A program made the position numbers and the translations under genes. From positions 124,001 through 188,000 of the forward strand of contig JALHMR010000006.1 in NCBI GenBank assembly GCA_022843945.1: a DNA stretch of 64,000 nucleotides, in the 5' to 3' direction. The notes beneath the pieces are model-generated. The model was not told the DNA's origin. It made no database searches and saw only the letters and a program-made list of their open reading frames with translations. The stretch is from Rhodospirillaceae bacterium (lineage in GTDB: Bacteria; Pseudomonadota; Alphaproteobacteria; CACIAM-22H2). Shown piece after piece: positions 1 to 64,000 of the stretch (its first letter is position 1; the number at the start of each line of letters is the position of its first letter).

Positions 1-665
1 TCCGTCGCCGGCCCATGCTCGGCTTCATGGAACAGCGAGCGCCCTTCGGACGGCTCGAGATTGAGCTCAACCGTATGGGCGCCGTTGGCCCGCGCCTCGG
101 CGACGAAGCCGGCGGCAGGATAGACATTGCCCGAGGTGCCGATGGAGAGGAATGTGCCGCAGCCGGCCAGCGCCTCGTAGACCGTATCGAGATCGAACGG
201 CATCTCGCCGAACCAGACGACGTGCGGCCGCAAACCGCCGGCCTTGCCGCAGGACCCGCAGGTCATCGACACCGCCAGGTCGCCCCGGCATTCGCGCACG
301 TCGCCGCAACCGGCGCAGCGCGCCTTGAGCAGCTCGCCATGGATGTGGCGCAGCTTGCGGCTGCCGGCGCGCTCGTGCAGGTCGTCGATATTCTGGGTGA
401 CCAGCAGCACCTCGCCCGGCCACTCGGCCTCCAGCCGGGCCAGCGCCCGATGCGCCGCATTGGGCTGGATGTTGGGATTGAGCAGGCCGCGCCGACGCAC
501 GTTGTAGAATTCCTGAACCCGTTCCGGATTGCGGGCGAAGGCCTCGGGTGTGGCGACGTCCTCGATACGCACCGTGGCCCAGATGCCGTCGGCATCCCGG
601 AACGTGTGCAAGCCGGATTCCTTGGAGATGCCGGCCCCGGTCAGCACGACAATCGGTGCGCTCAC
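1..665 (-). CDS. cobB: NAD-dependent deacylase, class III sirtuin (partial, C-terminus outside window)
   Basis: NAD-dependent removal of acyl groups from protein lysines, in the cytoplasm. Read on the minus strand, the first residues carry the NAD motif [13 protein letters not shown] with the following ERAG, and then the catalytic His in HIHGE, come in the expected order. Two CxxC-type pairs (CAGC, CGSC) would bind structural zinc, and GTSGNVYPA matches the later NAD-binding loop. The segment FYNVRRR has the Tyr-x-x-Arg pair that in SIRT5/CobB-type sirtuins binds succinyl or other acidic acyl groups, so desuccinylase activity is plausible. The start is a GTG whose bases overlap the stop of the upstream propeller gene (GTGA), which indicates translational coupling. 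About 221 codons are present and the frame runs off position 1, so only the last part is missing. Confidence 0.9.
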
Positions 666-1756
666 GCCGTCTCCACCGCAAACCGCAGGCAGGCGATGGG
701 CGGCAGGCGCGCCGGAAACTCGAACCAGGTGTCGCCGCCGTCCTCGCTCAGCCACGTGCCGCCGGTCGTGGAGCCCATGGCCAGGCGCCGGCCGCTGCCG
801 TCCACCGCCAGGGCATGGCGATAGATGAGATCGTAGGCCGGGACATCCGGCAGACCGGCCGACAGCGTGTCGAAGGATTCGCCGCTATCACGGGTGCGCG
901 CCACGACCAGCTTGCCGTCGACCGGGACGCGGCACTCGTCCTTGACCGCCGGCACGAACCAGGCGCTGCGCGGATCGCTGGGATGCACGGCCACGGCGAA
1001 ACCGAATTTCGACGGCTTGATGGTGGTGATCTCGCGCCAGGTCAGCCCACGATCCTGGGAATGGAAGACGCCGTTGTGGTGCTGGCACCACAACGTGTCG
1101 GGCAGCGCCGCGCATTGCACGATGCGATGCACGTCCTGGATGCGGGGATCCTCGCGGCGCTCCGGCGGCATGAACTCGGCGTAGATGCCCTTGCCGCCGA
1201 GCTGCCAGTTGGCGCCGCCATCCTCGCTCATCCACACGCCGCCGCAGGAGACGCCGACCACGACGCGATCGGAGAAACGCGGGTCGACGCAGACCGAATG
1301 GATGCCCGGGTGGTCGGCGCCGCCGCCGAACCATTCGCGGCGTTCCGGTCTGTCCCAGAGCGAGCGCACGAGCTGCCACGAGCCGCCGGCATCGTCGGAA
1401 CGGAACAGGCCGCCGGAGATGGTGCCGGCCCACAACCGGCCAGGCACGCCGCCATTCTCCAGCGTCCAAATCGAGTGCACCGTCCAGGGATGCGGATCGT
1501 CGAGGCCGTCGGGCCGCGGCGGAAAGGCCGGGGCGGGGCGCTCGATCCAGGTCGCCCCGTCATCGGCGCTCATCCATAGCTTGACGCCGAAATGGCCGAG
1601 AGCGAGGGCGGCATAGAGCGCGCCGCTCAGCGGATCGCGCAGCACCGCCGAGACCGGATCGCCGAGGAAATGCACCCTGTGGATGCCCCAGCGGCTTTCT
1701 CCGCGCCGCAGGTCGAACAGCCCTTTGCGTGTGCCGACGAGAATGCGATCGCTCAT
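662..1756 (-). CDS. Asp-box (BNR/sialidase-type) beta-propeller protein
   Basis: A protein of about 364 residues built from Asp-box repeats (S-x-D-x-G-x-T/S-W). I see [40 protein letters not shown] and SEDGGDTW, spaced as in six- or seven-bladed propellers of the sialidase/VPS10 fold. There is no signal peptide, so it is probably cytoplasmic. Enzyme activity cannot be assigned: I do not see a clear sialidase arginine triad, and databases often name such proteins exo-alpha-sialidase only by fold. I chose the ATG at 1756 because GGGGAAGAG lies just upstream and the protein then begins directly with the first propeller strand ([14 protein letters not shown]). An upstream ATG at 1798 overlaps the MoaD-like stop (ATGA) and remains possible. 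It lies between the MoaD-like gene and the sirtuin, all in one direction. Confidence 0.82.
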
Positions 1757-1794
1757 GTCTCTTCCCCGGCTTGTCTCTTCATCCGCCCGCCCCA

Positions 1795-2064
1795 TCATCC
1801 GCCGGACAGGGCCTGCAGAACGTACACCTCGTCAGTCGGCCCTACCGCGTCGCCCAGCCCGCCACGATCCGCCAGCGCCCGGCCGCTGACGAAGACGGTC
1901 ACGTGCTTGCGCAAGGCCCCCTGCTCGTCGAGAACGTAGCCGCGCAGCCGCGGGTTGTCGCGGAAAACAGCGTCCAGGACCGCCCGTACGGTGGCTCCTT
2001 CCGCTTCGACCGTCGGTACCGACAGGAAGCGCTGCAGCTGACCGGTGAACTGCACCTTGGGCAT
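1795..2064 (-). CDS. MoaD/ThiS-family small sulfur-carrier-like protein
   Basis: 89 residues with the beta-grasp pattern of MoaD/ThiS/ubiquitin-like proteins and a C-terminal Gly-Gly (QALSGG). That tail is normally adenylated and thiocarboxylated by an E1-like enzyme. Conserved features seen are the FTGQLQRF start, the VFVSGRAL hairpin and the DEVYVLQALSGG end. No moaE, thiG or E1-like gene lies nearby, so it is unlikely to be the dedicated molybdopterin synthase subunit. It is directly coupled to the Asp-box propeller gene: its stop overlaps a possible ATG of that gene. This suggests a joint function, possibly sulfur or protein conjugation, but the role is unknown. Confidence 0.85.
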   Translation of the reverse strand: MPKVQFTGQLQRFLSVPTVEAEGATVRAVLDAVFRDNPRLRGYVLDEQGALRKHVTVFVSGRALADRGGLGDAVGPTDEVYVLQALSGG

Positions 2065-2093
2065 CGGCGGAAAATTCGCTATCCCTGTATCAG

Positions 2094-2633
2094 ATGAATG
2101 ATAACCGGAAGCCCCCGCGACGCCAGAAGGAAAGTGGTTCGCCGCCCGCTCCTTCGGGGATGCGCCGGGTGCTCTTCGTGTGCACCGGCAACATCTGCCG
2201 CTCGCCGACGGCCGAAGGCGTGTTCCGTGCCCTGGTGGAGCGCGAAGGCCTGGCCGCGCGCATCACCACCGCCTCGGCCGGGACGCACGGCTATCATATC
2301 GGCGATCCGCCGGATCCGCGGGCCATCGCGCATGCCAGGCGGCGCGGCTACGATCTTTCCCGTCTGCGCGCCACGCGACTCGAAGCCGCTGACTTCGAGC
2401 GCTACGACCTGCTGATTGCCTGCGATGCCGGACATCACCAGTTTCTCAGCCGGCTGGCACCGGCGGATCTCAAGGGCCGCGTAGCGCTGCTCATGGACTA
2501 CGCGCCGGAGCTCGGCCTTACCGAGGTGCCGGATCCCTACTATGGCGGTGCGGCCGATTTCGAGCATGTGCTCGATATCGTGGAGCTGGCGGCGGCCGGT
2601 CTGCTCGCCGCCCTCCGGCGGGAGCTGGAGTGA
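2094..2633 (+). CDS. Low-molecular-weight protein-tyrosine-phosphatase family protein
   Basis: Hydrolyses phosphotyrosine or related phosphoesters in the cytoplasm. The signature C-x5-R-S P-loop is seen as CTGNICRSPT close to the N-terminus of the conserved domain, and the general-acid Asp loop is seen as VPDPYYGG near the C-terminus. Length is 179 residues from the ATG at 2094. The first 22 residues are a basic, proline-rich extension outside the usual domain. An internal ATG at 2160 (MRRVLFVCTG) gives the standard length of about 157, and neither start has a strong ribosome-binding site. Divergent from the MoaD-like gene, with only 29 bases between them. The stop overlaps the GTG of the kinase-like gene downstream. 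Confidence 0.9.
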   Translation: MNDNRKPPRRQKESGSPPAPSGMRRVLFVCTGNICRSPTAEGVFRALVEREGLAARITTASAGTHGYHIGDPPDPRAIAHARRRGYDLSRLRATRLEAADFERYDLLIACDAGHHQFLSRLAPADLKGRVALLMDYAPELGLTEVPDPYYGGAADFEHVLDIVELAAAGLLAALRRELE

Positions 2634-3475
2634 ACACCGGTCTGGCGCGGCGCGTCGAGGCCGCGCTCGGCGGCCCTGTCCGTGCTCTCGTTTCCTTGCG
2701 CGGCGGCGACATCGCCGCGGTATGGCGAGCCGAGCTGGTGGACGGCAGGGTCGTGGTGGCGAAGCAGGGTCAACGCCTGGCCCTCGAAGGCACCATGCTG
2801 CGTCATCTCAGGGAACGCACGAAGGTGCCGGTGCCGACGGTGCTGCATGCCGAAGAGACCCTGCTGATCATGGACTGCGTGGAGCATGACGGGTCCTTCG
2901 ATGCATTCGCCGAAACGCATCTGGGTGACATCGTCGCCGCGCTGCATGGCATCGAGGGCCAACGCTTCGGTTTCGCCCATGACACGGTGATTGGCGGACT
3001 GCCGCAGCCCAATCCCTATTGCGACGACTGGCGCGACTTCTTCCGTGACCAGCGCTTGCTGCACCGCGCGCGCGATGCGCTTGATGCCGGCCGGCTGCCG
3101 GGCGGCCTGATGCACCGCATCGAGACGCTGGCCGGCAAGCTGCATATCTGGCTGCGCAACGAGGCTCGGCCCTCGCTGATCCACGGGGATCTGTGGGGCG
3201 GCAACATGCTCTCGCGCGGCACCAAGGTCGTGGCGCTGATCGATCCGGCGCTCTACTACGCCGACTCGGAGATCGAGCTGGCCTTCATGACGCTGTTCAA
3301 CTCGGTCGGCAAAAAGTTCTTTGCGCGCTACGGCGAGCGCCGGCCGATACGGTCCGGCTTTTTCGAAGAGCGCCGCGACCTCTATAATCTCTATCCGCTG
3401 CTCGTCCATGTCCGCCTGTTCGGCGGGCCTTACGTCGCGCAGGTCGACCGCACGCTGACCCGCTACGGTTGCTGA
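2630..3475 (+). CDS. Fructosamine-kinase family protein (aminoglycoside-phosphotransferase fold)
   Basis: 281 residues of the fructosamine/ketosamine-3-kinase family, which phosphorylates sugar amines on glycated proteins so that they decompose. The N-terminal lobe carries VVVAKQG with the ATP-binding Lys. The catalytic loop reads IHGDLWGGNML (His-Gly-Asp...Asn) and the Mg-binding Asp is in ALIDPALYY. It starts with GTG overlapping the TGA of the phosphatase gene (GTGA), so the two are translationally coupled. Bacterial members often sit next to low-molecular-weight phosphatases, as here. Substrate is inferred from family only. Confidence 0.88.
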   Translation: MNTGLARRVEAALGGPVRALVSLRGGDIAAVWRAELVDGRVVVAKQGQRLALEGTMLRHLRERTKVPVPTVLHAEETLLIMDCVEHDGSFDAFAETHLGDIVAALHGIEGQRFGFAHDTVIGGLPQPNPYCDDWRDFFRDQRLLHRARDALDAGRLPGGLMHRIETLAGKLHIWLRNEARPSLIHGDLWGGNMLSRGTKVVALIDPALYYADSEIELAFMTLFNSVGKKFFARYGERRPIRSGFFEERRDLYNLYPLLVHVRLFGGPYVAQVDRTLTRYGC

Positions 3476-3991
3476 ATGCTGTTCCTCACCTCCCCGCATC
3501 TGCTCCTGCGGCCGCTGTCGGCGGACGATGCGGCTCATTTCGCGACCCTGCTGGGCGACGACCCGGCGGCGCTTCAGCAGATGGCGCAGATGCCGGATCC
3601 CTGCACCGAAGCGGCGGCGCGCGCCTGGATCGTCTCGCGGCTCGGGCCCGGCGCCCACGTCTTTGCCATCCTGCGGCGCCAGGACGAAGCGTTCGTCGGC
3701 GTCGTCGGCTTCGGCGGCAACCCGGCAATGCCGGAGATGGGCTACTGGATCGGCAAGCCCTATCGCGCCAACGGCTTTGCCACGGAAGCCATCGGCTGCG
3801 TCGTCGACTATGCGCGGGACCTCGGCGTGCCGCGCATCCATGCCGATACCTTTCCGGACAATCCGGCTTCGGCGCGCGTCCTGGCCAAGGCCGGCTTCGT
3901 CACTCTGGGAATGGTGGAGCGCATCTTCCCGGCGCGCGGCGGCCGCCGCGAGCTCTTCCGGCATGTCCGGGAGCTGACGCCGGACTCGTAA
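3476..3991 (+). CDS. GNAT family N-acetyltransferase (RimJ/RimL-like)
   Basis: 171 residues with the GNAT layout: LLLRPLSADD at the N-terminus, GYWIGKPYRANGFATEA holding the acetyl-CoA pyrophosphate loop (R-x-N-G-F-A-T), and NPASARVLAKAGF in the last motif. Such proteins acetylate the N-termini of ribosomal proteins or small amines; the substrate is unknown here. Its ATG follows the stop of the kinase-like gene with no gap, so it is the third gene of a tight operon (phosphatase, kinase-like, acetyltransferase). A long inverted repeat with T-runs on both sides follows it. Confidence 0.88.
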   Translation: MLFLTSPHLLLRPLSADDAAHFATLLGDDPAALQQMAQMPDPCTEAAARAWIVSRLGPGAHVFAILRRQDEAFVGVVGFGGNPAMPEMGYWIGKPYRANGFATEAIGCVVDYARDLGVPRIHADTFPDNPASARVLAKAGFVTLGMVERIFPARGGRRELFRHVRELTPDS

Positions 3992-3999
3992 AAAGAGAA

Positions 4000-4124
4000 C
4001 CTCACCCTGAGGTGCGAGCGTCAGCGAGCCTCGAAGGGTGACGCTTGCAAGCGACCTTCACAGCGATAGCGGCCCCTCACCCTTCGAGGCTCGCCCCTCA
4101 CAGGGCTCGCACCTCAGGGTGAGG
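4000..4124. repeat. Dispersed intergenic palindromic repeat, copy 1; also a likely bidirectional terminator
   Basis: A 20-base arm at 4000-4019 (CCTCACCCTGAGG...) is perfectly complementary to 4105-4124. A second inner pair of arms, GAGCCTCGAAGGGTGA at 4026-4041 and its complement at 4077-4092, is nested inside. T-runs flank both ends in the correct orientation: TTTTTTT at about 4128-4134 on the plus strand, and the complement of AAAAA near 3990-3995 on the minus strand. It separates the convergent GNAT and thpR genes. A closely similar element occurs at 16720-16812. Confidence 0.85.
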
Positions 4125-4133
4125 GCGTTTTTT

Positions 4134-4682
4134 TCAGGTGGTGACCAGGGACAGCGGATAATCCGCTTCGGCCGTGTAGATCGGCCCGGAGCCCTGCAGG
4201 AAGCTCGAGAACAGGGTGAAGTGGCCGACCGGGATCGGTCCCGCCCGGAACAACGAATTGTGCGAGAGGAAGGTCGAGACCCGATGCGCCGGCGTATCGC
4301 GCAGGCGGGCGAGCGTCACGTGCGGGGTGAAACGGCGGCCCTCGGGCGGCAGGCCGACGCGCACCAGGGTCGATTCGATACGGCTGCGCAAGGCCACCAG
4401 CTCGGCGTTGCGCTCGACCCCCACCCATAATTGACGCACCTCGCCGCCGGATTCGAAATGCCCGACACCGGACAAGGTGATGTCGAAGCTGCGCGGCCGA
4501 ACGGCGGCTAGCGCATGGTAAATATCGTCCGCCTCGCCGTTATCGACCTCGCCGATGAAGCGCAGCGTCAGATGGAGATTTTCGGGGGGGACCCAGCGGG
4601 CGCCGGGCACTCCGGCACAAAGAGCAGAGACCCGCTCACGCACGTCTTCGGGCAACTCGACGCCGACAAATAGGCGAACCAT
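4134..4682 (-). CDS. thpR: RNA 2',3'-cyclic phosphodiesterase (2H/LigT family)
   Basis: 182 residues of the two-histidine phosphoesterase superfamily. The two HxTx catalytic motifs are present as HLTL (ENLHLTLRFIGEVDNGE) and HVTL (FTPHVTLARLRDT). The N-terminal RLFVGVELPEDVRE is typical of ThpR/LigT. It opens 2',3'-cyclic phosphates at RNA ends, and some members ligate tRNA halves in vitro. It stands alone, convergent with the GNAT gene across the inverted repeat. Confidence 0.93.
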   Translation of the reverse strand: MVRLFVGVELPEDVRERVSALCAGVPGARWVPPENLHLTLRFIGEVDNGEADDIYHALAAVRPRSFDITLSGVGHFESGGEVRQLWVGVERNAELVALRSRIESTLVRVGLPPEGRRFTPHVTLARLRDTPAHRVSTFLSHNSLFRAGPIPVGHFTLFSSFLQGSGPIYTAEADYPLSLVTT

Positions 4683-4780
4683 GGCACCCTCGTGGTGCTA
4701 CCCGCATATCTGATTCGCAACATTCCGGCAAGCGACCGGTTCCCCGGGCGCGGCAATATCTTAGGGGCGGGATGCCGGGG

Positions 4781-5824
4781 TCAGGGACAGGGGTTGGGGC
4801 TGCTCGCGTGGACGCGCTCGATCGCCGCCAGCACGTCTGACGACAGGGTGACGGAAAGACTGGCGATGTTCTGCTCGAGCTGCGGCAGGGAGGTGGCGCC
4901 GATGATGGTCGAGGTCAGGAACGGACGCGTGTTGACGAAGGCCAGCGCCATCTGCGCCGGATCGAGCCCGGCCTCGCGGGCGATCTGCACGTAGGCGGCG
5001 GCCGCCGGCTCGGCGCGGGCCGTCGAGTAGCGCTTGAAGCGCTCGAAGCGGGTCAGGCGGCCGGCGGCCGGCCGCGCCCCGTTCAGGTATTTGCCGGTCA
5101 GCACGCCCATGCCGAGCGGCGAATAGGCCAGCAGCCCGCAGCGCTCGCGGCTGGAGATTTCTGCCAGCCCGACTTCGTAGGTGCGGTTGAGCAGGCTGTA
5201 GGGATTCTGGATTGACTGGACGCGCGGCCGCGACCCGCCGGCCGCCAGCTCCAGATGGCGCATCGTGCCCCACGGCGTTTCGTTCGAGAGGCCGACGTGG
5301 CGGATCTTGCCCGCCTTCACGAGATCGGCCAGCGCGTCGAGCGTCTCGGCAATCGCGGCGCCGTCCTGCTCCGGCGCATGGACATAGCCGAGGCGGCCGA
5401 AGGCATTGACGTGGCGATCGGGCGAATGCGTCTGGTAGAGGTCGATGTAGTCGGTCTGCAGACGCTTGAGCGAGCCGTCGATGGCCGCCGCAATATTGGC
5501 GCGATCGAGACGCCCCTTGCCGTCGCGCACATGCGGCATGCTGTTGTTGGCCCCGGTCACCTTGGAGGCGAGCACGACCTTGCCCCGCATCTCCGGCCGC
5601 TTCTTCAGCCAGGTGCCGATATGCGCTTCGGTGCGGCCAAAGGTCTCGGGCTTCGGCGGCACGGGATACATTTCCGCGGCATCGATGAAGTTGACGCCGA
5701 GGTCGACGGCGCGATCGAGCTGGGCGTGGGCTTCGGCTTCGCTGTTCTGCTCGCCCCAGGTCATGGTGCCGAGACAAATGAGGCTGACGTCGAGATCGGT
5801 TGTCCCGAGACGGCGATATTGCAT
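4781..5824 (-). CDS. tas: NADP(H)-dependent aldo/keto reductase, Tas-type
   Basis: 347 residues, the length of E. coli Tas and similar to it from end to end as far as I can judge (MQYRRLGTTDLDVS, LGTMTWGEQNSEAEAHAQLD, FIDAAEMYPVPPKPETFG). The AKR catalytic Asp and Tyr are in NFIDAAEMYP, the Lys in KVVLASKVTG, and the His in DLYQTHSPDR. Cytoplasmic oxidoreductase acting on aldehydes or ketones, with unknown physiological substrate. Transcribed on the minus strand between the FIST gene and thpR, with a gap of about 56 bases from the FIST gene. Confidence 0.9.
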   Translation of the reverse strand: MQYRRLGTTDLDVSLICLGTMTWGEQNSEAEAHAQLDRAVDLGVNFIDAAEMYPVPPKPETFGRTEAHIGTWLKKRPEMRGKVVLASKVTGANNSMPHVRDGKGRLDRANIAAAIDGSLKRLQTDYIDLYQTHSPDRHVNAFGRLGYVHAPEQDGAAIAETLDALADLVKAGKIRHVGLSNETPWGTMRHLELAAGGSRPRVQSIQNPYSLLNRTYEVGLAEISSRERCGLLAYSPLGMGVLTGKYLNGARPAAGRLTRFERFKRYSTARAEPAAAAYVQIAREAGLDPAQMALAFVNTRPFLTSTIIGATSLPQLEQNIASLSVTLSSDVLAAIERVHASSPNPCP

Positions 5825-5880
5825 TGTTATGAAAGCCTGGAGAGGTGGGCGGGCGCCCCGAGCTGGATACTTGGCGGCGG

Positions 5881-7035
5881 CTACGCGAACAGCGCAAGCA
5901 CGCCGGTATACCCATAAAGCCGCTCGTTGGAAATCTCCCCGTTGCAGAACATCCCGACCAGCGGAAAATCGCCCAGCTCGCGGCGCAGGATGCCGAGCTC
6001 GGCGGATTCCTCGCCGAACAGATTGGGGCCGCGGGCCAGGCAGGAGAAATACAGGCCGCCGCGCGGTGGCCCGGACAGGCCGCGCTTCACCCGCTGCAGC
6101 ATGCGGACCAGGTCCTGCTCCGCGGCATCGCGGTCGCGGCGCACGAAGAGCAGGCGATCGCCCGTTGCAACACGCTCCCCCACCGCCAGCAGGCCGCGCT
6201 CCACGTCGATGCCCACCAGGTTGCGCACGAGATAGTCGCCGGTGTCCGAACCGGCCACCGGGAAAGCGGCATGGATATAGCCGGCGACCCGCTCCAGCCG
6301 GCGCGCCAGCACCTCGCCGATATCCTCCTTGAAGACCTCGAGGGCAGGCCGGTCGTCGATCTCGAACAGGATGTTCTCGCGGGCTGCGGTGACCGTGCGC
6401 ACCGGGCCGATCGGTGAGCAGCCTTGGCTGATGCCGGTGACGATCGGAATGTCAGGAGCAAACAGGATGCCGGAAATCCCCCCGCGCACCACGCCACCCG
6501 CGACCTGGTCCGGCGTATTGCGGGCCGAGGCCAGGCCGCCGACCAGGAATCCCGACACCTCGCCGGCCACGGCGCTCAACAATTGCGGCAGTCGCGGGTT
6601 GCGGGGATCGGCGTGGAGCACGCCCACGGGAGGTCCTGCCCCCTCGTGCCGGGCCGCCTGCGCCCAAGGCGGCGCCTGGGAGATCTCTCCGGGCTGGCTG
6701 ACGGCCGGCAGAAGATGCCAGCTCCGCTCCGGCAGGGCCGCGGTCATCACCGCGATCGCCGGCCGATCGAAGCACTCGGCCGTGGGGCCGATGACCCCGA
6801 TGCCGACGCTGCCGCTCCAGGTCTTGATGCCCGTGGACTGACGAAGCAGGGTCAGGATGTCGTTCAGATGCCCGGCGAGCGGGTCGGTCACATAGACAAA
6901 GCCCAGCCGCGCCTGGTCGACAGACGGGCCGAGCTGGGCAATGCAGGCCAGGGTGAGTTTCCCCCAGTCGGCAGCCCCGTCCTCGGCCGCCGCCTGGGCG
7001 GCGATAAACGGCGGGCTCTTAACCACGTTCGTCAT
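5881..7035 (-). CDS. FIST N- and C-domain sensory protein
   Basis: 384 residues with the FIST layout: an N-terminal half resembling the FIST_N sensor (GSVGIGVIGPTAE, VGGLASAR, GISGILFAPDIPI) and a C-terminal FIST_C half ending LVGMFCNGEISN and YGYTGVLALF. FIST domains are proposed to sense small ligands such as amino acids and are often fused to kinases or cyclases. Here the protein stands alone with no signalling domain or neighbouring histidine kinase. No signal peptide. It follows a long intergenic region and may be driven by a promoter there on the minus strand. Confidence 0.85.
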   Translation of the reverse strand: MTNVVKSPPFIAAQAAAEDGAADWGKLTLACIAQLGPSVDQARLGFVYVTDPLAGHLNDILTLLRQSTGIKTWSGSVGIGVIGPTAECFDRPAIAVMTAALPERSWHLLPAVSQPGEISQAPPWAQAARHEGAGPPVGVLHADPRNPRLPQLLSAVAGEVSGFLVGGLASARNTPDQVAGGVVRGGISGILFAPDIPIVTGISQGCSPIGPVRTVTAARENILFEIDDRPALEVFKEDIGEVLARRLERVAGYIHAAFPVAGSDTGDYLVRNLVGIDVERGLLAVGERVATGDRLLFVRRDRDAAEQDLVRMLQRVKRGLSGPPRGGLYFSCLARGPNLFGEESAELGILRRELGDFPLVGMFCNGEISNERLYGYTGVLALFA

Positions 7036-7110
7036 TGCTAAGCCGTTGGAGGTAGGTAATTAAACCGCGAAATCCACAGGCGATATACAGCCTTTTATTA
7101 ATCAAACCGC

Positions 7111-7139
7111 TTGGAAATATTAACGCCCGCCGGTACACT
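7111..7139 (+). promoter_or_regulatory. Sigma-70-like promoter for a structured transcript
   Basis: TTGGAA at 7111-7116 and TACACT at 7134-7139 are separated by exactly 17 bases. The expected transcription start (about 7146) falls on the first base of a 10-bp stem that closes the downstream RNA structure. That coincidence is the main support. Confidence 0.5.
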
Positions 7140-7145
7140 TCGACC

Positions 7146-7277
7146 ACTGATAAGGCCGTCCCGGGGCTTGGCGCTCGTCCACAGACGCTCAAGGTTCCGG
7201 GGGCAATGGGTTCCGCAGCCGAAGCGTCTTTAGGCCCGAATGTTGGTTCGACGCGACGCAGCAGCCGCTTTATCAGG
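7146..7277 (+). ncRNA. Candidate structured RNA of about 130 nt (identity unknown, 6S-like architecture possible)
   Basis: CUGAUAAGGC at 7147-7156 pairs with GCUUUAUCAG at 7267-7276, ten base pairs with one G-U. The closed region contains two further helices. AGACGCT near 7183 is complementary to AGCGTCT near 7224. A bulged hairpin joins the CCCGGGGCTTGGCG stretch (from about 7160) to CGCTCAAGG...CCGGGG ending near 7203; the two are mutually exclusive in part. No open reading frame of note lies inside. A closing stem at the very 5' end, a length of about 130 nt and a good promoter resemble 6S RNA. I cannot confirm that family, and it might instead be the 5' leader of the RRM gene. Confidence 0.35.
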
Positions 7278-7546
7278 TCGGTAATCGCCAGCCCTACCGT
7301 GTCTCGGGCTGGTTGTCCGGCGTTAAGGACAGAGGTCGTTTAGGTTTTTGCTGCGCGTTCGGGCTCGATGATCAGAAAAATTTGCGATGCGCCCTCCGGG
7401 CGACGTCATCTCCGCCATCTTGGCGGCGGTTTTGTCGTGTCCGGGGTCCGTCGTGCGTTTGCGGTTCTCGGGCCAGGGGCGGAGGAAGACCGGCGCGCCG
7501 TCCGGCCATCGCATGGCGCGCCAGTTCGGATCGGAAAGGATTGAGG
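7278..7546 (+). other. Leader/intergenic region upstream of the RRM protein gene
   Basis: About 270 bases without a convincing gene. It holds a perfect 7-bp hairpin CCAGCCC/GGGCTGG near 7288-7312 and a compact hairpin CCGCCA-TCT-TGGCGG at 7412-7426. The latter is followed by CGGTTTTG and resembles a weak terminator or an mRNA leader element. A frame reading through from 7313 joins the RRM gene, but its first 78 residues are low-quality, arginine-rich sequence unlike the domain, so I do not count it as coding. Confidence 0.5.
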
Positions 7547-7939
7547 ATGGGTAAGAAACTCTACGTGGGCAACCTGCCCTATTCGTACACGTCGCAGCAG
7601 CTCGAGCAGCTCTTCACGCCGCACGGCAATGTGACGTCGGCCCAGGTGATCGTGGACCGGGCCACCAACCAGTCGCGCGGCTTCGGCTTCGTTGAGTTCG
7701 ACAGCGATGACGCGGCCAGCAAGGCCGCGGAAGCGCTCAACGGCTCGCCGATCAACGGCCGGCCGCTGACGGTCAACGAGGCGCGCGAGCGCCCGATGGG
7801 CGGCGGTGGTGGTGGCGGCGGCGGTCGTGGCCCCGGGGGCGGCGGCTTCGGCCGTGGTCCGCGTGGTGGTGGTGGTGGCGGCGGTGGTGGTGGTGGCGGC
7901 TTCGGCGGCGGCGGTGGCCGCGGCGGCCCGCGCTACTAA
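7547..7939 (+). CDS. Glycine-rich RNA-binding protein with one RRM domain
   Basis: 130 residues. The RRM spans about residues 3-80, with RNP2 as LYVGNLPY and RNP1 as RGFGFVEF, the aromatic residues that stack on RNA. It is followed by a C-terminal tail of about 45 residues that is nearly all Gly with scattered Arg and Phe. This is the plan of cyanobacterial Rbp and plant GRP proteins, often cold-induced, which bind and remodel RNA in the cytoplasm. The ATG at 7547 has GGAAAGGA and GAGG just upstream. The long leader upstream may carry post-transcriptional control. The glycine tail is encoded by GGC/GGT runs, which makes it prone to slippage and assembly error. Confidence 0.93.
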   Translation: MGKKLYVGNLPYSYTSQQLEQLFTPHGNVTSAQVIVDRATNQSRGFGFVEFDSDDAASKAAEALNGSPINGRPLTVNEARERPMGGGGGGGGGRGPGGGGFGRGPRGGGGGGGGGGGGFGGGGGRGGPRY

Positions 7940-7965
7940 GCTCGGCCAGCTACACGAGATGTTGC

Positions 7966-7992
7966 GATCCGCGGCGGTTGCCGCCGCGGATC
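7966..7992. terminator. Stem-loop between convergent genes
   Basis: A perfect 12-bp stem (GATCCGCGGCGG at 7966-7977 with its complement at 7981-7992) has a 3-base loop. It sits one base before the tesA stop codon and 26 bases after the RRM stop. There is no T-tract on either side, so it may protect 3' ends or act with Rho rather than terminate on its own. Confidence 0.5.
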
Positions 7993-7993
7993 G

Positions 7994-8680
7994 TCAGCCT
8001 CCGGCGAGAAATCGCCGGATATGAGGGCCGATTCGCTCGACTATCCGTTCCACGCCCCGTGCGTTCGGATGGATGCCATCGGCCTGATTGAGCGACGGAT
8101 CGGCGGCTACGCCCTCCAGGAAGAACGGGTAGAAGGCGGCCCCGTGCCGCGTCGCCACCCGCTCGAAAACCCCATCGAACTCGGCGGCATATTCGCGACC
8201 GAAATTGCGCGGCGCGTACATTCCCGCCACCAGCACCTTCACCCCGCGGCCCTTCAGGCGCGTGAGGATCGTGTCGAGATTCTGCTCCATCGCCGCGGGC
8301 GGAAGCCCGCGCAGACCGTCATTGGAGCCCAGCGCCACCACGGCGTATTGCGGCGCCGGCGAGCCCAGCGCCCAGTCGAGCCGCGCCAGACCGCCCGCCG
8401 TCGTGTCGCCCGAGACACCGGCGTTGATCACCTGGACATCGAGCCCGGCCTGCTTCAGCCAGGCTTCGAGCCGCACCGGGAAAGCCTCCTCCCCGCGCGG
8501 CAGGCCGTAGCCGGCCGTCAGGCTGTCGCCCAGCACGACCAGACGCATCCGCTCCTGCGCCAGCGCCGTATAAGGAAAAAGCAGCAGTAGCGCGGTTAAA
8601 TTCACAAGCCAGTGCCGGAGCCCATATACTCGTGACTTGTTCGCGCCCCCCGCGGGCCTATCTCCAATTCCAGCGCTCAT
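7994..8680 (-). CDS. tesA: Secreted SGNH/GDSL lipase-arylesterase, TesA-type
   Basis: Periplasmic multifunctional esterase/thioesterase (acyl-CoA thioesterase I/lysophospholipase type). Block I GDSLTAGYG holds the nucleophilic Ser, block II is AGVSGDTTAGG, block III is GSND, and block V is DGIHPN with the catalytic Asp and His. The start is uncertain. From the ATG at 8680 the protein has 228 residues with a long n-region and a hydrophobic stretch (LTALLLLFPYTALAQ) fitting a signal peptide. Shorter GTG or ATG starts near 8605 and 8557 are possible. Divergent from the ABC transporter genes; the arylesterase-ABC arrangement is common in proteobacteria. Confidence 0.88.
   Translation of the reverse strand: MSAGIGDRPAGGANKSRVYGLRHWLVNLTALLLLFPYTALAQERMRLVVLGDSLTAGYGLPRGEEAFPVRLEAWLKQAGLDVQVINAGVSGDTTAGGLARLDWALGSPAPQYAVVALGSNDGLRGLPPAAMEQNLDTILTRLKGRGVKVLVAGMYAPRNFGREYAAEFDGVFERVATRHGAAFYPFFLEGVAADPSLNQADGIHPNARGVERIVERIGPHIRRFLAGG
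8601..8630 (+). promoter_or_regulatory. Sigma-70-like promoter for the ybbA/ybbP-type operon
   Basis: TTCACA at 8601-8606 and TATACT at 8625-8630 are spaced by 18 bases, with a predicted start near 8637. That is about 40 bases upstream of the ATG at 8679. It lies within the 5' end of the longest tesA frame on the other strand, which argues for checking whether tesA really starts that far out. Confidence 0.5.
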
Positions 8681-9401
8681 GAACGACATCATCTCCTCAC
8701 GCTCCGCGACAACGCCCGTCCCTGCGACCCGGCCGCTCATCGAGCTTGCCGACGTGCACCTCACGTTGGCGAGTGACGCCGGGCAGGTCAACATCCTGCG
8801 CGGCATCAATCTCGCCATCGCACCGGGCGAAAGTGTGGCGGTCGTGGGGCCGTCGGGCTCGGGCAAGTCGACCATGCTCATGGTCATGGCGGGGCTGGAG
8901 CGCCCGAGCGCCGGCACGGTACGCGTCGCCGGCCAGGACATCACCGGCTTCGACGAAGACCGCATGGCGTTGTTCCGCCGCGAGCATATCGGCATCGTCT
9001 TCCAGGCGTTCCACCTGATCCCGACGATGACGGCGCTGGAGAATGTTGCCGTGCCGCTGGAATTCGCCGGCGACCGCCAAGCCTTCGATCACGCCCGTCG
9101 CGGGCTGGAGGCGGTCGGGCTCGGTCATCGCCTCACCCACTATCCCGGCCAGCTTTCCGGCGGCGAGCAGCAGCGCGTGGCGCTGGCGCGTGCCTTCGCG
9201 GCCGAACCGCCGCTGCTCTTCGCCGACGAGCCGACCGGCAATCTCGATGCCGCCACCGGCGCCCAGATCATCGAGCTTCTGTTCGATCTGCGCGCCCGGC
9301 GCAATTCCACCCTGATCCTCATCACCCACGACCGCGATCTCGCCTCGCGCTGCGACCGCACCGTGCGCCTGCACGACGGCCGGATCGCTTCCGGCGCATG
9401 A
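8679..9401 (+). CDS. ABC transporter ATP-binding protein (YbbA/LolD-like)
   Basis: 240 residues. Walker [10 protein letters not shown], signature [14 protein letters not shown], Walker [13 protein letters not shown] and the H-loop ITHDRD are all intact. The LolD/MacB/YbbA class energises mechanotransmission-type exporters whose permeases have FtsX domains, and this fits the permease encoded directly downstream with an ATGA overlap. The ATG at 8679 shares its CATG with the tesA ATG on the other strand. No strong ribosome-binding site is visible. Likely role is removal of lipids or hydrophobic compounds from the inner membrane, together with TesA. Confidence 0.92.
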
Positions 9402-11911
9402 ATTTCGCGCTCGCCCTGCGCTTTGCGGCGCGTGAGCTGCGCGGCGGCCTGCGCGGCTTCCGCATCTTTCTCGCCTGCCTGATGCTGGGCGTAGCGGCCA
9501 TCGCCGGCGTCGGTTCGCTGGCGGCTGGCGTGCGCGCCGCCCTCGACGCCGATGCCCGCCAGATCCTTGGCGGCGATCTGGAACTCGCCTTCACCCACCG
9601 CACGGCGACGCCTGAGCAGCTGCGCTTCCTGTCCGCGCGCGGCACGGTCTCGACCATCGCCGAGATGCGCGGCATGGCCCGCACCGAGGCGACCCGCACG
9701 CTGGTCGAGCTCAAGGCGGTCGACGGCGGTTATCCGCTGTTCGGCGCGGTGGCGCTGGCGCCAGTCGGGGACTTGCGCGAGGCGCTGGCCCTGCGCGACG
9801 GCGAGTGGGGAGTGGCGGTCGAGGACGCAACGCTCGAGCGGTTGGAGCTCAAGCTGGGCGAGCGCCTGATGCTCGGCGATCAGCGGTACGTGGTGCGCGC
9901 CGTCGTCGCTGCCGAGCCCGACCGCAGCGCCAATGTCTTTACCCTCGGTCCGCGCGCCATGGTCGCGCTCGACAGCCTGGCGACGACTGGCCTGGTGCAG
10001 CCCGGCAGCTTGATCCGCTACGAGTACCGGCTGCGGCTCGATCCCGGTCTCGACGGGCCGACGGTGATCGGCGAGCTGCGCCAGGCTTTTCCGGATGCCG
10101 GATGGCGCATCCGCGGCCCCGGCGAGGCGGCCCCCGGCGTGCAGCGCTGGGTCGACCGCATCGCCATGTTCCTCACCCTCGTCGGCCTGACGTCCCTGCT
10201 CGTCGGGGGGGTTGGCGTGGCCAACGCCGTGCGCAGCTACGTCGACAGCAAGACCGCGACCATCGCCACGCTCAAATGCCTCGGCGCCTCGGGCCGCTTC
10301 ATTCTCACGGTCTATCTGCTGCTGGTCATGGCCATGGCGGTACTGGGCATCGCAGCCGGCCTCGCTCTCGGCGCCGCGGCGCCGGCGGCACTCGGCCCGC
10401 TACTCGCCGGTCAGCTTCCGGTGGGCGCCCAGGCCGGGCTCTATCTCAAGCCGTTGGCGGTGGCCGCCATCTTCGGCTTGCTGACCACCATCGCCTTCGC
10501 GCTGTGGCCATTGGCGCGCGCGCAGAACGTGCCGCCCTCGGCCCTGTTCCGCAGCCTGGTCGCCCCCAGCCGGCGTTGGCCGAGCCTCGTCGCCATGGCG
10601 GTGGTGATTTTGGCGGTGGCGGCGCTCGCCGCCCTCGCCATCGGCACCTCGGTCGACCGCAAGCTCGGCGCCTTGTTCGTAGCGGCCGCCTTCGGCACGT
10701 TCCTGCTGTTCCGCGCCGCGGCCGTGCTGATCGCGGCGCTGGCCCGCCGCGCGCCGCATGGCGGACGGCCGGGGCTGCGGCTGGCGCTGGCCAATCTTCA
10801 CCGCCCCGGCAGCCCGGCCGCCGGGTTGGTGCTCTCGCTGGGTCTCGGCCTGACGGTGCTGGTGGTCATCGCGCTGCTCCAGGGCAATCTCGCGCGCCAG
10901 CTGCGCGAGCAGCTACCCGAGGTGGCGCCGACCTTCTTCTTCATCGACATCCAGTCCGACCAGGTCGCCGAATTCGACGCGCTGCTGGCGAGCACGCCCG
11001 GCGTGGGACAGGTCCGCCGGGTGCCGAGCCTGCGCGGCCGGATCGTCAAGCTGAAAGGCGTGCCGGTCGAACAGGCCGTCATCGCGGCCGAGGCCCAGTG
11101 GGCCGTGGGCAACGACCGTGGCCTCACCTATTCCGGTACACCGCCGACCGGCAGCCGTATCGTCGCCGGCCAGTGGTGGCCGGCGGACTACAGCGGTCCC
11201 CCGCTGATCTCCTTCGATGCCCAGATCGCCGCCGGCATGGGGCTGGGCGTCGGCGATACCATCACGCTCAATGTGCTGGGCCGCGAGATCGAGGCGCGCA
11301 TCGCCAACCTGCGGGCCATCGACTGGACGACCCTGGGCATCAACTTCACTCTGGTCTTCGCGCCCGGCACGCTCGAGGGCGCGCCCCAGACCCATATCGC
11401 CACGGCCCAGGTAGCAGCGGGCTTCGAGAACGCGGCCGAGCGCGCGGTAACCCAGCGCTTCGCCAATGTCTCCTCGATCCGCATCAAGGACGCGCTGGCG
11501 ACGATCGACCGCATGCTCGGCCACATCGGGACGGCCGCCCGCCTGACCGCCGGCATCACCGTGCTGGCCGGCACGCTGGTCCTGGCCGGGGCCGTCTTCG
11601 CCACCCACCGGCGCCGCGTCTATGACGCGGTCGTGCTCAAGGTACTGGGCGCGCGTCGGCGCAACGTGATCGCCGCCTTCGCCATCGAGTTCGGCCTGGT
11701 CGGGGCGGCGACGGCGCTCGTGGCGGCCATCATCGGCTCGCTGGCGGCCTGGCTCCTGCTGACGGCCTACATGCGCATTGAGTTCGTCTGGCTGGGCAGC
11801 GTGGTCGCGACCACCGTCATCGGCGCCACCGTCGCCGTGCTTGTTCTCGGGCTCGCCGGCACCTGGCGGGCGCTGGGCCAGAAGCCCGCGCCGCTGCTGC
11901 GCAACGCCTGA
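9398..11911 (+). CDS. ABC transporter permease with two FtsX domains (YbbP-like)
   Basis: 837 residues. One N-terminal membrane anchor ([21 protein letters not shown] without the flanks) is followed by a large periplasmic region. A first FtsX bundle occurs around residues 245-385 and two middle membrane segments near 395-455. A second periplasmic domain (about 500-700) and a C-terminal FtsX bundle (about 715-830) complete it. This ten-helix duplicated plan is that of YbbP/DUF214-type permeases. It partners the ATPase encoded upstream through an ATGA overlap. Substrate unknown. The next gene is separated by about 130 bases. Confidence 0.9.
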
Positions 11912-12041
11912 CCCAACGTTACAAATAATTTAGCCGAGCACGCCCAATGCCTTAGGCGGGGGGTCGGGTATTGAATTCCCTTACCGATTCCCCCATATTT
12001 GCTTGGGAAACAAGAACATCCCAATGGGGAGTCAAAGACAA

Positions 12042-12755
12042 ATGGCAGACTATCGCAGCCCGTACCTGACCCGCACCGCCGAGCAGACCGCCGCCCTCGA
12101 CGAAGGCCTGCGCGCGCACATGCTGCGGGTCTTCAACTACATGGCGTCGGGCGTGCTGCTCAGCGGCATCGTCGCCTACGTAGTTGCCAATACCGCGCTC
12201 GCCGGCATCGTCTTCGGCACGCCGCTCAAGTGGGTGGTGATGCTCGCTCCGCTCGCCTTCATTATGGTGCTGAGTTTCGGCATCCATAAGCTGTCGTTCA
12301 GCTCGGCCCAGGCCGTCTACTGGGTGTTCACCGCGGCGATGGGTGCCTCGCTGGCCTCGATCCTGCTCGTCTTCACGGGCGAGAGCGTGGCCCGGGTGTT
12401 CTTCATCACCGCGGCGACCTTCGCGGCGACCAGCCTCTACGGCTACACGACCAAGGCTGACCTGTCGAAGTTCGGCACGTTCCTGTTCATGGGCCTGATC
12501 GGCATCGTGATCGCGAGCGTGGTCAACATCTTCGTCGGCAGCTCAGCGCTGCAGTTCGCCATCTCCGTGATCGGCGTGCTGGTGTTCACCGGCCTCACCG
12601 CCTATGACACCCAGCGGATCAAGGAAGAGTACTACGAGGGTCACGACCACGAGACGTCGAGCAAGATGGCCCTGATGGGCGCCCTCTCGCTCTACCTCAA
12701 CTTCGTGAACCTGTTCACGATGCTGATGAACCTGATGGGCTCGCGCGACGAATAA
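12042..12755 (+). CDS. Bax inhibitor-1/YccA family membrane protein
   Basis: 237 residues with seven predicted transmembrane segments and the family hallmarks: LRAHMLRVFNYMASGVLLSG near the N-terminus and GLTAYDTQRIKE near the C-terminus, which holds the conserved Asp of the pH-sensing pair. Bacterial homologues such as YetJ leak calcium or protons in a pH-dependent way; others interact with FtsH. The ATG at 12042 is preceded by GGGGAG ten bases upstream and starts the protein at the usual MADYRSP position. A strong hairpin terminator follows. Confidence 0.92.
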   Translation: MADYRSPYLTRTAEQTAALDEGLRAHMLRVFNYMASGVLLSGIVAYVVANTALAGIVFGTPLKWVVMLAPLAFIMVLSFGIHKLSFSSAQAVYWVFTAAMGASLASILLVFTGESVARVFFITAATFAATSLYGYTTKADLSKFGTFLFMGLIGIVIASVVNIFVGSSALQFAISVIGVLVFTGLTAYDTQRIKEEYYEGHDHETSSKMALMGALSLYLNFVNLFTMLMNLMGSRDE

Positions 12756-12783
12756 GCGCTCCCGCAGCGTCGGCAGATAGCAG

Positions 12784-12816
12784 CCCCGGAGGCGAAAGCC
12801 TCCGGGGTTTTTCTTT
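12784..12816 (+). terminator. Rho-independent terminator
   Basis: A perfect 10-bp stem CCCCGGAGGC / GCCTCCGGGG with a GAAA tetraloop is followed by TTTTTCTTT. It ends the Bax-inhibitor-like transcript before the convergent TRAP operon. Confidence 0.93.
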
Positions 12817-12830
12817 GCCCGCCAGCCGGG

Positions 12831-14156
12831 TTACCAGCCGATCGCCCGGGGCAGCCAGAGCGCGATCTCGGGGAAGAAGAAGACCAGCACCAGCGCCAGG
12901 ACCTGCATGCCGACGAACGGGATGATGCCGCGATAGATATCACCGGTCGTCACCTCGGGCGGAGCCACGCCGCGCAGGAAGAACAGCGCCCAGCCGAAGG
13001 GCGGCGTCAGGAACGAAGTCTGCAGATTGACGCAGATCAGCGTCGCCAGCCAGACGAGATCGACGCCCGCCTGGATGAAGACCGGCAGGAACAGCGGCAC
13101 GGCGATGTAGGAGATCTCGATCCACTCGATGAAGAAGCCCAGGACGAAGATGATGAACATCAGGAACCAGATGTCCGCCGCGATGCCGCCGGGCAGGAAG
13201 GCGAAGAAATCCTGAACCAGCTTCTCACCCTGCAGGCCGCGGAAGGCGAGCGCGAAGACCTGGGCGCAGATCAGGATGAACATCATCATCGCGGTGATCT
13301 TGGTCGTCGTCTGAACCGTGTCCTTCAGGACCTGCCAGGAAAAACGGCCGCCGATGGTGATGACGACGATGGCGCCCAGCGCCCCCATCGACGCCGCCTC
13401 GGTGGGGGCGGCGATACCGCCGATGATCGAGCCGAGCACCGCGCCGACCAGGGCGAGTGGCGGCAGGACGACGCGCAGCATCTTGGCGGCGAGATCGCCT
13501 CGCGAGACGAGGTCGCGCTCTTCCTGCGAGACGGCTGGCACCATCGATGGCCGGACGATGCCGAGGCCGAGGATGTAGAGGCAGTAGATGCCGGCCAGCA
13601 TCAGCCCCGGGATCATGGCCGCAGCGAACAGGGTGCCGACCGATTCGTTCAGGATATCGGCGAGCAGGATGAGGATGAGGCTCGGCGGAATGATCTGGCC
13701 GAGCGTGCCCGAGGCACAGATGACCCCGCAAGACAGACCCTTGTCGTAGCCGCGGCGCAGCAGGGTGGGCAGGGTCAGCAGGCCCAGGGTTACGACGGTG
13801 GCGCCGACGATGCCGGTCGTGGCGCCCATCAGCACGCCAACCACGATGATGCCAATACCAAGCCCCCCGCGCAGGCTGCCGGCGGCGTGGCCAATGACCT
13901 CCATGAGATCCTCGGCAAGCTTGGATTTCTCCAGCATCACGCCCATGAAGACGAAGAGCGGCATGGCGATCAGCGTGTAATTGGTCACCACGCCGAAGAT
14001 GCGGCTAGGCAGCAGATTGAAGAGGAGAGGCCCGAAGCCGAGGTAGCCAAAGACAAAACCGGCTGTGGCCAGCGTCAACGCCACAGGGATACCGGCGAGC
14101 AACAGCACGAAGAACGACCCCAGCATCAGGATCGCGAGAAGCTCGTTGGTGGGCAT
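12831..14156 (-). CDS. dctM: TRAP transporter large permease
   Basis: 441 residues with 12 or more hydrophobic segments in the DctM pattern, including GATTGIVGATVVTLGLL, ASGTLGQIIPPSLILILLAD, GGIAAPTEAASMGALGA and the C-terminal FFIEWIEISYI and LQTSFLTPPFGWALFFLRG. It is the ion-coupled transport subunit of a tripartite periplasmic importer for organic acids. Its ATG overlaps the stop of the small permease by one base (TGATG). Last gene of a minus-strand operon with dctQ and dctP. Confidence 0.93.
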   Translation of the reverse strand: MPTNELLAILMLGSFFVLLLAGIPVALTLATAGFVFGYLGFGPLLFNLLPSRIFGVVTNYTLIAMPLFVFMGVMLEKSKLAEDLMEVIGHAAGSLRGGLGIGIIVVGVLMGATTGIVGATVVTLGLLTLPTLLRRGYDKGLSCGVICASGTLGQIIPPSLILILLADILNESVGTLFAAAMIPGLMLAGIYCLYILGLGIVRPSMVPAVSQEERDLVSRGDLAAKMLRVVLPPLALVGAVLGSIIGGIAAPTEAASMGALGAIVVITIGGRFSWQVLKDTVQTTTKITAMMMFILICAQVFALAFRGLQGEKLVQDFFAFLPGGIAADIWFLMFIIFVLGFFIEWIEISYIAVPLFLPVFIQAGVDLVWLATLICVNLQTSFLTPPFGWALFFLRGVAPPEVTTGDIYRGIIPFVGMQVLALVLVFFFPEIALWLPRAIGW

Positions 14157-14665
14157 CAGGATGCGGCTTTCCGGAAGGCGTAATAGCTACGGATGGTCTC
14201 GGCCAGAGACTGGATGAAGAAGAGGGTGAAGCCGATCGGGATCAGCGCCTTGAGGAGATAGCGGGCGGGTATGCCCCCGGGGTTTGCCGAGTCCTCTCGC
14301 ATACCCCAGGACTGCGCCACGTAGCTCCACGACAGGTAGATCACCAGCAGCGAGAGGATCATCGCCAGCACGGCGGCGACTAGATTGATCAAGCACTTGG
14401 TCCGCGGCGCAAACGAGTCATAAAGCACGTCGACGCGAACATGCTCCCCGTGCCGCAGCGCGTAGGACATGCCAAACAGGCAGATCGGCGACATCAGGTG
14501 CCATTCCAGCTCCTGCGCCCACACCGATCCGTAGGAGAACCCGTAGCGGAGCAGCACGTTGCTGCCCATGACCACCGCCAGCGCGAAAGATGACCACGCG
14601 GTGATGCGGCCGACGACATCGATGAACGTATCGATGCCGCCGGCCAGCCTCTCGCCCCCCGTCAT
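14156..14665 (-). CDS. dctQ: TRAP transporter small permease
   Basis: 169 residues with four transmembrane segments typical of DctQ (pfam DctQ): an N-terminal segment around TAWSSFALAVVMGSNVLLRYG, then WAQELEWHLMSP and GMSYALRHGEHVRVDVLYD, which is the diagnostic cytoplasmic loop. It couples the binding protein to the large permease. It starts three bases after the dctP stop and overlaps the dctM start. Confidence 0.93.
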   Translation of the reverse strand: MTGGERLAGGIDTFIDVVGRITAWSSFALAVVMGSNVLLRYGFSYGSVWAQELEWHLMSPICLFGMSYALRHGEHVRVDVLYDSFAPRTKCLINLVAAVLAMILSLLVIYLSWSYVAQSWGMREDSANPGGIPARYLLKALIPIGFTLFFIQSLAETIRSYYAFRKAAS

Positions 14666-14668
14666 CCC

Positions 14669-15757
14669 TTAGCCGCCCGTGCGGATCTTGTTGTGATAGA
14701 CGGTCTCGCTGTAGCCCGCCCAGGCGTCGTACTTCGCCTTGTAGGCCATGTAGGAGTCGTGGACCTTCTTGGTCACCGGATCGCGGGCCACCGCCTCGGC
14801 CAGGATCTTGTCGGTGCCTTCCTTCAGCGCCTTGACCACGCTGTCGGGCAGCGGGGCGGCGATGACACCCTGGTTCTTGATCAGGTCCTCCATCGCCTCG
14901 GCGTTGTTCTTCTGGCACCACGCCTCGGAAATGCCGTTGCAGGCGGCGCAGGCGTTCTCGACGATCGCCTTGAGGTCGGCCGGCAGCCGCGCCCAGGCCG
15001 CCTTGTTGATGATCAGCTCGGAGGCGGTCGCCGTCTCGTGCCAGCCGGTCGTGTAGTAGTACTTGGCGGCGCGATGCAGGCCGAGCTGGCGGTCGAGGAA
15101 CGGGCCGACGAACTCGGCCGCGTCGATGACCCCGCGCTCGAGCGCCGGGAAGATCTCGCCCGCCGGCAGCAGCCGCACGTCGACGCCGAGCGTCTGGTAG
15201 ACGCGCCCCGCGAGGCCGGGGATGCGCATCTTCACGCCCTTGAAATCGTCGACCTTCTCGATCGGCTTCTTGAACCAGCCGGTCATCTGCACGCCAGTGT
15301 TGCCGCAGAGGATCGGCACCAGGTTGAAACGGTCGTAGACCTCGCGCCAGAGCTGGGCGCCGCCGCCGTCGTAGTACCAGCCGTTGAAGCCCTGGAAGTT
15401 GAGGCCGAAAGGCACGGCGGTGAAGTACTGGGCGGCGAAGCTCTTCCCGGTCCAGAAATAGGCGTTGGCGTAGTTCATCTCGACCGTGCCGGCCGAGACG
15501 GCGTCGAAGCCTTCGCCCGCCGGGATGAGTTCGCCCGCGCCGAAGAACTGGATCTTGATCCGGCCGTTCGACATCGCCTCGATGCGGCTGATCAGGTCCT
15601 TGGCGCTGCCCGGGCCGGTCGAATAGAAGGCGGCGTTGGGCCCATAGAAACTGGTCATCTTCCAGTTGAAGGTGGCCTGGGCGGTGACCACCGCCGGAGC
15701 CGCCAGCGTGCCGGCCGCACCTGCGGTCGCGGCCGTGAGAAATTGACGACGCTTCAT
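14669..15757 (-). CDS. dctP: TRAP transporter substrate-binding protein with Tat signal
   Basis: 362 residues. The N-terminus MKRRQFLTAATAGAAG is a twin-arginine (RR-x-F-L) signal, so the protein is exported folded. The mature part has the DctP fold, with SNGRIKIQFFGAGELIPA and FKGVKMRIPGLAGRVYQTLG. That second segment contains the conserved Arg that salt-bridges the carboxylate of organic acid ligands. I chose the ATG at 15757 because GGGAGG lies just upstream; an upstream in-frame start at 15811 would place the RR motif internally. Ligand is unknown. The SDR and aldehyde dehydrogenase genes upstream on the same strand suggest an aldehyde- or hydroxyacid-derived substrate. Confidence 0.92.
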   Translation of the reverse strand: MKRRQFLTAATAGAAGTLAAPAVVTAQATFNWKMTSFYGPNAAFYSTGPGSAKDLISRIEAMSNGRIKIQFFGAGELIPAGEGFDAVSAGTVEMNYANAYFWTGKSFAAQYFTAVPFGLNFQGFNGWYYDGGGAQLWREVYDRFNLVPILCGNTGVQMTGWFKKPIEKVDDFKGVKMRIPGLAGRVYQTLGVDVRLLPAGEIFPALERGVIDAAEFVGPFLDRQLGLHRAAKYYYTTGWHETATASELIINKAAWARLPADLKAIVENACAACNGISEAWCQKNNAEAMEDLIKNQGVIAAPLPDSVVKALKEGTDKILAEAVARDPVTKKVHDSYMAYKAKYDAWAGYSETVYHNKIRTGG

Positions 15758-15935
15758 GAAAACCTCCCTCTGAATGCACCCGAGCGAACGGCCCTCAGGC
15801 GCAAGGTTCATGCCACGCGCGAATCATGCCGACGCAACTTACTGAAAGTGTGTCCCGTCCCCGTTCACGTTCTTATCGTTATCAACAACCCGCCTGCCCG
15901 CTTATTCCGTAGGCAGACGATCGACAGTGATTAAA

Positions 15936-16691
<756 letters not shown>

Positions 16692-16719
16692 CCTGTATTC
16701 CCTTCCCCTTTGAACTAAA

Positions 16720-16812
16720 CCTCACCCTGAGGTGCGAGCCCGACGGGCGAGCCTCGAAGGGTGGCCACCCTTCGAGACGCTCGCCTCAGAAGGCGAGCTC
16801 CTCAGGGTGAAG
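16720..16812. repeat. Dispersed intergenic palindromic repeat, copy 2
   Basis: Begins with the same 20 bases as the element at 4000-4019 (CCTCACCCTGAGG...). It contains the same inner motif GAGCCTCGAAGGGTGG followed at once by its complement CCACCCTTCGAGACGCTC, and ends CTCCTCAGGGTGAAG. It is shorter than copy 1 because the central loop is missing. It lies between the SDR and the aldehyde dehydrogenase genes, both on the minus strand. Confidence 0.85.
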
Positions 16813-16821
16813 TTTGTTGTG

Positions 16822-18270
16822 TCAGCCGTGCTTCACCGCAACGGTCTTGAGCGCGGCGAAGCCGTGCAGCGCTTCGAAGCCCTTCTCGCGCCCGAAGCCC
16901 GAGCGCTTCACGCCGCCGAAAGGCAGCTCGACACCGCCACCCGCCCCATAATTATTGACGAAGACCTGGCCGGCCTTGAGCCCACGGGCCATCCGGAGCT
17001 GACGCGCGCCGTCGTTCGTCCAGACGCTGGCGACCAAGCCGTATTCCGTGCCATTGGCGATGGAAAGCGCCTCGCTCTCGTCGCGGAACGGCGTCGCCGC
17101 CAGCACCGGGCCGAAGACCTCTTCCTGTGCCAACACGTGCTGCGGTGGCACGTCGCCGACCAGCGTGGGCAGCACGTAGTAGCCGCCGGTGGGCGCGTTG
17201 GGCGCCATCGAGCCCTGGGCGACGGCCTTTAGACCATCCTTCTTCGCGCGATCGAGATAGGACTCGACCCGCTGCTTCTGCTGCTTGTTGATCACCGGGC
17301 CGAGATCGAGGTCCATGTCCGACGAGCCGACCTGCAGCGTCGAGAAACGCTGGGAGACCTTCTCCATCACCCGGTCGTAGGCGCCGCGCTCCACCAGCAG
17401 CCGGCTGCCGGCCGAGCAGGTCTGGCCGGCGTTCTGGATGATGGCGCCGACCAGGAACGGCAGCGCCGCGTCTATGTCGGCATCGGCGAACACGACCTGC
17501 GGCGACTTGCCGCCGAGCTCCATGGTCACCGGCCGGTTGTTCTTCGCCGCCGCCGCCTGAACCAGCGCGCCGGTCTCGGGCGAGCCGGTGAAGGAGATGT
17601 GGTCGATGCCGGGATGGGCGGCGAGTGCCGCACCGGCCTCTTCGCCGTAACCGGTGACGATGTTGACCGAACCCTCGGGAAAACCTACCTCAAGCGCCAG
17701 CTCGCCGACCTTGAGCACGCTGAGGCAGGCATCTTCGGCGGGCTTGACCACCGCCGCGTTGCCCATGGCCAGCGCCGCCCCCAGCGAGCGGCCAAGGATC
17801 TGCGCCGGGTAGTTCCACGGGATGATATGCGCGGTGACGCCCAGCGCTTCCCAGAAGGTCATCACCGTGTAGCCATCGAGATAGGGCACGGTGTCGCCGT
17901 GCACCTTGTCGGCGGCCCCGCCGTAATATTCGAAGTAGCGCGCCAGGGCGACGATATCGGCCTTGGCCTGCTTGAGCGGCTTGCCGGTGTCCATGGCCTC
18001 CAGGCGTGTCAAGGTGTCCTGGTTGTCCTGCACGGCACGGGCGAGCTTCATCAGCAGCCGGCCGCGCTCGAGGGCCGGCATGCGGCCCCAGGGGCCGGCC
18101 ATGGCGGCGCGGGCGGCGCGCACCGCGGTATCGATATCCCGCGCCTCACCGCGGGCGATCCGGGTGAACTCCTCGCCATCGCTGGGGTTGATGACGGGGA
18201 TCGAGCCGGCTTCGGCATCGAGCCAGCGGCCGCCGATCAGCAATCGGGGCGGCGGAAAGGCGACAGTCAT
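16822..18270 (-). CDS. Aldehyde dehydrogenase family protein
   Basis: 482 residues, the usual ALDH length. Catalytic Glu is in TMELGGKSPQV and the nucleophilic Cys in NAGQTCSAGSR. IIPWNYPAQIL and FTGSPETG form the NAD-binding part, and EEVFGPVLAATPF and GGVKRSGFGREKG complete the signature set. It oxidises aldehydes to acids with NAD(P), in the cytoplasm. It is separated from the SDR by the palindromic repeat and divergent from the glycosyltransferase gene. Together with the SDR it could carry alcohol or aldehyde to carboxylate. Confidence 0.93.
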   Translation of the reverse strand: MTVAFPPPRLLIGGRWLDAEAGSIPVINPSDGEEFTRIARGEARDIDTAVRAARAAMAGPWGRMPALERGRLLMKLARAVQDNQDTLTRLEAMDTGKPLKQAKADIVALARYFEYYGGAADKVHGDTVPYLDGYTVMTFWEALGVTAHIIPWNYPAQILGRSLGAALAMGNAAVVKPAEDACLSVLKVGELALEVGFPEGSVNIVTGYGEEAGAALAAHPGIDHISFTGSPETGALVQAAAAKNNRPVTMELGGKSPQVVFADADIDAALPFLVGAIIQNAGQTCSAGSRLLVERGAYDRVMEKVSQRFSTLQVGSSDMDLDLGPVINKQQKQRVESYLDRAKKDGLKAVAQGSMAPNAPTGGYYVLPTLVGDVPPQHVLAQEEVFGPVLAATPFRDESEALSIANGTEYGLVASVWTNDGARQLRMARGLKAGQVFVNNYGAGGGVELPFGGVKRSGFGREKGFEALHGFAALKTVAVKHG

Positions 18271-18352
18271 CGGGGTGTTTCCTCGGCAGACGTTTTCCGC
18301 AGTCTATCCGGTCGTCCGGGCCGCCGCCAATCTGTGCTACCAAGCGCGGGCC

Positions 18353-20017
18353 ATGAGAGCCGAAGACCGATTCGCCCTCGCCCTGGCCGTCCTGCTCTGG
18401 GCGGTCGGCGTCGCTATTGCGTTGGCCACGCGCTCGGCCATGCCGGTCGACGAGACGCGCTACCTCGCCGTCGCCTGGGAGATGTGGCGCAGCGGCGAGT
18501 ACATCGTGCCCTCGCTCAACGGTGTCGAGTATCACCACAAGCCGCCGCTGCTCTTCTGGCTGATCAACGCCGGCTGGGCGCTGTTCGGCGTCAGCGAGAT
18601 CTGGGCGCGGCTGGTGGCGCCGCTGTTCGGCCTCGGCTGCCTGCTGCTCACCGCCCATCTGGCGCGCCTGCTGTTTCCGGAACGGCCGGCGATGGCCGGC
18701 CTCGCACCTTTGGTGCTGAGCGGGGCGCTGTTCTTTGCCTCCTTCGGGACGCTGACCTTCTTCGACTCGCTGATCGCCTTCTTCACCCTGCTGGGGCTGA
18801 TCGGCGTGGTGACGGCGGCGCAAGGGCGGGCGGCGCGCGGCTGGACGATCTATGGCCTGGCCATCGGGCTCGGCATCCTGAGCAAGGGGCCGGTGCAGCT
18901 TCTCGACCTCGCACCGGTTGCCCTGCTGGCGCCGCTCTGGCTGCGCGACCGGCCGGTCGCCTGGAAGCGCTGGTACGGCGGTTTCGCGCTCGCCGTGCTC
19001 GGCGGGGCGGCCATTGGCCTTGCCTGGGCGATGCCGGCGGCGCTGCGCGGCAGCCCGGAATTCGCCTACATGCTGTTCGTCGGCCAGTCCGCCAAGCGGG
19101 TGGTCGAAGCGACCTGGCACGAGCGGCCGTTCTGGTGGTATGTGCCGCTCTCCTTCCTGCTTCTCTTTCCCTGGCTATGGTGGCCGTCGTTCTTCCGCAG
19201 CCTGGCGAACCGCGCCGTCTGGTCGGAAACCGGCGTGCGCTTCTGCCTGGCGACTTTCGTGCCGGTGTTCGTCGCCTTCTCCGCCATCAGCGGCAAGCAG
19301 CCGCACTACCTGCTGCCGCTCCTCCCGATCTTCGCCCTGCTGCTCGCCCGTTTCGTCGATGCGGCAAGCGAGACCGGTCGCTTCTCCGATTCACGCCTGT
19401 TCCGTCTGCCGCCGCTGCTGCTCGTCGTTGGCGTGGGCCTGGCGCTGATTGCGACACAGCTGATGACCGATCGCCTCGTCGCCTGGCGGCCGCGCATCGC
19501 CGAGCTGCTGAGCGACGGCCACGGCGGGCTGATCCTCGGTCTCGGTTTGATGGGGCTGGCGCTCTGGATCGCCTTCGACCGGGCGCGCGACGCGCGCTTC
19601 CGCATCGCCACCCTGACGATCCTGTCGGTCGCCACGGTCAGTGCCGCGCAGTTCTGGGTCGGCAATCATCTGCGCGAACGCTTTAACGTCGCCGTGGTGG
19701 CGGCGGAGTTGGCCAATGCAGAGGCGGCGAACCGGCCGGTGGCAGTCACCTACGACTATCACGGCCAGTATCATTTCGCGGGCCGGCTGGCGCGGCCCAT
19801 CCGCTCCTCCACCAAGGATGACGTGCTGGACTGGGTGAAGAGCAACCCCAACGGCCTGGTGGTCGACTATCGCAGCGAAGACCCGGCGACCTATCCGGCC
19901 CAGCCCTCGTTCGTCGGCGAGTATCGCGGCCGCTATGTCCTGCTCTGGCCCGCCGCCGCCGTGGCGATGCATGGCCGCGACATCCTGTTCGACAGAAAAG
20001 ACCGGCCCGGCGGCTAG
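18353..20017 (+). CDS. ArnT-like/GT39-type membrane glycosyltransferase
   Basis: 554 residues with about 12 membrane segments. The first periplasmic loop has VDETRYLAVAWEMW, the conserved acidic pair of PMT/ArnT-type GT-C transferases, followed by the usual YHHKPPLLFWLINAGW. These enzymes move a sugar or aminoarabinose from a polyprenyl phosphate carrier onto lipid A or protein in the periplasm. There is no arn operon nearby, so the acceptor is unknown. The ATG at 18353 begins the protein at a normal cytoplasmic tip; the upstream reading frame is antisense to the ALDH gene and not coding. Its stop TAG overlaps the stop of the convergent acyl-CoA synthetase gene (shared CTAG). Confidence 0.88.
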   Translation: MRAEDRFALALAVLLWAVGVAIALATRSAMPVDETRYLAVAWEMWRSGEYIVPSLNGVEYHHKPPLLFWLINAGWALFGVSEIWARLVAPLFGLGCLLLTAHLARLLFPERPAMAGLAPLVLSGALFFASFGTLTFFDSLIAFFTLLGLIGVVTAAQGRAARGWTIYGLAIGLGILSKGPVQLLDLAPVALLAPLWLRDRPVAWKRWYGGFALAVLGGAAIGLAWAMPAALRGSPEFAYMLFVGQSAKRVVEATWHERPFWWYVPLSFLLLFPWLWWPSFFRSLANRAVWSETGVRFCLATFVPVFVAFSAISGKQPHYLLPLLPIFALLLARFVDAASETGRFSDSRLFRLPPLLLVVGVGLALIATQLMTDRLVAWRPRIAELLSDGHGGLILGLGLMGLALWIAFDRARDARFRIATLTILSVATVSAAQFWVGNHLRERFNVAVVAAELANAEAANRPVAVTYDYHGQYHFAGRLARPIRSSTKDDVLDWVKSNPNGLVVDYRSEDPATYPAQPSFVGEYRGRYVLLWPAAAVAMHGRDILFDRKDRPGG

Positions 20018-21444
20018 CGGCGGCCGCGCAAGGCCGGCGGGCGATTGGGAAGCGGGCTGGCGGCTGCGCGCTTGAACGCAGGGTAACGCGCCAGCAGGCC
20101 GGCGCACTGGCACATCTCCTCGACGTCGTTGAACATCGGCACGCCGGCCGATTCCATCGTCGCCGACCACTCGCTCCACCCCGGCAGCGTCCCCATCATG
20201 CTGTGCATGAAGGGTACGGGCACCTTACCGGCGAGACCCGCCAGCTTGGCGATCACGGGGGCCGCATCGACCATGAACGGCACCACGTGGATGCCCAGGA
20301 TGGCATCGAACACGCCGCCGCCGTGGCGGATGGCGGATTCGAGCGTCAGGCCGAAGCGATCCTCGCGGGCATCGGCGAGGAGGTCGAGCGGATTGGCCAC
20401 CGACGCTTCCGGCGGCACGGCCGCCCGCAACTCGTCGGCCATGGCTGGCGGCAGGGTCACGAGATCCAGGCCTTCGGCATCGGCGCGGTCAGCGGCGATC
20501 ACACCCGGCCCGCCGGAATTGGAGAGCAGCAGGATGCGCTTGCCCATGCCTTGCGGGAAGAAGCCGAATCCCTTGGCGGCGAGCAGCCCGCTGCGCAGGC
20601 TGCGCACGCGGATCATGCAGGATTCCGCCGCAAAAGCCTCGATCGCGGCGTCGGTATTGAGCACGGCGCCGGTATGCGCGGCGGCCGCGCGGGCCCCGGG
20701 CGCGGAGCCGCCGCCCATGAACAGCACCACCGGCTTCTGCGCGGCCACGGCACGGGCAACGCGCCGGAAGCGGTCGGGGTCCTCGATCGATTCAACATAG
20801 AGGAGCACGCTGCTGCAGCGCGGATCGTTGCCCAGGTACTCGAGATAGTCCTCGATGCCGAGCTGGGTGGCGTTGCCGACCGAGACGACCGTGCCCAAAG
20901 GAATGTTCATGCGGTTGGCGGAGGAGATCACCTCCTCGGCCAGGGCCCCCGACTGCGAGATGAAGGCAAGCCCGCCGCCCGGCGGTAGATCGCGCAGGAA
21001 CGTGGCGCCGAAGCGATGGCTCTCGGCGAGGCTGATGATGCCGGCGCAGTTGGGGCCGGCGACCGTCAGGCCGTGCTGCTTGATCAGCCCCTGCAGCTCG
21101 GCATCGCGGGCCTTGCCCACCTCGCCGGCCTCGGCAAAGCCGCCGGGCAGGATCAGGAAATTGCGATGACCCGTGCCGACCGCCTCGCGCACAGCATCGA
21201 GGATCTGGTCCGGCCGGATGACGATGACGCAGAGCTCCGCCGGTTGGCCGATGTCCTTGAGCGAGGCGTGCATCGGCACGCCGAAGGCCACACCGCCCTT
21301 CGGATTGATCGGGGCGATGCGTCCCGCGTAGCCGCTCTTGCGCAGCATCTGCAGCACGGCGCCGCCGGATGAGGTGGCCCGCTCGCTGGCGCCGACGATG
21401 GCCACGGACGAAGGCGCGAAAAAAGCGCGGAGATCGCGGCTCAT
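20014..21444 (-). CDS. NDP-forming acyl-CoA synthetase, alpha-chain type (CoA-binding plus succinyl-CoA-ligase-like domains)
   Basis: 476 residues. The CoA-binding Rossmann domain is at the start (SVAIVGASERATSSGG, INPKGGVAFGVP). Ligase-like domains follow with GPNCAGI, GGLAFISQSGALAEE and AAHTGAVLNTDAA, where the His is the position that is phosphorylated in AcdA-type enzymes. The ATP-grasp (beta) part is not present here, so activity would need a partner encoded elsewhere. It begins one base after the MarR stop and is co-transcribed with it. Its place in the regulon suggests a role in acid activation or CoA transfer, perhaps with the nearby AMP-forming ligase. Confidence 0.85.
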   Translation of the reverse strand: MSRDLRAFFAPSSVAIVGASERATSSGGAVLQMLRKSGYAGRIAPINPKGGVAFGVPMHASLKDIGQPAELCVIVIRPDQILDAVREAVGTGHRNFLILPGGFAEAGEVGKARDAELQGLIKQHGLTVAGPNCAGIISLAESHRFGATFLRDLPPGGGLAFISQSGALAEEVISSANRMNIPLGTVVSVGNATQLGIEDYLEYLGNDPRCSSVLLYVESIEDPDRFRRVARAVAAQKPVVLFMGGGSAPGARAAAAHTGAVLNTDAAIEAFAAESCMIRVRSLRSGLLAAKGFGFFPQGMGKRILLLSNSGGPGVIAADRADAEGLDLVTLPPAMADELRAAVPPEASVANPLDLLADAREDRFGLTLESAIRHGGGVFDAILGIHVVPFMVDAAPVIAKLAGLAGKVPVPFMHSMMGTLPGWSEWSATMESAGVPMFNDVEEMCQCAGLLARYPAFKRAAASPLPNRPPALRGRR

Positions 21445-21445
21445 G

Positions 21446-21964
21446 TCAGCGCCGCGCCACGCGCGTCAACAGATCGAACAGGCGCTGCCGCTCGGCCGGC
21501 GAAAGATCGGCGGCGATGCGCTCCTCGTGGGCATCGAGCCGGGGCTGCAGCCGCGTCAGCAGGGCGACGCCGCCCGGCGCCAATTCCAGCGCATGCGCCC
21601 GCCGGTCGCTGATACGCGGCGCGCGGCGCACCCAGCCGCGCTTCTGCAGACGGTCGATCAGCGGCACCACGGAGGAACGGTCGATACCGAGCGCCAGGCC
21701 AAGCTCGCTCTGGCTGAGGCCCTTGTTGGCTTCGATCAACAGCAAGGCGCCAAGCTGGCCGGGCGTCAGCCCGAATTCCTTCATCTCGGCGGCGAAGTCC
21801 TGGAAGACACCGAACTGGGCCCGCCGCAAGGCATAGCCGAGCAACCGTTCGAGCCGCCCGAGCGCCAGCGGCGGCTTGCGGCTGGACGACCGTCCGGCGT
21901 CATCCGCGGGTGCGTCACGCACCAGGCTCTCGACATCGCTCTTCAGGCTCGGCGCCCGGGCCAT
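21446..21964 (-). CDS. MarR family transcriptional regulator of the aromatic-CoA cluster
   Basis: 172 residues with the winged-helix MarR pattern: LTPGQLGALLLIEANKGLSQSELGLALGIDRSSVVPLIDRLQKRGW (shown in part) and the wing RAPRISDRRAHALELAPGG. The ATG at 21964 (MARAPSLKSD) is preferred over an in-frame start at 22021, because a -10/-35 pair and a perfect inverted repeat occupy the stretch between them. The operator overlapping its own promoter implies autorepression. The same repeat occurs at two catabolic promoters, so this is the likely regulator of the whole cluster. MarR proteins of this type usually respond to aromatic acids or their CoA esters. Confidence 0.9.
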   Translation of the reverse strand: MARAPSLKSDVESLVRDAPADDAGRSSSRKPPLALGRLERLLGYALRRAQFGVFQDFAAEMKEFGLTPGQLGALLLIEANKGLSQSELGLALGIDRSSVVPLIDRLQKRGWVRRAPRISDRRAHALELAPGGVALLTRLQPRLDAHEERIAADLSPAERQRLFDLLTRVARR

Positions 21965-21965
21965 T

Positions 21966-21984
21966 TTGTTTGATCCCCAAACAA
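21966..21984. promoter_or_regulatory. MarR operator, site 1 (autoregulatory)
   Basis: Perfect inverted repeat TTGTTTG - ATCCC - CAAACAA, one base upstream of the regulator start codon. It covers the predicted transcription start region. Same arms and spacing as site 2 at 23603-23621. Confidence 0.85.
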
Positions 21985-21992
21985 TTCGATCC

Positions 21993-22021
21993 ACCATAGT
22001 CCAGCCGCGCGGGCACGCCAA
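21993..22021 (-). promoter_or_regulatory. Predicted promoter of the MarR gene
   Basis: On the minus strand, TTGGCG (22021-22016) and TATGGT (21998-21993) are spaced by 17 bases. Transcription would start near 21986, right at the operator, so a bound repressor would block it. Confidence 0.5.
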
Positions 22022-22030
22022 GCCGGCTTC

Positions 22031-23572
22031 TCAGGGAGCGGCGCCATGCTTTCGTCGGTAATCCGCGCGCAGTTCATTCTTCTGAATCTTGCCCACGGCC
22101 GTGCGCGGCAGCGCCTCGACGATCTCGATGGCGCGCGGGCGCTTGAAACGCGCGACCGCGCCGGCGACAAACTCGATCAGAGTTTCGGGCGTGACCGAGG
22201 CGCCGGCCCGCAGAACGACACAGGCCGCCGGCACCTCGCCCCAGCGCTCGTCGGGGATGCCGAACACGGCGCATTCGGCGACGGCGGGATGGCGGTGAAG
22301 CGCGTTCTCGAGCTCGGTCGGGTAGATGTTCTCGCCGCCCGAGATGATCATGTCCTTGGAGCGATCGACCAGGGTGAGAAAACCGTCCTCGTCGAGCCGG
22401 GCGAGGTCGCCCGTCCACAGCCAGCCATCGCCGGTCTTGTAGAGCCGCGCCGTCTCCTCCGGGTCTCCGTCATAGGCGGTCAGCAGATTGGGGCCGCGAA
22501 CCACGACTTCGCCGAGGGTCCCTGCCGGCGCTTCGCGGCCCTGCGGGTCGAATATCTTGATCTCCAGGTTGGAGGCAAGGCGCCCCACGGTGCCAAGCTT
22601 TTCCGCTGGATGATGGCCCCGGCGGACGGAGAGCGGACCGGTTTCGGATTGGCCGTAATTCTCGATCAGCTCCGCATCGGGCAGTGCCGCGCGGAGTCTC
22701 TCGTACAACACCGGCGGCATCGGCGCGGCCGCATAGTTGAGATGGCGCAGCATCCTGAGCCGCGCCGCGCTGAAGCCGGGGCAATCCAGCAAGTCCGCGA
22801 TCTGAGTCGGCACCAGCAGGGCCGCGGTCACGCCGTGCTCCTCGACCAGTGCCATAAAACGCTCGGCGTTCCAGCCGGCCTGCAGCACGCAGGTGCAACC
22901 CATCATGAGGGCGGGCTGCAGCCAGGCGAACATGCCCGCGACATGGAACAGTGGCGTGGTGACGATCACCACGTCGCGCTCCGCCTCAAGGCCGAAATCG
23001 CTGGCCACGGTGAGGGCGCTGATATGCCGGGCCCGGTGCGAGGCCAGCACGGCCTTGGGAAATCCTGTCGTGCCGCCGGTGAAGGTGATGGCCAGTGGAT
23101 CGTCGGGCAAGAGGGTTCGCGCGAACGACACGCCACTGCCGCGTCGCAGCAGAGATTGAAAATTTTCGCTGCCGGTCGTCGCCGGCCCGACAGCGATCCA
23201 GTCCTGCACCCGCGGCAGCGATGGACGAGCCGCGGCCGCGAGCGGCGCGAAATCCGAGGCGAAGACCACCAGCTCCGCCCTGACTTTCGCCAGCATGTAG
23301 GTGATATCGGCCGGCGTAGCGCGGGTCGAGACGCTGACCACAACCAGGCCGGCCCGCGCGGCACCCCAGTAGAAGACCGGGAAGGCCGCGATGTTGGGGG
23401 CGAGGATGGCGACCCGGCTGCCCTGGGTGAGGCCACGCTCGGCCAACGCCGCGGCGCAGGCGTCTGCCTGGCGATCGAGCTCGCTGAAGCTGAGCCGCTC
23501 GGACCCGGCGATCAGCGCCGGCTTGTCGCCGAAGCGGGCGGCCGCCTGCCGGAGAATCTCACCGGCCAGCAT
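22031..23572 (-). CDS. AMP-forming acyl/aryl-CoA ligase (ANL superfamily)
   Basis: 513 residues. The phosphate loop reads TFTGGTTGFPKAVL (Gly in place of the usual Ser). YGQSETG is the A5 motif, TGDLARLDEDGF holds the adenylate-binding Asp, and VDRSKDMIISGGENIYPTE is the hinge. RTAVGKIQKNEL carries the catalytic Lys. It activates a carboxylic acid to its CoA thioester in the cytoplasm. GGGAGGAA precedes the ATG at 23572. Divergent from the reductase gene, with MarR operator site 2 between them. From its neighbours (diiron oxygenase, gentisate dioxygenase, 4HBT thioesterase), benzoate, salicylate, hydroxybenzoate or anthranilate are the likely substrates. The sequence alone does not decide. 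Confidence 0.9.
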   Translation of the reverse strand: MLAGEILRQAAARFGDKPALIAGSERLSFSELDRQADACAAALAERGLTQGSRVAILAPNIAAFPVFYWGAARAGLVVVSVSTRATPADITYMLAKVRAELVVFASDFAPLAAAARPSLPRVQDWIAVGPATTGSENFQSLLRRGSGVSFARTLLPDDPLAITFTGGTTGFPKAVLASHRARHISALTVASDFGLEAERDVVIVTTPLFHVAGMFAWLQPALMMGCTCVLQAGWNAERFMALVEEHGVTAALLVPTQIADLLDCPGFSAARLRMLRHLNYAAAPMPPVLYERLRAALPDAELIENYGQSETGPLSVRRGHHPAEKLGTVGRLASNLEIKIFDPQGREAPAGTLGEVVVRGPNLLTAYDGDPEETARLYKTGDGWLWTGDLARLDEDGFLTLVDRSKDMIISGGENIYPTELENALHRHPAVAECAVFGIPDERWGEVPAACVVLRAGASVTPETLIEFVAGAVARFKRPRAIEIVEALPRTAVGKIQKNELRADYRRKHGAAP

Positions 23573-23602
23573 CGACTTCCTCCCAGGCCCTTTCGAGCCA
23601 TA

Positions 23603-23621
23603 TTGTTTGACTATCAAACAA
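23603..23621. promoter_or_regulatory. MarR operator, site 2 (ligase/reductase divergent promoter)
   Basis: Perfect inverted repeat TTGTTTG - ACTAT - CAAACAA, between the divergent ligase (start 23572) and reductase (start 23675) genes. The arms are identical to site 1 and only the 5-base spacer differs. Confidence 0.88.
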
Positions 23622-23674
23622 TTTTCTGCCAGTATTTACAAGGGCTGAATAAGGGCCCAGCCGGGACAAAGCGC

Positions 23675-24712
23675 ATGAGTTTCCGCGTTACCTGCCCCCA
23701 GTTCGACGAGCCCTTCACCGTCGAGATGGGCCAGACCATTCTCGAAGGCGCGCTGGCGCATGATCTCCCCTACCCGCATGGCTGCCGCTCCGGCAATTGT
23801 GGCGCCTGCAAATCGGAGCTGGTTTCCGGCGAGGTTGAGATGTCGCCCTACTCGGATTATGCCCTGAGCGAAGACGAGAAGGCGGGCGGCCTGATCCTCG
23901 CCTGCCGCGCCGTGCCGTGGTCGGACTGCGAGGTCAAATTCCTCGAAGCCGACGAGACGGTGGTGCATCCGCTGCGCCACCTGCAATGCCGGGTGGTCGA
24001 GGTGGCGAGCGTCACCCACGACATCCGCCGGATCCGTTTCGAGATCCTGTCGGGCGGGCCCTATACGTTTTCGGCCGGTCAGTATGGCAGCCTGGAATTC
24101 CCCGGCCTGCCGCCGCGCGACTACTCGATGGCCAATCGTCCCGGTGAGCCGGTTCTGGAATTTCACATCCGCCTGGTTCCCGGCGGTGCCGTGACCCCTT
24201 ACGTCGCGGGCAAGCTGACGGTCGGCGACACGGTGAAGATCATCGGCCCCTACGGCACCTCGTATCTGCGCGAGAAGCACAGCGGGCCGATCGTGGCGCT
24301 GGCCGGCGGCTCGGGCCTCGCCCCGATCAAGTCGATCGTCGAGACGGCGCTCCTCGATCTGGGCTCGCGCCAGCCCCTGCATCTCTATTTCGGCGTACGC
24401 GACGAACGCGACCTGTACCTGGAACAGCACTTCACCGATCTTGCCGCGGCCAATCCCAACCTGACCTTCGTACCGGTGCTCTCGGAGCCGACCAGGACGA
24501 CGACGCGCCGCACGGGATTCCTGGCCGACGCGGTGCGCCAGGACTTCGGCACGCTCGACGGCGCCAAGGTGTATCTTGCCGGTCCGCCGGTGATGGTCGA
24601 AACCGCCTTGGCGGCGCTTGAAACCATGGGTGTCCGCAAGCAGGATTGCCACGCCGACGCGTTCTACACCGAGGCGGAGAAAACGGCGCTCAACCAGAAG
24701 GCGGCATCATGA
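23675..24712 (+). CDS. NAD(P)H oxidoreductase with N-terminal [2Fe-2S] ferredoxin domain (oxygenase electron-transfer component)
   Basis: 345 residues. The plant-type ferredoxin domain occupies about residues 1-90, with cluster ligands C37, C42, C45 and C77 (CRSGNCGACK ... LACRA). Then comes an FNR-type FAD domain (RDYSMANRP binds the flavin) and an NAD(P) domain starting ALAGGSGLAPIKS, ending near YLAGPPVMVE. The order ferredoxin-FAD-NAD is that of phenol hydroxylase, methane monooxygenase and benzoyl-CoA-type reductases, which feed electrons to diiron oxygenases. The diiron protein is encoded two genes downstream. The gene is the first of a tight plus-strand operon controlled by operator site 2, and its TGA overlaps the next ATG. 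Confidence 0.93.
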   Translation: MSFRVTCPQFDEPFTVEMGQTILEGALAHDLPYPHGCRSGNCGACKSELVSGEVEMSPYSDYALSEDEKAGGLILACRAVPWSDCEVKFLEADETVVHPLRHLQCRVVEVASVTHDIRRIRFEILSGGPYTFSAGQYGSLEFPGLPPRDYSMANRPGEPVLEFHIRLVPGGAVTPYVAGKLTVGDTVKIIGPYGTSYLREKHSGPIVALAGGSGLAPIKSIVETALLDLGSRQPLHLYFGVRDERDLYLEQHFTDLAAANPNLTFVPVLSEPTRTTTRRTGFLADAVRQDFGTLDGAKVYLAGPPVMVETALAALETMGVRKQDCHADAFYTEAEKTALNQKAAS

Positions 24713-25656
24713 CCGACACGCAAGCACTCAAGGGCCGCGTCGCCCTCGTCACCGGTGCGGCACAAGGCATCGGCAAGGCGATCGCCGAGGTGCTGGCCGC
24801 GCGTGGCACGCAGATCGTGCTCGCCGATCCTGGCACCAGCATCGACGGCAGCGGCGCCGATCCCAAGCTCGTCGAATCAGTGGCCAGCAAGATCGGTCCG
24901 TCAGCGACCGCCTTCGGCGAGAGCATCGCCACGCCGTCCGCCGCCACGGCCGCGGTCGAAACTGCGGTGCGCAAGTTCGGCGGCATCGACATCGTGGTCA
25001 ACAACGCGGCCATCCTGCGCGACGCGCTGGTCTTCAAGCTCGAGCCGCGCGACTGGGAGGCGGTGATCCGCACCAACCTCACCGCGGCGGCGCTGATCAC
25101 CGCGGCTGCCACGCCGATCCTGCGTGACAATGCCAAGGCCGGACGCGGCGGCACGCCCTATGGCTGGGGCCGCATCGTCAATATCGGCTCCACGGCCGGG
25201 CTCTACGGCAATTTCGGCCAGGCCAGCTACGCCAGCGCCAAGGCCGGACTGATGGGCCTGACCCGCGTCACGGCGCTAGACATGTCGCGCTCTGGCGTCA
25301 CCGCCAATCTGGTGGCGCCGTTTGCCGCCACCCGCGTCACCGAGACGATCAAGCCGGCGAACGACGCCCAGGCCAAGTACAAAGCCGGCGCCATGAGCGT
25401 CTCGGCCAGGCACGTGGCGAACTTTGTCGCCTTCCTCTGCTCGCCCTCCGCCCAGAAGATCAGCGGCCAGGTGTTCGGCGTGCGGGCGCGCGAGGTCTTC
25501 CTCTTCCAGCAGCCGCGCCCGATCGCGCGCATCGTCAACGGCGGCGGCGAATGGACGGATGACGATCTCGCGGCCTCCGTCACCCAGGCCTTCAACCCGC
25601 ATTTCACAGCGCTGACCACCGATCTTGAATCGTTCAGCACCGACCCCATTGTCTGA
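24709..25656 (+). CDS. SDR family oxidoreductase (MFE2/3-hydroxyacyl-CoA dehydrogenase-like)
   Basis: 315 residues. The SDR core has TGAAQGIGKA, NNAA, catalytic Ser in NIGSTAGLYG and YASAK with Tyr/Lys, all intact. The stretch MGLTRVTALDMSRSGVTANLVAPFAATRVTET and the C-terminal extension of about 60 residues resemble the dehydrogenase domain of peroxisomal multifunctional enzyme type 2, which acts on CoA thioesters. ATGA overlap with the reductase gene. In this operon it could dehydrogenate a dihydrodiol- or hydroxyacyl-CoA intermediate formed after oxygenation. Confidence 0.88.
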   Translation: MTDTQALKGRVALVTGAAQGIGKAIAEVLAARGTQIVLADPGTSIDGSGADPKLVESVASKIGPSATAFGESIATPSAATAAVETAVRKFGGIDIVVNNAAILRDALVFKLEPRDWEAVIRTNLTAAALITAAATPILRDNAKAGRGGTPYGWGRIVNIGSTAGLYGNFGQASYASAKAGLMGLTRVTALDMSRSGVTANLVAPFAATRVTETIKPANDAQAKYKAGAMSVSARHVANFVAFLCSPSAQKISGQVFGVRAREVFLFQQPRPIARIVNGGGEWTDDDLAASVTQAFNPHFTALTTDLESFSTDPIV

Positions 25657-25670
25657 CAGGAAGGGTCCCC

Positions 25671-26405
25671 ATGACCGACACGACAAAGCCCGACACGGCA
25701 AAGCTTCAGATCAAGACCGTCGAGGAGCTCAAGAGCCAGCCGGAGGAATACCGGACGGCCTGCGAGAAGCTGGTGATCAGCCACGCGATCAATGAGCTCT
25801 ACGGGGCGCGCGCCTTCGACGAACCGGCCGTCGCCTTGGCGCCGCATCCCTATGCCAAGTGGCTGACCTGCCGGGTGGCCATGGAGGAATACGGCCATCA
25901 CGTGCGCTTCTTCGAGCTCGGTCGCGAGATGGGCGTCGAGGCCGACCGCATGATCCCCGAGAAGACCAGCAAGAAGCCGCTGTCGATCTTCGACTACCCG
26001 CTCAAGACCTGGGAGGAGTTCGTCGCCATCAAGCTGCTGGCCGACCTCGCCGAGATCCTGCAGGTCGAGGACCTGCTGCACTGCACCTTTCACCCCTTGC
26101 GCAACCTCGCACGCATGACCATGCCGGAGGAGCGCTTCCACGCCCAGTTCGGCCTCGATTTCGGCGCCGAGCTGGTCAAGACGCCCGAGGGCAAAGCCCG
26201 CCTGCAGGCGGCGGTCAACACCGTGTTCCCGACCATGCCGAACTTCTTCGGCGGAGCGAAGTCGCGCAACAACGAGATCTTCCGCAAATGGGGGATCAAG
26301 CTGCGCACCAACGAGGAAATGCGCGACGACTACATCAACCGCGCCCGTGACGCCGCCGGCAAGATCGGCCTCACCCTGCCGGAGGTCGCGGTCGCCGCTG
26401 CCTAG
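25671..26405 (+). CDS. PaaA/PaaC-like ferritin-type diiron protein (putative aryl-CoA monooxygenase)
   Basis: 244 residues, mostly helical. A full diiron ligand set is visible: E42 (INELYG), E73 with H76 (EEYGHH), E128 (LAEIL) and E154 with H157 (EERFH). That is the E...ExxH...E...ExxH pattern of phenylacetyl-CoA epoxidase (PaaA), BoxB and ferritin-like oxygenases. At 244 residues it is shorter than PaaA (about 310) and BoxB (about 470), and no partner PaaB, C or D gene is present. It therefore appears to act as a single oxygenase subunit with the reductase encoded upstream. Predicted to use O2 and NAD(P)H to hydroxylate or epoxidise an aromatic CoA ester. Fifteen bases separate it from the SDR gene. 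Confidence 0.82.
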   Translation: MTDTTKPDTAKLQIKTVEELKSQPEEYRTACEKLVISHAINELYGARAFDEPAVALAPHPYAKWLTCRVAMEEYGHHVRFFELGREMGVEADRMIPEKTSKKPLSIFDYPLKTWEEFVAIKLLADLAEILQVEDLLHCTFHPLRNLARMTMPEERFHAQFGLDFGAELVKTPEGKARLQAAVNTVFPTMPNFFGGAKSRNNEIFRKWGIKLRTNEEMRDDYINRARDAAGKIGLTLPEVAVAAA

Positions 26406-26447
26406 GTGTAAGCTTCGCCCATCATTTCATCGCTCCGGATCACCGCC

Positions 26448-27530
26448 ATGGATACGACACCGACCCGCACGCCCGAGCGCGACGCTTATTACAAGAAGAT
26501 CGGCGCCAGCAATCTTGCCCCGCTCTGGGAGGTGCTGCACGGCCTGATCCTCAAGGAGCCGCGCTCGCCGGCCCTGCCGGCGCATTGGCGCTACGGCGAC
26601 GTGCGCCCCTACATCATGGAAGCCGGGACGCTGATCACCGCCAAGGAGGCGGAGCGGCGCGTGCTGGTGCTCGAGAACCCGGGCCTGCGCGGCCAGTCTA
26701 AGATCACCAACACGCTCTACGCCGGCCTGCAGCTCATCCTGCCGGGTGAAGTGGCACCCGCGCACCGCCACAGCCAGTCGGCGCTGCGCTTCATCGTCGA
26801 AGGCAAGGGCGCGTTCACCGCCGTCGATGGCGAGAAGAGCATCATGGCGCCGGGCGACTTCGTCATCACGCCGTCGTGGACGTGGCACGACCACGGCAAC
26901 GAGAGCCGGGAGCCGATGGTCTGGATGGACGGGCTCGACGTGCCGCTGGTCGGCCTGCTCGATGCCCAGTTCGCCGAGGCCTATCCCACGGATTCGCAGC
27001 CGGTCGGCCGCCCGTCGGGCGATTCATTGGCGCGCTACGGCTCGGGCCTGATGCCGGTGGGCTACGAGACTAAATCGATCACCTCGCCGGTCTTCAACTA
27101 TCCCTACACGCGCACGCGCGAAGCGCTGGAGACGATGCGCAAGGCCGAGGAATGGGACACCTGCCACGGCCTCAAGCTGCGTTACGTCAATCCGCTCGAC
27201 GGCGGCTTCGCCATGCCGACGATCGGCACGTTCATGCAGCTGCTGCCCAAGGGCTTTAAGACCATCCCCTACCGCTCCACCGACGGCACGGTGTTCTCGG
27301 TGGTCGAGGGCAAGGGCCGCACCGTGGTCACCGACGCCACCGGCAAGACGCACACCTACGACTGGGGGCCGCGCGACACCATGGTCGTGCCGAGCTGGCT
27401 CTGGCATCGCCACGAAGCCGACGACGACGCCGTGCTCTTCAGCTTCTCCGACCGGCCGGTGCAGTCGAAGCTCGGCCTGTGGCGCGAGATGCGCGGCAAC
27501 GAGCAGAGCATGCCCTCGGGCCGGGCGTAA
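26448..27530 (+). CDS. Gentisate 1,2-dioxygenase (bicupin)
   Basis: 360 residues, standard length for the enzyme, which cleaves gentisate to maleylpyruvate using Fe(II) and O2. The N-terminal cupin carries the three-His iron site: H106 and H108 in PAHRHSQSALRFIVEG and H147 in SWTWHDHGNE. The second cupin (PYRSTDGTVFSVVEGKG, SWLWHRHEA) is conserved in sequence. Salicylate and 5-hydroxyanthranilate dioxygenases belong to the same family, so the substrate is not fully fixed. Fifth gene of the reductase operon counting the unknown that follows, 42 bases after the diiron gene. Its TAA overlaps the ATG of the next gene by one base. Confidence 0.9.
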   Translation: MDTTPTRTPERDAYYKKIGASNLAPLWEVLHGLILKEPRSPALPAHWRYGDVRPYIMEAGTLITAKEAERRVLVLENPGLRGQSKITNTLYAGLQLILPGEVAPAHRHSQSALRFIVEGKGAFTAVDGEKSIMAPGDFVITPSWTWHDHGNESREPMVWMDGLDVPLVGLLDAQFAEAYPTDSQPVGRPSGDSLARYGSGLMPVGYETKSITSPVFNYPYTRTREALETMRKAEEWDTCHGLKLRYVNPLDGGFAMPTIGTFMQLLPKGFKTIPYRSTDGTVFSVVEGKGRTVVTDATGKTHTYDWGPRDTMVVPSWLWHRHEADDDAVLFSFSDRPVQSKLGLWREMRGNEQSMPSGRA

Positions 27531-28084
27531 TGCCGGCTCTGGCCGCTGACCTGGCCGGGCTGGGCCGGTTCGCGGCGTCGCTGGGCAGCGCCTCGTGGTT
27601 TGCCGCGGTCGGCCAGGACCTGACCGCGGCCGAAAGGCGCGAAGGCGAAGACTATCTCGCGGCACTTGCTCTCAATGCCGGCCTCGCCGGCGTCTCGGAT
27701 TGGCGCACGGCCGAGAAAGTGACGCGCGATCCCAACTGGAACCCCGCCTGGTGGAATGCCGAGGAAGCGGCGCGCCAGGCGCTGCTGGCCCGCGCCCGCG
27801 AGATCTGGGGCGAGCACGGCCTGCTCAGTGCCCTGACCCGCGTCACCGACGAAGCGACGCGCCTGACCCTGGGCGCGGCCTCGATCGCCGCGGCCCGCGA
27901 CGGCATCGCCGATCCGGCCCTGAGCCGGGTCGCCGCCGGAGCCGCCACCCAGGCCGCCTACCAGGCCGCCCTGGCGTTGGCCGCCGAGACCGGCGCCGCT
28001 CATCCCTTCCAGATCAAGTTCCGGCTATTCGCCGCCGGGCGCTGGCCCTTGGGGCTGGTCGGGGATACATTCCACCTGTTCTGA
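27530..28084 (+). CDS. Uncharacterised alpha-helical protein in the gentisate operon
   Basis: 184 residues, not recognised. Rich in Ala, Leu and Glu, and predicted mainly helical, with no signal peptide, cysteine cluster or obvious metal motif. A tryptophan/asparagine-rich patch (DPNWNPAWWNAEE) stands out near residue 65. The start codon overlaps the gentisate dioxygenase stop (TAATG), which strongly suggests coupled expression and a role in the same pathway, perhaps as an accessory or isomerase-like protein. No function can be assigned. Confidence 0.7.
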   Translation: MPALAADLAGLGRFAASLGSASWFAAVGQDLTAAERREGEDYLAALALNAGLAGVSDWRTAEKVTRDPNWNPAWWNAEEAARQALLARAREIWGEHGLLSALTRVTDEATRLTLGAASIAAARDGIADPALSRVAAGAATQAAYQAALALAAETGAAHPFQIKFRLFAAGRWPLGLVGDTFHLF

Positions 28085-28113
28085 GTCACCCCGACTCGCG
28101 GGATCGATTAACC

Positions 28114-28446
28114 ATGCCGCATGTGCTTCGCGATACATCGGGCCGGATCCTGGCGGTGCTCGACCGGCCGAGCGCCGGCGGCACCGAAGAGGTCGGCCAG
28201 GAAGATCCCGAGCTCGTCGGCTTCCTGGCCCGCAAGGGGCCCACCTCGTATTTCGACCTGCTGCGCGCCGACCTCGAATTCATCCGCGTCATCGAGGACC
28301 TGATCGCCGTGCTGCTCAGCCGCGGCGTGATCCTGATCACCGACCTGCCGGAGCAGGCGCAGGAGAAGCTGCTGCGCCGCGGCAGTTTGCGCCGCCAGTT
28401 CCGCGATACTTCGGGCCTGATGCCCGAGGACGAGGACGTCCTCTAA
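28114..28446 (+). CDS. Small conserved hypothetical protein
   Basis: 110 residues. It begins MPHVLRDTSGRILAVLDRP and contains a helical core (DLEFIRVIEDLIAVLLSRG) followed by ITDLPEQAQEKLLRRGSLR, ending in acidic residues. Similar short proteins in other proteobacteria have been given misleading names such as tryptophan synthase beta-like; I see no enzyme motif. It lies 29 bases after the preceding unknown gene, probably at the end of the gentisate operon, and is convergent with the thioesterase gene (gap of 12 bases). Confidence 0.75.
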   Translation: MPHVLRDTSGRILAVLDRPSAGGTEEVGQEDPELVGFLARKGPTSYFDLLRADLEFIRVIEDLIAVLLSRGVILITDLPEQAQEKLLRRGSLRRQFRDTSGLMPEDEDVL

Positions 28447-28458
28447 GCACTCGCTCAG

Positions 28459-28875
28459 CTAAGCACTCAGGGCGTCGACGATCGCCTTAGGCACCGGCCG
28501 CGCCTTGAGACGCGACGGGTCGTCCGGATGCCATTCGCACCAGATGCGCGTCTCCATGCCTTCGACGCAAAGCGTGCCCTTGTTGAACACCTTGTGCACG
28601 ACGTCGAAAGTCTTCTCGCGCCAGTCGGCGACATGGCTGGCGATGGTGATCTCCTCGAAGAATTTCGAGGGTGCGATGAATTTCGACTTCGCCTCGAGGA
28701 TCGGCATGCCGGCGAACTTGTACTCGTTGTAGAGCACGTCGGGCGGGAAGCCGCCCTTGGCGAACAGCTTCCAATTGGCGTCGTCGAACCAGGCGAAGTA
28801 GTTCGGATAGAAGACGATCTTGGCCGGATCGCAATCCGCCCATTCGATGCGGCGGGTGTATTCGTGGGTCAGCAT
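28459..28875 (-). CDS. Acyl-CoA thioesterase of the 4-hydroxybenzoyl-CoA thioesterase type
   Basis: 138 residues, single hot-dog domain. The segment WADCDPAKIVFYPNYFAWFDDA is very close in pattern to the active site of Pseudomonas 4-hydroxybenzoyl-CoA thioesterase (the Asp of DCDP is the catalytic residue and YPNY follows). It would release a free aromatic acid, here plausibly gentisate from gentisyl-CoA, just before ring cleavage. The gene overlaps the MFS transporter gene by 7 bases and is co-transcribed with it. Confidence 0.9.
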   Translation of the reverse strand: MLTHEYTRRIEWADCDPAKIVFYPNYFAWFDDANWKLFAKGGFPPDVLYNEYKFAGMPILEAKSKFIAPSKFFEEITIASHVADWREKTFDVVHKVFNKGTLCVEGMETRIWCEWHPDDPSRLKARPVPKAIVDALSA

Positions 28876-30101
28876 CGCTCACTCGTTCCTTGGACGGCCG
28901 CACTCTCGCGATTTCGCACGACGAGCGCAAGCGCGATGCCGATGACCGCCCCGCCGGTCAGCACCAGCGGCGACAGGCTCCAGCCGCCGACCGCCGTGGC
29001 CACGACGGCGGCCAGCGGCGGCGCCACGAACTGCCCGAGAGCGGCGCCTTGCACGATCACGCCGTTGGTTGTCGGCACCAGATGCGGGGCTGGCGCCAGG
29101 CGCGTCGCCGAGCCCAGCGCCGAGGTCGGCAGCACGCCGCCGACCCCGAAAAAGGCGAGGCACAGGGCGAGGCGCGCGGCGATCGGCAAGGCCTCGGCGA
29201 AGATGCCGAAGCCGAAGAGACACATGCCCGCATGCGCGATGACCAGCAGCAGCCAGCGCCGGGCGCCGCGCTGCAGCAGCACGCCGCCGACCAGGTTGCC
29301 CGCGGCGTTGAGAGCGACGGCCAGCGCCGTGACGGAGGCCGCAGCACCCCGGCTGAACTGCAGGTCCTCGACCAGCATGGTCGGCAGGAAGCCGACGACG
29401 ATCAGGTAGTTGCCGGCGTAGGTGCCGAAGCACAGCGCGACCGCCACCGGCCCCGGCGACGACAGCGTGCGCTTCATGTCGCGCAGCAGCTCGGCGAAGC
29501 CGACGCGGCGGATCACCGGCGGCTTCAGGCTGGGCCGGCGCGTGACCACGGCCAGCACCGCGGCGAAGATGAGGATCACCGCGACGTTGACCAGCCACAG
29601 GCCGCGCCAGCCGCCGGCCGCGATGAGCAGGGGCGCCGCCAGCATGATGATCGCCTGGCCGGTGCCCATGTACGCACCCCAGATACCGAAGGCGAGGCGC
29701 TGGTCCTCGCTGCGCGCGTAGCGCTGGATGATGGCCGGCGCCGAGACCTGGGTCATCAGGAAGGCCAGGCCTTCGAAGAAACGTGAGACCAGCAACGTGG
29801 TCTCGTCGACGGCGAAGGCGCCGCCGAAGCCCGCGGCGGCTAGCACGATCAGCCCGCCGACCGCCACGCGCCGGTCGCCGAAACGCGCCACCACGGCGCC
29901 CATCGGCGCGCCGCCGAGAATGGCCGGGAAGTTGAACAGCGAGATCACCCAGCCGGCGGCGATCAGCCCAAAGCCGAGATCGACGCGCATGTCGCCGAGC
30001 GCCACCGGCACCTTGCCGATCTGGAAGGCGCCGAGGATGCCGGTGCCGACGGCGAGGCCGACGACCAGCCAGCTTGTCCTTGCATCAGCGGCCGGGGTCA
30101 T
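28869..30101 (-). CDS. MFS transporter (aromatic acid uptake or efflux, inferred)
   Basis: 410 residues with 12 hydrophobic segments in two halves and the MFS loop-2 motif variant (GAVVARFGDRRVAVGG). Inner membrane secondary transporter. Its overlap with the thioesterase gene and location inside the aromatic cluster suggest an aromatic acid or metabolite as substrate; this is inference. Upstream lies the terminator of the FAA hydrolase gene, so transcription probably starts in the short gap near 30110-30130. Confidence 0.88.
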   Translation of the reverse strand: MTPAADARTSWLVVGLAVGTGILGAFQIGKVPVALGDMRVDLGFGLIAAGWVISLFNFPAILGGAPMGAVVARFGDRRVAVGGLIVLAAAGFGGAFAVDETTLLVSRFFEGLAFLMTQVSAPAIIQRYARSEDQRLAFGIWGAYMGTGQAIIMLAAPLLIAAGGWRGLWLVNVAVILIFAAVLAVVTRRPSLKPPVIRRVGFAELLRDMKRTLSSPGPVAVALCFGTYAGNYLIVVGFLPTMLVEDLQFSRGAAASVTALAVALNAAGNLVGGVLLQRGARRWLLLVIAHAGMCLFGFGIFAEALPIAARLALCLAFFGVGGVLPTSALGSATRLAPAPHLVPTTNGVIVQGAALGQFVAPPLAAVVATAVGGWSLSPLVLTGGAVIGIALALVVRNRESAAVQGTSERC

Positions 30102-30127
30102 GGCGGCGAAGAGTAATGCTGGCCCTT

Positions 30128-30168
30128 AAAAAAGCGAAAGCCCCGGCCGGGGTCACCGGCCGGGGCTT
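30128..30168 (-). terminator. Rho-independent terminator of the VOC-FAA hydrolase transcript
   Basis: A stem of about 12 bp (AGCCCCGGCCGG with its complement, loop of 5 bases) is followed on the minus strand by TTTCGCTTTTTT. It lies just after the FAA hydrolase stop and before the MFS gene, so it separates the two transcription units although they run in the same direction. Confidence 0.88.
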
Positions 30169-30185
30169 CAACGCGGAACGGCGCG

Positions 30186-31034
30186 TCAGCCTTCCTTGAT
30201 CGTGTTGCGCAGCACGCCGACGCCGGTGATCTCGATCTCCACCGTGTCGCCGACCTTCATGAACTCCGGCGGGGTCCGGGCGAAGCCGACACCGCCCGGC
30301 GTCCCGGTGACGATGACGTCGCCGGGCCGCAGCGGCGTGAAGCTCGAGATGTAGGCGATCTGCTCCGGGACATCGAAGATCATCATGTCGATCGTGGCCT
30401 GCTGCTTGACCACGCCGTTGAGCCGCGTGGTCAGCGTCTGCTTGGTGATGTCCTTGAGCTCGTCGGTCGTCACCATCCACGGACCGAAGCCGCCGGTCGC
30501 GGGAAAGTTCTTGCCCGGCGTGAACTGGCTGGTGTGGCGCTGCCAGTCGCGCACGCTGCCGTCGTTGTAGCAGGCATAGCCGGCGACGTAGCTCATCGCC
30601 TTCTCGCGCGGGATGCGGTGGCCGGTCTTGCCGATGATCACGGCGAGCTCGCCTTCCCAGTCGAACTTGTCGGATTCAGTCGGCTTGATCATCGGCTGGT
30701 CGTGGCCGACCTGGCTGTCCGCCCAGCGGGTGAACAGGGTCGGGTGCACGGTGTCGGGACGACCGGTCTCGGCCCGGTGCTCGCGGTAGTTGAGGCCGAC
30801 GCAGACGATCTTGCGGGCGTCCGGGATGGTCGGCAGGTACTGGATCTTGGCGAGCTTGATGGTCGGCTTCTTGCCCTTGGCGGCCTTCTTGAGCGTGTTC
30901 AGGGCGCCGCCGACCAGCGCTGCCCGCAGGGTCGGATACTTCTTGCCGAACTTCTTGCCCAGATCGACCACCCCGTCGTCCACCACGACGCCGTAGCTGG
31001 GCTTCTTCTGATAGAGGTAACTCACGAATTTCAT
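30186..31034 (-). CDS. Fumarylacetoacetate-hydrolase family protein (fumaryl/maleylpyruvate hydrolase candidate)
   Basis: 282 residues with the FAH C-terminal fold. VCVGLNYREHRAETG starts the catalytic part, FDWEGELAVIIGKTGHRIP holds acidic metal ligands, and SSFTPLRPGDVIVTGTPGGVG is the family hallmark. Members split C-C bonds in 3-oxo or 2,4-dioxo acids. With gentisate dioxygenase in the same regulon, the natural assignment is hydrolysis of fumarylpyruvate to fumarate and pyruvate, or of maleylpyruvate directly, since no maleylpyruvate isomerase gene is seen in the window. Downstream of the VOC gene with a gap of about 125 bases; a strong terminator follows. Confidence 0.88.
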   Translation of the reverse strand: MKFVSYLYQKKPSYGVVVDDGVVDLGKKFGKKYPTLRAALVGGALNTLKKAAKGKKPTIKLAKIQYLPTIPDARKIVCVGLNYREHRAETGRPDTVHPTLFTRWADSQVGHDQPMIKPTESDKFDWEGELAVIIGKTGHRIPREKAMSYVAGYACYNDGSVRDWQRHTSQFTPGKNFPATGGFGPWMVTTDELKDITKQTLTTRLNGVVKQQATIDMMIFDVPEQIAYISSFTPLRPGDVIVTGTPGGVGFARTPPEFMKVGDTVEIEITGVGVLRNTIKEG

Positions 31035-31159
31035 GGCTTTTTTCCCCTCGCCCGCGCAGAGGTCCCCCCCACGCCTGAAACCGTTGCTCCATTACAGGGT
31101 CGGCCGGGCCGGCGCAACCCCGGCTTGCGGCCGGGCTCCTCAGCTCCGCATCCAGACCC

Positions 31160-32047
31160 CTAGCTGCGCATCCAGGACTGGCCCCAGTAGTTCAGGGTGC
31201 GTTCCTCGTGCTTCCAGGCCCGGGGAGCCATGTCGCGGGACATGACCTCGAGTTCCGCGGACCATTCGACCTTATGGCCGTCCGGATCCTCGACCATGAA
31301 GAACAGGTTGTTGCCCGGCCCGTGCCGTCCCGGCCCCCACCACAGCTTGACCGGCAGGGTCGCTAGGTGATCGGCCCAGTCTCGGATGTCGTTCCAGCAG
31401 CTGGTCTCGTAGCAATGATGGTCCGGCCGCACCTCCGGCGCGCGAAAGGCAGCGAAACTGTGATGCTCGGGATCGGAGCGCAGGAAAGTGGCGGTTACCG
31501 GGCCTTCGCCGGGCGCCCCGTCATAGACGTGGTCGGAGGCCACGAAGCCGAGCTCTTTCTCGTAGAAACCCGTGAGCCGCGGCAGGTCGGTGGTGGCCAC
31601 CACGACATGCTGCAGGCGCGCCGGCAGGCGCAAGGCCGCCGTATCGGCGGCCACGGGTGCGGCGAAGGCCGGGTTGGGCAGGCCGAAGGCCGCCAGCCGC
31701 CCGTCGGGATCGCGCACCGCGAATCCCTCGCTGAACAGGGGCGTGGGCGACGGCAGCAGGGCGATACCCCGCCCCTGCAGCCAGGACCGCAAGGCGGCCA
31801 GCTGCGGCGGCGACTGCACCCGGAAGACATTGAGCGGCTGCTCGCCCTTCTCACCCCGGCCGATCAGGATACGGCGCTGAGGGCCTTCCAGCAGCCAGAG
31901 CAAGGGCCCGACCTCGCGGGCCGCCATGCCGGCGGCATCGCGGTAGAAAGCGACCAGGGCGTCCGGCCGGTCGCTGTTGCGCTGGATGTGGTCGAGCTGG
32001 GCCGGCCACAGGGGCGACTGGTTGCGACGGGTGGTGGGCTGGGGCAT
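31160..32047 (-). CDS. VOC superfamily, type I extradiol-dioxygenase-like protein
   Basis: 295 residues, two VOC modules. The C-terminal module has the 2-His-1-Glu iron triad order expected for catechol extradiol dioxygenases: His in LQHVVVATTDL, His in RPDHHCYETSCWNDIRDW and Glu in PDGHKVEWSAE. The length and DHHCYE/GHKVEW motifs match the 2,3-dihydroxybiphenyl dioxygenase class. A ring-cleaving enzyme for a catecholic intermediate is likely, though some homologues are not dioxygenases. First gene of a minus-strand unit with the FAA hydrolase, and divergent from the Liv-type importer across MarR operator site 3. Confidence 0.85.
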   Translation of the reverse strand: MPQPTTRRNQSPLWPAQLDHIQRNSDRPDALVAFYRDAAGMAAREVGPLLWLLEGPQRRILIGRGEKGEQPLNVFRVQSPPQLAALRSWLQGRGIALLPSPTPLFSEGFAVRDPDGRLAAFGLPNPAFAAPVAADTAALRLPARLQHVVVATTDLPRLTGFYEKELGFVASDHVYDGAPGEGPVTATFLRSDPEHHSFAAFRAPEVRPDHHCYETSCWNDIRDWADHLATLPVKLWWGPGRHGPGNNLFFMVEDPDGHKVEWSAELEVMSRDMAPRAWKHEERTLNYWGQSWMRS

Positions 32048-32182
32048 CGGCCTCAGGGCGGCAAAAAAACCGGCCGGAACCTTGGACCTGCGGGGGCTTG
32101 CCTGTCAATGCTCCGTAGACGGAGCATTTCTCGGCGGTTCCCTCTCGGGCAACTTTGGAACCGTGGTCAGAAGCCCGGTAAA

Positions 32183-32201
32183 TTGCTGGATAGCCAAACA
32201 A
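32183..32201. promoter_or_regulatory. MarR operator, site 3 (degenerate; VOC/importer divergent promoter)
   Basis: TTGCTGG - ATAGC - CAAACAA. The right arm is identical to sites 1 and 2, the left arm matches at 5 of 7 positions, and the 5-base spacing is the same. It sits in the 253-base divergent region between the VOC gene and the binding-protein gene. Confidence 0.65.
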
Positions 32202-32300
32202 ATTGACTTTTCATAAGTGCCGCACGAGGATGACGCCTCGCGCGCAAAGCTTCCGCGCGGTAAGTTTGTCGAGAAGCATCAATCTCCGGGGAGGACGATC

Positions 32301-33488
32301 ATGCGCTTCTGGAAATCTCTCATCGCGACCGCCGCTGTCGCGCTGCTGCCCTGGGCAGCCACCGCCCAGACGGTGAAGATCGGCATCATCAATACGTATT
32401 CCGGGCCGAACGCCACGCTCGGCGAGCAGATCGACAACGCGATCAAGCTCTACACCAAGGAATACGAGAAGAACCTGCCGCCCGGCGTGAAGATCGAGCT
32501 GATCCGCCGCGACGACACGGGTCCGAACCCGGACGTCGCCAAGCGCCTGGCGCAGGAACTGATCACCCGCGACAAGGTGAATATGCTCGCCGGCGTGGTG
32601 TGGACACCGAACGCCGCCGCCATCGCGCCGCTCGCCACCGAGGCGAAGATCCCGTTCATGATCATGAACGCCGGCACCGCCGCGATCAGCACGATGTCGC
32701 CGTACATCGCGCGCGTCTCCTTCACCCTCTGGCAGTCCTCGCACCCGTTCGGCATCTGGGCGGCGAAGAACAACATCAAAAAGGCTTTTATCGCGGTCAG
32801 CGATTACGGCCCGGGGCATGACGCCGAAGCCGGCTTCGAGAAGGGCTTCACCGACAACGGTGGCCAGATCGTCGGCAAGGTCCGCATGCCGCTGGCCAAC
32901 CCCGACTTCGTTCCCTTCATGCAGCGCATCAAGGACTCCGCACCGGAAGCGCTCTTCGTCTTCATCCCGGCCGGCCGCCAGGCCACCGCGCTGATGAAGG
33001 CCTTCGGCGATCTCGGCCTCGACAAGGCGGGCATCAAGCTCATCGGCCCGGGCGACATCACCACCGACGAAGAGCTGCCCAACATGGGCGACGCGGCGAT
33101 CGGCGTGATCACCATGCACCACTACTCGGCCGCCGCGACCCGTCCGGCCAACCAGGCCTTCGTGCAGGCCTGGAAGCGCGAATACGGCCCCAATACGACG
33201 CCCGCCTTCATGGCGGTCGGCGGCTGGGACGGCATGGCGGCGATCTACCACGCGGTGCGTGAGCAGAAGGGCCGCATCGACGGCGACAAGACGATGGCGC
33301 TGTGGAAGGGCTGGAAGAACGATCAAAGCCCGCGCGGGCCGATCATGATCGATCCAGAGACCCGCGACATCGTGCAGAACGAATATGTCCGCCGGGTCGA
33401 GAGGGTTGGCGGCGCGCTCGCCAATGTCGAGTTCGAGACCATCCCGATGGTCAAGGACCCCTGGAAGGTCATCAACAACCGCAAGTAA
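32301..33488 (+). CDS. Branched-chain-amino-acid-type ABC transporter substrate-binding protein
   Basis: 395 residues. A signal peptide (MRFWKSLIATAAVALLPWAATAQ) directs it to the periplasm. The mature protein has the LivJ/PBP1 pattern: IGIINTYSGPNATLGEQ, LAQELITRDKVNMLAGVVWT and DFVPFMQRIKDSAPEALFVF. GGGGAGGA precedes the ATG. Liv-type binding proteins in alphaproteobacteria often take aromatic acids instead of amino acids. Regulation by the same MarR-type site as the ligase supports an aromatic ligand here. First gene of a five-gene import operon; a stem-loop lies between it and the permease gene. Confidence 0.93.
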   Translation: MRFWKSLIATAAVALLPWAATAQTVKIGIINTYSGPNATLGEQIDNAIKLYTKEYEKNLPPGVKIELIRRDDTGPNPDVAKRLAQELITRDKVNMLAGVVWTPNAAAIAPLATEAKIPFMIMNAGTAAISTMSPYIARVSFTLWQSSHPFGIWAAKNNIKKAFIAVSDYGPGHDAEAGFEKGFTDNGGQIVGKVRMPLANPDFVPFMQRIKDSAPEALFVFIPAGRQATALMKAFGDLGLDKAGIKLIGPGDITTDEELPNMGDAAIGVITMHHYSAAATRPANQAFVQAWKREYGPNTTPAFMAVGGWDGMAAIYHAVREQKGRIDGDKTMALWKGWKNDQSPRGPIMIDPETRDIVQNEYVRRVERVGGALANVEFETIPMVKDPWKVINNRK

Positions 33489-33504
33489 GGTCGGTCGATT
33501 AGGC

Positions 33505-33540
33505 GGCCGCCGGAGCCCCCAAGGTTCCGGCGGCCGTTCT
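33505..33540 (+). terminator. Intercistronic stem-loop after the binding-protein gene
   Basis: A perfect 10-bp stem GGCCGCCGGA (33505-33514) with its complement at 33526-33535 is followed by GTTCT. Located between the binding-protein and permease genes, it would attenuate or stabilise the upstream message, as is common where the binding protein is needed in excess. Confidence 0.65.
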
Positions 33541-33556
33541 GCTAAGCTGCGCCCCG

Positions 33557-34429
33557 ATGGACGTCTTCTTCTCCGCCTCGATCAGCATCCTGTTCCACGG
33601 CCTGGCCTTCGCGATGGTGCTCTACATCATCTCGGTCGGGCTCTCCGTGACCATGGGGCTGATGGGCTTCGCCAACCTGGCGCATGGCGTGTTCGCCATG
33701 GCCGGCGGCTACCTCACCACCACGGCGATGAACACCTACGGCGTGCCCTTCGGCTTCGCCCTGGTCTTCGCCGCGGTCGCGGTGGCGCTGCTCAGTGTGG
33801 TGCTCGAACGCTTTCTCTACGCCCGGCTCTACGGGGCGGGTGAGCTCGAGCAAGTGCTGTTCACCATCGGCCTGATCTTCATGGCCGTGGCGGTCGTGCG
33901 TTACATCTGGGGTCCGCTGCCCCAGCGCATGCTGCTGCCGGCTGCGCTGAGCGGCCAGATCGACTTCGGCTTCCGTTCCTTCCCCACCTATCGCACTTTC
34001 CTCATCGCCATCAGCCTAGTGCTCATTGTGGTGCTGTGGCTGGGCATCGAACGCACCAATTTCGGCGCCCAGGTGCGCGCAGCCGTCGACAACCGGCGCA
34101 TGGCGGAGTCGCTCGGCATCAACACCGGCCGGCTGTTCACCCTGACCTTCGCGCTGGGCTCCGGCCTGGCGGCGCTGGGCGGCGGGCTGGGGGCCGACAT
34201 CCTCGCCATTCACCCGGCCTACGCCTTCGAATACCTGGTCTACTTCCTGATGGTCGTGGCCGTCGGCGGGCTGGGCTCGATCCGCGGGCCGTTTGTCGCG
34301 GCTGTGCTCCTTGGCGTCAGCGACACGGCGTTCAAGTACCTGGTCCCGGAGGTCGGGGCCTTCGTCATCTACATCGCGGTCATCGGGTTGCTGCTCTGGC
34401 GCCCGGCCGGACTTTTCGGGCGGGCCTGA
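33557..34429 (+). CDS. livH: ABC transporter permease, LivH type
   Basis: 290 residues with eight hydrophobic segments. The family motif appears as MGLMGFANLAHGVFAMAGGY at the N-terminus and GINTGRLFTLTFALGSGLAALGGGL in the cytoplasmic EAA-like region, ending VIGLLLWRPAGLFG. Inner-membrane half of a Liv-type importer. The ATG at 33557 is 67 bases after the binding-protein stop. Confidence 0.93.
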   Translation: MDVFFSASISILFHGLAFAMVLYIISVGLSVTMGLMGFANLAHGVFAMAGGYLTTTAMNTYGVPFGFALVFAAVAVALLSVVLERFLYARLYGAGELEQVLFTIGLIFMAVAVVRYIWGPLPQRMLLPAALSGQIDFGFRSFPTYRTFLIAISLVLIVVLWLGIERTNFGAQVRAAVDNRRMAESLGINTGRLFTLTFALGSGLAALGGGLGADILAIHPAYAFEYLVYFLMVVAVGGLGSIRGPFVAAVLLGVSDTAFKYLVPEVGAFVIYIAVIGLLLWRPAGLFGRA

Positions 34430-34430
34430 C

Positions 34431-35444
34431 GTGATCTTCAAACGGCCGTCCTCCTCCGATTCAGCCCCCTCCGATTCAGCGGTGGAGCAGATGGTGCGCA
34501 GCCACCGGCTGCGCCCGCTGGAGCTGCTGCCCTGGATCGTCGTCGTCGGGGCCTATTTCGTGTTCCCCGAATACCTGCCGCTCGGCAGCCAGATCCTGAT
34601 CATGATCCTGTTCGCGATATCGCTGGATCTGATCCTCGGCTATGCGGGTATCATCACCCTCGGCCACTCGGCCTTGTTCGGGGTCGGTGCCTATGCTGCC
34701 GGCATCTACGCCCTGCACGTGACCGGCGAGCCGCTTTCGGGTCTCGTGGTGGCGGCAGTGGCCGCCGGGATCGTCGGCTTCGTCTCCGGCCTCGTCATCC
34801 TGCGCACGCACGGCCTGACCTTGCTGATGCTGACCCTGGCCATCACCTTCCTGATCGCCGAGCTCGCCAACAAGGCCGGCTTCATCACCGGCGGCGCCGA
34901 CGGCCTGCAGGGCATCGCCATGCAGGAGATCTTCGGCCAGTTCCGCTTCGACATGTTCGGACGCACGGCCTACGTCTACTCGGCCGTCGTGCTGTTCCTG
35001 GTCTGGCTGTTCGCGCGGCTCCTGGTGCACTCGCCGTTCGGCCGCTCGCTGACCGGTATCCGCGAGAACGTCACCCGCATGCACGCGATCGGCACGCCGG
35101 TGCGCAAGCGTCTCGTCACCGTCTACACCATCTCCGCCATGCTGGCCGGCCTGGCCGGCGGCCTGCTCACCCACACCACCCAGTTCGTCGGCCTCTCGGT
35201 GCTCAGCTTCGAGCGCTCGGGCGAGATCGTCATCATGCTGATCCTCGGCGGCATCGGCCGCCTCTACGGCGCCTTCGTTGGCGCCGCGGTCTACATGATC
35301 GCCCAGGACGAGCTGGCCAAGGCCGATCCGGTCTTCTGGTATTTCTGGATCGGCCTGCTGCTGGTGCTGATCGTCATGTTTGCCCGCGGCGGCATTCTCG
35401 GCCTCGTGGACCAGGCGCTGCGCCTGGTGCGGAGGAAGCCATGA
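34431..35444 (+). CDS. livM: ABC transporter permease, LivM type
   Basis: 337 residues from a GTG one base after the livH stop. The core shows ILGYAGIITLGHSALFGVGAYAAG, RTHGLTLLMLTLAI and AMLAGLAGGLLTHTTQFVG, typical of LivM, with about ten membrane segments. The first 40 residues include a serine-rich duplicated stretch (SSDSAPSDSA) that is not part of the conserved domain. Its TGA overlaps the ATG of the livG-type gene. Confidence 0.92.
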   Translation: MIFKRPSSSDSAPSDSAVEQMVRSHRLRPLELLPWIVVVGAYFVFPEYLPLGSQILIMILFAISLDLILGYAGIITLGHSALFGVGAYAAGIYALHVTGEPLSGLVVAAVAAGIVGFVSGLVILRTHGLTLLMLTLAITFLIAELANKAGFITGGADGLQGIAMQEIFGQFRFDMFGRTAYVYSAVVLFLVWLFARLLVHSPFGRSLTGIRENVTRMHAIGTPVRKRLVTVYTISAMLAGLAGGLLTHTTQFVGLSVLSFERSGEIVIMLILGGIGRLYGAFVGAAVYMIAQDELAKADPVFWYFWIGLLLVLIVMFARGGILGLVDQALRLVRRKP

Positions 35445-36193
35445 TCCCAGCCCTGGAGACCATCGGCCTGAAGAAGAGCTTCGGCGCGCTGCCGGTCGCC
35501 AATGACATCAATTTCCGGCTGGCACCCGGCGCCCGCCACGCCCTGATCGGCCCCAACGGCGCGGGCAAGACGACCTTCATCAACCTGATCACCGGGCGCC
35601 TCGAGCCCTCCGCCGGCGAGATCAAGCTGGGCGGCGCGGAGATCACCCGGCTGTCGCAGTCGGGGCGAGTGAAACGCGGCCTGGGGCGCACCTTCCAGAT
35701 CAACACCCTGTTCAAGGGCCTCTCTGTGCTGGAGAACGTGACCATGGCGGTCAGCGAGCGCCACGGTGCAGGGGGTGACATGTTCCGCTTTGCCGGCTCG
35801 CGCCGCGATCTGGTGGAGGAGGCCTATGACCTCCTCGAGCGCCTGCGCCTCGGCAACGACGCCCTCCTGCCGGTCAAGGAGCTGCCCTACGGCAAGCAGC
35901 GGCTGGTGGAGATCGCCATCGCGCTCGGCCTGCGCCCCTCGGTGCTGCTGCTCGACGAGCCGGCGGCCGGCGTGCCATCGGCCGAAACCGAGATCATCCT
36001 CAACGTGATCGAGAACCTGCCGGGCGACATCGCCGTGCTGATCATCGAGCACGACATGGACCTCGTCTTCCGATTCGCCAAGAAGATCACCGTGCTCGTC
36101 CAGGGTGCGGTGCTGGTCGAGGGCACGCCGGCGGAGATCGCGGCGGATGCCCGCGTGCGCGAGGTCTATCTCGGCGAGCACAGCCATGGCTGA
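35441..36193 (+). CDS. livG: ABC transporter ATP-binding protein, LivG type
   Basis: 250 residues. Walker A GPNGAGKTT, Walker B VLLLDEPAAG and the H-loop IIEHDMDLV are intact. The signature is the LivG-like LPYGKQRLVEIAIAL instead of LSGGQ, normal for this class. RGLGRTFQINTLFKGLSVLENV is also typical. Overlaps livM by 4 bases and livF by 8. Confidence 0.93.
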   Translation: MIPALETIGLKKSFGALPVANDINFRLAPGARHALIGPNGAGKTTFINLITGRLEPSAGEIKLGGAEITRLSQSGRVKRGLGRTFQINTLFKGLSVLENVTMAVSERHGAGGDMFRFAGSRRDLVEEAYDLLERLRLGNDALLPVKELPYGKQRLVEIAIALGLRPSVLLLDEPAAGVPSAETEIILNVIENLPGDIAVLIIEHDMDLVFRFAKKITVLVQGAVLVEGTPAEIAADARVREVYLGEHSHG

Positions 36194-36902
36194 GAGCCTG
36201 AAATTCACCGGCGTGTCGGCGGGCTACGGCGAAACCGTCGTGCTGGAGAACGTCTCGGTCTCGCTGGCGCCGGGCGGCACGCTGGCGGTCCTCGGGCGCA
36301 ACGGCGTGGGCAAGACAACGCTGCTGGCTACCATGATGGGCCACACTCGCCTGCATTCCGGCTCGATCGCCTTCGAGGGCAGGCCGATCGAGAGCCTGCC
36401 GACCTACCGCCGGGCGCTGCTCGGCATCGGCTACGTGCCGCAGGAGCGCGAGATCTTTCCCTCGCTCAGCGTCGACGAGAACCTGACCGTGGCCGCGCGC
36501 GCCAGTGGCGGCCGCAGCAAATGGACGCAGGAACGGGTCTTCGAGCTGTTCCCGCAGCTTGGCAACCGCCGCCGCAACATGGGCAACCAGCTGTCGGGCG
36601 GCGAGCAGCAGATGCTGGCGGTGGGGCGCGCCCTGATGGGCAACCCCTCGCTGCTGCTGATGGACGAGCCGCTGGAAGGCCTGGCGCCGGTGATCATTGA
36701 CTCGCTGATCGCCGCCTTCCACCGGCTGCGCCAGGACGACGGACTGGCCGTGGTGCTGGTCGAACAGCACGCGCGCCTGGCCCTGGAGTTCGCCGAACGG
36801 GCGATCATCCTCGACCGCGGCAAGATCATGTACGACGCACCGTCGCGGCCGCTGCTCGACGATCCTCAGAAACTCGCCGACCTGATCGGTGTTGCGGGCT
36901 AG
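36186..36902 (+). CDS. livF: ABC transporter ATP-binding protein, LivF type
   Basis: 238 residues. Walker A GRNGVGKTT, GYVPQEREIFPSLSV, signature LSGGEQQMLAVGRAL, Walker B LLLMDEPLEGL and switch VEQH are all present. Completes the five-gene importer (binding protein, two permeases, two ATPases). Its TAG abuts the convergent stop of the 3-hydroxyanthranilate dioxygenase gene (TAGCTA at 36900-36905). Confidence 0.93.
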   Translation: MAESLKFTGVSAGYGETVVLENVSVSLAPGGTLAVLGRNGVGKTTLLATMMGHTRLHSGSIAFEGRPIESLPTYRRALLGIGYVPQEREIFPSLSVDENLTVAARASGGRSKWTQERVFELFPQLGNRRRNMGNQLSGGEQQMLAVGRALMGNPSLLLMDEPLEGLAPVIIDSLIAAFHRLRQDDGLAVVLVEQHARLALEFAERAIILDRGKIMYDAPSRPLLDDPQKLADLIGVAG

Positions 36903-38845
<1,943 letters not shown>

Positions 38846-38849
<4 letters not shown>

Positions 38850-39424
38850 GCGCGCTTGGCCCGTCGCCGCTTGGCCGGGCGCCGCGTCACCGCCGTCACG
38901 GCCGTGCGCTTGCGCCGATCGGCGATCACCTGCAGCCCGGCATAACTGCCGCCGGCATAGAGCAGCGGGTGACCCTCGGCCCGCAGCCGCACCTCGACCA
39001 CGTTGCCGATGAAGATCGTGTGGGTGGAGGATTCGACCGTCTCGCGCACCACGCAGTCGAAGCTGGCCAGCGCGTCATCGAGCGCCGGAGCCGTGGTCTT
39101 GAGCGTCGTCCACTTGCCGGCACGAAAGCGTTCCTCGCCGACCACGCCTTTCTTCTGTCCGGCAAAGCGCGCGGCCAGGGCCTTGTGCCGGCGGGCCAGA
39201 AGATTGACGCAGAGATTGGCGCCGCGCTTGATGATGTCGTGGGCCTGCGAACTGCGGTTGACGCAGACCAGCAGTTGCGGCGGATCGGCTGAGAGCGAGC
39301 ACACGGCGGTCGCCGTCAGGCCGCAACGCTCGCCATCATGGCAGGTCGTGATGATGGTGACGCCGGCGGCCAGCCGGCGCATGGCCAGCTTGAACACATC
39401 GGCCGGGACGACGTCGCCGCTCAT
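38846..39424 (-). CDS. Flavin reductase (small component of a two-component monooxygenase)
   Basis: 192 residues of the HpaC/FMN-binding split-barrel family: FKLAMRRLAAGVTIITT, CGLTATAVCSLSADPPQLLVCVNRSSQ and GANLCVNLLARRH. It reduces FMN or FAD with NAD(P)H and passes it to a partner oxygenase. A basic C-terminal tail (RRPAKRRRAKRA) is an odd addition. The gene starts nine bases after the stop of the luciferase-like monooxygenase gene, the expected partner. Confidence 0.92.
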
Positions 39425-39432
39425 GCCGGCGC

Positions 39433-40503
39433 TCAGGCGGCGCGCGCCGCTTTGGTGAAGCGCGGCATCACCTTCTCGGAGAACAGGCGCATCGAGCGCT
39501 GCGCCGCGTCCAGCGGGATGGTGTTGAAGTTGACCTGCAGCGAGGCGATCTCGAAGCCGCCCAGCATCTGGTCGTAGGCGGCGATCTGCTCGGCAATTTC
39601 CTCGGGCGGACCGACCCAGGCAGCGCCCTTCTGCACCTGGGATTCGAACGTCTCGGCGGCGAGGCCGGCGATGATCTTGTCGTAGCCCGGGTAGTCCTTG
39701 GAGTTCATGCCCTCGGTCCAGGCCGAGGCCGAACTGACCAGCGACTTGAGGTAGCGGTTGAGCGGCTCGCGCGCGATCTCCACCGCTTCGGCCTTGGTCG
39801 GCGCGCAGAACATGTGGAAGGCGAGCATGACGCGGCCCTGGCCGGGATGCCCCGCCGACTTCCAAGCGTCGCGATAGAGACCGACGAGCTCCTTCATCTT
39901 GCCGCCGGCCAGCGGAATGGCCATCACCGAATGCCCGGCCTTGCCGGCTTCGGTGAAGGATTGCGGCGTGCTCAGCGCCGCCACCCAGAATTGCGGGCGC
40001 GGGCGCTGGGTCGGGCGCGGCAGCGAGGTGACGTCCTTGAAGCTGTGGAAGCGGCCGGTGCTGCTGACATTCTCGCCCTCGAGCAGCAGGCGCACCTGCT
40101 CCATGCCCTCGGTGAAGCGGTCGCGGCTCTCGTCCGGGCTGATGCCGAAACGGCTGAACTCGTGCGGCAGGAAGGCGCGCGCGAAGCCGACCTCGAGCCG
40201 CCCGCCCGAGATGGCGTCGAGCATGCCGATCTCGCCGGCCAGCTTGAGCGGGTTGTTGAACACCGGCAGCACGGCGCCGGTGATCAGGCGGGCACGCTTG
40301 CAGCGCATCGCCGCCGCGGTCAGGAAGACGATCGGGTTCGGGCTGTAGCCGCCGTAATCCTCGAAGTAGTGCTCGACCGTGCGCACATGGGTGTAGCCCA
40401 GTGCATCCGTGTCATCGACCAGGGCCAAGCAGTCGCGGAAATAGTCGTCCGCGGCCTTCACCTTGGGCCCGATGTCGGGGAAGAACTGGATACCGAATTC
40501 CAT
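39433..40503 (-). CDS. Luciferase-like (LLM class) flavin-dependent monooxygenase
   Basis: 356 residues of the bacterial luciferase superfamily, TIM-barrel. MEFGIQFFPDIG starts the fold, and VRTVEHYFEDYGGYSPNP carries the His typical of the active site. GRLEVGFARAFLPHEFSRFG and AGKAGHSVMAIPL follow. It uses reduced FMN from the co-encoded reductase to oxygenate an organic substrate. AAGGGAGAG precedes the ATG at 40503. Divergent from a MarR gene with a palindrome between them, so it is probably induced by its substrate. Substrate unknown. Confidence 0.92.
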   Translation of the reverse strand: MEFGIQFFPDIGPKVKAADDYFRDCLALVDDTDALGYTHVRTVEHYFEDYGGYSPNPIVFLTAAAMRCKRARLITGAVLPVFNNPLKLAGEIGMLDAISGGRLEVGFARAFLPHEFSRFGISPDESRDRFTEGMEQVRLLLEGENVSSTGRFHSFKDVTSLPRPTQRPRPQFWVAALSTPQSFTEAGKAGHSVMAIPLAGGKMKELVGLYRDAWKSAGHPGQGRVMLAFHMFCAPTKAEAVEIAREPLNRYLKSLVSSASAWTEGMNSKDYPGYDKIIAGLAAETFESQVQKGAAWVGPPEEIAEQIAAYDQMLGGFEIASLQVNFNTIPLDAAQRSMRLFSEKVMPRFTKAARAA

Positions 40504-40569
40504 GCGCCTCTCTCCCTTGCGCTCCTCGGCCAAAAATCTAGCCCAAAGCCCGCCCCCGGTCAGCACTTA

Positions 40570-40587
40570 TTATCCGTGTACGGACAA
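40570..40587. promoter_or_regulatory. MarR-type operator between monooxygenase and regulator genes
   Basis: TTATCCGT - GT - ACGGACAA, imperfect inverted repeat with 7 of 8 arm positions paired. It is in the divergent region (starts at 40503 and 40691). It differs from the TTGTTTG sites and so points to a separate regulator. Confidence 0.7.
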
Positions 40588-40690
40588 ATATGCCGGGAGC
40601 GGGGTGGGCCGGGCGCGGCTTGCCAGAGCGCGGCGGGACACGGTTATATGGCGTCACGATTTTCTCATTCCGAGTCGAGGGTTAGGGGCG

Positions 40691-41215
40691 ATGAGCGAGC
40701 GCAAGAAGCGCGGCGCAAGCGAGACGGCGGCCAACGGCGCCGCCGTCGGCTATGTGCTGGGCGAGGCGCCGGGCCATCTGCTGCGCCGCTGCCAGCAGCG
40801 CGCGGTGGAGATCTTCATGGAGGAGATCGGCCCGACCAGGCTGACGCCGCGGCAGTTCGCGCTGCTGCTGATCCTGGCCCAGCGCCCGGGCCTGACCCAG
40901 ACCGAGCTGGTCGCGGAGACCGGCATCGACCGCTCCACGGTCGGCGACATGATCGACCGCCTGGTCGTCCGCGGCCTGGTGCGGCGGCGGCGCAGCGGCC
41001 GCGACCAGCGCGCCAACACGCTAGCCATCCTGCCGGCCGGCACGGCGGCGCTGAACGAGGCCCTGCCGGCCGTGGAGCGCGCGCAGCTGCGCATCATGGC
41101 GCCGCTGCCGCCGGCCACGCGCCAGTCGTTCATGGCGGCCCTGCGTCTGATGGCCGCCGATGCCCCGACCGGCGAGCAAGAGGAGCGGCCGGCCCCTCGC
41201 GGCGCTAGGCGATGA
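40691..41215 (+). CDS. MarR family transcriptional regulator
   Basis: 174 residues. Winged-helix core: LTPRQFALLLILAQRPGLTQTELVAETGIDRSTVGDMIDRL (in part), wing RRRRSGRDQRANTLAILPAG. Encoded divergently from the luciferase-like monooxygenase and flavin reductase genes, with the TTATCCGT palindrome between, which suggests local control of that pair. Its stop overlaps the next ATG (ATGA), tying it to two secreted proteins of unknown role. Confidence 0.92.
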   Translation: MSERKKRGASETAANGAAVGYVLGEAPGHLLRRCQQRAVEIFMEEIGPTRLTPRQFALLLILAQRPGLTQTELVAETGIDRSTVGDMIDRLVVRGLVRRRRSGRDQRANTLAILPAGTAALNEALPAVERAQLRIMAPLPPATRQSFMAALRLMAADAPTGEQEERPAPRGARR

Positions 41216-41673
41216 CTCGGCGGCCTCTTGGCGGAGCGGCCGTCCTGCTGGCAGCAACGCTGGCGGCCGGCCCCGTCATGGCGCAAGCTGCAGCCGAGAT
41301 GGAACTGGCCACCGAATTCCTCACCCTCGAACTCGCCGGCTGGCGCCTGCCCGACCCGACCGAGGAGTGCCTGACGTCCTTGCGCCTGCGCCGGCTCGAG
41401 CCGATGGCTTTCGGCAGCGAGGACCTCATCGACCAGCCGGAGCTCGTCGATCCGCCCGGCCCGCATTTCCGCGTGCTGCGCATCGAGCCCGATCCCGCCA
41501 ATCGGCGGCGGCGCATCGTGCAGTTCGAATGGCTGCTGGGCGACCAGGGCGCGGCGCGCCCGGTGCGCGACAGCTTCTCCTTCTCGCTCGGCGGCCAGAC
41601 CGGCGGCGGACGCGCGGTGATGCAGCGCGAGCCCGAGCGGCTGGTCATCCGCCGCGAATGCTTCGGCGGATAG
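41212..41673 (+). CDS. Secreted hypothetical protein
   Basis: 153 residues. Signal peptide (MTRRPLGGAAVLLAATLAAGPVMAQA) with a likely cut after MAQA. The mature part, with two Cys (EECLTS and RECFGG) that could form a disulfide, is not recognised. It overlaps the MarR gene by 4 bases and is followed after four bases by the VWA protein gene, so the three are probably one operon. Confidence 0.75.
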   Translation: MTRRPLGGAAVLLAATLAAGPVMAQAAAEMELATEFLTLELAGWRLPDPTEECLTSLRLRRLEPMAFGSEDLIDQPELVDPPGPHFRVLRIEPDPANRRRRIVQFEWLLGDQGAARPVRDSFSFSLGGQTGGGRAVMQREPERLVIRRECFGG

Positions 41674-41677
41674 AGGT

Positions 41678-42376
41678 ATGCCGGCGCTGCCCCACCCCCG
41701 GTGGATCGCGGCGCTGGCGCTGACCCTGGTCGTGGGCTGCGGCGGCGCCGCCCGCGCCGCCCCGGTGGATCTCGAGCTGGTGCTGGCGGTCGACTGCTCG
41801 GGCAGCATCGACGACGACGAGTTCGCGCTGCAGATCAAGGGCTACGCCCAGGCCTTCAGCCATCCCTCGGTGATCCGCGCCATCCGCTCCGGCCAGCACG
41901 GCGCCATCGCCGTCACCTATGTCCAGTGGTCCGGCCCGTTCTTCCAGGCCCAGGGCGTGGGCTGGACCCTGGTGAGCGACGCCGACACGGCCGAAGGCTT
42001 CGGCGCGAAAATGGTGGCGGCACCGCGCACCATCCATCGCGGCGGCACCTCGCTCAGCGGCATCATCGACTACGCGTCGAACCTCTTCGGCAAGTCGGGC
42101 CACGAAGGCATCCGACGGGTGATCGATATCTCGGGCGACGGCATCAACAATGCCGGCCGCCGCCCGTCGGACGCACGCGACGATGCGGTTTCGCGCGGCC
42201 TGACCATCAACGGCCTGGCGATCCTCACCGACTACGGTGGCCTCGACCGCTATTTCGAGGAGAACGTCGTCGGCGGTCCCGGCGCCTTCGTCATCGCCGC
42301 GGAGAGCTTCGAAAGCTTCGCCGCCGCGATTCTCAACAAGCTGATCCGCGAGATTGCCCAGGCCTCACTCGAATAG
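41678..42376 (+). CDS. DUF1194 protein (secreted von Willebrand factor A domain)
   Basis: 232 residues. Signal peptide ending near GAARAA. The MIDAS motif for metal-dependent adhesion is DCSGSID (D-x-S-x-S), followed by the conserved Thr in RGGTSLSGII and Asp in IDISGDGINN. Periplasmic or secreted single-domain VWA protein typical of Rhizobiales and Rhodospirillales; function unknown. Last gene of the small plus-strand group; convergent with the AlaX-type gene. Confidence 0.9.
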   Translation: MPALPHPRWIAALALTLVVGCGGAARAAPVDLELVLAVDCSGSIDDDEFALQIKGYAQAFSHPSVIRAIRSGQHGAIAVTYVQWSGPFFQAQGVGWTLVSDADTAEGFGAKMVAAPRTIHRGGTSLSGIIDYASNLFGKSGHEGIRRVIDISGDGINNAGRRPSDARDDAVSRGLTINGLAILTDYGGLDRYFEENVVGGPGAFVIAAESFESFAAAILNKLIREIAQASLE

Positions 42377-42392
42377 GACCGAGCCGCGCTGA

Positions 42393-43106
42393 CTATTCCG
42401 CCAGCGCCACCACGACGCGGCGGTTGCGCTTGCCCTTGTTCTCGATCTTCTCGACGATCACGCGGCCGATCTCGCCGGTCGCCTTGACATGCGTGCCGCC
42501 GCAGGGCTGCAGATCGACGCCCGGCCCGATATCGAGGAGGCGCACCTTGCCCTGGCCGCTCGGCGGCTTGACCGACATGGTGCGCACCAGCTCCGGTGTC
42601 GCCGCCAGCTCCGCGTCGCTGATCCAGCGCGGATTGGCGGCATGGTTCGCGGCGATCAATTCGTTGAGCTTGGTCTCGATCGCCGCCTTGTCGAGCGTCA
42701 GCTCGCCGACGTCGAAATCGAGGCGCGAGCGGGCCTCGCCCACCTGCCCGCCGGTGACGCCCCCCGGCACGACGGCGCATAGCAGATGCAGGCAGGTATG
42801 CATGCGCATGTGACGGTGACGCCGCGTCCAGTCGAGCTCGACGACCACCCGCTCGCCGACTGCGGGCAGCGCCTGGTCCGCCGCCGGCAGGTGCAGGATC
42901 TGCCCCGCCGCGGCCCCTTTGCGCGTATCGGCGATGGCCACGACGACGGCGCCCTCACGGCGCAGGGTACCGGTATCGCCGGGTTGGCCGCCGCCCATGG
43001 GATAGAACACGGTGCGGTCCAGCTCAATGCCCTCGGGCCCGACGGCGGTAACGACGGCTTCACAGCTGCGCAAATAAGCGTCGTCTCGAAAAATCTCTTC
43101 GGTCAT
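42393..43106 (-). CDS. Alanyl-tRNA editing protein (AlaX type)
   Basis: 237 residues, homologous to the editing and C-Ala-proximal part of alanyl-tRNA synthetase. The zinc/catalytic residues are seen as HMRMHTCLHLL (HxxxH) and PCGGTHV (CxxxH). It hydrolyses Ser-tRNA(Ala) or Gly-tRNA(Ala) in the cytoplasm to prevent mistranslation. RTVFYPMGGGQPGDTG is the family N-terminal signature. Monocistronic on the minus strand. Confidence 0.93.
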   Translation of the reverse strand: MTEEIFRDDAYLRSCEAVVTAVGPEGIELDRTVFYPMGGGQPGDTGTLRREGAVVVAIADTRKGAAAGQILHLPAADQALPAVGERVVVELDWTRRHRHMRMHTCLHLLCAVVPGGVTGGQVGEARSRLDFDVGELTLDKAAIETKLNELIAANHAANPRWISDAELAATPELVRTMSVKPPSGQGKVRLLDIGPGVDLQPCGGTHVKATGEIGRVIVEKIENKGKRNRRVVVALAE

Positions 43107-43306
43107 ACAGGCTCCTGATACAGCGGCAGCCGGCGGCGCCGGAAACTGGCACAGACCATGCTCAGACCAAGCTCATGACAGCCGGGATAAGTTTACCCGG
43201 GCTGGCGGCGCGGCGTCCAACCAGGGTCGCGCAAAAAATTAACTTCGATGTGCTAGAGGTTTGTCTGAAAGTCCCAGATACTTGACTCGCCACGTGCTTG
43301 GAACTT

Positions 43307-43648
43307 ATGGTCGAAATGAATTCAGACTTCCCGCCACGAAAGAACGTTAGTGCCATGGCTGCGGACCAGCCCATAGAAGATGGGCGTATCGACCCGCCGT
43401 CCGTCGAGGCGGCCAAATTGCTGGGCACGGTGCTTGCCGAGGCGCGCAACGACCGCGCGCTGAGCCGCTACGCCGAAGTTGACCTGCGTGCCATCGACGA
43501 AATCCGCGCCAAGCTCCAGGCCGATCCCGCCGACCGCAACGCCACGTCCTGGGCACGCCAGATCGCCAAGACCTGGTCGAACCGCATCGGCGGCGGCAAT
43601 TTCCGGCATATCCGCCGGGTTCTCGATCTTCTGGATCAGCGGATCTAA
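43307..43648 (+). CDS. Small hypothetical protein
   Basis: About 113 residues from the ATG at 43307; ATGs at 43316 and 43355 are also possible, and the last (MAADQPIEDG) fits the more conserved-looking part. Soluble, charged, predicted helical, with RNATSWARQIAKTWSNRIGGGNFRHIRRVLDLLDQ at the end (shown in part). Not recognised. About 190 bases of non-coding sequence precede it and the pseudo-phosphorelay operon is convergent downstream. Confidence 0.55.
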   Translation: MVEMNSDFPPRKNVSAMAADQPIEDGRIDPPSVEAAKLLGTVLAEARNDRALSRYAEVDLRAIDEIRAKLQADPADRNATSWARQIAKTWSNRIGGGNFRHIRRVLDLLDQRI

Positions 43649-43664
43649 CTCCGCCGCGCGCCTC

Positions 43665-44177
43665 TCAAGCGTATTTGGCCGTCAGGATCTTGAACGAGGC
43701 GAGCAGCTCGCCTTCGGTCTCGGCCCGCATGCCGCCCATGGGCTGCTGCGCCCGGCCCAGCAGCACGTAAAGCATGTCGATGTGCAGCCGGATGACCAGG
43801 AGCTGGCGTTCGCCGGCTTCGGTCCGGCTCAGGACAAAGTCGTTGAGGCTCGAGGCGATGGCCGTCACGGTATGGAAGCCGAACGTGCCGGCGAGTCCCT
43901 TGATGGCCAGCGACTCATCGCGGAGCATCTCGAAATAGGCCGTGCGCAGCCCGGGATTGGCGGCGGCGTCGTGATGGGTCGTGCGGATCGCCTTTAGCTT
44001 CTCAGCGACCTGCTTGACGAAGCGATCCTTGGACTTGTGGACCGCGGTTTCGATCTTCGCCAGCTCCTGCGGCGACAGATCGAAATTGAGCCCCTTCGTC
44101 GCGCTGATCGCGCGCCGTTTCAGGTCCTGAGGCGGAGCGATGATCCGCGCCCGGCGTCCCGTTGGCTTCCGCTCCAT
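43665..44177 (-). CDS. Hpt-like four-helix protein lacking the phosphorylatable histidine (tentative)
   Basis: 170 residues, mostly helical. The segment DESLAIKGLAGTFGF resembles the Hpt active helix (H-x-x-K-G-x-A-x-x-x-G), but the position of the His is Leu. The rest, with a basic N-terminus of about 35 residues, is not recognised. Encoded three bases after the receiver-like gene and certainly co-transcribed with it. If the Hpt reading is right, the pair forms a phosphorelay-shaped module in which neither partner can be phosphorylated normally. Confidence 0.55.
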   Translation of the reverse strand: MERKPTGRRARIIAPPQDLKRRAISATKGLNFDLSPQELAKIETAVHKSKDRFVKQVAEKLKAIRTTHHDAAANPGLRTAYFEMLRDESLAIKGLAGTFGFHTVTAIASSLNDFVLSRTEAGERQLLVIRLHIDMLYVLLGRAQQPMGGMRAETEGELLASFKILTAKYA

Positions 44178-44180
44178 GCT

Positions 44181-44684
44181 TTACGGCTGGGCGGCGGTCA
44201 GACGCCGCTCCGGGCCGCCGTATCGTGCATCCTCGCGCCGCCGGCGGTCGGGACCGAAATAGGTGTCGGCGTCGATGAACGGGCGCGGGAAGGCGATGAT
44301 CGAGACCAGCCGCTTGTGGAAGGACTCGACATTGAACGGCTTGGCCAGGAACTCGGTGATGCCGCGATCGCGGGCCTGAACCACGTATTGCTGCTCCGAG
44401 CGGGCCGTCATCAGCAGCACCGGCAGCAGGCGGTTGGGCGAGGTCGGCGAGGTGCGGATGTGCTCGATGAACTGCAGCCCGTTCATCGGCTGCGTGTTCC
44501 ATTCGATGATCGCGATATCGACGGGCTGGCTGCGCATCGCCTCGATGGCGCGATCCGTGGTGTTGGTCTTACGAACCGCCCGGGCGCCCATCATCATCAG
44601 CACGTCCCACGTCAGCTCGAGGGACATGGGATTGGGGTCGACGAGCAGGAAGCGAACTTGGGCGAGGTCGATCTTGGCGGGCAT
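44181..44684 (-). CDS. Atypical response-regulator receiver domain protein (Glu at the phospho-Asp position)
   Basis: 167 residues. The receiver fold is clear: VRFLLVDPNPMSLELTWDVLMMMG at the start (in part), VLLMTARSE with the Thr switch, and FLAKPFN with the conserved Lys. The phospho-acceptor site reads VDIAIIEWNTQPMNG, so Glu replaces Asp, and the usual acidic pair is reduced to one Asp (VDPN). Glu often mimics the phosphorylated state. No output domain follows, only a basic tail. Likely a constitutively on signalling adaptor. Confidence 0.85.
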   Translation of the reverse strand: MPAKIDLAQVRFLLVDPNPMSLELTWDVLMMMGARAVRKTNTTDRAIEAMRSQPVDIAIIEWNTQPMNGLQFIEHIRTSPTSPNRLLPVLLMTARSEQQYVVQARDRGITEFLAKPFNVESFHKRLVSIIAFPRPFIDADTYFGPDRRRREDARYGGPERRLTAAQP

Positions 44685-44902
44685 GGGTCGCGCGTCGTCC
44701 TTACCGTCGGTTCTTCGTTATCCGGGGCAGGCGCAGCGAAGCAACCCCCAGGCCAATACGGCTGTTGGTACTACAACTTTCGCTAAAAGTCAGTCACCGA
44801 ACCGATGGTCGGCGAAAAAAAGTCGGCTAAAACGCTGCAGCGCCAGCGTCTTAACCTTAACTGATGGCCGGCGGTGTTCGGGACTGGCGCTCGAACGGAC
44901 GG

Positions 44903-45778
44903 TTACTCGGCGGCCTGCGCCGAATCGCGGCGGGGCAGCGCCATGCCGGCGAGGTTGGGCAGGCCCATCAGCAGCATCACCGTCTCCTGGCTGGCGCTGA
45001 ACGCCGCGCGCTCGCCCTGGTCGACATGCGCCGTGGTGTAGCGCTTGTAGGGCTGCCCCTCGACCGTGCCGGAGCCCGAAACGACGAAATAGATTCCCCG
45101 CCCCTTGGCCCGGAACACGGAATTCGGCTCGAGCCGGAAGAAGCTGCTTTCGATCTGCCGCTCGGTGAACACGCCGAGCTGCTTCTGCGAAACCCCCGCC
45201 ATGCCCTCGACCGGGACCCAGTCGTAGTGCTCCGGCTCCATCATGATCGGATCGTGATAGCGCGGCTCGGGGTAGACCATCGGCCGCTTGTTCACGTGCT
45301 CCCAGACGGCCTGGTAACCGTCCATGTTGCGCTTGCCCTCGACGTCCTCGTTGCGGCGGAAGACACCGTCCTTGAACACGCCGAACTTCTTGAGCTCCGC
45401 CGTGCCGTTCTGCAGCTCCTTCTCGGCCATGTAGCCGTTGCCGCTGGCGCCGCCGAACTGCAGCACCGCGGTCAGCGAGCTCTCGCTCGAGGTCTGCGGC
45501 CCGTAGGGCGTCGCCTCGGGGAAATAGCCGACCATGCCCGGCTTCATCTTGCCGTTGCGGCTGAAGTCGAAGGTGCCCTCCATCTGGTAGCGGAACTGGT
45601 CGAAGTTGTGCCGGTGCCGCGGCGAGAAGAAATCGTCGATGGTGTGCACCATCTGGAAATAGAAATTGCCCGCCGTGCCGGCCGGCCCTTCGATGACGCG
45701 CTTGAAGCGGAACGTGCCCTTGCGGTGCTGCTCCTTGCGCTCTTCGAACGGGATGTCTTCGCCTTGAACGATCTTCAT
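44903..45778 (-). CDS. Bicupin protein of unknown function
   Basis: 291 residues with two cupin-like halves. The first has SPRHRHNFDQFRYQMEGTFDF, which carries metal-ligand-like His and Gln/Glu, and the second has IYFVVSGSGTVEGQPYKRYTT. No signal peptide. Similarity to sugar- or aromatic-acid-modifying bicupins is only general. Divergent from an NMT1-type ABC importer across a perfect palindrome, so it is probably part of the same substrate pathway. Confidence 0.72.
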   Translation of the reverse strand: MKIVQGEDIPFEERKEQHRKGTFRFKRVIEGPAGTAGNFYFQMVHTIDDFFSPRHRHNFDQFRYQMEGTFDFSRNGKMKPGMVGYFPEATPYGPQTSSESSLTAVLQFGGASGNGYMAEKELQNGTAELKKFGVFKDGVFRRNEDVEGKRNMDGYQAVWEHVNKRPMVYPEPRYHDPIMMEPEHYDWVPVEGMAGVSQKQLGVFTERQIESSFFRLEPNSVFRAKGRGIYFVVSGSGTVEGQPYKRYTTAHVDQGERAAFSASQETVMLLMGLPNLAGMALPRRDSAQAAE

Positions 45779-45874
45779 GGGGCATCTCCCGGTGGAGCGG
45801 GCCCGGAGGCCCGCCGTTTATGCACGAACGGCCGCGCTTGGCGCGGTCCCTATACCGTAAAGGATAGTCTGTAT

Positions 45875-45892
45875 TAGGTGAAAAGTCACCTA
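45875..45892. promoter_or_regulatory. Operator-like palindrome between the bicupin and importer genes
   Basis: TAGGTGA - AAAG - TCACCTA, perfect 7-base arms. It lies in the 198-base divergent region. The regulator may be the MarR encoded at 48465-48980, although the palindrome at 49008-49032 has a different sequence. Confidence 0.65.
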
Positions 45893-45976
45893 TCAGGGGT
45901 GCAAAGAGCCCGGCCCTGGCCTATAGTGGGAACAGAAAAATCAGCGCCGGCACAGGCGCCCTGTTGGGAGAAAACG

Positions 45977-46948
45977 ATGCCGAGCTTCCGACTCACCGCC
46001 CTTATTGTGACCACGCTCGGCCTGCTGGCCGCCGCGCCCGCCAGCGCCGCCGAGAAGATGACTGTGAGCCAGTACGGGCGAATCATCGGGACGCTGCCCT
46101 GGGCCGTCGCCCTGCACAAAGGCCTCTTCAAGGAAGAGAGGCTCGATATCGACGGCATCGTGACCAGTGCCGGCGGCGGCACGTCGGTGCGTAACATGCT
46201 GGCCGGCGACCTGCCCTATGCCGTGGTCGCGACACCGGCCGCCCTCGCCGCGGTGCGCGCCGGCGTCGATCTCATCATCGTCAACGCGGAGAGCAACCAC
46301 ATCGGCGAGCTTTCCTGGGCCTCGCGGCCCGGCACCAGCGTCAAGACGCTGGCCGATCTCGCCGGCAAGAAGGTCGCCTTTACCGCGCCCAAATCGACCA
46401 CCGAGATGCTGCTGCGCATGGTGCTGGAGAAGAACGGCCTGCTGGGCAAGGTCGAGATCCTGTCGATCGGCGGCCTCGGGCCGGCGCTCACCGCCCTCGC
46501 CCAGGGGGCCATCGACGCCGGCCCGGTCACCGACCCGGTGCTGACCCTGCAGGCGGACCGCTACCACGTGCTGTTCGTGGCCGCCGAGCAGATCCCGAAA
46601 GTCACATGGTCGGTGGGCGTCACCACCAAGGCCTTCGCCCGCGCCAACCCGGACAAGCTGCGCGCCCTGATCCGCACCCATCGCCGGGCCGTCGACTATG
46701 TCTATGCCAACCGCGCCGAGGCCGCCGAGGTCTATGCCAAGGTGTGGGAAATCGAACGGTCCCACGCCGAGAAAATTATTCCCAAGTACTATGACTTCAG
46801 GCATTGGTCGCGCGGCGACTTCGACAAGGAAGGCCTGGAGGCGATGAGCACCGGCATGGTGGTCGTGGGCGAGATCGACAAGCCGGTCGACTGGAATTCG
46901 GTCATCGACCAGAGCTTCCTGCCCGAGGACATGCGCCGGCCGCTGTAA
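45977..46948 (+). CDS. NMT1/SsuA-type ABC transporter substrate-binding protein
   Basis: 323 residues with a signal peptide ending ASAAEK. The mature part follows the SsuA/TauA/ThiY plan: SQYGRIIGTLPWAVALHKGLFKEERLDI (in part), SAGGGTSVRNMLAGDLPYA and DLAGKKVAFTAPKS. Ligands of this family include sulfonates, nitrate, pyrimidine precursors and aromatic acids such as phthalate. GGGAG lies six bases before the ATG at 45977. First gene of an operon with two permeases. Confidence 0.92.
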   Translation: MPSFRLTALIVTTLGLLAAAPASAAEKMTVSQYGRIIGTLPWAVALHKGLFKEERLDIDGIVTSAGGGTSVRNMLAGDLPYAVVATPAALAAVRAGVDLIIVNAESNHIGELSWASRPGTSVKTLADLAGKKVAFTAPKSTTEMLLRMVLEKNGLLGKVEILSIGGLGPALTALAQGAIDAGPVTDPVLTLQADRYHVLFVAAEQIPKVTWSVGVTTKAFARANPDKLRALIRTHRRAVDYVYANRAEAAEVYAKVWEIERSHAEKIIPKYYDFRHWSRGDFDKEGLEAMSTGMVVVGEIDKPVDWNSVIDQSFLPEDMRRPL

Positions 46949-46968
46949 GCGGCCGGACCGTTGCCCTC

Positions 46969-47718
46969 GTGAGCCGGGTCGCCGTCACGCGGATCGCGCT
47001 CGTCCTCGCCGCCGTCGCCACGATCGAGGGTCTCTGCCGCATCGGCGTCATCGACCGCTTCACCATGATCCCGCCGAGCGAGATGGTCGTCGCCTTGGCG
47101 CGCCTGCTCACCGACGTCAAGATCAACGCCGATATCGTCTTCACCCTGCGCAACATCGCGGTGGCGATCGTCCTGTCCGTGGTCGGCGGCTTTGCCGTCG
47201 GCGTGCTGCTGCACGCCGTCCCACGCCTGCGCGCCGTTCTCGATCCGCTGTTCTCCGCCTACTACTCGGTGCCGACCTTCGTCTTCTATCCGCTGCTGAT
47301 CGTCGTCTTTGGGGTCGGTCCCACGTCGCTCATCGTCATGGGCGCCATGTTCGGCATCGTGGCAATGATCGTGAACACGCTGATCGGCCTCGACCGCATC
47401 CCCCGGGTGCTGGGTAAGGTGGCGCGGGTCATGCGCCTCGATCCCTGGCGCAGCGTCCTGCTGGTGCGGCTGCCGGCGGCGACCCCGCACCTGGTCACCG
47501 GCATCAAGCTGGCCGTCGCCTACTCCGTGATCGGCGTGGTGGCCGGCGAGTTCATCCTGGCGACCGCCGGCATCGGCCGGCGCATCTCCTTCGCCTACAA
47601 CGATTTTGACAACCGCACCATGTACGGGATGCTGCTCTTCATCCTCACCATGGTGGTGATCGTCAACAGCCTGCTGCACGAATGGGAGCGCCGCCTGCAC
47701 CGGCGCTGGGGCAAGTGA
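46969..47718 (+). CDS. ABC transporter permease (SsuC/TauC type), first
   Basis: 249 residues from a GTG 20 bases after the binding-protein stop. Six membrane segments and the EAA loop ARVMRLDPWRSVLLVRLPAATPHLVTG. Inner membrane part of the importer. Its TGA overlaps the GTG of the second permease gene. Confidence 0.92.
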   Translation: MSRVAVTRIALVLAAVATIEGLCRIGVIDRFTMIPPSEMVVALARLLTDVKINADIVFTLRNIAVAIVLSVVGGFAVGVLLHAVPRLRAVLDPLFSAYYSVPTFVFYPLLIVVFGVGPTSLIVMGAMFGIVAMIVNTLIGLDRIPRVLGKVARVMRLDPWRSVLLVRLPAATPHLVTGIKLAVAYSVIGVVAGEFILATAGIGRRISFAYNDFDNRTMYGMLLFILTMVVIVNSLLHEWERRLHRRWGK

Positions 47719-48464
47719 AGGCGCAGCGCTTCGACTATCTCTGGCTGGCGCTCGGCTTCCTGGCGCTCTGGCAGGGACTGTTCGCGCTCTCCGGCCCCGA
47801 GGCGCTGGCCTCGCCAGCCGCGACCCTGGCGCGCGCCCTGCGCTATCTGCAGACGCCGCAGTTCTGGGTGCATGTCCACAGCACCGGGACCGCCTTCGTC
47901 TACGCCTGCGTCGTCGCTCTGCTCGGCGGCCTGGCGCTCGGCCTGTGGCTCGGCTTCCGGCGCTTCGCCGGCGAGGTCGCCGACCCCATTCTCGGCTCGC
48001 TCTACTCGATCCCCAAGATCACCCTCTACCCGGTGATCCTGCTGATCTTCGGTCTCGGCGTCTCGGCCAAGGTTGCCTTCGGCGCCATCCACGGCCTGTT
48101 TCCGGTCGCCATCTTCGCCATGAACGGCGTGCGCAAGGTGGCGCCGATCTACCTCAAGACCGCCCATGTCATGGGCTTGAGCCCCTGGGCGACGGTGAAG
48201 ACCGTGCTGATCCCGGCCGCCATGCCGGAGATCGTCACCGGCTTGCGCATCGGCTTTTCATCCACGCTGCTCGGCACGCTGATCGGCGAGCTCTTCGCCT
48301 CGAATGCCGGGATCGGCTTCATCCTGATCCGCGCCATGGAGGCGCACAACGTGCCCGACATCATGGCGCTGACCATGCTGCTGTTCACCTTCGCCGCCAC
48401 CGCCAACGGCCTGCTCCTGCTGCTGGAGCGCCGCGTGCGCCACGGCCTGCCCAGCGGGCGATAG
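47715..48464 (+). CDS. ABC transporter permease (SsuC/TauC type), second
   Basis: 249 residues, GTG start overlapping the first permease stop. EAA loop AHVMGLSPWATVKTVLIPAAMPEIVTGLR, six membrane segments. It completes a binding-protein plus two-permease set, but no ATP-binding gene follows. The next gene is a convergent MarR whose stop directly abuts (TAGCTA at 48462-48467). Confidence 0.92.
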   Translation: MKAQRFDYLWLALGFLALWQGLFALSGPEALASPAATLARALRYLQTPQFWVHVHSTGTAFVYACVVALLGGLALGLWLGFRRFAGEVADPILGSLYSIPKITLYPVILLIFGLGVSAKVAFGAIHGLFPVAIFAMNGVRKVAPIYLKTAHVMGLSPWATVKTVLIPAAMPEIVTGLRIGFSSTLLGTLIGELFASNAGIGFILIRAMEAHNVPDIMALTMLLFTFAATANGLLLLLERRVRHGLPSGR

Positions 48465-48980
48465 CTAGCGCCGCCGCGGCCGCGCGGCCCCGTTGCCGTT
48501 CCCGGTCGCCTCGTACTCTTCGAGATTGGCGATCATCTCGCGGATGGTCTGCATCAGCGACCGCACGCGCGCCGGATCGATGCCCTGCATGGCGCGGCTG
48601 CGCACCCGGAAGCGGGCCGGCCACATGGTGTGAAAGGCCTGCCGGCCCTTGGGCGTGATGCGGATCTCGCTTGCCCGGCGATCGCCGGACTTGCGCTGGC
48701 GCGCGATCAGCCCCTCACGACCCAGCTGCGCCAGCAGCCGGCTGACGGCCGTGCGCTCGATCATCGCCAGCTGCGCCAGCTTGTTGATGGTGATGGCGTC
48801 GACTTCCATGAGCACGGCCAGCGTGCGGAAGCGCGACACGGTGACGCGCCGCGGCCGCATCTCGCGGACGAAAGCGGCGTTGTAAAGGCTCTCGAGAATC
48901 CCGGTCCAATGGAACAGGGATTGCTGGATGCCGTGCTTGGCCGCCGACCAGACGGTCGGGGCGCTGTTCTTGCGAGCCAT
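48465..48980 (-). CDS. MarR family transcriptional regulator
   Basis: 171 residues. Winged helix: VSRFRTLAVLMEVDAITINKLAQLAMIERTAVSRLLAQLGREGLIARQ (in part) and the wing RKSGDRRASEIRITPKG. I chose the ATG at 48980 (MARKNSAPTV), because a longer frame from 49082 would read through a perfect 25-bp palindrome and the end of the next gene. The palindrome 28 bases upstream of the start suggests autoregulation. It may also control the importer or the TctC-like gene. Confidence 0.9.
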   Translation of the reverse strand: MARKNSAPTVWSAAKHGIQQSLFHWTGILESLYNAAFVREMRPRRVTVSRFRTLAVLMEVDAITINKLAQLAMIERTAVSRLLAQLGREGLIARQRKSGDRRASEIRITPKGRQAFHTMWPARFRVRSRAMQGIDPARVRSLMQTIREMIANLEEYEATGNGNGAARPRRR

Positions 48981-49007
48981 GGGGCGGCCTATGAGGGGGA
49001 CTTCGCG

Positions 49008-49032
49008 CTGTTGTAACCCAGGGTTACAACAG
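49008..49032. promoter_or_regulatory. 25-bp perfect palindrome, MarR operator candidate
   Basis: Left arm CTGTTGTAACCC (49008-49019), central A, and the exact reverse complement of the arm at 49021-49032. It fits exactly in the gap between the MarR start and the stop of the upstream tctC-like gene (TAA at 49033-49035). There is no T-tract, so operator is more likely than terminator. Confidence 0.8.
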
Positions 49033-49992
49033 TTATGGCCGGGATATTCCCGTGAGGGCGACGATCCGCCGGTATTTCTCAATCTCGTCGCGCAGGAGCG
49101 CGGTCATCGCTTGCGCCGTGCTGGGCGCCACCTGCAGGCCGGCACCGCGCAACCGTTCCTGCACCAGCGGCTGGGCCAGCGCGTCGGTCACCTCGGTGTT
49201 CAGCCGCTGGACGATCGCGGCCGGCGTGCCGACGCGCAGCGCCACGCCGAACCAGCTGGTGATCGCGAAATCCGCGATGCCCGTCTCCTCCGCCACGGTC
49301 GGGATGGCGCCGGCGCGCTCGGCACCCGTGGTGGCGAGGACCCGCAGCTTGCGCGCCTCGGCATGGGCCTGGACGCCAGCCAGGGTGACCACCGCCAGTT
49401 CCGTCTCGCCGGCCAGCAGGGCGGTGACCAGCGGCGCCGTTCCCTGATAGGGAACGTGGACCACGTCGAGGCCGGCACTCTTCTTCAGCCATTCGAGGGC
49501 GATGTAGTGGGGCGTGCCGAGGCCGACCGTCGCCACGTTGAGCTTGCCGGGATTGGCCCGCGCCGCCTGCAGGGCGGCGCGCAGCGACTCGTAACGCTCG
49601 TAGGGCTGGGCGACGACGACCAGGGGCAAGGTCGCCAGCCGCGACACGCCTTCGAGGTCCCTGGCGCCGTCATACGGCACATCCTTGCCGAGCACCGCGT
49701 TGACCGCGATGGCATCGGTGGCAAAGATCAGCGTGTAGCCGTCGGGCGCCGAGCGCGCGACCTGCGCCGTGCCAAGCATGGTGCTCGCGCCGGGCTTGTT
49801 CTCCACCACCACCGGCTGGCCCAGCTTCCTGGCCATGTGCTCGGCGATGACCCGCGTCACGACGTCGGCCGTGCCGCCGGGCGGCAGGGGCACGACGAAG
49901 CTCAAGGGCCGGCTGGGATAGGTCTGGGCCTGGGCGTCGGCAGCTCCTGAAAGCGAGAGCACGGCAAGAGCGGCGACGGTGAGAAAGCGCAT
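49033..49992 (-). CDS. Tripartite tricarboxylate transporter (TctC/Bug) family binding protein
   Basis: 319 residues. Signal peptide ending ADAQA. The Bug-family start QTYPSRPLSFVVPLPPGGTADVVTR (in part) and VVENKPGASTMLG and IAVNAVLGKDVPYD are diagnostic. It binds carboxylates in the periplasm. No tctA/tctB genes are nearby; orphan Bug proteins are common in proteobacteria. Upstream of the MarR gene on the same strand and divergent from the molybdopterin oxidoreductase gene. Confidence 0.92.
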   Translation of the reverse strand: MRFLTVAALAVLSLSGAADAQAQTYPSRPLSFVVPLPPGGTADVVTRVIAEHMARKLGQPVVVENKPGASTMLGTAQVARSAPDGYTLIFATDAIAVNAVLGKDVPYDGARDLEGVSRLATLPLVVVAQPYERYESLRAALQAARANPGKLNVATVGLGTPHYIALEWLKKSAGLDVVHVPYQGTAPLVTALLAGETELAVVTLAGVQAHAEARKLRVLATTGAERAGAIPTVAEETGIADFAITSWFGVALRVGTPAAIVQRLNTEVTDALAQPLVQERLRGAGLQVAPSTAQAMTALLRDEIEKYRRIVALTGISRP

Positions 49993-50073
49993 GGGACACC
50001 TTCGGTCTCGATCATTTTGGTCCGCCCGCGCGGTGAGCGCGACAGGTGGGCGGGCGGAGATTATGCTTCGCCC

Positions 50074-52410
50074 ATGTCGCCCAAGGCAAACCCCGGCTCC
50101 CTCAACAAATTTCCGCTGACTCAATCGCACTGGGGCGCCTTCCACGCCGAAGTCGAGAACGGCAAGCTGGTCCGGGTAAAGCCGTTCGCGCGCGACCCGC
50201 ACCCCTCGCCGATGATCGAGTCCTGGCCGGCGATGGTCGAGGCGCCGACCCGCATCCGCCAGCCGATGGTACGCGAGGGCTATCTGCGCGCGGGCGCCGG
50301 CAGCGATCGCGCCGGGCGCGGGGTGGAGCCGTTCGTGCCCGTGTCGTGGGACCAGGCGCTCGATCTCACGGCGCAGGCCCTGGCCGAGACCAAGGCAAAG
50401 CACGGCAACAGCGCCCTCTTCGGCGGCTCCTACGGCTGGTCGAGCGCCGGCCGGCTGCATCACGCGCGCACCCTGGTGCGCCGCTTCCTCTTCGCTTTCG
50501 GCGGCTGCGTCGACCAGACGACGAATTACTCGTGGGGTGCCGCACAGATCCTCCTGCCACGGATCATCGGCAGCTTCGAAGCGGTGGCCGGCAAGAACAC
50601 CTCCTGGCGCAGCGTCGTCGCGCACACCAAGCTGTTCGTCGCCTTCGGCGGTCTCAATCTCAAGAACGCGCAGGTCGCCTCGGGCGGGCCGGGCCAGCAC
50701 ACGACCGAGAAATGGCTGCGCGAAGCGGCCACCGCCGGCGTGGAGTTCGTCATCTTCAGCCCGGTGCGCGACGACGCCCCCGCCTTCCTCAATGCGCGCT
50801 GGATCCCGATCCGTCCCGGCAGCGACACGGCGCTCATACTTGCGCTGATCCACACGCTGGTCGCCGAAGGCCGGCACGACCGCGCCTTCCTCGAGCGCTA
50901 CTGCGTCGGCTTCGAGCGGCTGCTCGGCTACGTCGCCGGCGAGACCGACAAGCAGCCCAAAGACGCTGACTGGGCCGCCGGCGTCACCGGCGTCGACGCC
51001 AAGACCATCCGCGAGCTCGCCCGTCGGCTGGTGACCACGCGCACCATGCTGACGGCGACCTGGTCCCTGCAGCGCGGCGATCATGGCGAGCAGCCCTACT
51101 GGGCGCTGATCGCGCTGGCCTCGTGCCTCGGCCAGATCGGCTTGGCCGGCGGCGGCTTTGGCTTCGGCCACGGCTCGATCAACGGCGTGGGCGAGCCGCG
51201 GCCCGAAGTGCCGAGCCCGAGCCTGGAGATGGGCAAGAACCCGCTCGGCCTTGCCATCCCGGTGGCGCGCATCGCCGACATGCTGCTCGAACCGGGCAAG
51301 ACGATCGACTTCGACGGTCGGACCATTACCTATCCCGACATCCGCCTGGTGTATTGGGCCGGCGGCAATCCGTTCCACCATCACCAGGACCTCAACCGCC
51401 TGCTGACCGCGTGGCGCAAGCCCGAGCATATCATCGTCCACGAATCCTGGTGGACGGCGACCGCGCGCCACGCCGATATCGTGCTGCCGGCGACCACCAC
51501 GCTGGAGCGCAACGACATCGGCGCCAACGGCCGCGACCGGTTCGTCGTGGCGATGAAGAAGGTGATCGAGCCGGTCGGCGAGGCGCGCGACGACTTCGCT
51601 ATCTTCGAATCGCTGTCCCAGCGGCTGGGGCTGGGCAAGACGTTCTCCGGCGGGCTCGACGAGAATGCCTGGCTGCGCCGGCTCTACGACCGCTTCCGCG
51701 AGGCCGCGGCGCGCCAGAACATCGCGCTGCCCGACTTCGACGGCTTCTGGGAGCAGGGCTATGTCGAGCTGCCCGTACCGGACGACGACTACGTGATGTT
51801 GGGCGAGTTCCGCCGCGATCCGGTGCTGCATAAGCTGGCCACGCCATCGGGCCGCATCGAGCTCTATTCCGAGACCATCGCCGGCTTCGGCTACGACGAC
51901 TGCCCGGGCCACCCCGCGTGGATCCCGCCAGCCGAGTGGCTCGGCGCGCCGGCGGCCAAACGCTTTCCGCTGCATCTGCTGACCAGCCAGCCCACCGGCC
52001 GCCTGCACAGCCAGATGGATCCCGGGCCGGTCAGCCGGCGCACCAAGATCGGCGGCCGCGAGCCGCTGACCATCAACCCGCGCGACGCGAGTGCCCGCGG
52101 CATCCGCGGCGGCGACATCGTCCGCTGTTTCAACGAGCGCGGTGCGTGTCTCGCCGGCGCCGTGGTCAGCGAGGCCGTGATGCCGGGCGTGATCGTGCTG
52201 CCCACCGGTGCCTGGTACGACCCCGCCACCCCGGGAGAAGCCGGCACGCTAGAGATCCACGGCAATCCCAACGTGCTGACGCGTGACAAGGGCACGTCGA
52301 AACTGGCGCAAGGGGCGAGCGCCATGAGCGCGCTGGTCGAAGTGGAACGTTACCGCGAGCCGCCACCGCCGGTGCGCGTTCATCAGGCGCCGACCATCAA
52401 ACAAGCTTGA
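50074..52410 (+). CDS. Molybdopterin-dependent oxidoreductase, BisC/TorA type, cytoplasmic
   Basis: 778 residues of the DMSO-reductase family. The Mo-ligand region reads GGSYGWSSAGRLHHA, with Ser as ligand, as in TorA, DorA and BisC. Other family landmarks are LTQSHWGAFHAEVENGKLV, SPVRDDAPAFL, YWAGGNPFHHHQDLNRL and LLTSQPTGRLHSQMD. There is no N-terminal [4Fe-4S] cysteine motif and no twin-arginine signal, so it should act in the cytoplasm like biotin sulfoxide reductase. It reduces S- or N-oxides, perhaps free methionine or biotin sulfoxide. Monocistronic, followed by a hairpin terminator. Confidence 0.9.
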   Translation: MSPKANPGSLNKFPLTQSHWGAFHAEVENGKLVRVKPFARDPHPSPMIESWPAMVEAPTRIRQPMVREGYLRAGAGSDRAGRGVEPFVPVSWDQALDLTAQALAETKAKHGNSALFGGSYGWSSAGRLHHARTLVRRFLFAFGGCVDQTTNYSWGAAQILLPRIIGSFEAVAGKNTSWRSVVAHTKLFVAFGGLNLKNAQVASGGPGQHTTEKWLREAATAGVEFVIFSPVRDDAPAFLNARWIPIRPGSDTALILALIHTLVAEGRHDRAFLERYCVGFERLLGYVAGETDKQPKDADWAAGVTGVDAKTIRELARRLVTTRTMLTATWSLQRGDHGEQPYWALIALASCLGQIGLAGGGFGFGHGSINGVGEPRPEVPSPSLEMGKNPLGLAIPVARIADMLLEPGKTIDFDGRTITYPDIRLVYWAGGNPFHHHQDLNRLLTAWRKPEHIIVHESWWTATARHADIVLPATTTLERNDIGANGRDRFVVAMKKVIEPVGEARDDFAIFESLSQRLGLGKTFSGGLDENAWLRRLYDRFREAAARQNIALPDFDGFWEQGYVELPVPDDDYVMLGEFRRDPVLHKLATPSGRIELYSETIAGFGYDDCPGHPAWIPPAEWLGAPAAKRFPLHLLTSQPTGRLHSQMDPGPVSRRTKIGGREPLTINPRDASARGIRGGDIVRCFNERGACLAGAVVSEAVMPGVIVLPTGAWYDPATPGEAGTLEIHGNPNVLTRDKGTSKLAQGASAMSALVEVERYREPPPPVRVHQAPTIKQA

Positions 52411-52458
52411 ACGTCGCCGCGCGGCGCCTGGCTAAACGCCAATATCGGCCGCGCTATT

Positions 52459-52488
52459 CCACGATCTCTCGTGGTTTAAGCGTTTTTT
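52459..52488 (+). terminator. Rho-independent terminator
   Basis: CCACGA - TCTC - TCGTGG stem-loop followed by TTTAAGCGTTTTTT, about 50 bases after the molybdopterin oxidoreductase stop. Confidence 0.75.
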
Positions 52489-52542
52489 AAATAAATCCGT
52501 TCAGTTTCCCCGGCGGCTGTCGCTTTTGGGGAACCGAACTCC

Positions 52543-53124
52543 ATGAAGCGATCGATCGCACTCGCAGCACTGAGCGCTGCTGCTTTCCTTGTCGCGGCCC
52601 CTCCGGTGGCGGCTCAACAATCCAACAAGGTCACCGTCACCAAGGCGAAAACGCCCGAGCCGGCCAAGGAGCCGGTCAAGGTGTCCTACGCCTGGAGGGT
52701 CCCCGGTCTGCCCGGCATGGTGCCGAATATCGGCCAGGGCAACGCGCTGGTCGAAGGCGGGCCGCGCCTGAAGCTCGACGCCGGCCCGCCGCGGCGGCTG
52801 AAGATCGAACATCGTCGCGAGCCGCTCGATTTCGGCGACGAGGAGCATATCCCGCAGCTCGCCCGCGACGCGCTGCGCGAGAACGCCCGCGCCCGACTGG
52901 CCAATCCGCTCGCCGAGAACGGTGTCGACGATGTCGAGCTCGACATCGCCGGCCTGCCCAACCGCACCGTCGCCTCGATCGCCTACACCACCAAGGCCGG
53001 CCCCGGCACCACGGTCAAAGCCAAGGCGGGCGCCATCGTGCCCGGCGTCCTGGCGCTCGGCGATCCGGCCCAGACCTTCTGGCGCTCGCGCAACCTCAAG
53101 GTGGACGTGAACTACAAGTTCTAG
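52543..53124 (+). CDS. Secreted hypothetical protein
   Basis: 193 residues with a signal peptide (MKRSIALAALSAAAFLVAAP, cut near VAAQQ). Mature part basic and proline-rich at first (KAKTPEPAKEPVKVSYAWRV), then a globular stretch with DDVELDIAGLPNRTV. No recognised domain. Its TAG overlaps the stop of the convergent methyltransferase-like gene (CTAG). Confidence 0.72.
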   Translation: MKRSIALAALSAAAFLVAAPPVAAQQSNKVTVTKAKTPEPAKEPVKVSYAWRVPGLPGMVPNIGQGNALVEGGPRLKLDAGPPRRLKIEHRREPLDFGDEEHIPQLARDALRENARARLANPLAENGVDDVELDIAGLPNRTVASIAYTTKAGPGTTVKAKAGAIVPGVLALGDPAQTFWRSRNLKVDVNYKF

Positions 53125-54125
53125 CGCCGCTCGAGAATCGCCCACCCGGCGCGTCCCACGCGCCGGTGGGCGACCAGCGTGCCCCAGCGTGCCCACACGC
53201 GCCGGCACTCGGCCCAGCGCATCGCCCCGTCGCCACCCCACACCACCGCGTGGCCGCCTGTGGGCACGGCAGCGAGCACGGCGTTCACCCGCCGGGTCCA
53301 GAATTTTTCGGCGCTCTCGCGGCTGCGGCTCAGCGGCAGCCAGCGGTTGGCCATCAGGCTGTGGGCCAGCTGATCGTCGATCACGTATTCGTCGAGGCCG
53401 CGGGTCGGCGGGTTGCCCACGACCAGCGCGCGTTTCCCGTAAGCGAGACGCGGCGCCAGGGTGAGCATGTCCTGGCGATGCACGCGCACGCTGGCCTGCG
53501 CGACACGCGCCATCGCGGCGTTGAGGTCATCGGTCAGGCGCCTGAGCACCGCCAGCGGCGCTTGCGCGCGGCGCAGGTACGGCGCCCAGTCGCCGGTGAG
53601 ATCGGCACGCAGCTGGCGCGGGTCGTGGGTCGGCAGGATGTTCCAGGCCGTGTCCTCGGGCGCGAAGCCCAGGATCCAGCGCAGCGCCAGGTACTGATAG
53701 GCCGCGCCCTGTCCGGCGAAATAGAGCCGGTCGAAGATCTCCGCCACCGGTTCCAGAAGATAATCGGCGGCGAAATGGAAGCTCGGTACGTGCGGTGCCA
53801 GACGCGGGCGGCGCGTGGTGACCAGCCGGCGCACCGTGGGCCAGGACAGGCTCTGGCCGCCGAACAGCGCGCGCGCCGCCAGTTCGCTGCGCTCGGCGAT
53901 ATCGTTGACGATCAGCCGGCGCGCGCCGTGCGCCGCGAAGACCAGCGGCAGCAGGCACGAGCCCGAGGTGAGGTCGGCCACGGTGATCGACGGCCACTCT
54001 TTCACGGGCACGAGACGCGCGTAGGCGGCGGCGATCGCCGGCACGTGCTCGGCGATGCTGCCGTCGAGCGGCAACATGGCCCGCCTCAGCACGGAGAGGG
54101 ACGACGGGGGCAGGATGGGGTTCAT
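53121..54125 (-). CDS. DNA-methyltransferase-like protein with NPPT motif
   Basis: 334 residues. ADLTSGSCLLPLVFAAHGARRLIVND looks like the SAM-binding motif I region (in part D-x-x-x-G-S, then the ND after strand two) of D12-class adenine methylases. VVGNPPTRGLDEYV resembles the catalytic (D/N)PP(Y/F/W) motif with Thr as the last residue. The loss of the aromatic residue that stacks on the flipped base makes DNA methylation doubtful. It could act on another substrate or be inactive. No restriction enzyme nearby. A tRNA gene lies just upstream on the same strand. Confidence 0.6.
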   Translation of the reverse strand: MNPILPPSSLSVLRRAMLPLDGSIAEHVPAIAAAYARLVPVKEWPSITVADLTSGSCLLPLVFAAHGARRLIVNDIAERSELAARALFGGQSLSWPTVRRLVTTRRPRLAPHVPSFHFAADYLLEPVAEIFDRLYFAGQGAAYQYLALRWILGFAPEDTAWNILPTHDPRQLRADLTGDWAPYLRRAQAPLAVLRRLTDDLNAAMARVAQASVRVHRQDMLTLAPRLAYGKRALVVGNPPTRGLDEYVIDDQLAHSLMANRWLPLSRSRESAEKFWTRRVNAVLAAVPTGGHAVVWGGDGAMRWAECRRVWARWGTLVAHRRVGRAGWAILERR

Positions 54126-54138
54126 GGGGCAGGAGAAA

Positions 54139-54213
<75 letters not shown>

Positions 54214-54302
54214 GCCGAACCGAACAACGGCGCCGGCAAAGTAGTGGCAAGTGCGAGCCGCCGCAAGGGCCGCCAGCATCGCCGTTAACCCCCGGGAAAG
54301 CC

Positions 54303-55091
54303 TCAGATATGGCGGGTCTGGCCGCCGTCGAGATCGATGATCGCGCCGTTGGCGTAGGCGGCGGCCGTGGGCGAGACGAGGAAGCACACCGCCTGGCCGA
54401 TCTCCTCCGGCAGGCCGAAGCGCGCCACGCCGAGCTTGGCCAGGTTGCGTTTGCGCGCCTCGGCGTCGTCGATGCCCTCGGCCTTGGCCTGCACGGCCAG
54501 GCGTCCCTTGAGCCGGTCGGTCTCGATCGAGCCGGGGTTGATGGCGTTGACCCGCACGCCGTCCTTGATCCCCTGGTGCGACATCGCCTTGGTGAAGTTG
54601 AGCAGGGCGGCGTTGACCGAGCCGCCGATGGTGAACTCGGCCAGCGCCGTGTGGCCGCCCAGGCCGATGATGTTGACGATCGCCCCGTGCTGCGCCTTGA
54701 GCCGCGGCCAGGCGGCGCGCGTCAGGCGCACATTGCCGAAGAACTTGAGCGCGAAGCCGTCCTCGAAATCGGCATCGGTGAGCTTGAAGAAATCCTCGCG
54801 CTTGGTGGCGCCGGCATTGTTGACCAGCACGTCGATGCGCCCGAACTCCTTGTTCACGGCCTCGACCACAGCGGCCGGCGCGGCGGGCTGACGCAGATCG
54901 GCGGCCTGGACCAGCGCCCGGCGGCCGAGCGTGTTGCGGATCTCGCTGGCCAGGCCTTCGAGCGCGCTGGCATCGCGCGCCACCAGGGCGACGTCGCAGC
55001 CCTCCTTGGCCAGCTCCAGCGCAATGCCGCGGCCGATGCCGCGGCTCGCCCCGGTGATGATCGCCGCCTTGCCCTTGAGTCCCAGATCCAT
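54303..55091 (-). CDS. SDR-fold protein lacking the usual Tyr-x-x-x-Lys
   Basis: 262 residues with a clear SDR Rossmann core: TGASRGIGRG, NNAGATKRED and a C-terminal IIDLDGGQTRHI. At the position of the catalytic YxxxK the sequence reads FTIGGSVNAALLNFTKA, so Tyr and Lys are replaced by Gly and Asn, and the Ser before is IIGLGG. It is therefore unlikely to be a classical dehydrogenase; a reductase of unusual mechanism or a binding protein is possible. I chose the ATG at 55091. A GTG/ATG further upstream at 55169 adds only a non-conserved tail. Confidence 0.8.
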   Translation of the reverse strand: MDLGLKGKAAIITGASRGIGRGIALELAKEGCDVALVARDASALEGLASEIRNTLGRRALVQAADLRQPAAPAAVVEAVNKEFGRIDVLVNNAGATKREDFFKLTDADFEDGFALKFFGNVRLTRAAWPRLKAQHGAIVNIIGLGGHTALAEFTIGGSVNAALLNFTKAMSHQGIKDGVRVNAINPGSIETDRLKGRLAVQAKAEGIDDAEARKRNLAKLGVARFGLPEEIGQAVCFLVSPTAAAYANGAIIDLDGGQTRHI

Positions 55092-55205
55092 GATCGCTCC
55101 CGCTTTCTGTAGGCCTTTCGCTACTAGCCGTGCATCGCCTGTTTGACAAGCGCCCTCGCGAGTCCGCAATTGCGCGAGAGGCGCTCTCTTAAGCCAAGCT
55201 TGCGA

Positions 55206-55655
55206 TCAGTTCGGCCGGGTGGGCTCGGGCTGCGGCTCTTCCTCGACCACCCGCACCGCGGTGGGACCGGCCTGGTGGTGGATCAGGCGCCACTGGCGGC
55301 CTTCGTGCCGGAAGAGATTGGTGGCCACCAGGAACTGGCCCTCGATCTCCTCGTAGCAGATGACCATCGCCACCTCGCCGTGGATGAAGACCTGCGGGCG
55401 GCGGCAGGAGATGACCGGCGCGCTCTCGTTCTCGAGGATGCGCTTCCAGCTTTCCAGGACCTCGCGCCGCCCGGAGAGCACGCCCCAGCCCGGATGCAGG
55501 CAGGTCACGGGCGCCTCCTTCGACCACAGTTCCTCCATGGCCTTGAGGTCGCGATCGGCGAAAGCCCGGTAGAAGGCCTCGTTGGCGAACAGAATGGCAG
55601 CGTGCTCGGACAAGCGAATCGCCTCCGGCCAACCCCTCAGGCCAATTGGGGACAA
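55206..55655 (-). CDS. NTF2-like (SnoaL/DUF4440) protein
   Basis: 149 residues, cone-shaped alpha+beta fold: NEAFYRAFADRDLKAMEELWSKEAPVTCLHPGWGVLSGR (in part), ISCRRPQVFIHGEVAMVICYEE and QWRLIHHQAGP. Family members bind small hydrophobic ligands or act as isomerases and dehydratases. No export signal; the start could be a few codons further in. Stands alone on the minus strand between the SDR-like gene and the TRAP operon. Confidence 0.85.
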   Translation of the reverse strand: MSPIGLRGWPEAIRLSEHAAILFANEAFYRAFADRDLKAMEELWSKEAPVTCLHPGWGVLSGRREVLESWKRILENESAPVISCRRPQVFIHGEVAMVICYEEIEGQFLVATNLFRHEGRQWRLIHHQAGPTAVRVVEEEPQPEPTRPN

Positions 55656-55867
55656 GTCCCCCGTCGACCCCGCGAGGATAGCCCAAGAAGGCCGTTAACG
55701 CTCAGGCGCGTCGGGAATAACCCCGGAATTTTAAGTGTTTGAACCAAGGACTGCTTGTCAGGCTGGCCGAAAGATGCAGAATCGCCCACGAAGCCGGCAT
55801 AAAGACCGGCCGGGCCCAACACACGAGACCCCCAACACCTGAGACCCCTAGGAGGAGAGGAAACCCC

Positions 55868-57037
55868 ATGAGTAATCAAAAGAAAGGCACGACCAAAGGC
55901 CGCCGCGCATTCCTGCGCACGATGGCGGTCGGCGGTGCGGTTGCCGCAACCGGCACGGTCGTCGCGCCGAATGTGAGCCGCGGCCAGACCAGCCCGATCT
56001 CCATGCGCTGGCAGAGCACCTGGCCGGCGAAGGACATCTTCCACGAATACGCCGGCGACTTCGCCAAGAAGGTCAATGACATGACCGGCGGCGAGCTGCG
56101 CATCGAAGTGCTGCCCGCGGGCGCTGTCGTGCCGGCTTTCGGCCTGCTCGACGCGGTGTCGTCCGGCACGCTCGACGGCGGCCATGGCGTGGTCGTCTAT
56201 CACTACGGCAAGAGCACGGCGCTCGCCCTCTGGGGCTCGGGCCCGGCCTACGGCATGGACGCCAACATGCTGATGTCGTGGCACAAGTACGGCGGCGGCA
56301 AGGAGCTTCTGGCGAAGCTCTACCAGTCGGTCAACGCCAATGTCGTGTCGTTCCCCTACGGCCCGATGGCCACCCAGCCCCTCGGCTGGTTCAAGAAGCA
56401 GGTCACCAAGGTCGAAGACCTGCAGGGCCTGAAGTATCGCACCGTCGGCATCTCGATTGACGTGTTCACGGCGATGGGCGTTGCGGTCAACGCGCTTCCC
56501 GGCGGCGAGATCGTGCCGGCCATGGATCGCGGCCTGCTCGACGCGGCCGAGTTCAACAACATGACCTCCGACCGCATCCTCGGCTTCCCGGACGTCTCGA
56601 AGGTCTGCATGCTGCAGAGCTTCCACCAGAACGCCGAGCAGTTCGAGATCATGTTCAACAAGACCAAGTTCGACGCGCTCCCCGCGAAGATGCGGGCGAT
56701 CATCGAGAACGCGGTCGAGGCGGCGTCGCAGGATCTGAGCTGGAAGGCGATCCATCGCTATTCCAACGACTACGTCGAGATGAAGACGAAGGACCGGGTC
56801 CGCTTCTACAAGACCCCGGACGCCATCCTGCAGAAGCAGCTCCAGGTCTACGACGAGATCGCGGACAAGAAGGCGGCCGAAAATCCGATCTTCAAGGAAA
56901 TCACCGAGTCGCAGAAACGTTTTGCGGCTCGCGCGGTGGCCTGGGACATGGACAACAACGTCAACCGCCGCATGGCCTACAACCACTACTTCGTGCGTCG
57001 CGCGGCCGCTCCGGCCGCCGCTCCGAAACGGGGTTAA
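55868..57037 (+). CDS. dctP: TRAP transporter substrate-binding protein with Tat signal
   Basis: 389 residues. Twin-arginine signal GRRAFLRTMAVGG, export of a folded protein. Mature part: STWPAKDIFHEYAGDFAKKVN, GLKYRTVGISIDVFTAMG with the conserved Arg, and LPGGEIVPAMDRGLLDAAEF. A strong AGGAGAGG precedes the ATG at 55868. A proline/alanine-rich tail (AAAPAAAPKRG) ends the protein. First gene of an operon with dctQ, dctM and an amidase; a terminator hairpin follows. A close paralogue begins at 63200. Confidence 0.95.
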   Translation: MSNQKKGTTKGRRAFLRTMAVGGAVAATGTVVAPNVSRGQTSPISMRWQSTWPAKDIFHEYAGDFAKKVNDMTGGELRIEVLPAGAVVPAFGLLDAVSSGTLDGGHGVVVYHYGKSTALALWGSGPAYGMDANMLMSWHKYGGGKELLAKLYQSVNANVVSFPYGPMATQPLGWFKKQVTKVEDLQGLKYRTVGISIDVFTAMGVAVNALPGGEIVPAMDRGLLDAAEFNNMTSDRILGFPDVSKVCMLQSFHQNAEQFEIMFNKTKFDALPAKMRAIIENAVEAASQDLSWKAIHRYSNDYVEMKTKDRVRFYKTPDAILQKQLQVYDEIADKKAAENPIFKEITESQKRFAARAVAWDMDNNVNRRMAYNHYFVRRAAAPAAAPKRG

Positions 57038-57052
57038 TCGACGAGTATTACG

Positions 57053-57088
57053 GGACACCATGCCTTCGGGCATGGTGTCCTTTTTTTT
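57053..57088 (+). terminator. Strong hairpin terminator/attenuator between binding-protein and permease genes
   Basis: GGACACCATGCC - TTCG - GGCATGGTGTCC, a perfect 12-bp stem with a UUCG tetraloop, followed by eight T. Located 16 bases after the dctP stop and 68 bases before dctQ. It would make most transcripts end after dctP, giving excess binding protein. Confidence 0.93.
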
Positions 57089-57155
57089 GGCCCTTTAGCG
57101 GCTTAAGCATCCCCTTTCTTGACTATTCACGCTGATTCCTGACTATTCGCGCCCC

Positions 57156-57824
57156 ATGAACATCCAACGAACCCTGCTGGCGATCGACCGGGTCAGCGCC
57201 TGGTCGGGCAAGCTGTTTGCCTGGCTGATTCTCGGTCTGGCGCTCGTCGTCGGCATCGAGGTCTTCAAGCGTTACATCCTCAACGCCCCGACGGCGTGGA
57301 TCTTCGACCTCAACAGCATGCTCTACGGCACGATCTTCATGATGTGCGGCGCCTATGCCCTGGCCCAGAACGCGCATGTGCGCGGCGACTTCCTCTACGG
57401 TTCCATGCGCCCGCGGGTGCAGGCGGGGCTCGACCTGACGCTCTATTTCCTGTTCTTCCTGCCGGGCGTGATCGCCCTGCTCTATGCCGGCTACGGCTTC
57501 GCCAAGCTGTCGTGGATCATCAACGAGCATTCCAACGTCACCGCCGACGGCCCGCCGGTCTACCACTTCAAGACGGTCATCCCGGTCGCCGGCGCCCTGG
57601 TGCTGATCCAGGGCTTCGCCGAGATCGTGCGCTGCATCGTCTGCCTGAAGACCGGGGCCTGGCCGGCGCGCCTTAAGGACGTCGAGGAAACCGACGTCAT
57701 CGCCACGCAGCTCTCCCAGAGCGATACGGTCGACGAAGACGCGCGGCGCGCGGCGATCGAACAGGCCCATCACATCCACGAAACCGCGCATCAGCGCGGC
57801 ATGGGCGACGGAGCCAAGAAGTGA
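57156..57824 (+). CDS. dctQ: TRAP transporter small permease
   Basis: 222 residues. Four membrane segments with the DctQ loop YALAQNAHVRGDFLYGSM. A hydrophilic C-terminal extension of about 45 residues (DVEETDVIATQLSQSDTVDEDARRA, in part) is longer than usual. Its stop overlaps the GTG of dctM. Confidence 0.93.
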   Translation: MNIQRTLLAIDRVSAWSGKLFAWLILGLALVVGIEVFKRYILNAPTAWIFDLNSMLYGTIFMMCGAYALAQNAHVRGDFLYGSMRPRVQAGLDLTLYFLFFLPGVIALLYAGYGFAKLSWIINEHSNVTADGPPVYHFKTVIPVAGALVLIQGFAEIVRCIVCLKTGAWPARLKDVEETDVIATQLSQSDTVDEDARRAAIEQAHHIHETAHQRGMGDGAKK

Positions 57825-59866
57825 GCGATCCGATCCTTGGCCTGACCATGCTCGGCCTGATCGTGGCCGCGATCATGATGGGCTTTCCGACGGCCTTTAC
57901 CCTGATGGGTATGGGCATGCTCTTCGGCTTTGTCGCGTTCTATGACCCGGCGGTCCACTGGTACAACAACCAGATCTTCGACCTGATGGTGCAACGCACC
58001 TACGGGGCGATGAACAACGACACGCTGATCTCGATTCCGCTCTTCGTTTTCATGGGCTACCTGATCGAGCGCGCCGCGCTGGTCGACAAGATGTTCCACA
58101 GCGTACAGCTCGCCTTCCGGCGGGTGCCGGCGTCGCTGGCCGTGACCACTCTGTTGGTCTGTGCCTTCTGGGGCATGGCCTCCGGTATCGTCGGCGCGGT
58201 CGTCGTGCTGATGGGCGTCATCGCGCTCAGGCCCATGCTCAACGCCGGTTACGACGTGCGGCTGGCCGCGGGCGCCATCACCGCCGGCGGCACGCTGGGC
58301 ATCCTCATCCCGCCCTCGGTCATGCTGATCGTCTACGCCGCGGTGGCCGGCCAGTCGATCGTCAAGCTCTATGCCGCGGCGATGCTGCCAGGCTTCTTCC
58401 TGGCCTTCATGTACATCCTCTACATCGTCGGCCGGGCGCTGATTAATCCCAAGCTCGCGCCGGAACTGCCGCCGGAGATGTACAACACGCCGGTCGCCGA
58501 CTGGCTCCAGCGCCTGCAGCGCGGCCCGCAGAAGCGCGTCATTGGTGGGCTTTTCGCCGCTGTCTTCCGCCCCGGCATGGCCAAGGGCACGACCCTCGAT
58601 GGCAGGCCGGTCAACTACCGCATCGTCGTGGCCAACCTGCTGCAGGCCCTGGTGCCGCTCATCCTGACCGTCGTCATCTTCGCCCTCGCCTGGTGGTTCG
58701 TGATTGTCCGCAACGCGCCGGAAATCGATCGCGGCCCCCAGGCGGCGGTCGAGTTCTCGACCTTCGAGGGCGAGAATCGGGTTGGCGCCACGGAAACGAC
58801 CGACGACGACCAGGCCGAGCAGCCGGAGGACGAACAGCCGGCTGCGGACGAGCAGACCATGCAGGCGGAAGAGCCGCAGGCCGAGGAATCGCCCGACCTC
58901 GTGGCCGCGGGCAACGAGGCCGAGGAACGTCCGGGAGCGCCCGAGGGCTTCTATGAATGGTTCGGCGGTCTGGCGGCCGTCATGGCGCTGGTCCTTGGCT
59001 TCTACTACCGGCGCATGGATGGCGAGCAGCTCGAGATCCTGAAGATGGTCGAGTCGTCCGTCATGCCGCTGGCGGTGCTCACGCTCTCGGTGCTCGGCTC
59101 CATCCTGTTCGGCATTACGACAGCCACGGAATCGGCCGGCATCGGCTCGATCGGCGCCATGTTCCTGGCGGCGAGCCAGAAGTACCGTCGCTTGACCCTG
59201 TGGGCCGGCCTCGTCGGTATCATCATCGGCTCCTCGCTGGGTTCGCTGGCGCCGCGGGGCGATACGATGACCGTCATCATCTCCGGTGTGCTGGCCGGTC
59301 TTTTCCTCGGCGCTGCGGCCGCCTGGATCCGCGACCTGGCAGGCGGGCGGCAGCTGCTCGAGACCATGAAGCAGTCGGTCTTCCTGACCGCCAAGACCAC
59401 GGCGATGGTCTGCTGGCTGTTCGTCGGCTCGGCCCTGTTCTCGGCCGTGTTCGCCCTGCATGGCGGGCAGCAGATCATCGAGCAATGGGTGCTCAGCATG
59501 GATCTGTCGCCGCTGCAGTTCATGGTCATCGCCCAGTTCATCATCTTCATCCTGGGCTGGCCGCTGGAGTGGACGGAGATCATCGTCATCTTCGTGCCGA
59601 TCTTCGTGCCCCTTCTGACCCACTTCAACGTCGACCCGGTGCTGTTCGGCACCATGGTGGCGGTGAACCTGCAGGCCGCCTTCCTCTCGCCGCCGGTCGC
59701 CATGTCGGCGTTCTATCTCAAGGGCGTGGCGCCTGCCCACGTGACCATCAACCAGATCTTCGCCGGCATGATGCCCTACATGATCATCGTGCTTCTGCTG
59801 CTGGCGATCATGTATGCCTGGCCGGGCATGGCCTTGATGCTGCCGGGCTTCCTCTACGGCCGCTGA
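57821..59866 (+). CDS. dctM: TRAP transporter large permease with long acidic insertion
   Basis: 681 residues, against about 430 for typical DctM. The core is normal: GMASGIVGAVVVLMGVIALRPML, ITAGGTLGILIPPSVMLIVYA, TTATESAGIGSIGAMF and WTEIIVIFVPIFVPLL. Between the membrane segments at about residues 272-295 and 382-396 lies a hydrophilic insert (about 298-376) very rich in Asp, Glu, Gln and Pro, with near-repeats such as EDEQPAADEQ and EEPQAEES. It starts with GTG overlapping the dctQ stop. Three genes (dctM, dctQ, dctP) make a complete importer; ligand unknown, but the following amidase hints at an amide. Confidence 0.92.
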   Translation: MSDPILGLTMLGLIVAAIMMGFPTAFTLMGMGMLFGFVAFYDPAVHWYNNQIFDLMVQRTYGAMNNDTLISIPLFVFMGYLIERAALVDKMFHSVQLAFRRVPASLAVTTLLVCAFWGMASGIVGAVVVLMGVIALRPMLNAGYDVRLAAGAITAGGTLGILIPPSVMLIVYAAVAGQSIVKLYAAAMLPGFFLAFMYILYIVGRALINPKLAPELPPEMYNTPVADWLQRLQRGPQKRVIGGLFAAVFRPGMAKGTTLDGRPVNYRIVVANLLQALVPLILTVVIFALAWWFVIVRNAPEIDRGPQAAVEFSTFEGENRVGATETTDDDQAEQPEDEQPAADEQTMQAEEPQAEESPDLVAAGNEAEERPGAPEGFYEWFGGLAAVMALVLGFYYRRMDGEQLEILKMVESSVMPLAVLTLSVLGSILFGITTATESAGIGSIGAMFLAASQKYRRLTLWAGLVGIIIGSSLGSLAPRGDTMTVIISGVLAGLFLGAAAAWIRDLAGGRQLLETMKQSVFLTAKTTAMVCWLFVGSALFSAVFALHGGQQIIEQWVLSMDLSPLQFMVIAQFIIFILGWPLEWTEIIVIFVPIFVPLLTHFNVDPVLFGTMVAVNLQAAFLSPPVAMSAFYLKGVAPAHVTINQIFAGMMPYMIIVLLLLAIMYAWPGMALMLPGFLYGR

Positions 59867-59868
59867 GC

Positions 59869-61176
59869 ATGACCGTCCCCGGTCTGGCCGCAGCCGCCGC
59901 CGCGATCCGCGACGGCCGCAAGACCTCCACCGGGACCGTCAGGGAATGCCTGGCGCGCATCGCGTCCCGGGAGCCCGAAATCCAGGCCTGGGCCCATCTC
60001 GACGAGGCTCATGCGCTGCGCCAGGCCGAGGCGGCCGACCGGCACAAGGCCGGTGGTTCACCGCTCGGCCCCCTGCATGGCGTGCCGGTGGGCGTGAAGG
60101 ACATCTACGACACCACCGATTTCCCCACCGAGTACGGCTCGGCCCTGTGGGAAGGCCATCGGCCGCAGCGCGACGCGGTGGTGGTCACGACCCTGCGTGC
60201 GGCGGGCGCGGTGATCCTCGGCAAGACCGTGAGCACCGAATACGCCTATTACCAGCCCAACAAGACGCGCAACCCGCACGACCCGGCGCACACGCCGGGC
60301 GGCTCGTCGAGCGGCTCGGCCGCGGCGGTGGCCGCCGGCATGGTGCCGGCGGCGGTGGGCTCGCAGACCAACGGCTCGGTGATCCGCCCGGCGGCGTTCT
60401 GCGGCGTGGTCGGCTACAAGCCGACCCACGGCACCATCCCGCGCACCGGCGCCATGCTCCTGTCGCGCATTCTCGACACGGTCGGGGTGATGACCCGGAG
60501 CGTGGCCGATGCCGCGCTGCTCGTGGAGTTGCTGGCCGGCGCCGACGGTCAGGATCCCGATGCGCGGCCGGCCATCCCCGGCCTGGCCGCGGCGGCCATC
60601 CAGACGCTGCCGCAGCCGCCGCGTCTGGCCTTCGTCCGCACGCCCGCCTGGAAGTACGTCGAGCCTGAAACGGAAAAGGCCTTCGCCGCGCTGGCCGGCG
60701 ACCTGGGCGCCGCCGAGACGCCGCTGGGCCGCAGCTTCGACAACGCGATCGAGCGGCACGGCGTGGTCATGGCCGTGGACATGGCGTTCAATTTCCGCGC
60801 CGACTACGACCGCGGTCGCGACAAGCTCAGCCCGGCGCTCTGCCAGCTTCTCGAACGCGGCCGCCAGGTCTCGGCGATGGTCTACAAGGATGCCGTCGAG
60901 GCGCGCGAGACGCTGTACCGCGAGCTCGATCCGCTGTTCGGCGACTGCGACGCGATCCTCACGCCCGCCGCGCCGGGTGCGGCGCCGCCGGTGGCCACCA
61001 CCGGCAATCCGGCCTTCTGCAGCCTGTGGACCTATCTCGGCACGCCGGCCATCACCCTGCCGCTGCTCAAGGCGGCCAACGGCCTGCCCCTCGGCGTGCA
61101 GCTCGTCGGCGGGCGCGGCGACGATGCGCGGCTGCTGCGCGTGGCGCATTGGCTTGAGACGCGGGGCGCCACCTGA
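59869..61176 (+). CDS. Amidase signature family protein
   Basis: 435 residues. The Ser-cisSer-Lys triad is complete: Lys in GVPVGVKDIYDT, the cis-Ser in HTPGGSSSGSAAAVAAG, and the nucleophile Ser in GSQTNGSVIRPAAFCG. It hydrolyses an amide (or acts as a GatA-like transferase; no gatB/C is nearby) in the cytoplasm. The ATG follows the dctM stop after two bases, so it is co-transcribed with the TRAP importer and probably degrades what that importer brings in. Confidence 0.93.
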   Translation: MTVPGLAAAAAAIRDGRKTSTGTVRECLARIASREPEIQAWAHLDEAHALRQAEAADRHKAGGSPLGPLHGVPVGVKDIYDTTDFPTEYGSALWEGHRPQRDAVVVTTLRAAGAVILGKTVSTEYAYYQPNKTRNPHDPAHTPGGSSSGSAAAVAAGMVPAAVGSQTNGSVIRPAAFCGVVGYKPTHGTIPRTGAMLLSRILDTVGVMTRSVADAALLVELLAGADGQDPDARPAIPGLAAAAIQTLPQPPRLAFVRTPAWKYVEPETEKAFAALAGDLGAAETPLGRSFDNAIERHGVVMAVDMAFNFRADYDRGRDKLSPALCQLLERGRQVSAMVYKDAVEARETLYRELDPLFGDCDAILTPAAPGAAPPVATTGNPAFCSLWTYLGTPAITLPLLKAANGLPLGVQLVGGRGDDARLLRVAHWLETRGAT

Positions 61177-61276
61177 GTGCCGGTGCCAGGCGTGGCTTTA
61201 CGCCCCCCGGCAATCTCCATAAGATGCGCAATCAGTAAGAGTACGTGTCGGCTGAGACCACTTTCCGGAGGTCATC

Positions 61277-62065
61277 ATGGCGCGTTTTCTCGTGCTCGCC
61301 GCATTTCTGCTGCTTCTCAACCACGCTCCGGCGGCGGCGCAAGCCAGCGATCCCGCGCAGGCGCTGGCACCGACCGGCCGGCTTCGCGTGGCCTTGCTGA
61401 CCACCAATCCCGTCCTGGTCAGCCGCGATACGGGACCGGTCGAGATCTACGGCCTGGCGCCTGATCTCGGTCGCACGCTGGCCGACCGGCTTCACGTTCC
61501 CTTTCAGCCGATTCGCTATGCCACGGCGCCGCAACTGCTGAGCGCCGCCAACGAGGACGTCTGGGACGTCACCTTCCTGACCATCGATCCGGAGCGGGCG
61601 CTGGTGGTCGATTTCACCATGCCTTACCTGGAGGTCGAGAACGCGCTGCTGGCGGCGCCGCGCGCCTTTCTGGCTTCCTCGTACGGCGCCGACGCAGCGG
61701 GCATCCGCATCGCGGTGGTCGAGGGCAGCTCGAATTCCCTGCGCCTGTCGCGCAGCCTCAAATCCGCGCAGCTGGTCCGCGTCCCGAACTACGATGCCGT
61801 CGTGGAGATCCTGCGGAGCGGACAGGCGGACGCCTTCGCCGACAACCGGCAGCTGGGCCTGCGCATGAGCGAGCGCCTGCCGGGAGCCCGCATGCTGCGC
61901 AACGGCCAGGATTCCGGGCGCTACGCCATGGCCCTGCCGAAGGGCAATCCCTTCGGGCACAAGTTCCTCAATGACTTCGTCGATCGTGCGCGGCGCTCGG
62001 GACACGTGGCCCATGCCGTCGCTCAAGCCCAGCTGCAGGGCGTAACGGTGCTCTCGACACGCTGA
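61277..62065 (+). CDS. Family-3 (PBP2-type) periplasmic binding protein
   Basis: 262 residues. Signal peptide ending AAAQA. Bilobed amino-acid-binding plan: GRLRVALLTTNPVLV, GLAPDLGRTLADRL, DVTFLTIDPERALVVDFT and GQADAFADNRQL. No permease or ATPase genes accompany it, so it is an orphan binding protein or a sensor/solute-binding component for a transporter elsewhere. Starts 100 bases after the amidase stop, with a GGAGG before the ATG. Confidence 0.88.
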   Translation: MARFLVLAAFLLLLNHAPAAAQASDPAQALAPTGRLRVALLTTNPVLVSRDTGPVEIYGLAPDLGRTLADRLHVPFQPIRYATAPQLLSAANEDVWDVTFLTIDPERALVVDFTMPYLEVENALLAAPRAFLASSYGADAAGIRIAVVEGSSNSLRLSRSLKSAQLVRVPNYDAVVEILRSGQADAFADNRQLGLRMSERLPGARMLRNGQDSGRYAMALPKGNPFGHKFLNDFVDRARRSGHVAHAVAQAQLQGVTVLSTR

Positions 62066-62179
62066 TATCGCGCCGATCCAGTCGGGCTCGACCGGCAGCG
62101 CCTAAGCGTCGATAATCCTCCCCCAATCCTTCTGCGCCCGCCGGCGCTTTCGCGGCGGCGCAGCGCGATGGGAGGAACG

Positions 62180-63025
62180 ATGGGCGAAGCAAAACGCCGC
62201 AAGCAGGCCCTGGCCGCCGGCAAGGCTTGGCCGACTCGGCCGAAGCGCGAGGCGGAAGCGCTCGACAAGCCGCGCTCGTCGCAGGAATTCCTCGACCAGC
62301 TGCCGCCTGCCATGCGGCCGGATTTCTTCCGCCTGTTCGAGGAGACACGCAGGATCACCCGGGACGCGCTGGCCGAAATCCGCGCCGACGGCGCGGAGGA
62401 TCGCGGGGCGCGCCTCGGCGCCCTGGCGCGCGACCGCCACGCCGATCTCGAAGACGCGGTGGAAGCGGCGTTCGCGGGCAGCCCCGACGGCGAGGAGACG
62501 CGCCGGGCCATCGCCTGCAAGAAGGGCTGCTATTTCTGCTGCCACGTGCATGTCCAGGCCACCATCCCCGACGCCATCCTGGTGGCCAGCGCCATCCGGG
62601 CCGGCACGGTCGACGATTTCTCCCCGGCGATCCATGAAACCGCCGCCCGCATCGCCGGGCTCGATGCCGATCAACGCTATCGCCAGGCCATCCCCTGCCC
62701 GATGCTCAAGGCCGGTGCCTGCGGCATCTACGCGGTGCGCCCCACCGCCTGCCGCGCCTACCTCGCCACCGACGCCCGGCAATGCGAAGCCTCGCTCGGC
62801 CAGGCGCGCGCCGGCGGAACGCCCGCCGCGGTCGAATCGTTGGCCTATCCGCAGCAGATCTCGGCCGCGATCAACGGCGGCGTGCTCGAAGGCAGCGGCG
62901 ATGCCGGCCTGCAGAACTGCGCCGTCGAGCTCACCGAGGCGGTGGACCTGATCCTGCGCGAGCCGTCGGTCGTCGAGCGCTGGCTGACCGGCGAGAACGT
63001 GTTTTCGGCCTACCGCCGCGGTTGA
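62180..63025 (+). CDS. YkgJ-family cysteine-cluster protein
   Basis: 281 residues. It begins with MGEAKRRK, a short N-terminal motif seen in several proteobacterial proteins. The zinc/iron-chelating YkgJ cluster is present as CKKGCYFCCH, then CPMLKAGACGIYAVRPTACRAY, with further Cys in ARQCEAS and LQNCAVE. A helical N-terminal region (to about residue 100) precedes it. The cluster probably binds Zn or an Fe-S centre; the function is unknown. GGGAGGAACG places the start at 62180, not the ATG at 62168. Confidence 0.85.
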   Translation: MGEAKRRKQALAAGKAWPTRPKREAEALDKPRSSQEFLDQLPPAMRPDFFRLFEETRRITRDALAEIRADGAEDRGARLGALARDRHADLEDAVEAAFAGSPDGEETRRAIACKKGCYFCCHVHVQATIPDAILVASAIRAGTVDDFSPAIHETAARIAGLDADQRYRQAIPCPMLKAGACGIYAVRPTACRAYLATDARQCEASLGQARAGGTPAAVESLAYPQQISAAINGGVLEGSGDAGLQNCAVELTEAVDLILREPSVVERWLTGENVFSAYRRG

Positions 63026-63199
63026 GCTTGTCCGGAAAAATCAGGCGATTTCCGAAGCTTAGCCATGCGGCCCTTAACCTCCGTTTAACCCCTGGGCGCC
63101 CATGCTGACCACTGGCTGTCTTTGCGCCCCAGTTCTAACTTGCCTGGGCGGCGCGACAGATGACGCCGGCGGCATAATAATCCGCGGCGGGAGGGACCG

Positions 63200-64000
63200 A
63201 TGAGCGAACGCAAAGCGACAGGTCGCCTGGCCGGCCGGCGCAGCTTCCTTCGCACTCTGGCTGCCGGCGGCGCCGCGGCGGGCCTGACCACGGCCGCGAC
63301 CCTGGCGGCGCCGAATATCAGCCGGGCCCAGACCGTCACCTGGCGCTTCCAGAGCACCTGGCCGCAGAAGGACATCTTCCACGAATTCGCGCAGGACTAC
63401 ACCAAGCGGGTCAACGACATGACCGGCGGGCGCCTGCGTCTCACCCTGCTGCCGGCGGGCGCCGTGGTCGGCGCCTTCCAGATGCAGGACGCGGTCCATG
63501 CCGGCACGCTCGACGGCGGCCACGGCGTGACCGCCTACTGGTACGGCAAGAACAAGGCCTTCTCGCTGTTCGGCACCGCGCCGCCCTTCTTCGGCGACGC
63601 CAACCAGCTGCTCGGCTGGTACTACTACGGCGGCGGCGAGGCCCTCTACGAGGAGCTGCTGTCGTCGCTCCGGCTCAACATCACGCCCTTCCTGACCGGC
63701 CCGATGCCGACTCAGCCGCTCGGCTGGTTCAACAAGCCGATCAAGAGCCCCGACGATCTCAAGAACCTCAAATACCGGACGGTCGGCCTGTCGGCGGACC
63801 TGTTCCACGAGATGGGGGCGGCCATCACCATCCTGCCCGGCGGCGACATCGTGCCGGCGATCGAGCGCAACCTGCTCGACGGCGCCGAGTTCAACAACCC
63901 GTCCTCCGACCGCGTGCTCGGCTTTCCCGACGTGGCCAAGGCCTACATGGTGCAGAGCTATCACCAGAACGTCGAATGCTTCGAGATCATGTTCAACCGC
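63200..64000 (+). CDS. dctP: TRAP transporter substrate-binding protein with Tat signal (partial, C-terminus outside window)
   Basis: 267 residues seen. Twin-arginine signal GRRSFLRTLAAGGAAAG. The mature part is strongly similar to the protein at 55868: FQSTWPQKDIFHEFAQDYTKRVND, LKYRTVGLSADLFHEMG with the conserved Arg, and LPGGDIVPAIERNLLDGAEFNN. GGGAGGGACCG precedes the ATG. The frame continues past base 64000, and permease genes probably follow outside the window. Confidence 0.93.
   Translation, partial: MSERKATGRLAGRRSFLRTLAAGGAAAGLTTAATLAAPNISRAQTVTWRFQSTWPQKDIFHEFAQDYTKRVNDMTGGRLRLTLLPAGAVVGAFQMQDAVHAGTLDGGHGVTAYWYGKNKAFSLFGTAPPFFGDANQLLGWYYYGGGEALYEELLSSLRLNITPFLTGPMPTQPLGWFNKPIKSPDDLKNLKYRTVGLSADLFHEMGAAITILPGGDIVPAIERNLLDGAEFNNPSSDRVLGFPDVAKAYMVQSYHQNVECFEIMFNR

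Follow-up and report, generated by a model that had tools for sequence, protein, structure and literature searches.

Stand-alone diiron proteins of the PaaA type form a conserved clade tied to gentisate catabolism: putative aryl-CoA ring oxygenases with a BenC-type reductase

Judged from its sequence and gene context, the 244-aa product of a gene at positions 25671–26405 of the window (i.e., the whole 64,000-nucleotide stretch of DNA analysed here) belongs to a discrete and conserved clade of diiron proteins of the PaaA type. These proteins stand alone, come with a BenC-type reductase and are tied to gentisate catabolism. On balance, we think it probable that this protein is the catalytic part of a two-component aryl-CoA ring oxygenase that feeds gentisate. 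We infer its metal content, activity and substrate, along with the order of the pathway steps and the role of the neighbouring SDR dehydrogenase. The genes relevant to this reading are:

20014–21444, minus strand: CoA-binding, succinyl-CoA-ligase-like protein, the alpha part of an NDP-forming acyl-CoA synthetase (PF13380 + PF13607)
21446–21964, minus strand: MarR regulator (Pfam), which adjoins the operon in most loci
22031–23572, minus strand: AMP-forming acyl/aryl-CoA ligase (AMP-binding), divergent from the reductase
23675–24712, plus strand: BenC/MmoC-type reductase, the likely electron donor (Fer2 + FAD_binding_6 + NAD_binding_1; 193 bits against the BenC model, under that model's equivalog cut-off)
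24709–25656, plus strand: SDR dehydrogenase of the MFE-2/(3R)-hydroxyacyl-CoA dehydrogenase type (adh_short)
25671–26405, plus strand: putative aryl-CoA ring oxygenase, a stand-alone PaaA/PaaC-family diiron protein (PF05138, ligands, AlphaFold)
26448–27530, plus strand: gentisate 1,2-dioxygenase (TIGR02272, 572 bits vs a cut-off of 442; PDB 2d40)
27530–28084, plus strand: p200, a conserved protein of 184 residues that has no Pfam family (locus conservation; Imm5-like fold)
28459–28875, minus strand: 4HBT thioesterase, likely to hydrolyse gentisyl-CoA (closest in the PDB to the 4-hydroxybenzoyl-CoA thioesterases 5wh9 and 1bvq)
30186–31034, minus strand: fumarylacetoacetate-hydrolase family protein, a candidate fumarylpyruvate hydrolase (PF01557)

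Family, ligands and fold of the diiron protein

The open reading frame at 25671–26405 was confirmed, with an ATG start, and the sole Pfam match of its product is PF05138 (PaaA_PaaC; 101.9 bits vs a cut-off of 28.5). An earlier reading of this DNA from its sequence alone had reported all six diiron ligands to be visible, and they are: E42, E73, H76, D125, E154 and H157 pair one-to-one, in both sequence and profile alignments, with Glu42, Glu72, His75, Asp126, Glu155 and His158 of E. coli PaaA, which PMC4498308 lists as binding iron. None of the six varies among the 53 orthologues (63–89% identity). The residue pattern is genuine and far exceeds what chance would produce. The protein nevertheless scores below the equivalog cut-offs for PaaA (TIGR02156, 90.8 bits vs 280), PaaC (TIGR02158, 27.8 bits vs 133), and BoxB (TIGR03225, 11.2 bits vs 499).

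The sequence-only reading also called the protein far smaller than PaaA or BoxB. This is right for BoxB (~470 aa) and only moderately so for PaaA (~310–330 aa), and the protein is close in size to PaaC (~250 aa) and to SSO1313 of Sulfolobus solfataricus (235 aa). Small size alone is not new, because SSO1313, likewise a small PF05138 protein with the same fold (23% identity), has already been solved in this size class (PDB 4mud). The gap to PaaA consists of the C-terminal ~65 residues of PaaA, which contain Leu286 of the pocket entrance (the CoA-pocket gate). Since this gate is missing, the CoA site must differ from that of PaaA, which we count against our main reading.

An AlphaFold model of the diiron protein was built from 53 orthologue sequences (mean pLDDT 92.9, pTM 0.88) and searched with Foldseek, using VIA-align 2 as a second check on the ranking. 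By VIA-align 2, the best match is PaaA (Z 27.8, rmsd 2.2 Å over 240 residues), followed by SSO1313 (Z 25.5), PaaC (Z 23), BoxB (Z 21) and an aldehyde-deformylating oxygenase (Z 20). MiaE is absent among the fold matches listed by either program. The earlier suggestion of a PaaA/BoxB-type protein is thus confirmed by both fold and family, and one of the two outcomes it had named as fatal, that the homologues act as MiaE-type or storage proteins, is not supported: we rejected MiaE and ferritin-type storage proteins as candidates, given no profile match to them and, among the fold matches listed, PaaA, SSO1313, PaaC and BoxB at the top.

In a 40-row tree (phylogeny being one of the checks originally proposed), the window protein and its orthologues form their own clade with support of 100/99, outside both PaaA and PaaC, with two reductase-linked proteins (genomes G215 and G136) as the sister rows. 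A profile of the clade matches 17/240 alphaproteobacterial genomes at 401–446 bits and the next best match is at 142 bits, so the clade is discrete. These 17 carrier genomes are spread over 14 families.

Compared with PaaA, the oxygenase subunit of 1,2-phenylacetyl-CoA epoxidase (PaaABCE), the clade is alike in fold and in all six ligands, but identity is only ~23%. The position of PaaA's ring-orienting Phe108 (F107 here) is Phe in 47 and Met in 6 of the 53 orthologues, and the residue at the position of PaaA's Lys103 is mostly basic. In contrast, the lysine bridge of PaaA (Lys68; PMC4498308) is missing, with Val in 50 orthologues and Ile in 3. The clade has invariant residues of its own (R68, E72, H77, K121, E128, E133 and D134), which are mostly different elsewhere in PF05138. 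Taken together, the profile cut-offs, the tree, the lysine bridge and the missing partners rule out membership of PaaA or PaaC.

Those partners were sought across the whole genome, which is 96.7% complete: neither PaaB (PF06243) nor PaaD (TIGR02159) was found, and PaaC is missing as well, since BoxB is the one further PF05138 match. The absence of a PaaB/PaaD-like coupling protein, first noticed in the window, thus extends to the genome, and the diiron protein is probably a stand-alone subunit that works without PaaB, PaaC and PaaD. BoxAB is active without a coupling protein. PaaB, for its part, is a bridging subunit and not an MmoB-type regulator (PMC4498308). A coupling protein is therefore not expected here.

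Three other loci showed unusual members of the family. One orthologue (L093) lies on a contig binned as Chloroflexi, reflecting either transfer or a binning error. Another locus (L031/L022; G029:C490) encodes two PF05138 proteins, with Arg replacing the first ligand Glu. On an Alteromonas plasmid (L168, 5974–8329), a 250-aa PF05138 protein whose ligand Asp is replaced by Glu adjoins radical SAM and MaoC genes.

Reductase, SDR and p200

In the reductase, an N-terminal 2Fe-2S domain precedes the FAD and NAD domains, giving the BenC/MmoC layout. The protein differs from BoxA and also from PaaE, in which the 2Fe-2S domain is C-terminal. The SDR gene sits between the reductase and diiron genes, sharing an ATGA overlap with the former, and the best PDB match of its product is 2et6 (231 bits vs 164 for the next). 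Across the 17/17 carrier genomes, a reductase orthologue lies 936–1055 bases upstream of the diiron gene, with the SDR gene between them. We also fetched 80 loci and counted each gene over those loci where it was testable: the reductase was present in 72/74 and the SDR in 72/75. Two loci (L104 and L112) keep the CoA ligase, reductase and diiron genes while having no SDR and no detectable p200, which we count in favour of our main reading.

The sequence-only reading had assigned the diiron protein a reductase encoded two genes upstream. The position stands; the implied dedication is uncertain, because an orthologue of the reductase occurs without the diiron gene in 14 genomes scoring at least 380 bits and in two with weaker scores. 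For example, genome G075 (L209) has a cluster of reductase, SDR, gentisate dioxygenase and p200 with no diiron gene, and another locus (L155) has gentisate dioxygenase, p200 and a fumarylacetoacetate hydrolase with a reductase match, again with the diiron gene absent. Given the G075 cluster and the 14–16 diiron-less reductase genomes, the operon's other genes are independent of the diiron gene, a point against our main reading.

The reductase may therefore serve more than one oxygenase. Taken further, it could work mainly for another oxygenase such as BoxB, with the diiron protein relying on a different donor. Among diiron-less genomes, the reductase is indeed associated with BoxB (7/14 vs 22/209, p 6e-4), and a profile search of the window's own genome found no BoxA above its cut-off. 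However, the order and spacing of the reductase, SDR and diiron genes are constant in every carrier genome, and we regard this explanation as distinctly unlikely. As a separate observation, the BenC-like reductase is a possible substitute for BoxA in this genome.

A further candidate partner is p200, which could be the missing coupling or scaffold subunit of a complex larger than the one we propose. In 59/68 testable loci it follows either the diiron gene or that of gentisate dioxygenase, and it is present in 16/17 carrier genomes. However, it is unlikely to be dedicated to the operon: of the 51/240 genomes that have p200, 27 lack both the diiron gene and a strict gentisate dioxygenase, and in the inspected genomes lacking gentisate genes it is found at ftsK-lolA-xth. 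Moreover, p200 is single copy in nearly every genome having it, and no p200 could be detected in nine of the testable loci which retain the diiron gene. Its model (pLDDT 95.7) most closely resembles an immunity protein, RhsI2 (Z 11.3, with the next unrelated row at 4.2). We therefore do not favour p200 as a coupling protein and consider such a role very improbable. Downstream of p200 is a small conserved ORF (28087–28446, ~119 aa), which is kept in several related loci.

Gentisate linkage and the proposed reaction

A strict gentisate dioxygenase is encoded in 17/17 carriers vs 19/223 non-carriers (Fisher p 2e-16, in counts that ignore shared ancestry). Its gene directly adjoins the diiron gene in 14/17 carriers and lies ~2.2 kb away in one. 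It was also found in 12/12 genomes tested, including Reyranella-type ones which have the gene elsewhere.

This association could reflect a shared regulon only, with the diiron protein acting on a free aromatic acid, a non-aryl acyl-CoA or some other small molecule. Several observations would fit: the Reyranella-type loci, with their gentisate dioxygenase elsewhere, have an alpha/beta hydrolase and an M81-type metallopeptidase as neighbours; other PF05138 branches adjoin radical-SAM or MaoC genes; and the CoA ligase is closest to fatty-acid and cinnamic-acid ligases (in the PDB, FadD5/FadD13, then feruloyl-CoA synthetase and 4-coumarate-CoA ligase). Against this, every carrier has the strict gentisate dioxygenase, the cluster holds an aryl-CoA-type thioesterase, and PaaA's aromatic-orienting residue is retained. 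We consider this alternative as a whole unlikely. In one Reyranella genome, the neighbours of the gentisate dioxygenase gene gave no pointer to an upstream pathway.

Because its nearest relatives are FadD-type, feruloyl-CoA and 4-coumarate ligases, the CoA ligase does not name the acid. A profile test sets it apart from benzoate-CoA ligases, which counts against our main reading, as does the absence of the ligase and of the thioesterase from some loci. In favour of that reading, 39/52 testable loci do have a CoA ligase or an NDP-forming synthetase, and 35/52 have a 4HBT protein. Relatives of the 20014–21444 protein occur downstream of the operon in many loci, and TRAP systems are among the transporters encoded close to the operon in other loci.

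In the aryl-CoA oxygenase reading that we prefer, the neighbouring ligase would make the CoA thioester of an aromatic acid, and electrons would pass from NAD(P)H through the 2Fe-2S/FAD reductase to the diiron centre. This centre would activate O2 and, in the manner of PaaA and BoxB, place one oxygen atom onto the ring close to the thioester. The product would be gentisyl-CoA or would be converted into gentisyl-CoA by the MFE-2-type SDR, an enzyme type that fits because a ring 2-hydroxyl amounts to a beta-hydroxyacyl-CoA. The 4HBT thioesterase would then release gentisate, and gentisate 1,2-dioxygenase would open the ring.

The substrate is most likely a monohydroxybenzoyl-CoA. PaaA and BoxB oxidise the ring beside the side chain. 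Oxidation of 3-hydroxybenzoyl-CoA in the same manner, i.e., ortho to the thioester, would give gentisyl-CoA. We slightly prefer this substrate over salicylyl-CoA, the main alternative. Benzoyl-CoA itself is an unlikely substrate, given that BoxB, which already handles it, is present in 16/17 carriers (vs 29/223 other genomes), and a hydroxybenzoyl-CoA is therefore the better guess. In this genome, BoxB, BoxC, a BoxR-like regulator and a benzoate-CoA ligase are encoded ~107 kb away on the same contig (G000:C6:41051-44524; L002, L029).

The same evidence bears on whether the diiron protein is a compact BoxB analogue, forming an epoxide or dihydrodiol from benzoyl-CoA that the SDR turns into hydroxybenzoyl-CoA, with further oxidation leading to gentisate. 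The two proteins share a fold, an SDR beside an oxygenase recalls the BenC/BenD arrangement, and the conversion of benzoate to gentisate needs two added oxygen atoms. However, the Box enzymes just described already cover benzoyl-CoA, and the SDR is missing from two loci; such a role strikes us as quite improbable.

A more specific version of the aryl-CoA oxygenase reading, which we advance tentatively, is that the clade constitutes a new group of single-subunit diiron enzymes which convert hydroxybenzoyl-CoA to gentisyl-CoA with a BenC-type reductase and an MFE-2-type SDR. Put differently, and with equal reserve, a PaaA-type enzyme may here make a phenol in a hybrid CoA/gentisate pathway, as opposed to an oxepin-bound epoxide.

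Comparison with known systems

PaaABCE is linked to PaaG and PaaZ, whereas the diiron gene is linked to gentisate genes and has no PaaB, PaaC or PaaD alongside. The closer organisational parallel is benzoyl-CoA 2,3-epoxidase (BoxB/BoxA), which likewise has the diiron fold and combines a single oxygenase subunit with a reductase and no coupling protein. However, the diiron protein is half the size of BoxB with ~19% identity, and its reductase is not BoxA. The routes also differ, with that of BoxB leading to the Box dihydrolase and that proposed for the diiron gene to gentisate, and both coexist in most carriers.

Salicylyl-CoA 5-hydroxylase (SdgC) and other CoA routes resemble the proposed pathway in that a CoA thioester is hydroxylated before gentisate dioxygenase acts, but the hydroxylases of those routes are flavoproteins and are not known to include diiron proteins. 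A BenABCD-type operon similarly places a BenC-like reductase and an SDR beside an oxygenase; there the oxygenase is a Rieske dioxygenase, whereas the window's is a diiron protein and its substrate is presumably a CoA thioester.

Searches of the open-licence literature yielded no account of a PF05138 protein occurring together with gentisate genes, which is weak evidence of absence. If our reading is correct, the clade would supply the oxygenase for an as yet unassigned CoA-dependent gentisate route in the 17 carriers among the 240 sampled alphaproteobacterial genomes. It would also show PaaA-type diiron subunits to be capable of working in the absence of PaaC, their structural partner, and of PaaB, their bridging one. 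In addition, it would offer a compact system for studying what makes such an enzyme epoxidise or hydroxylate a ring. Annotations that label such genes as phenylacetate catabolism would need correcting.

Finally, ~4 kb before the window this genome has another gene for a strict gentisate 1,2-dioxygenase (L175:9108-10169; G000:C6:119119-120126), which adjoins an SDR, a nitroreductase-like ORF and an alcohol-dehydrogenase-like ORF.
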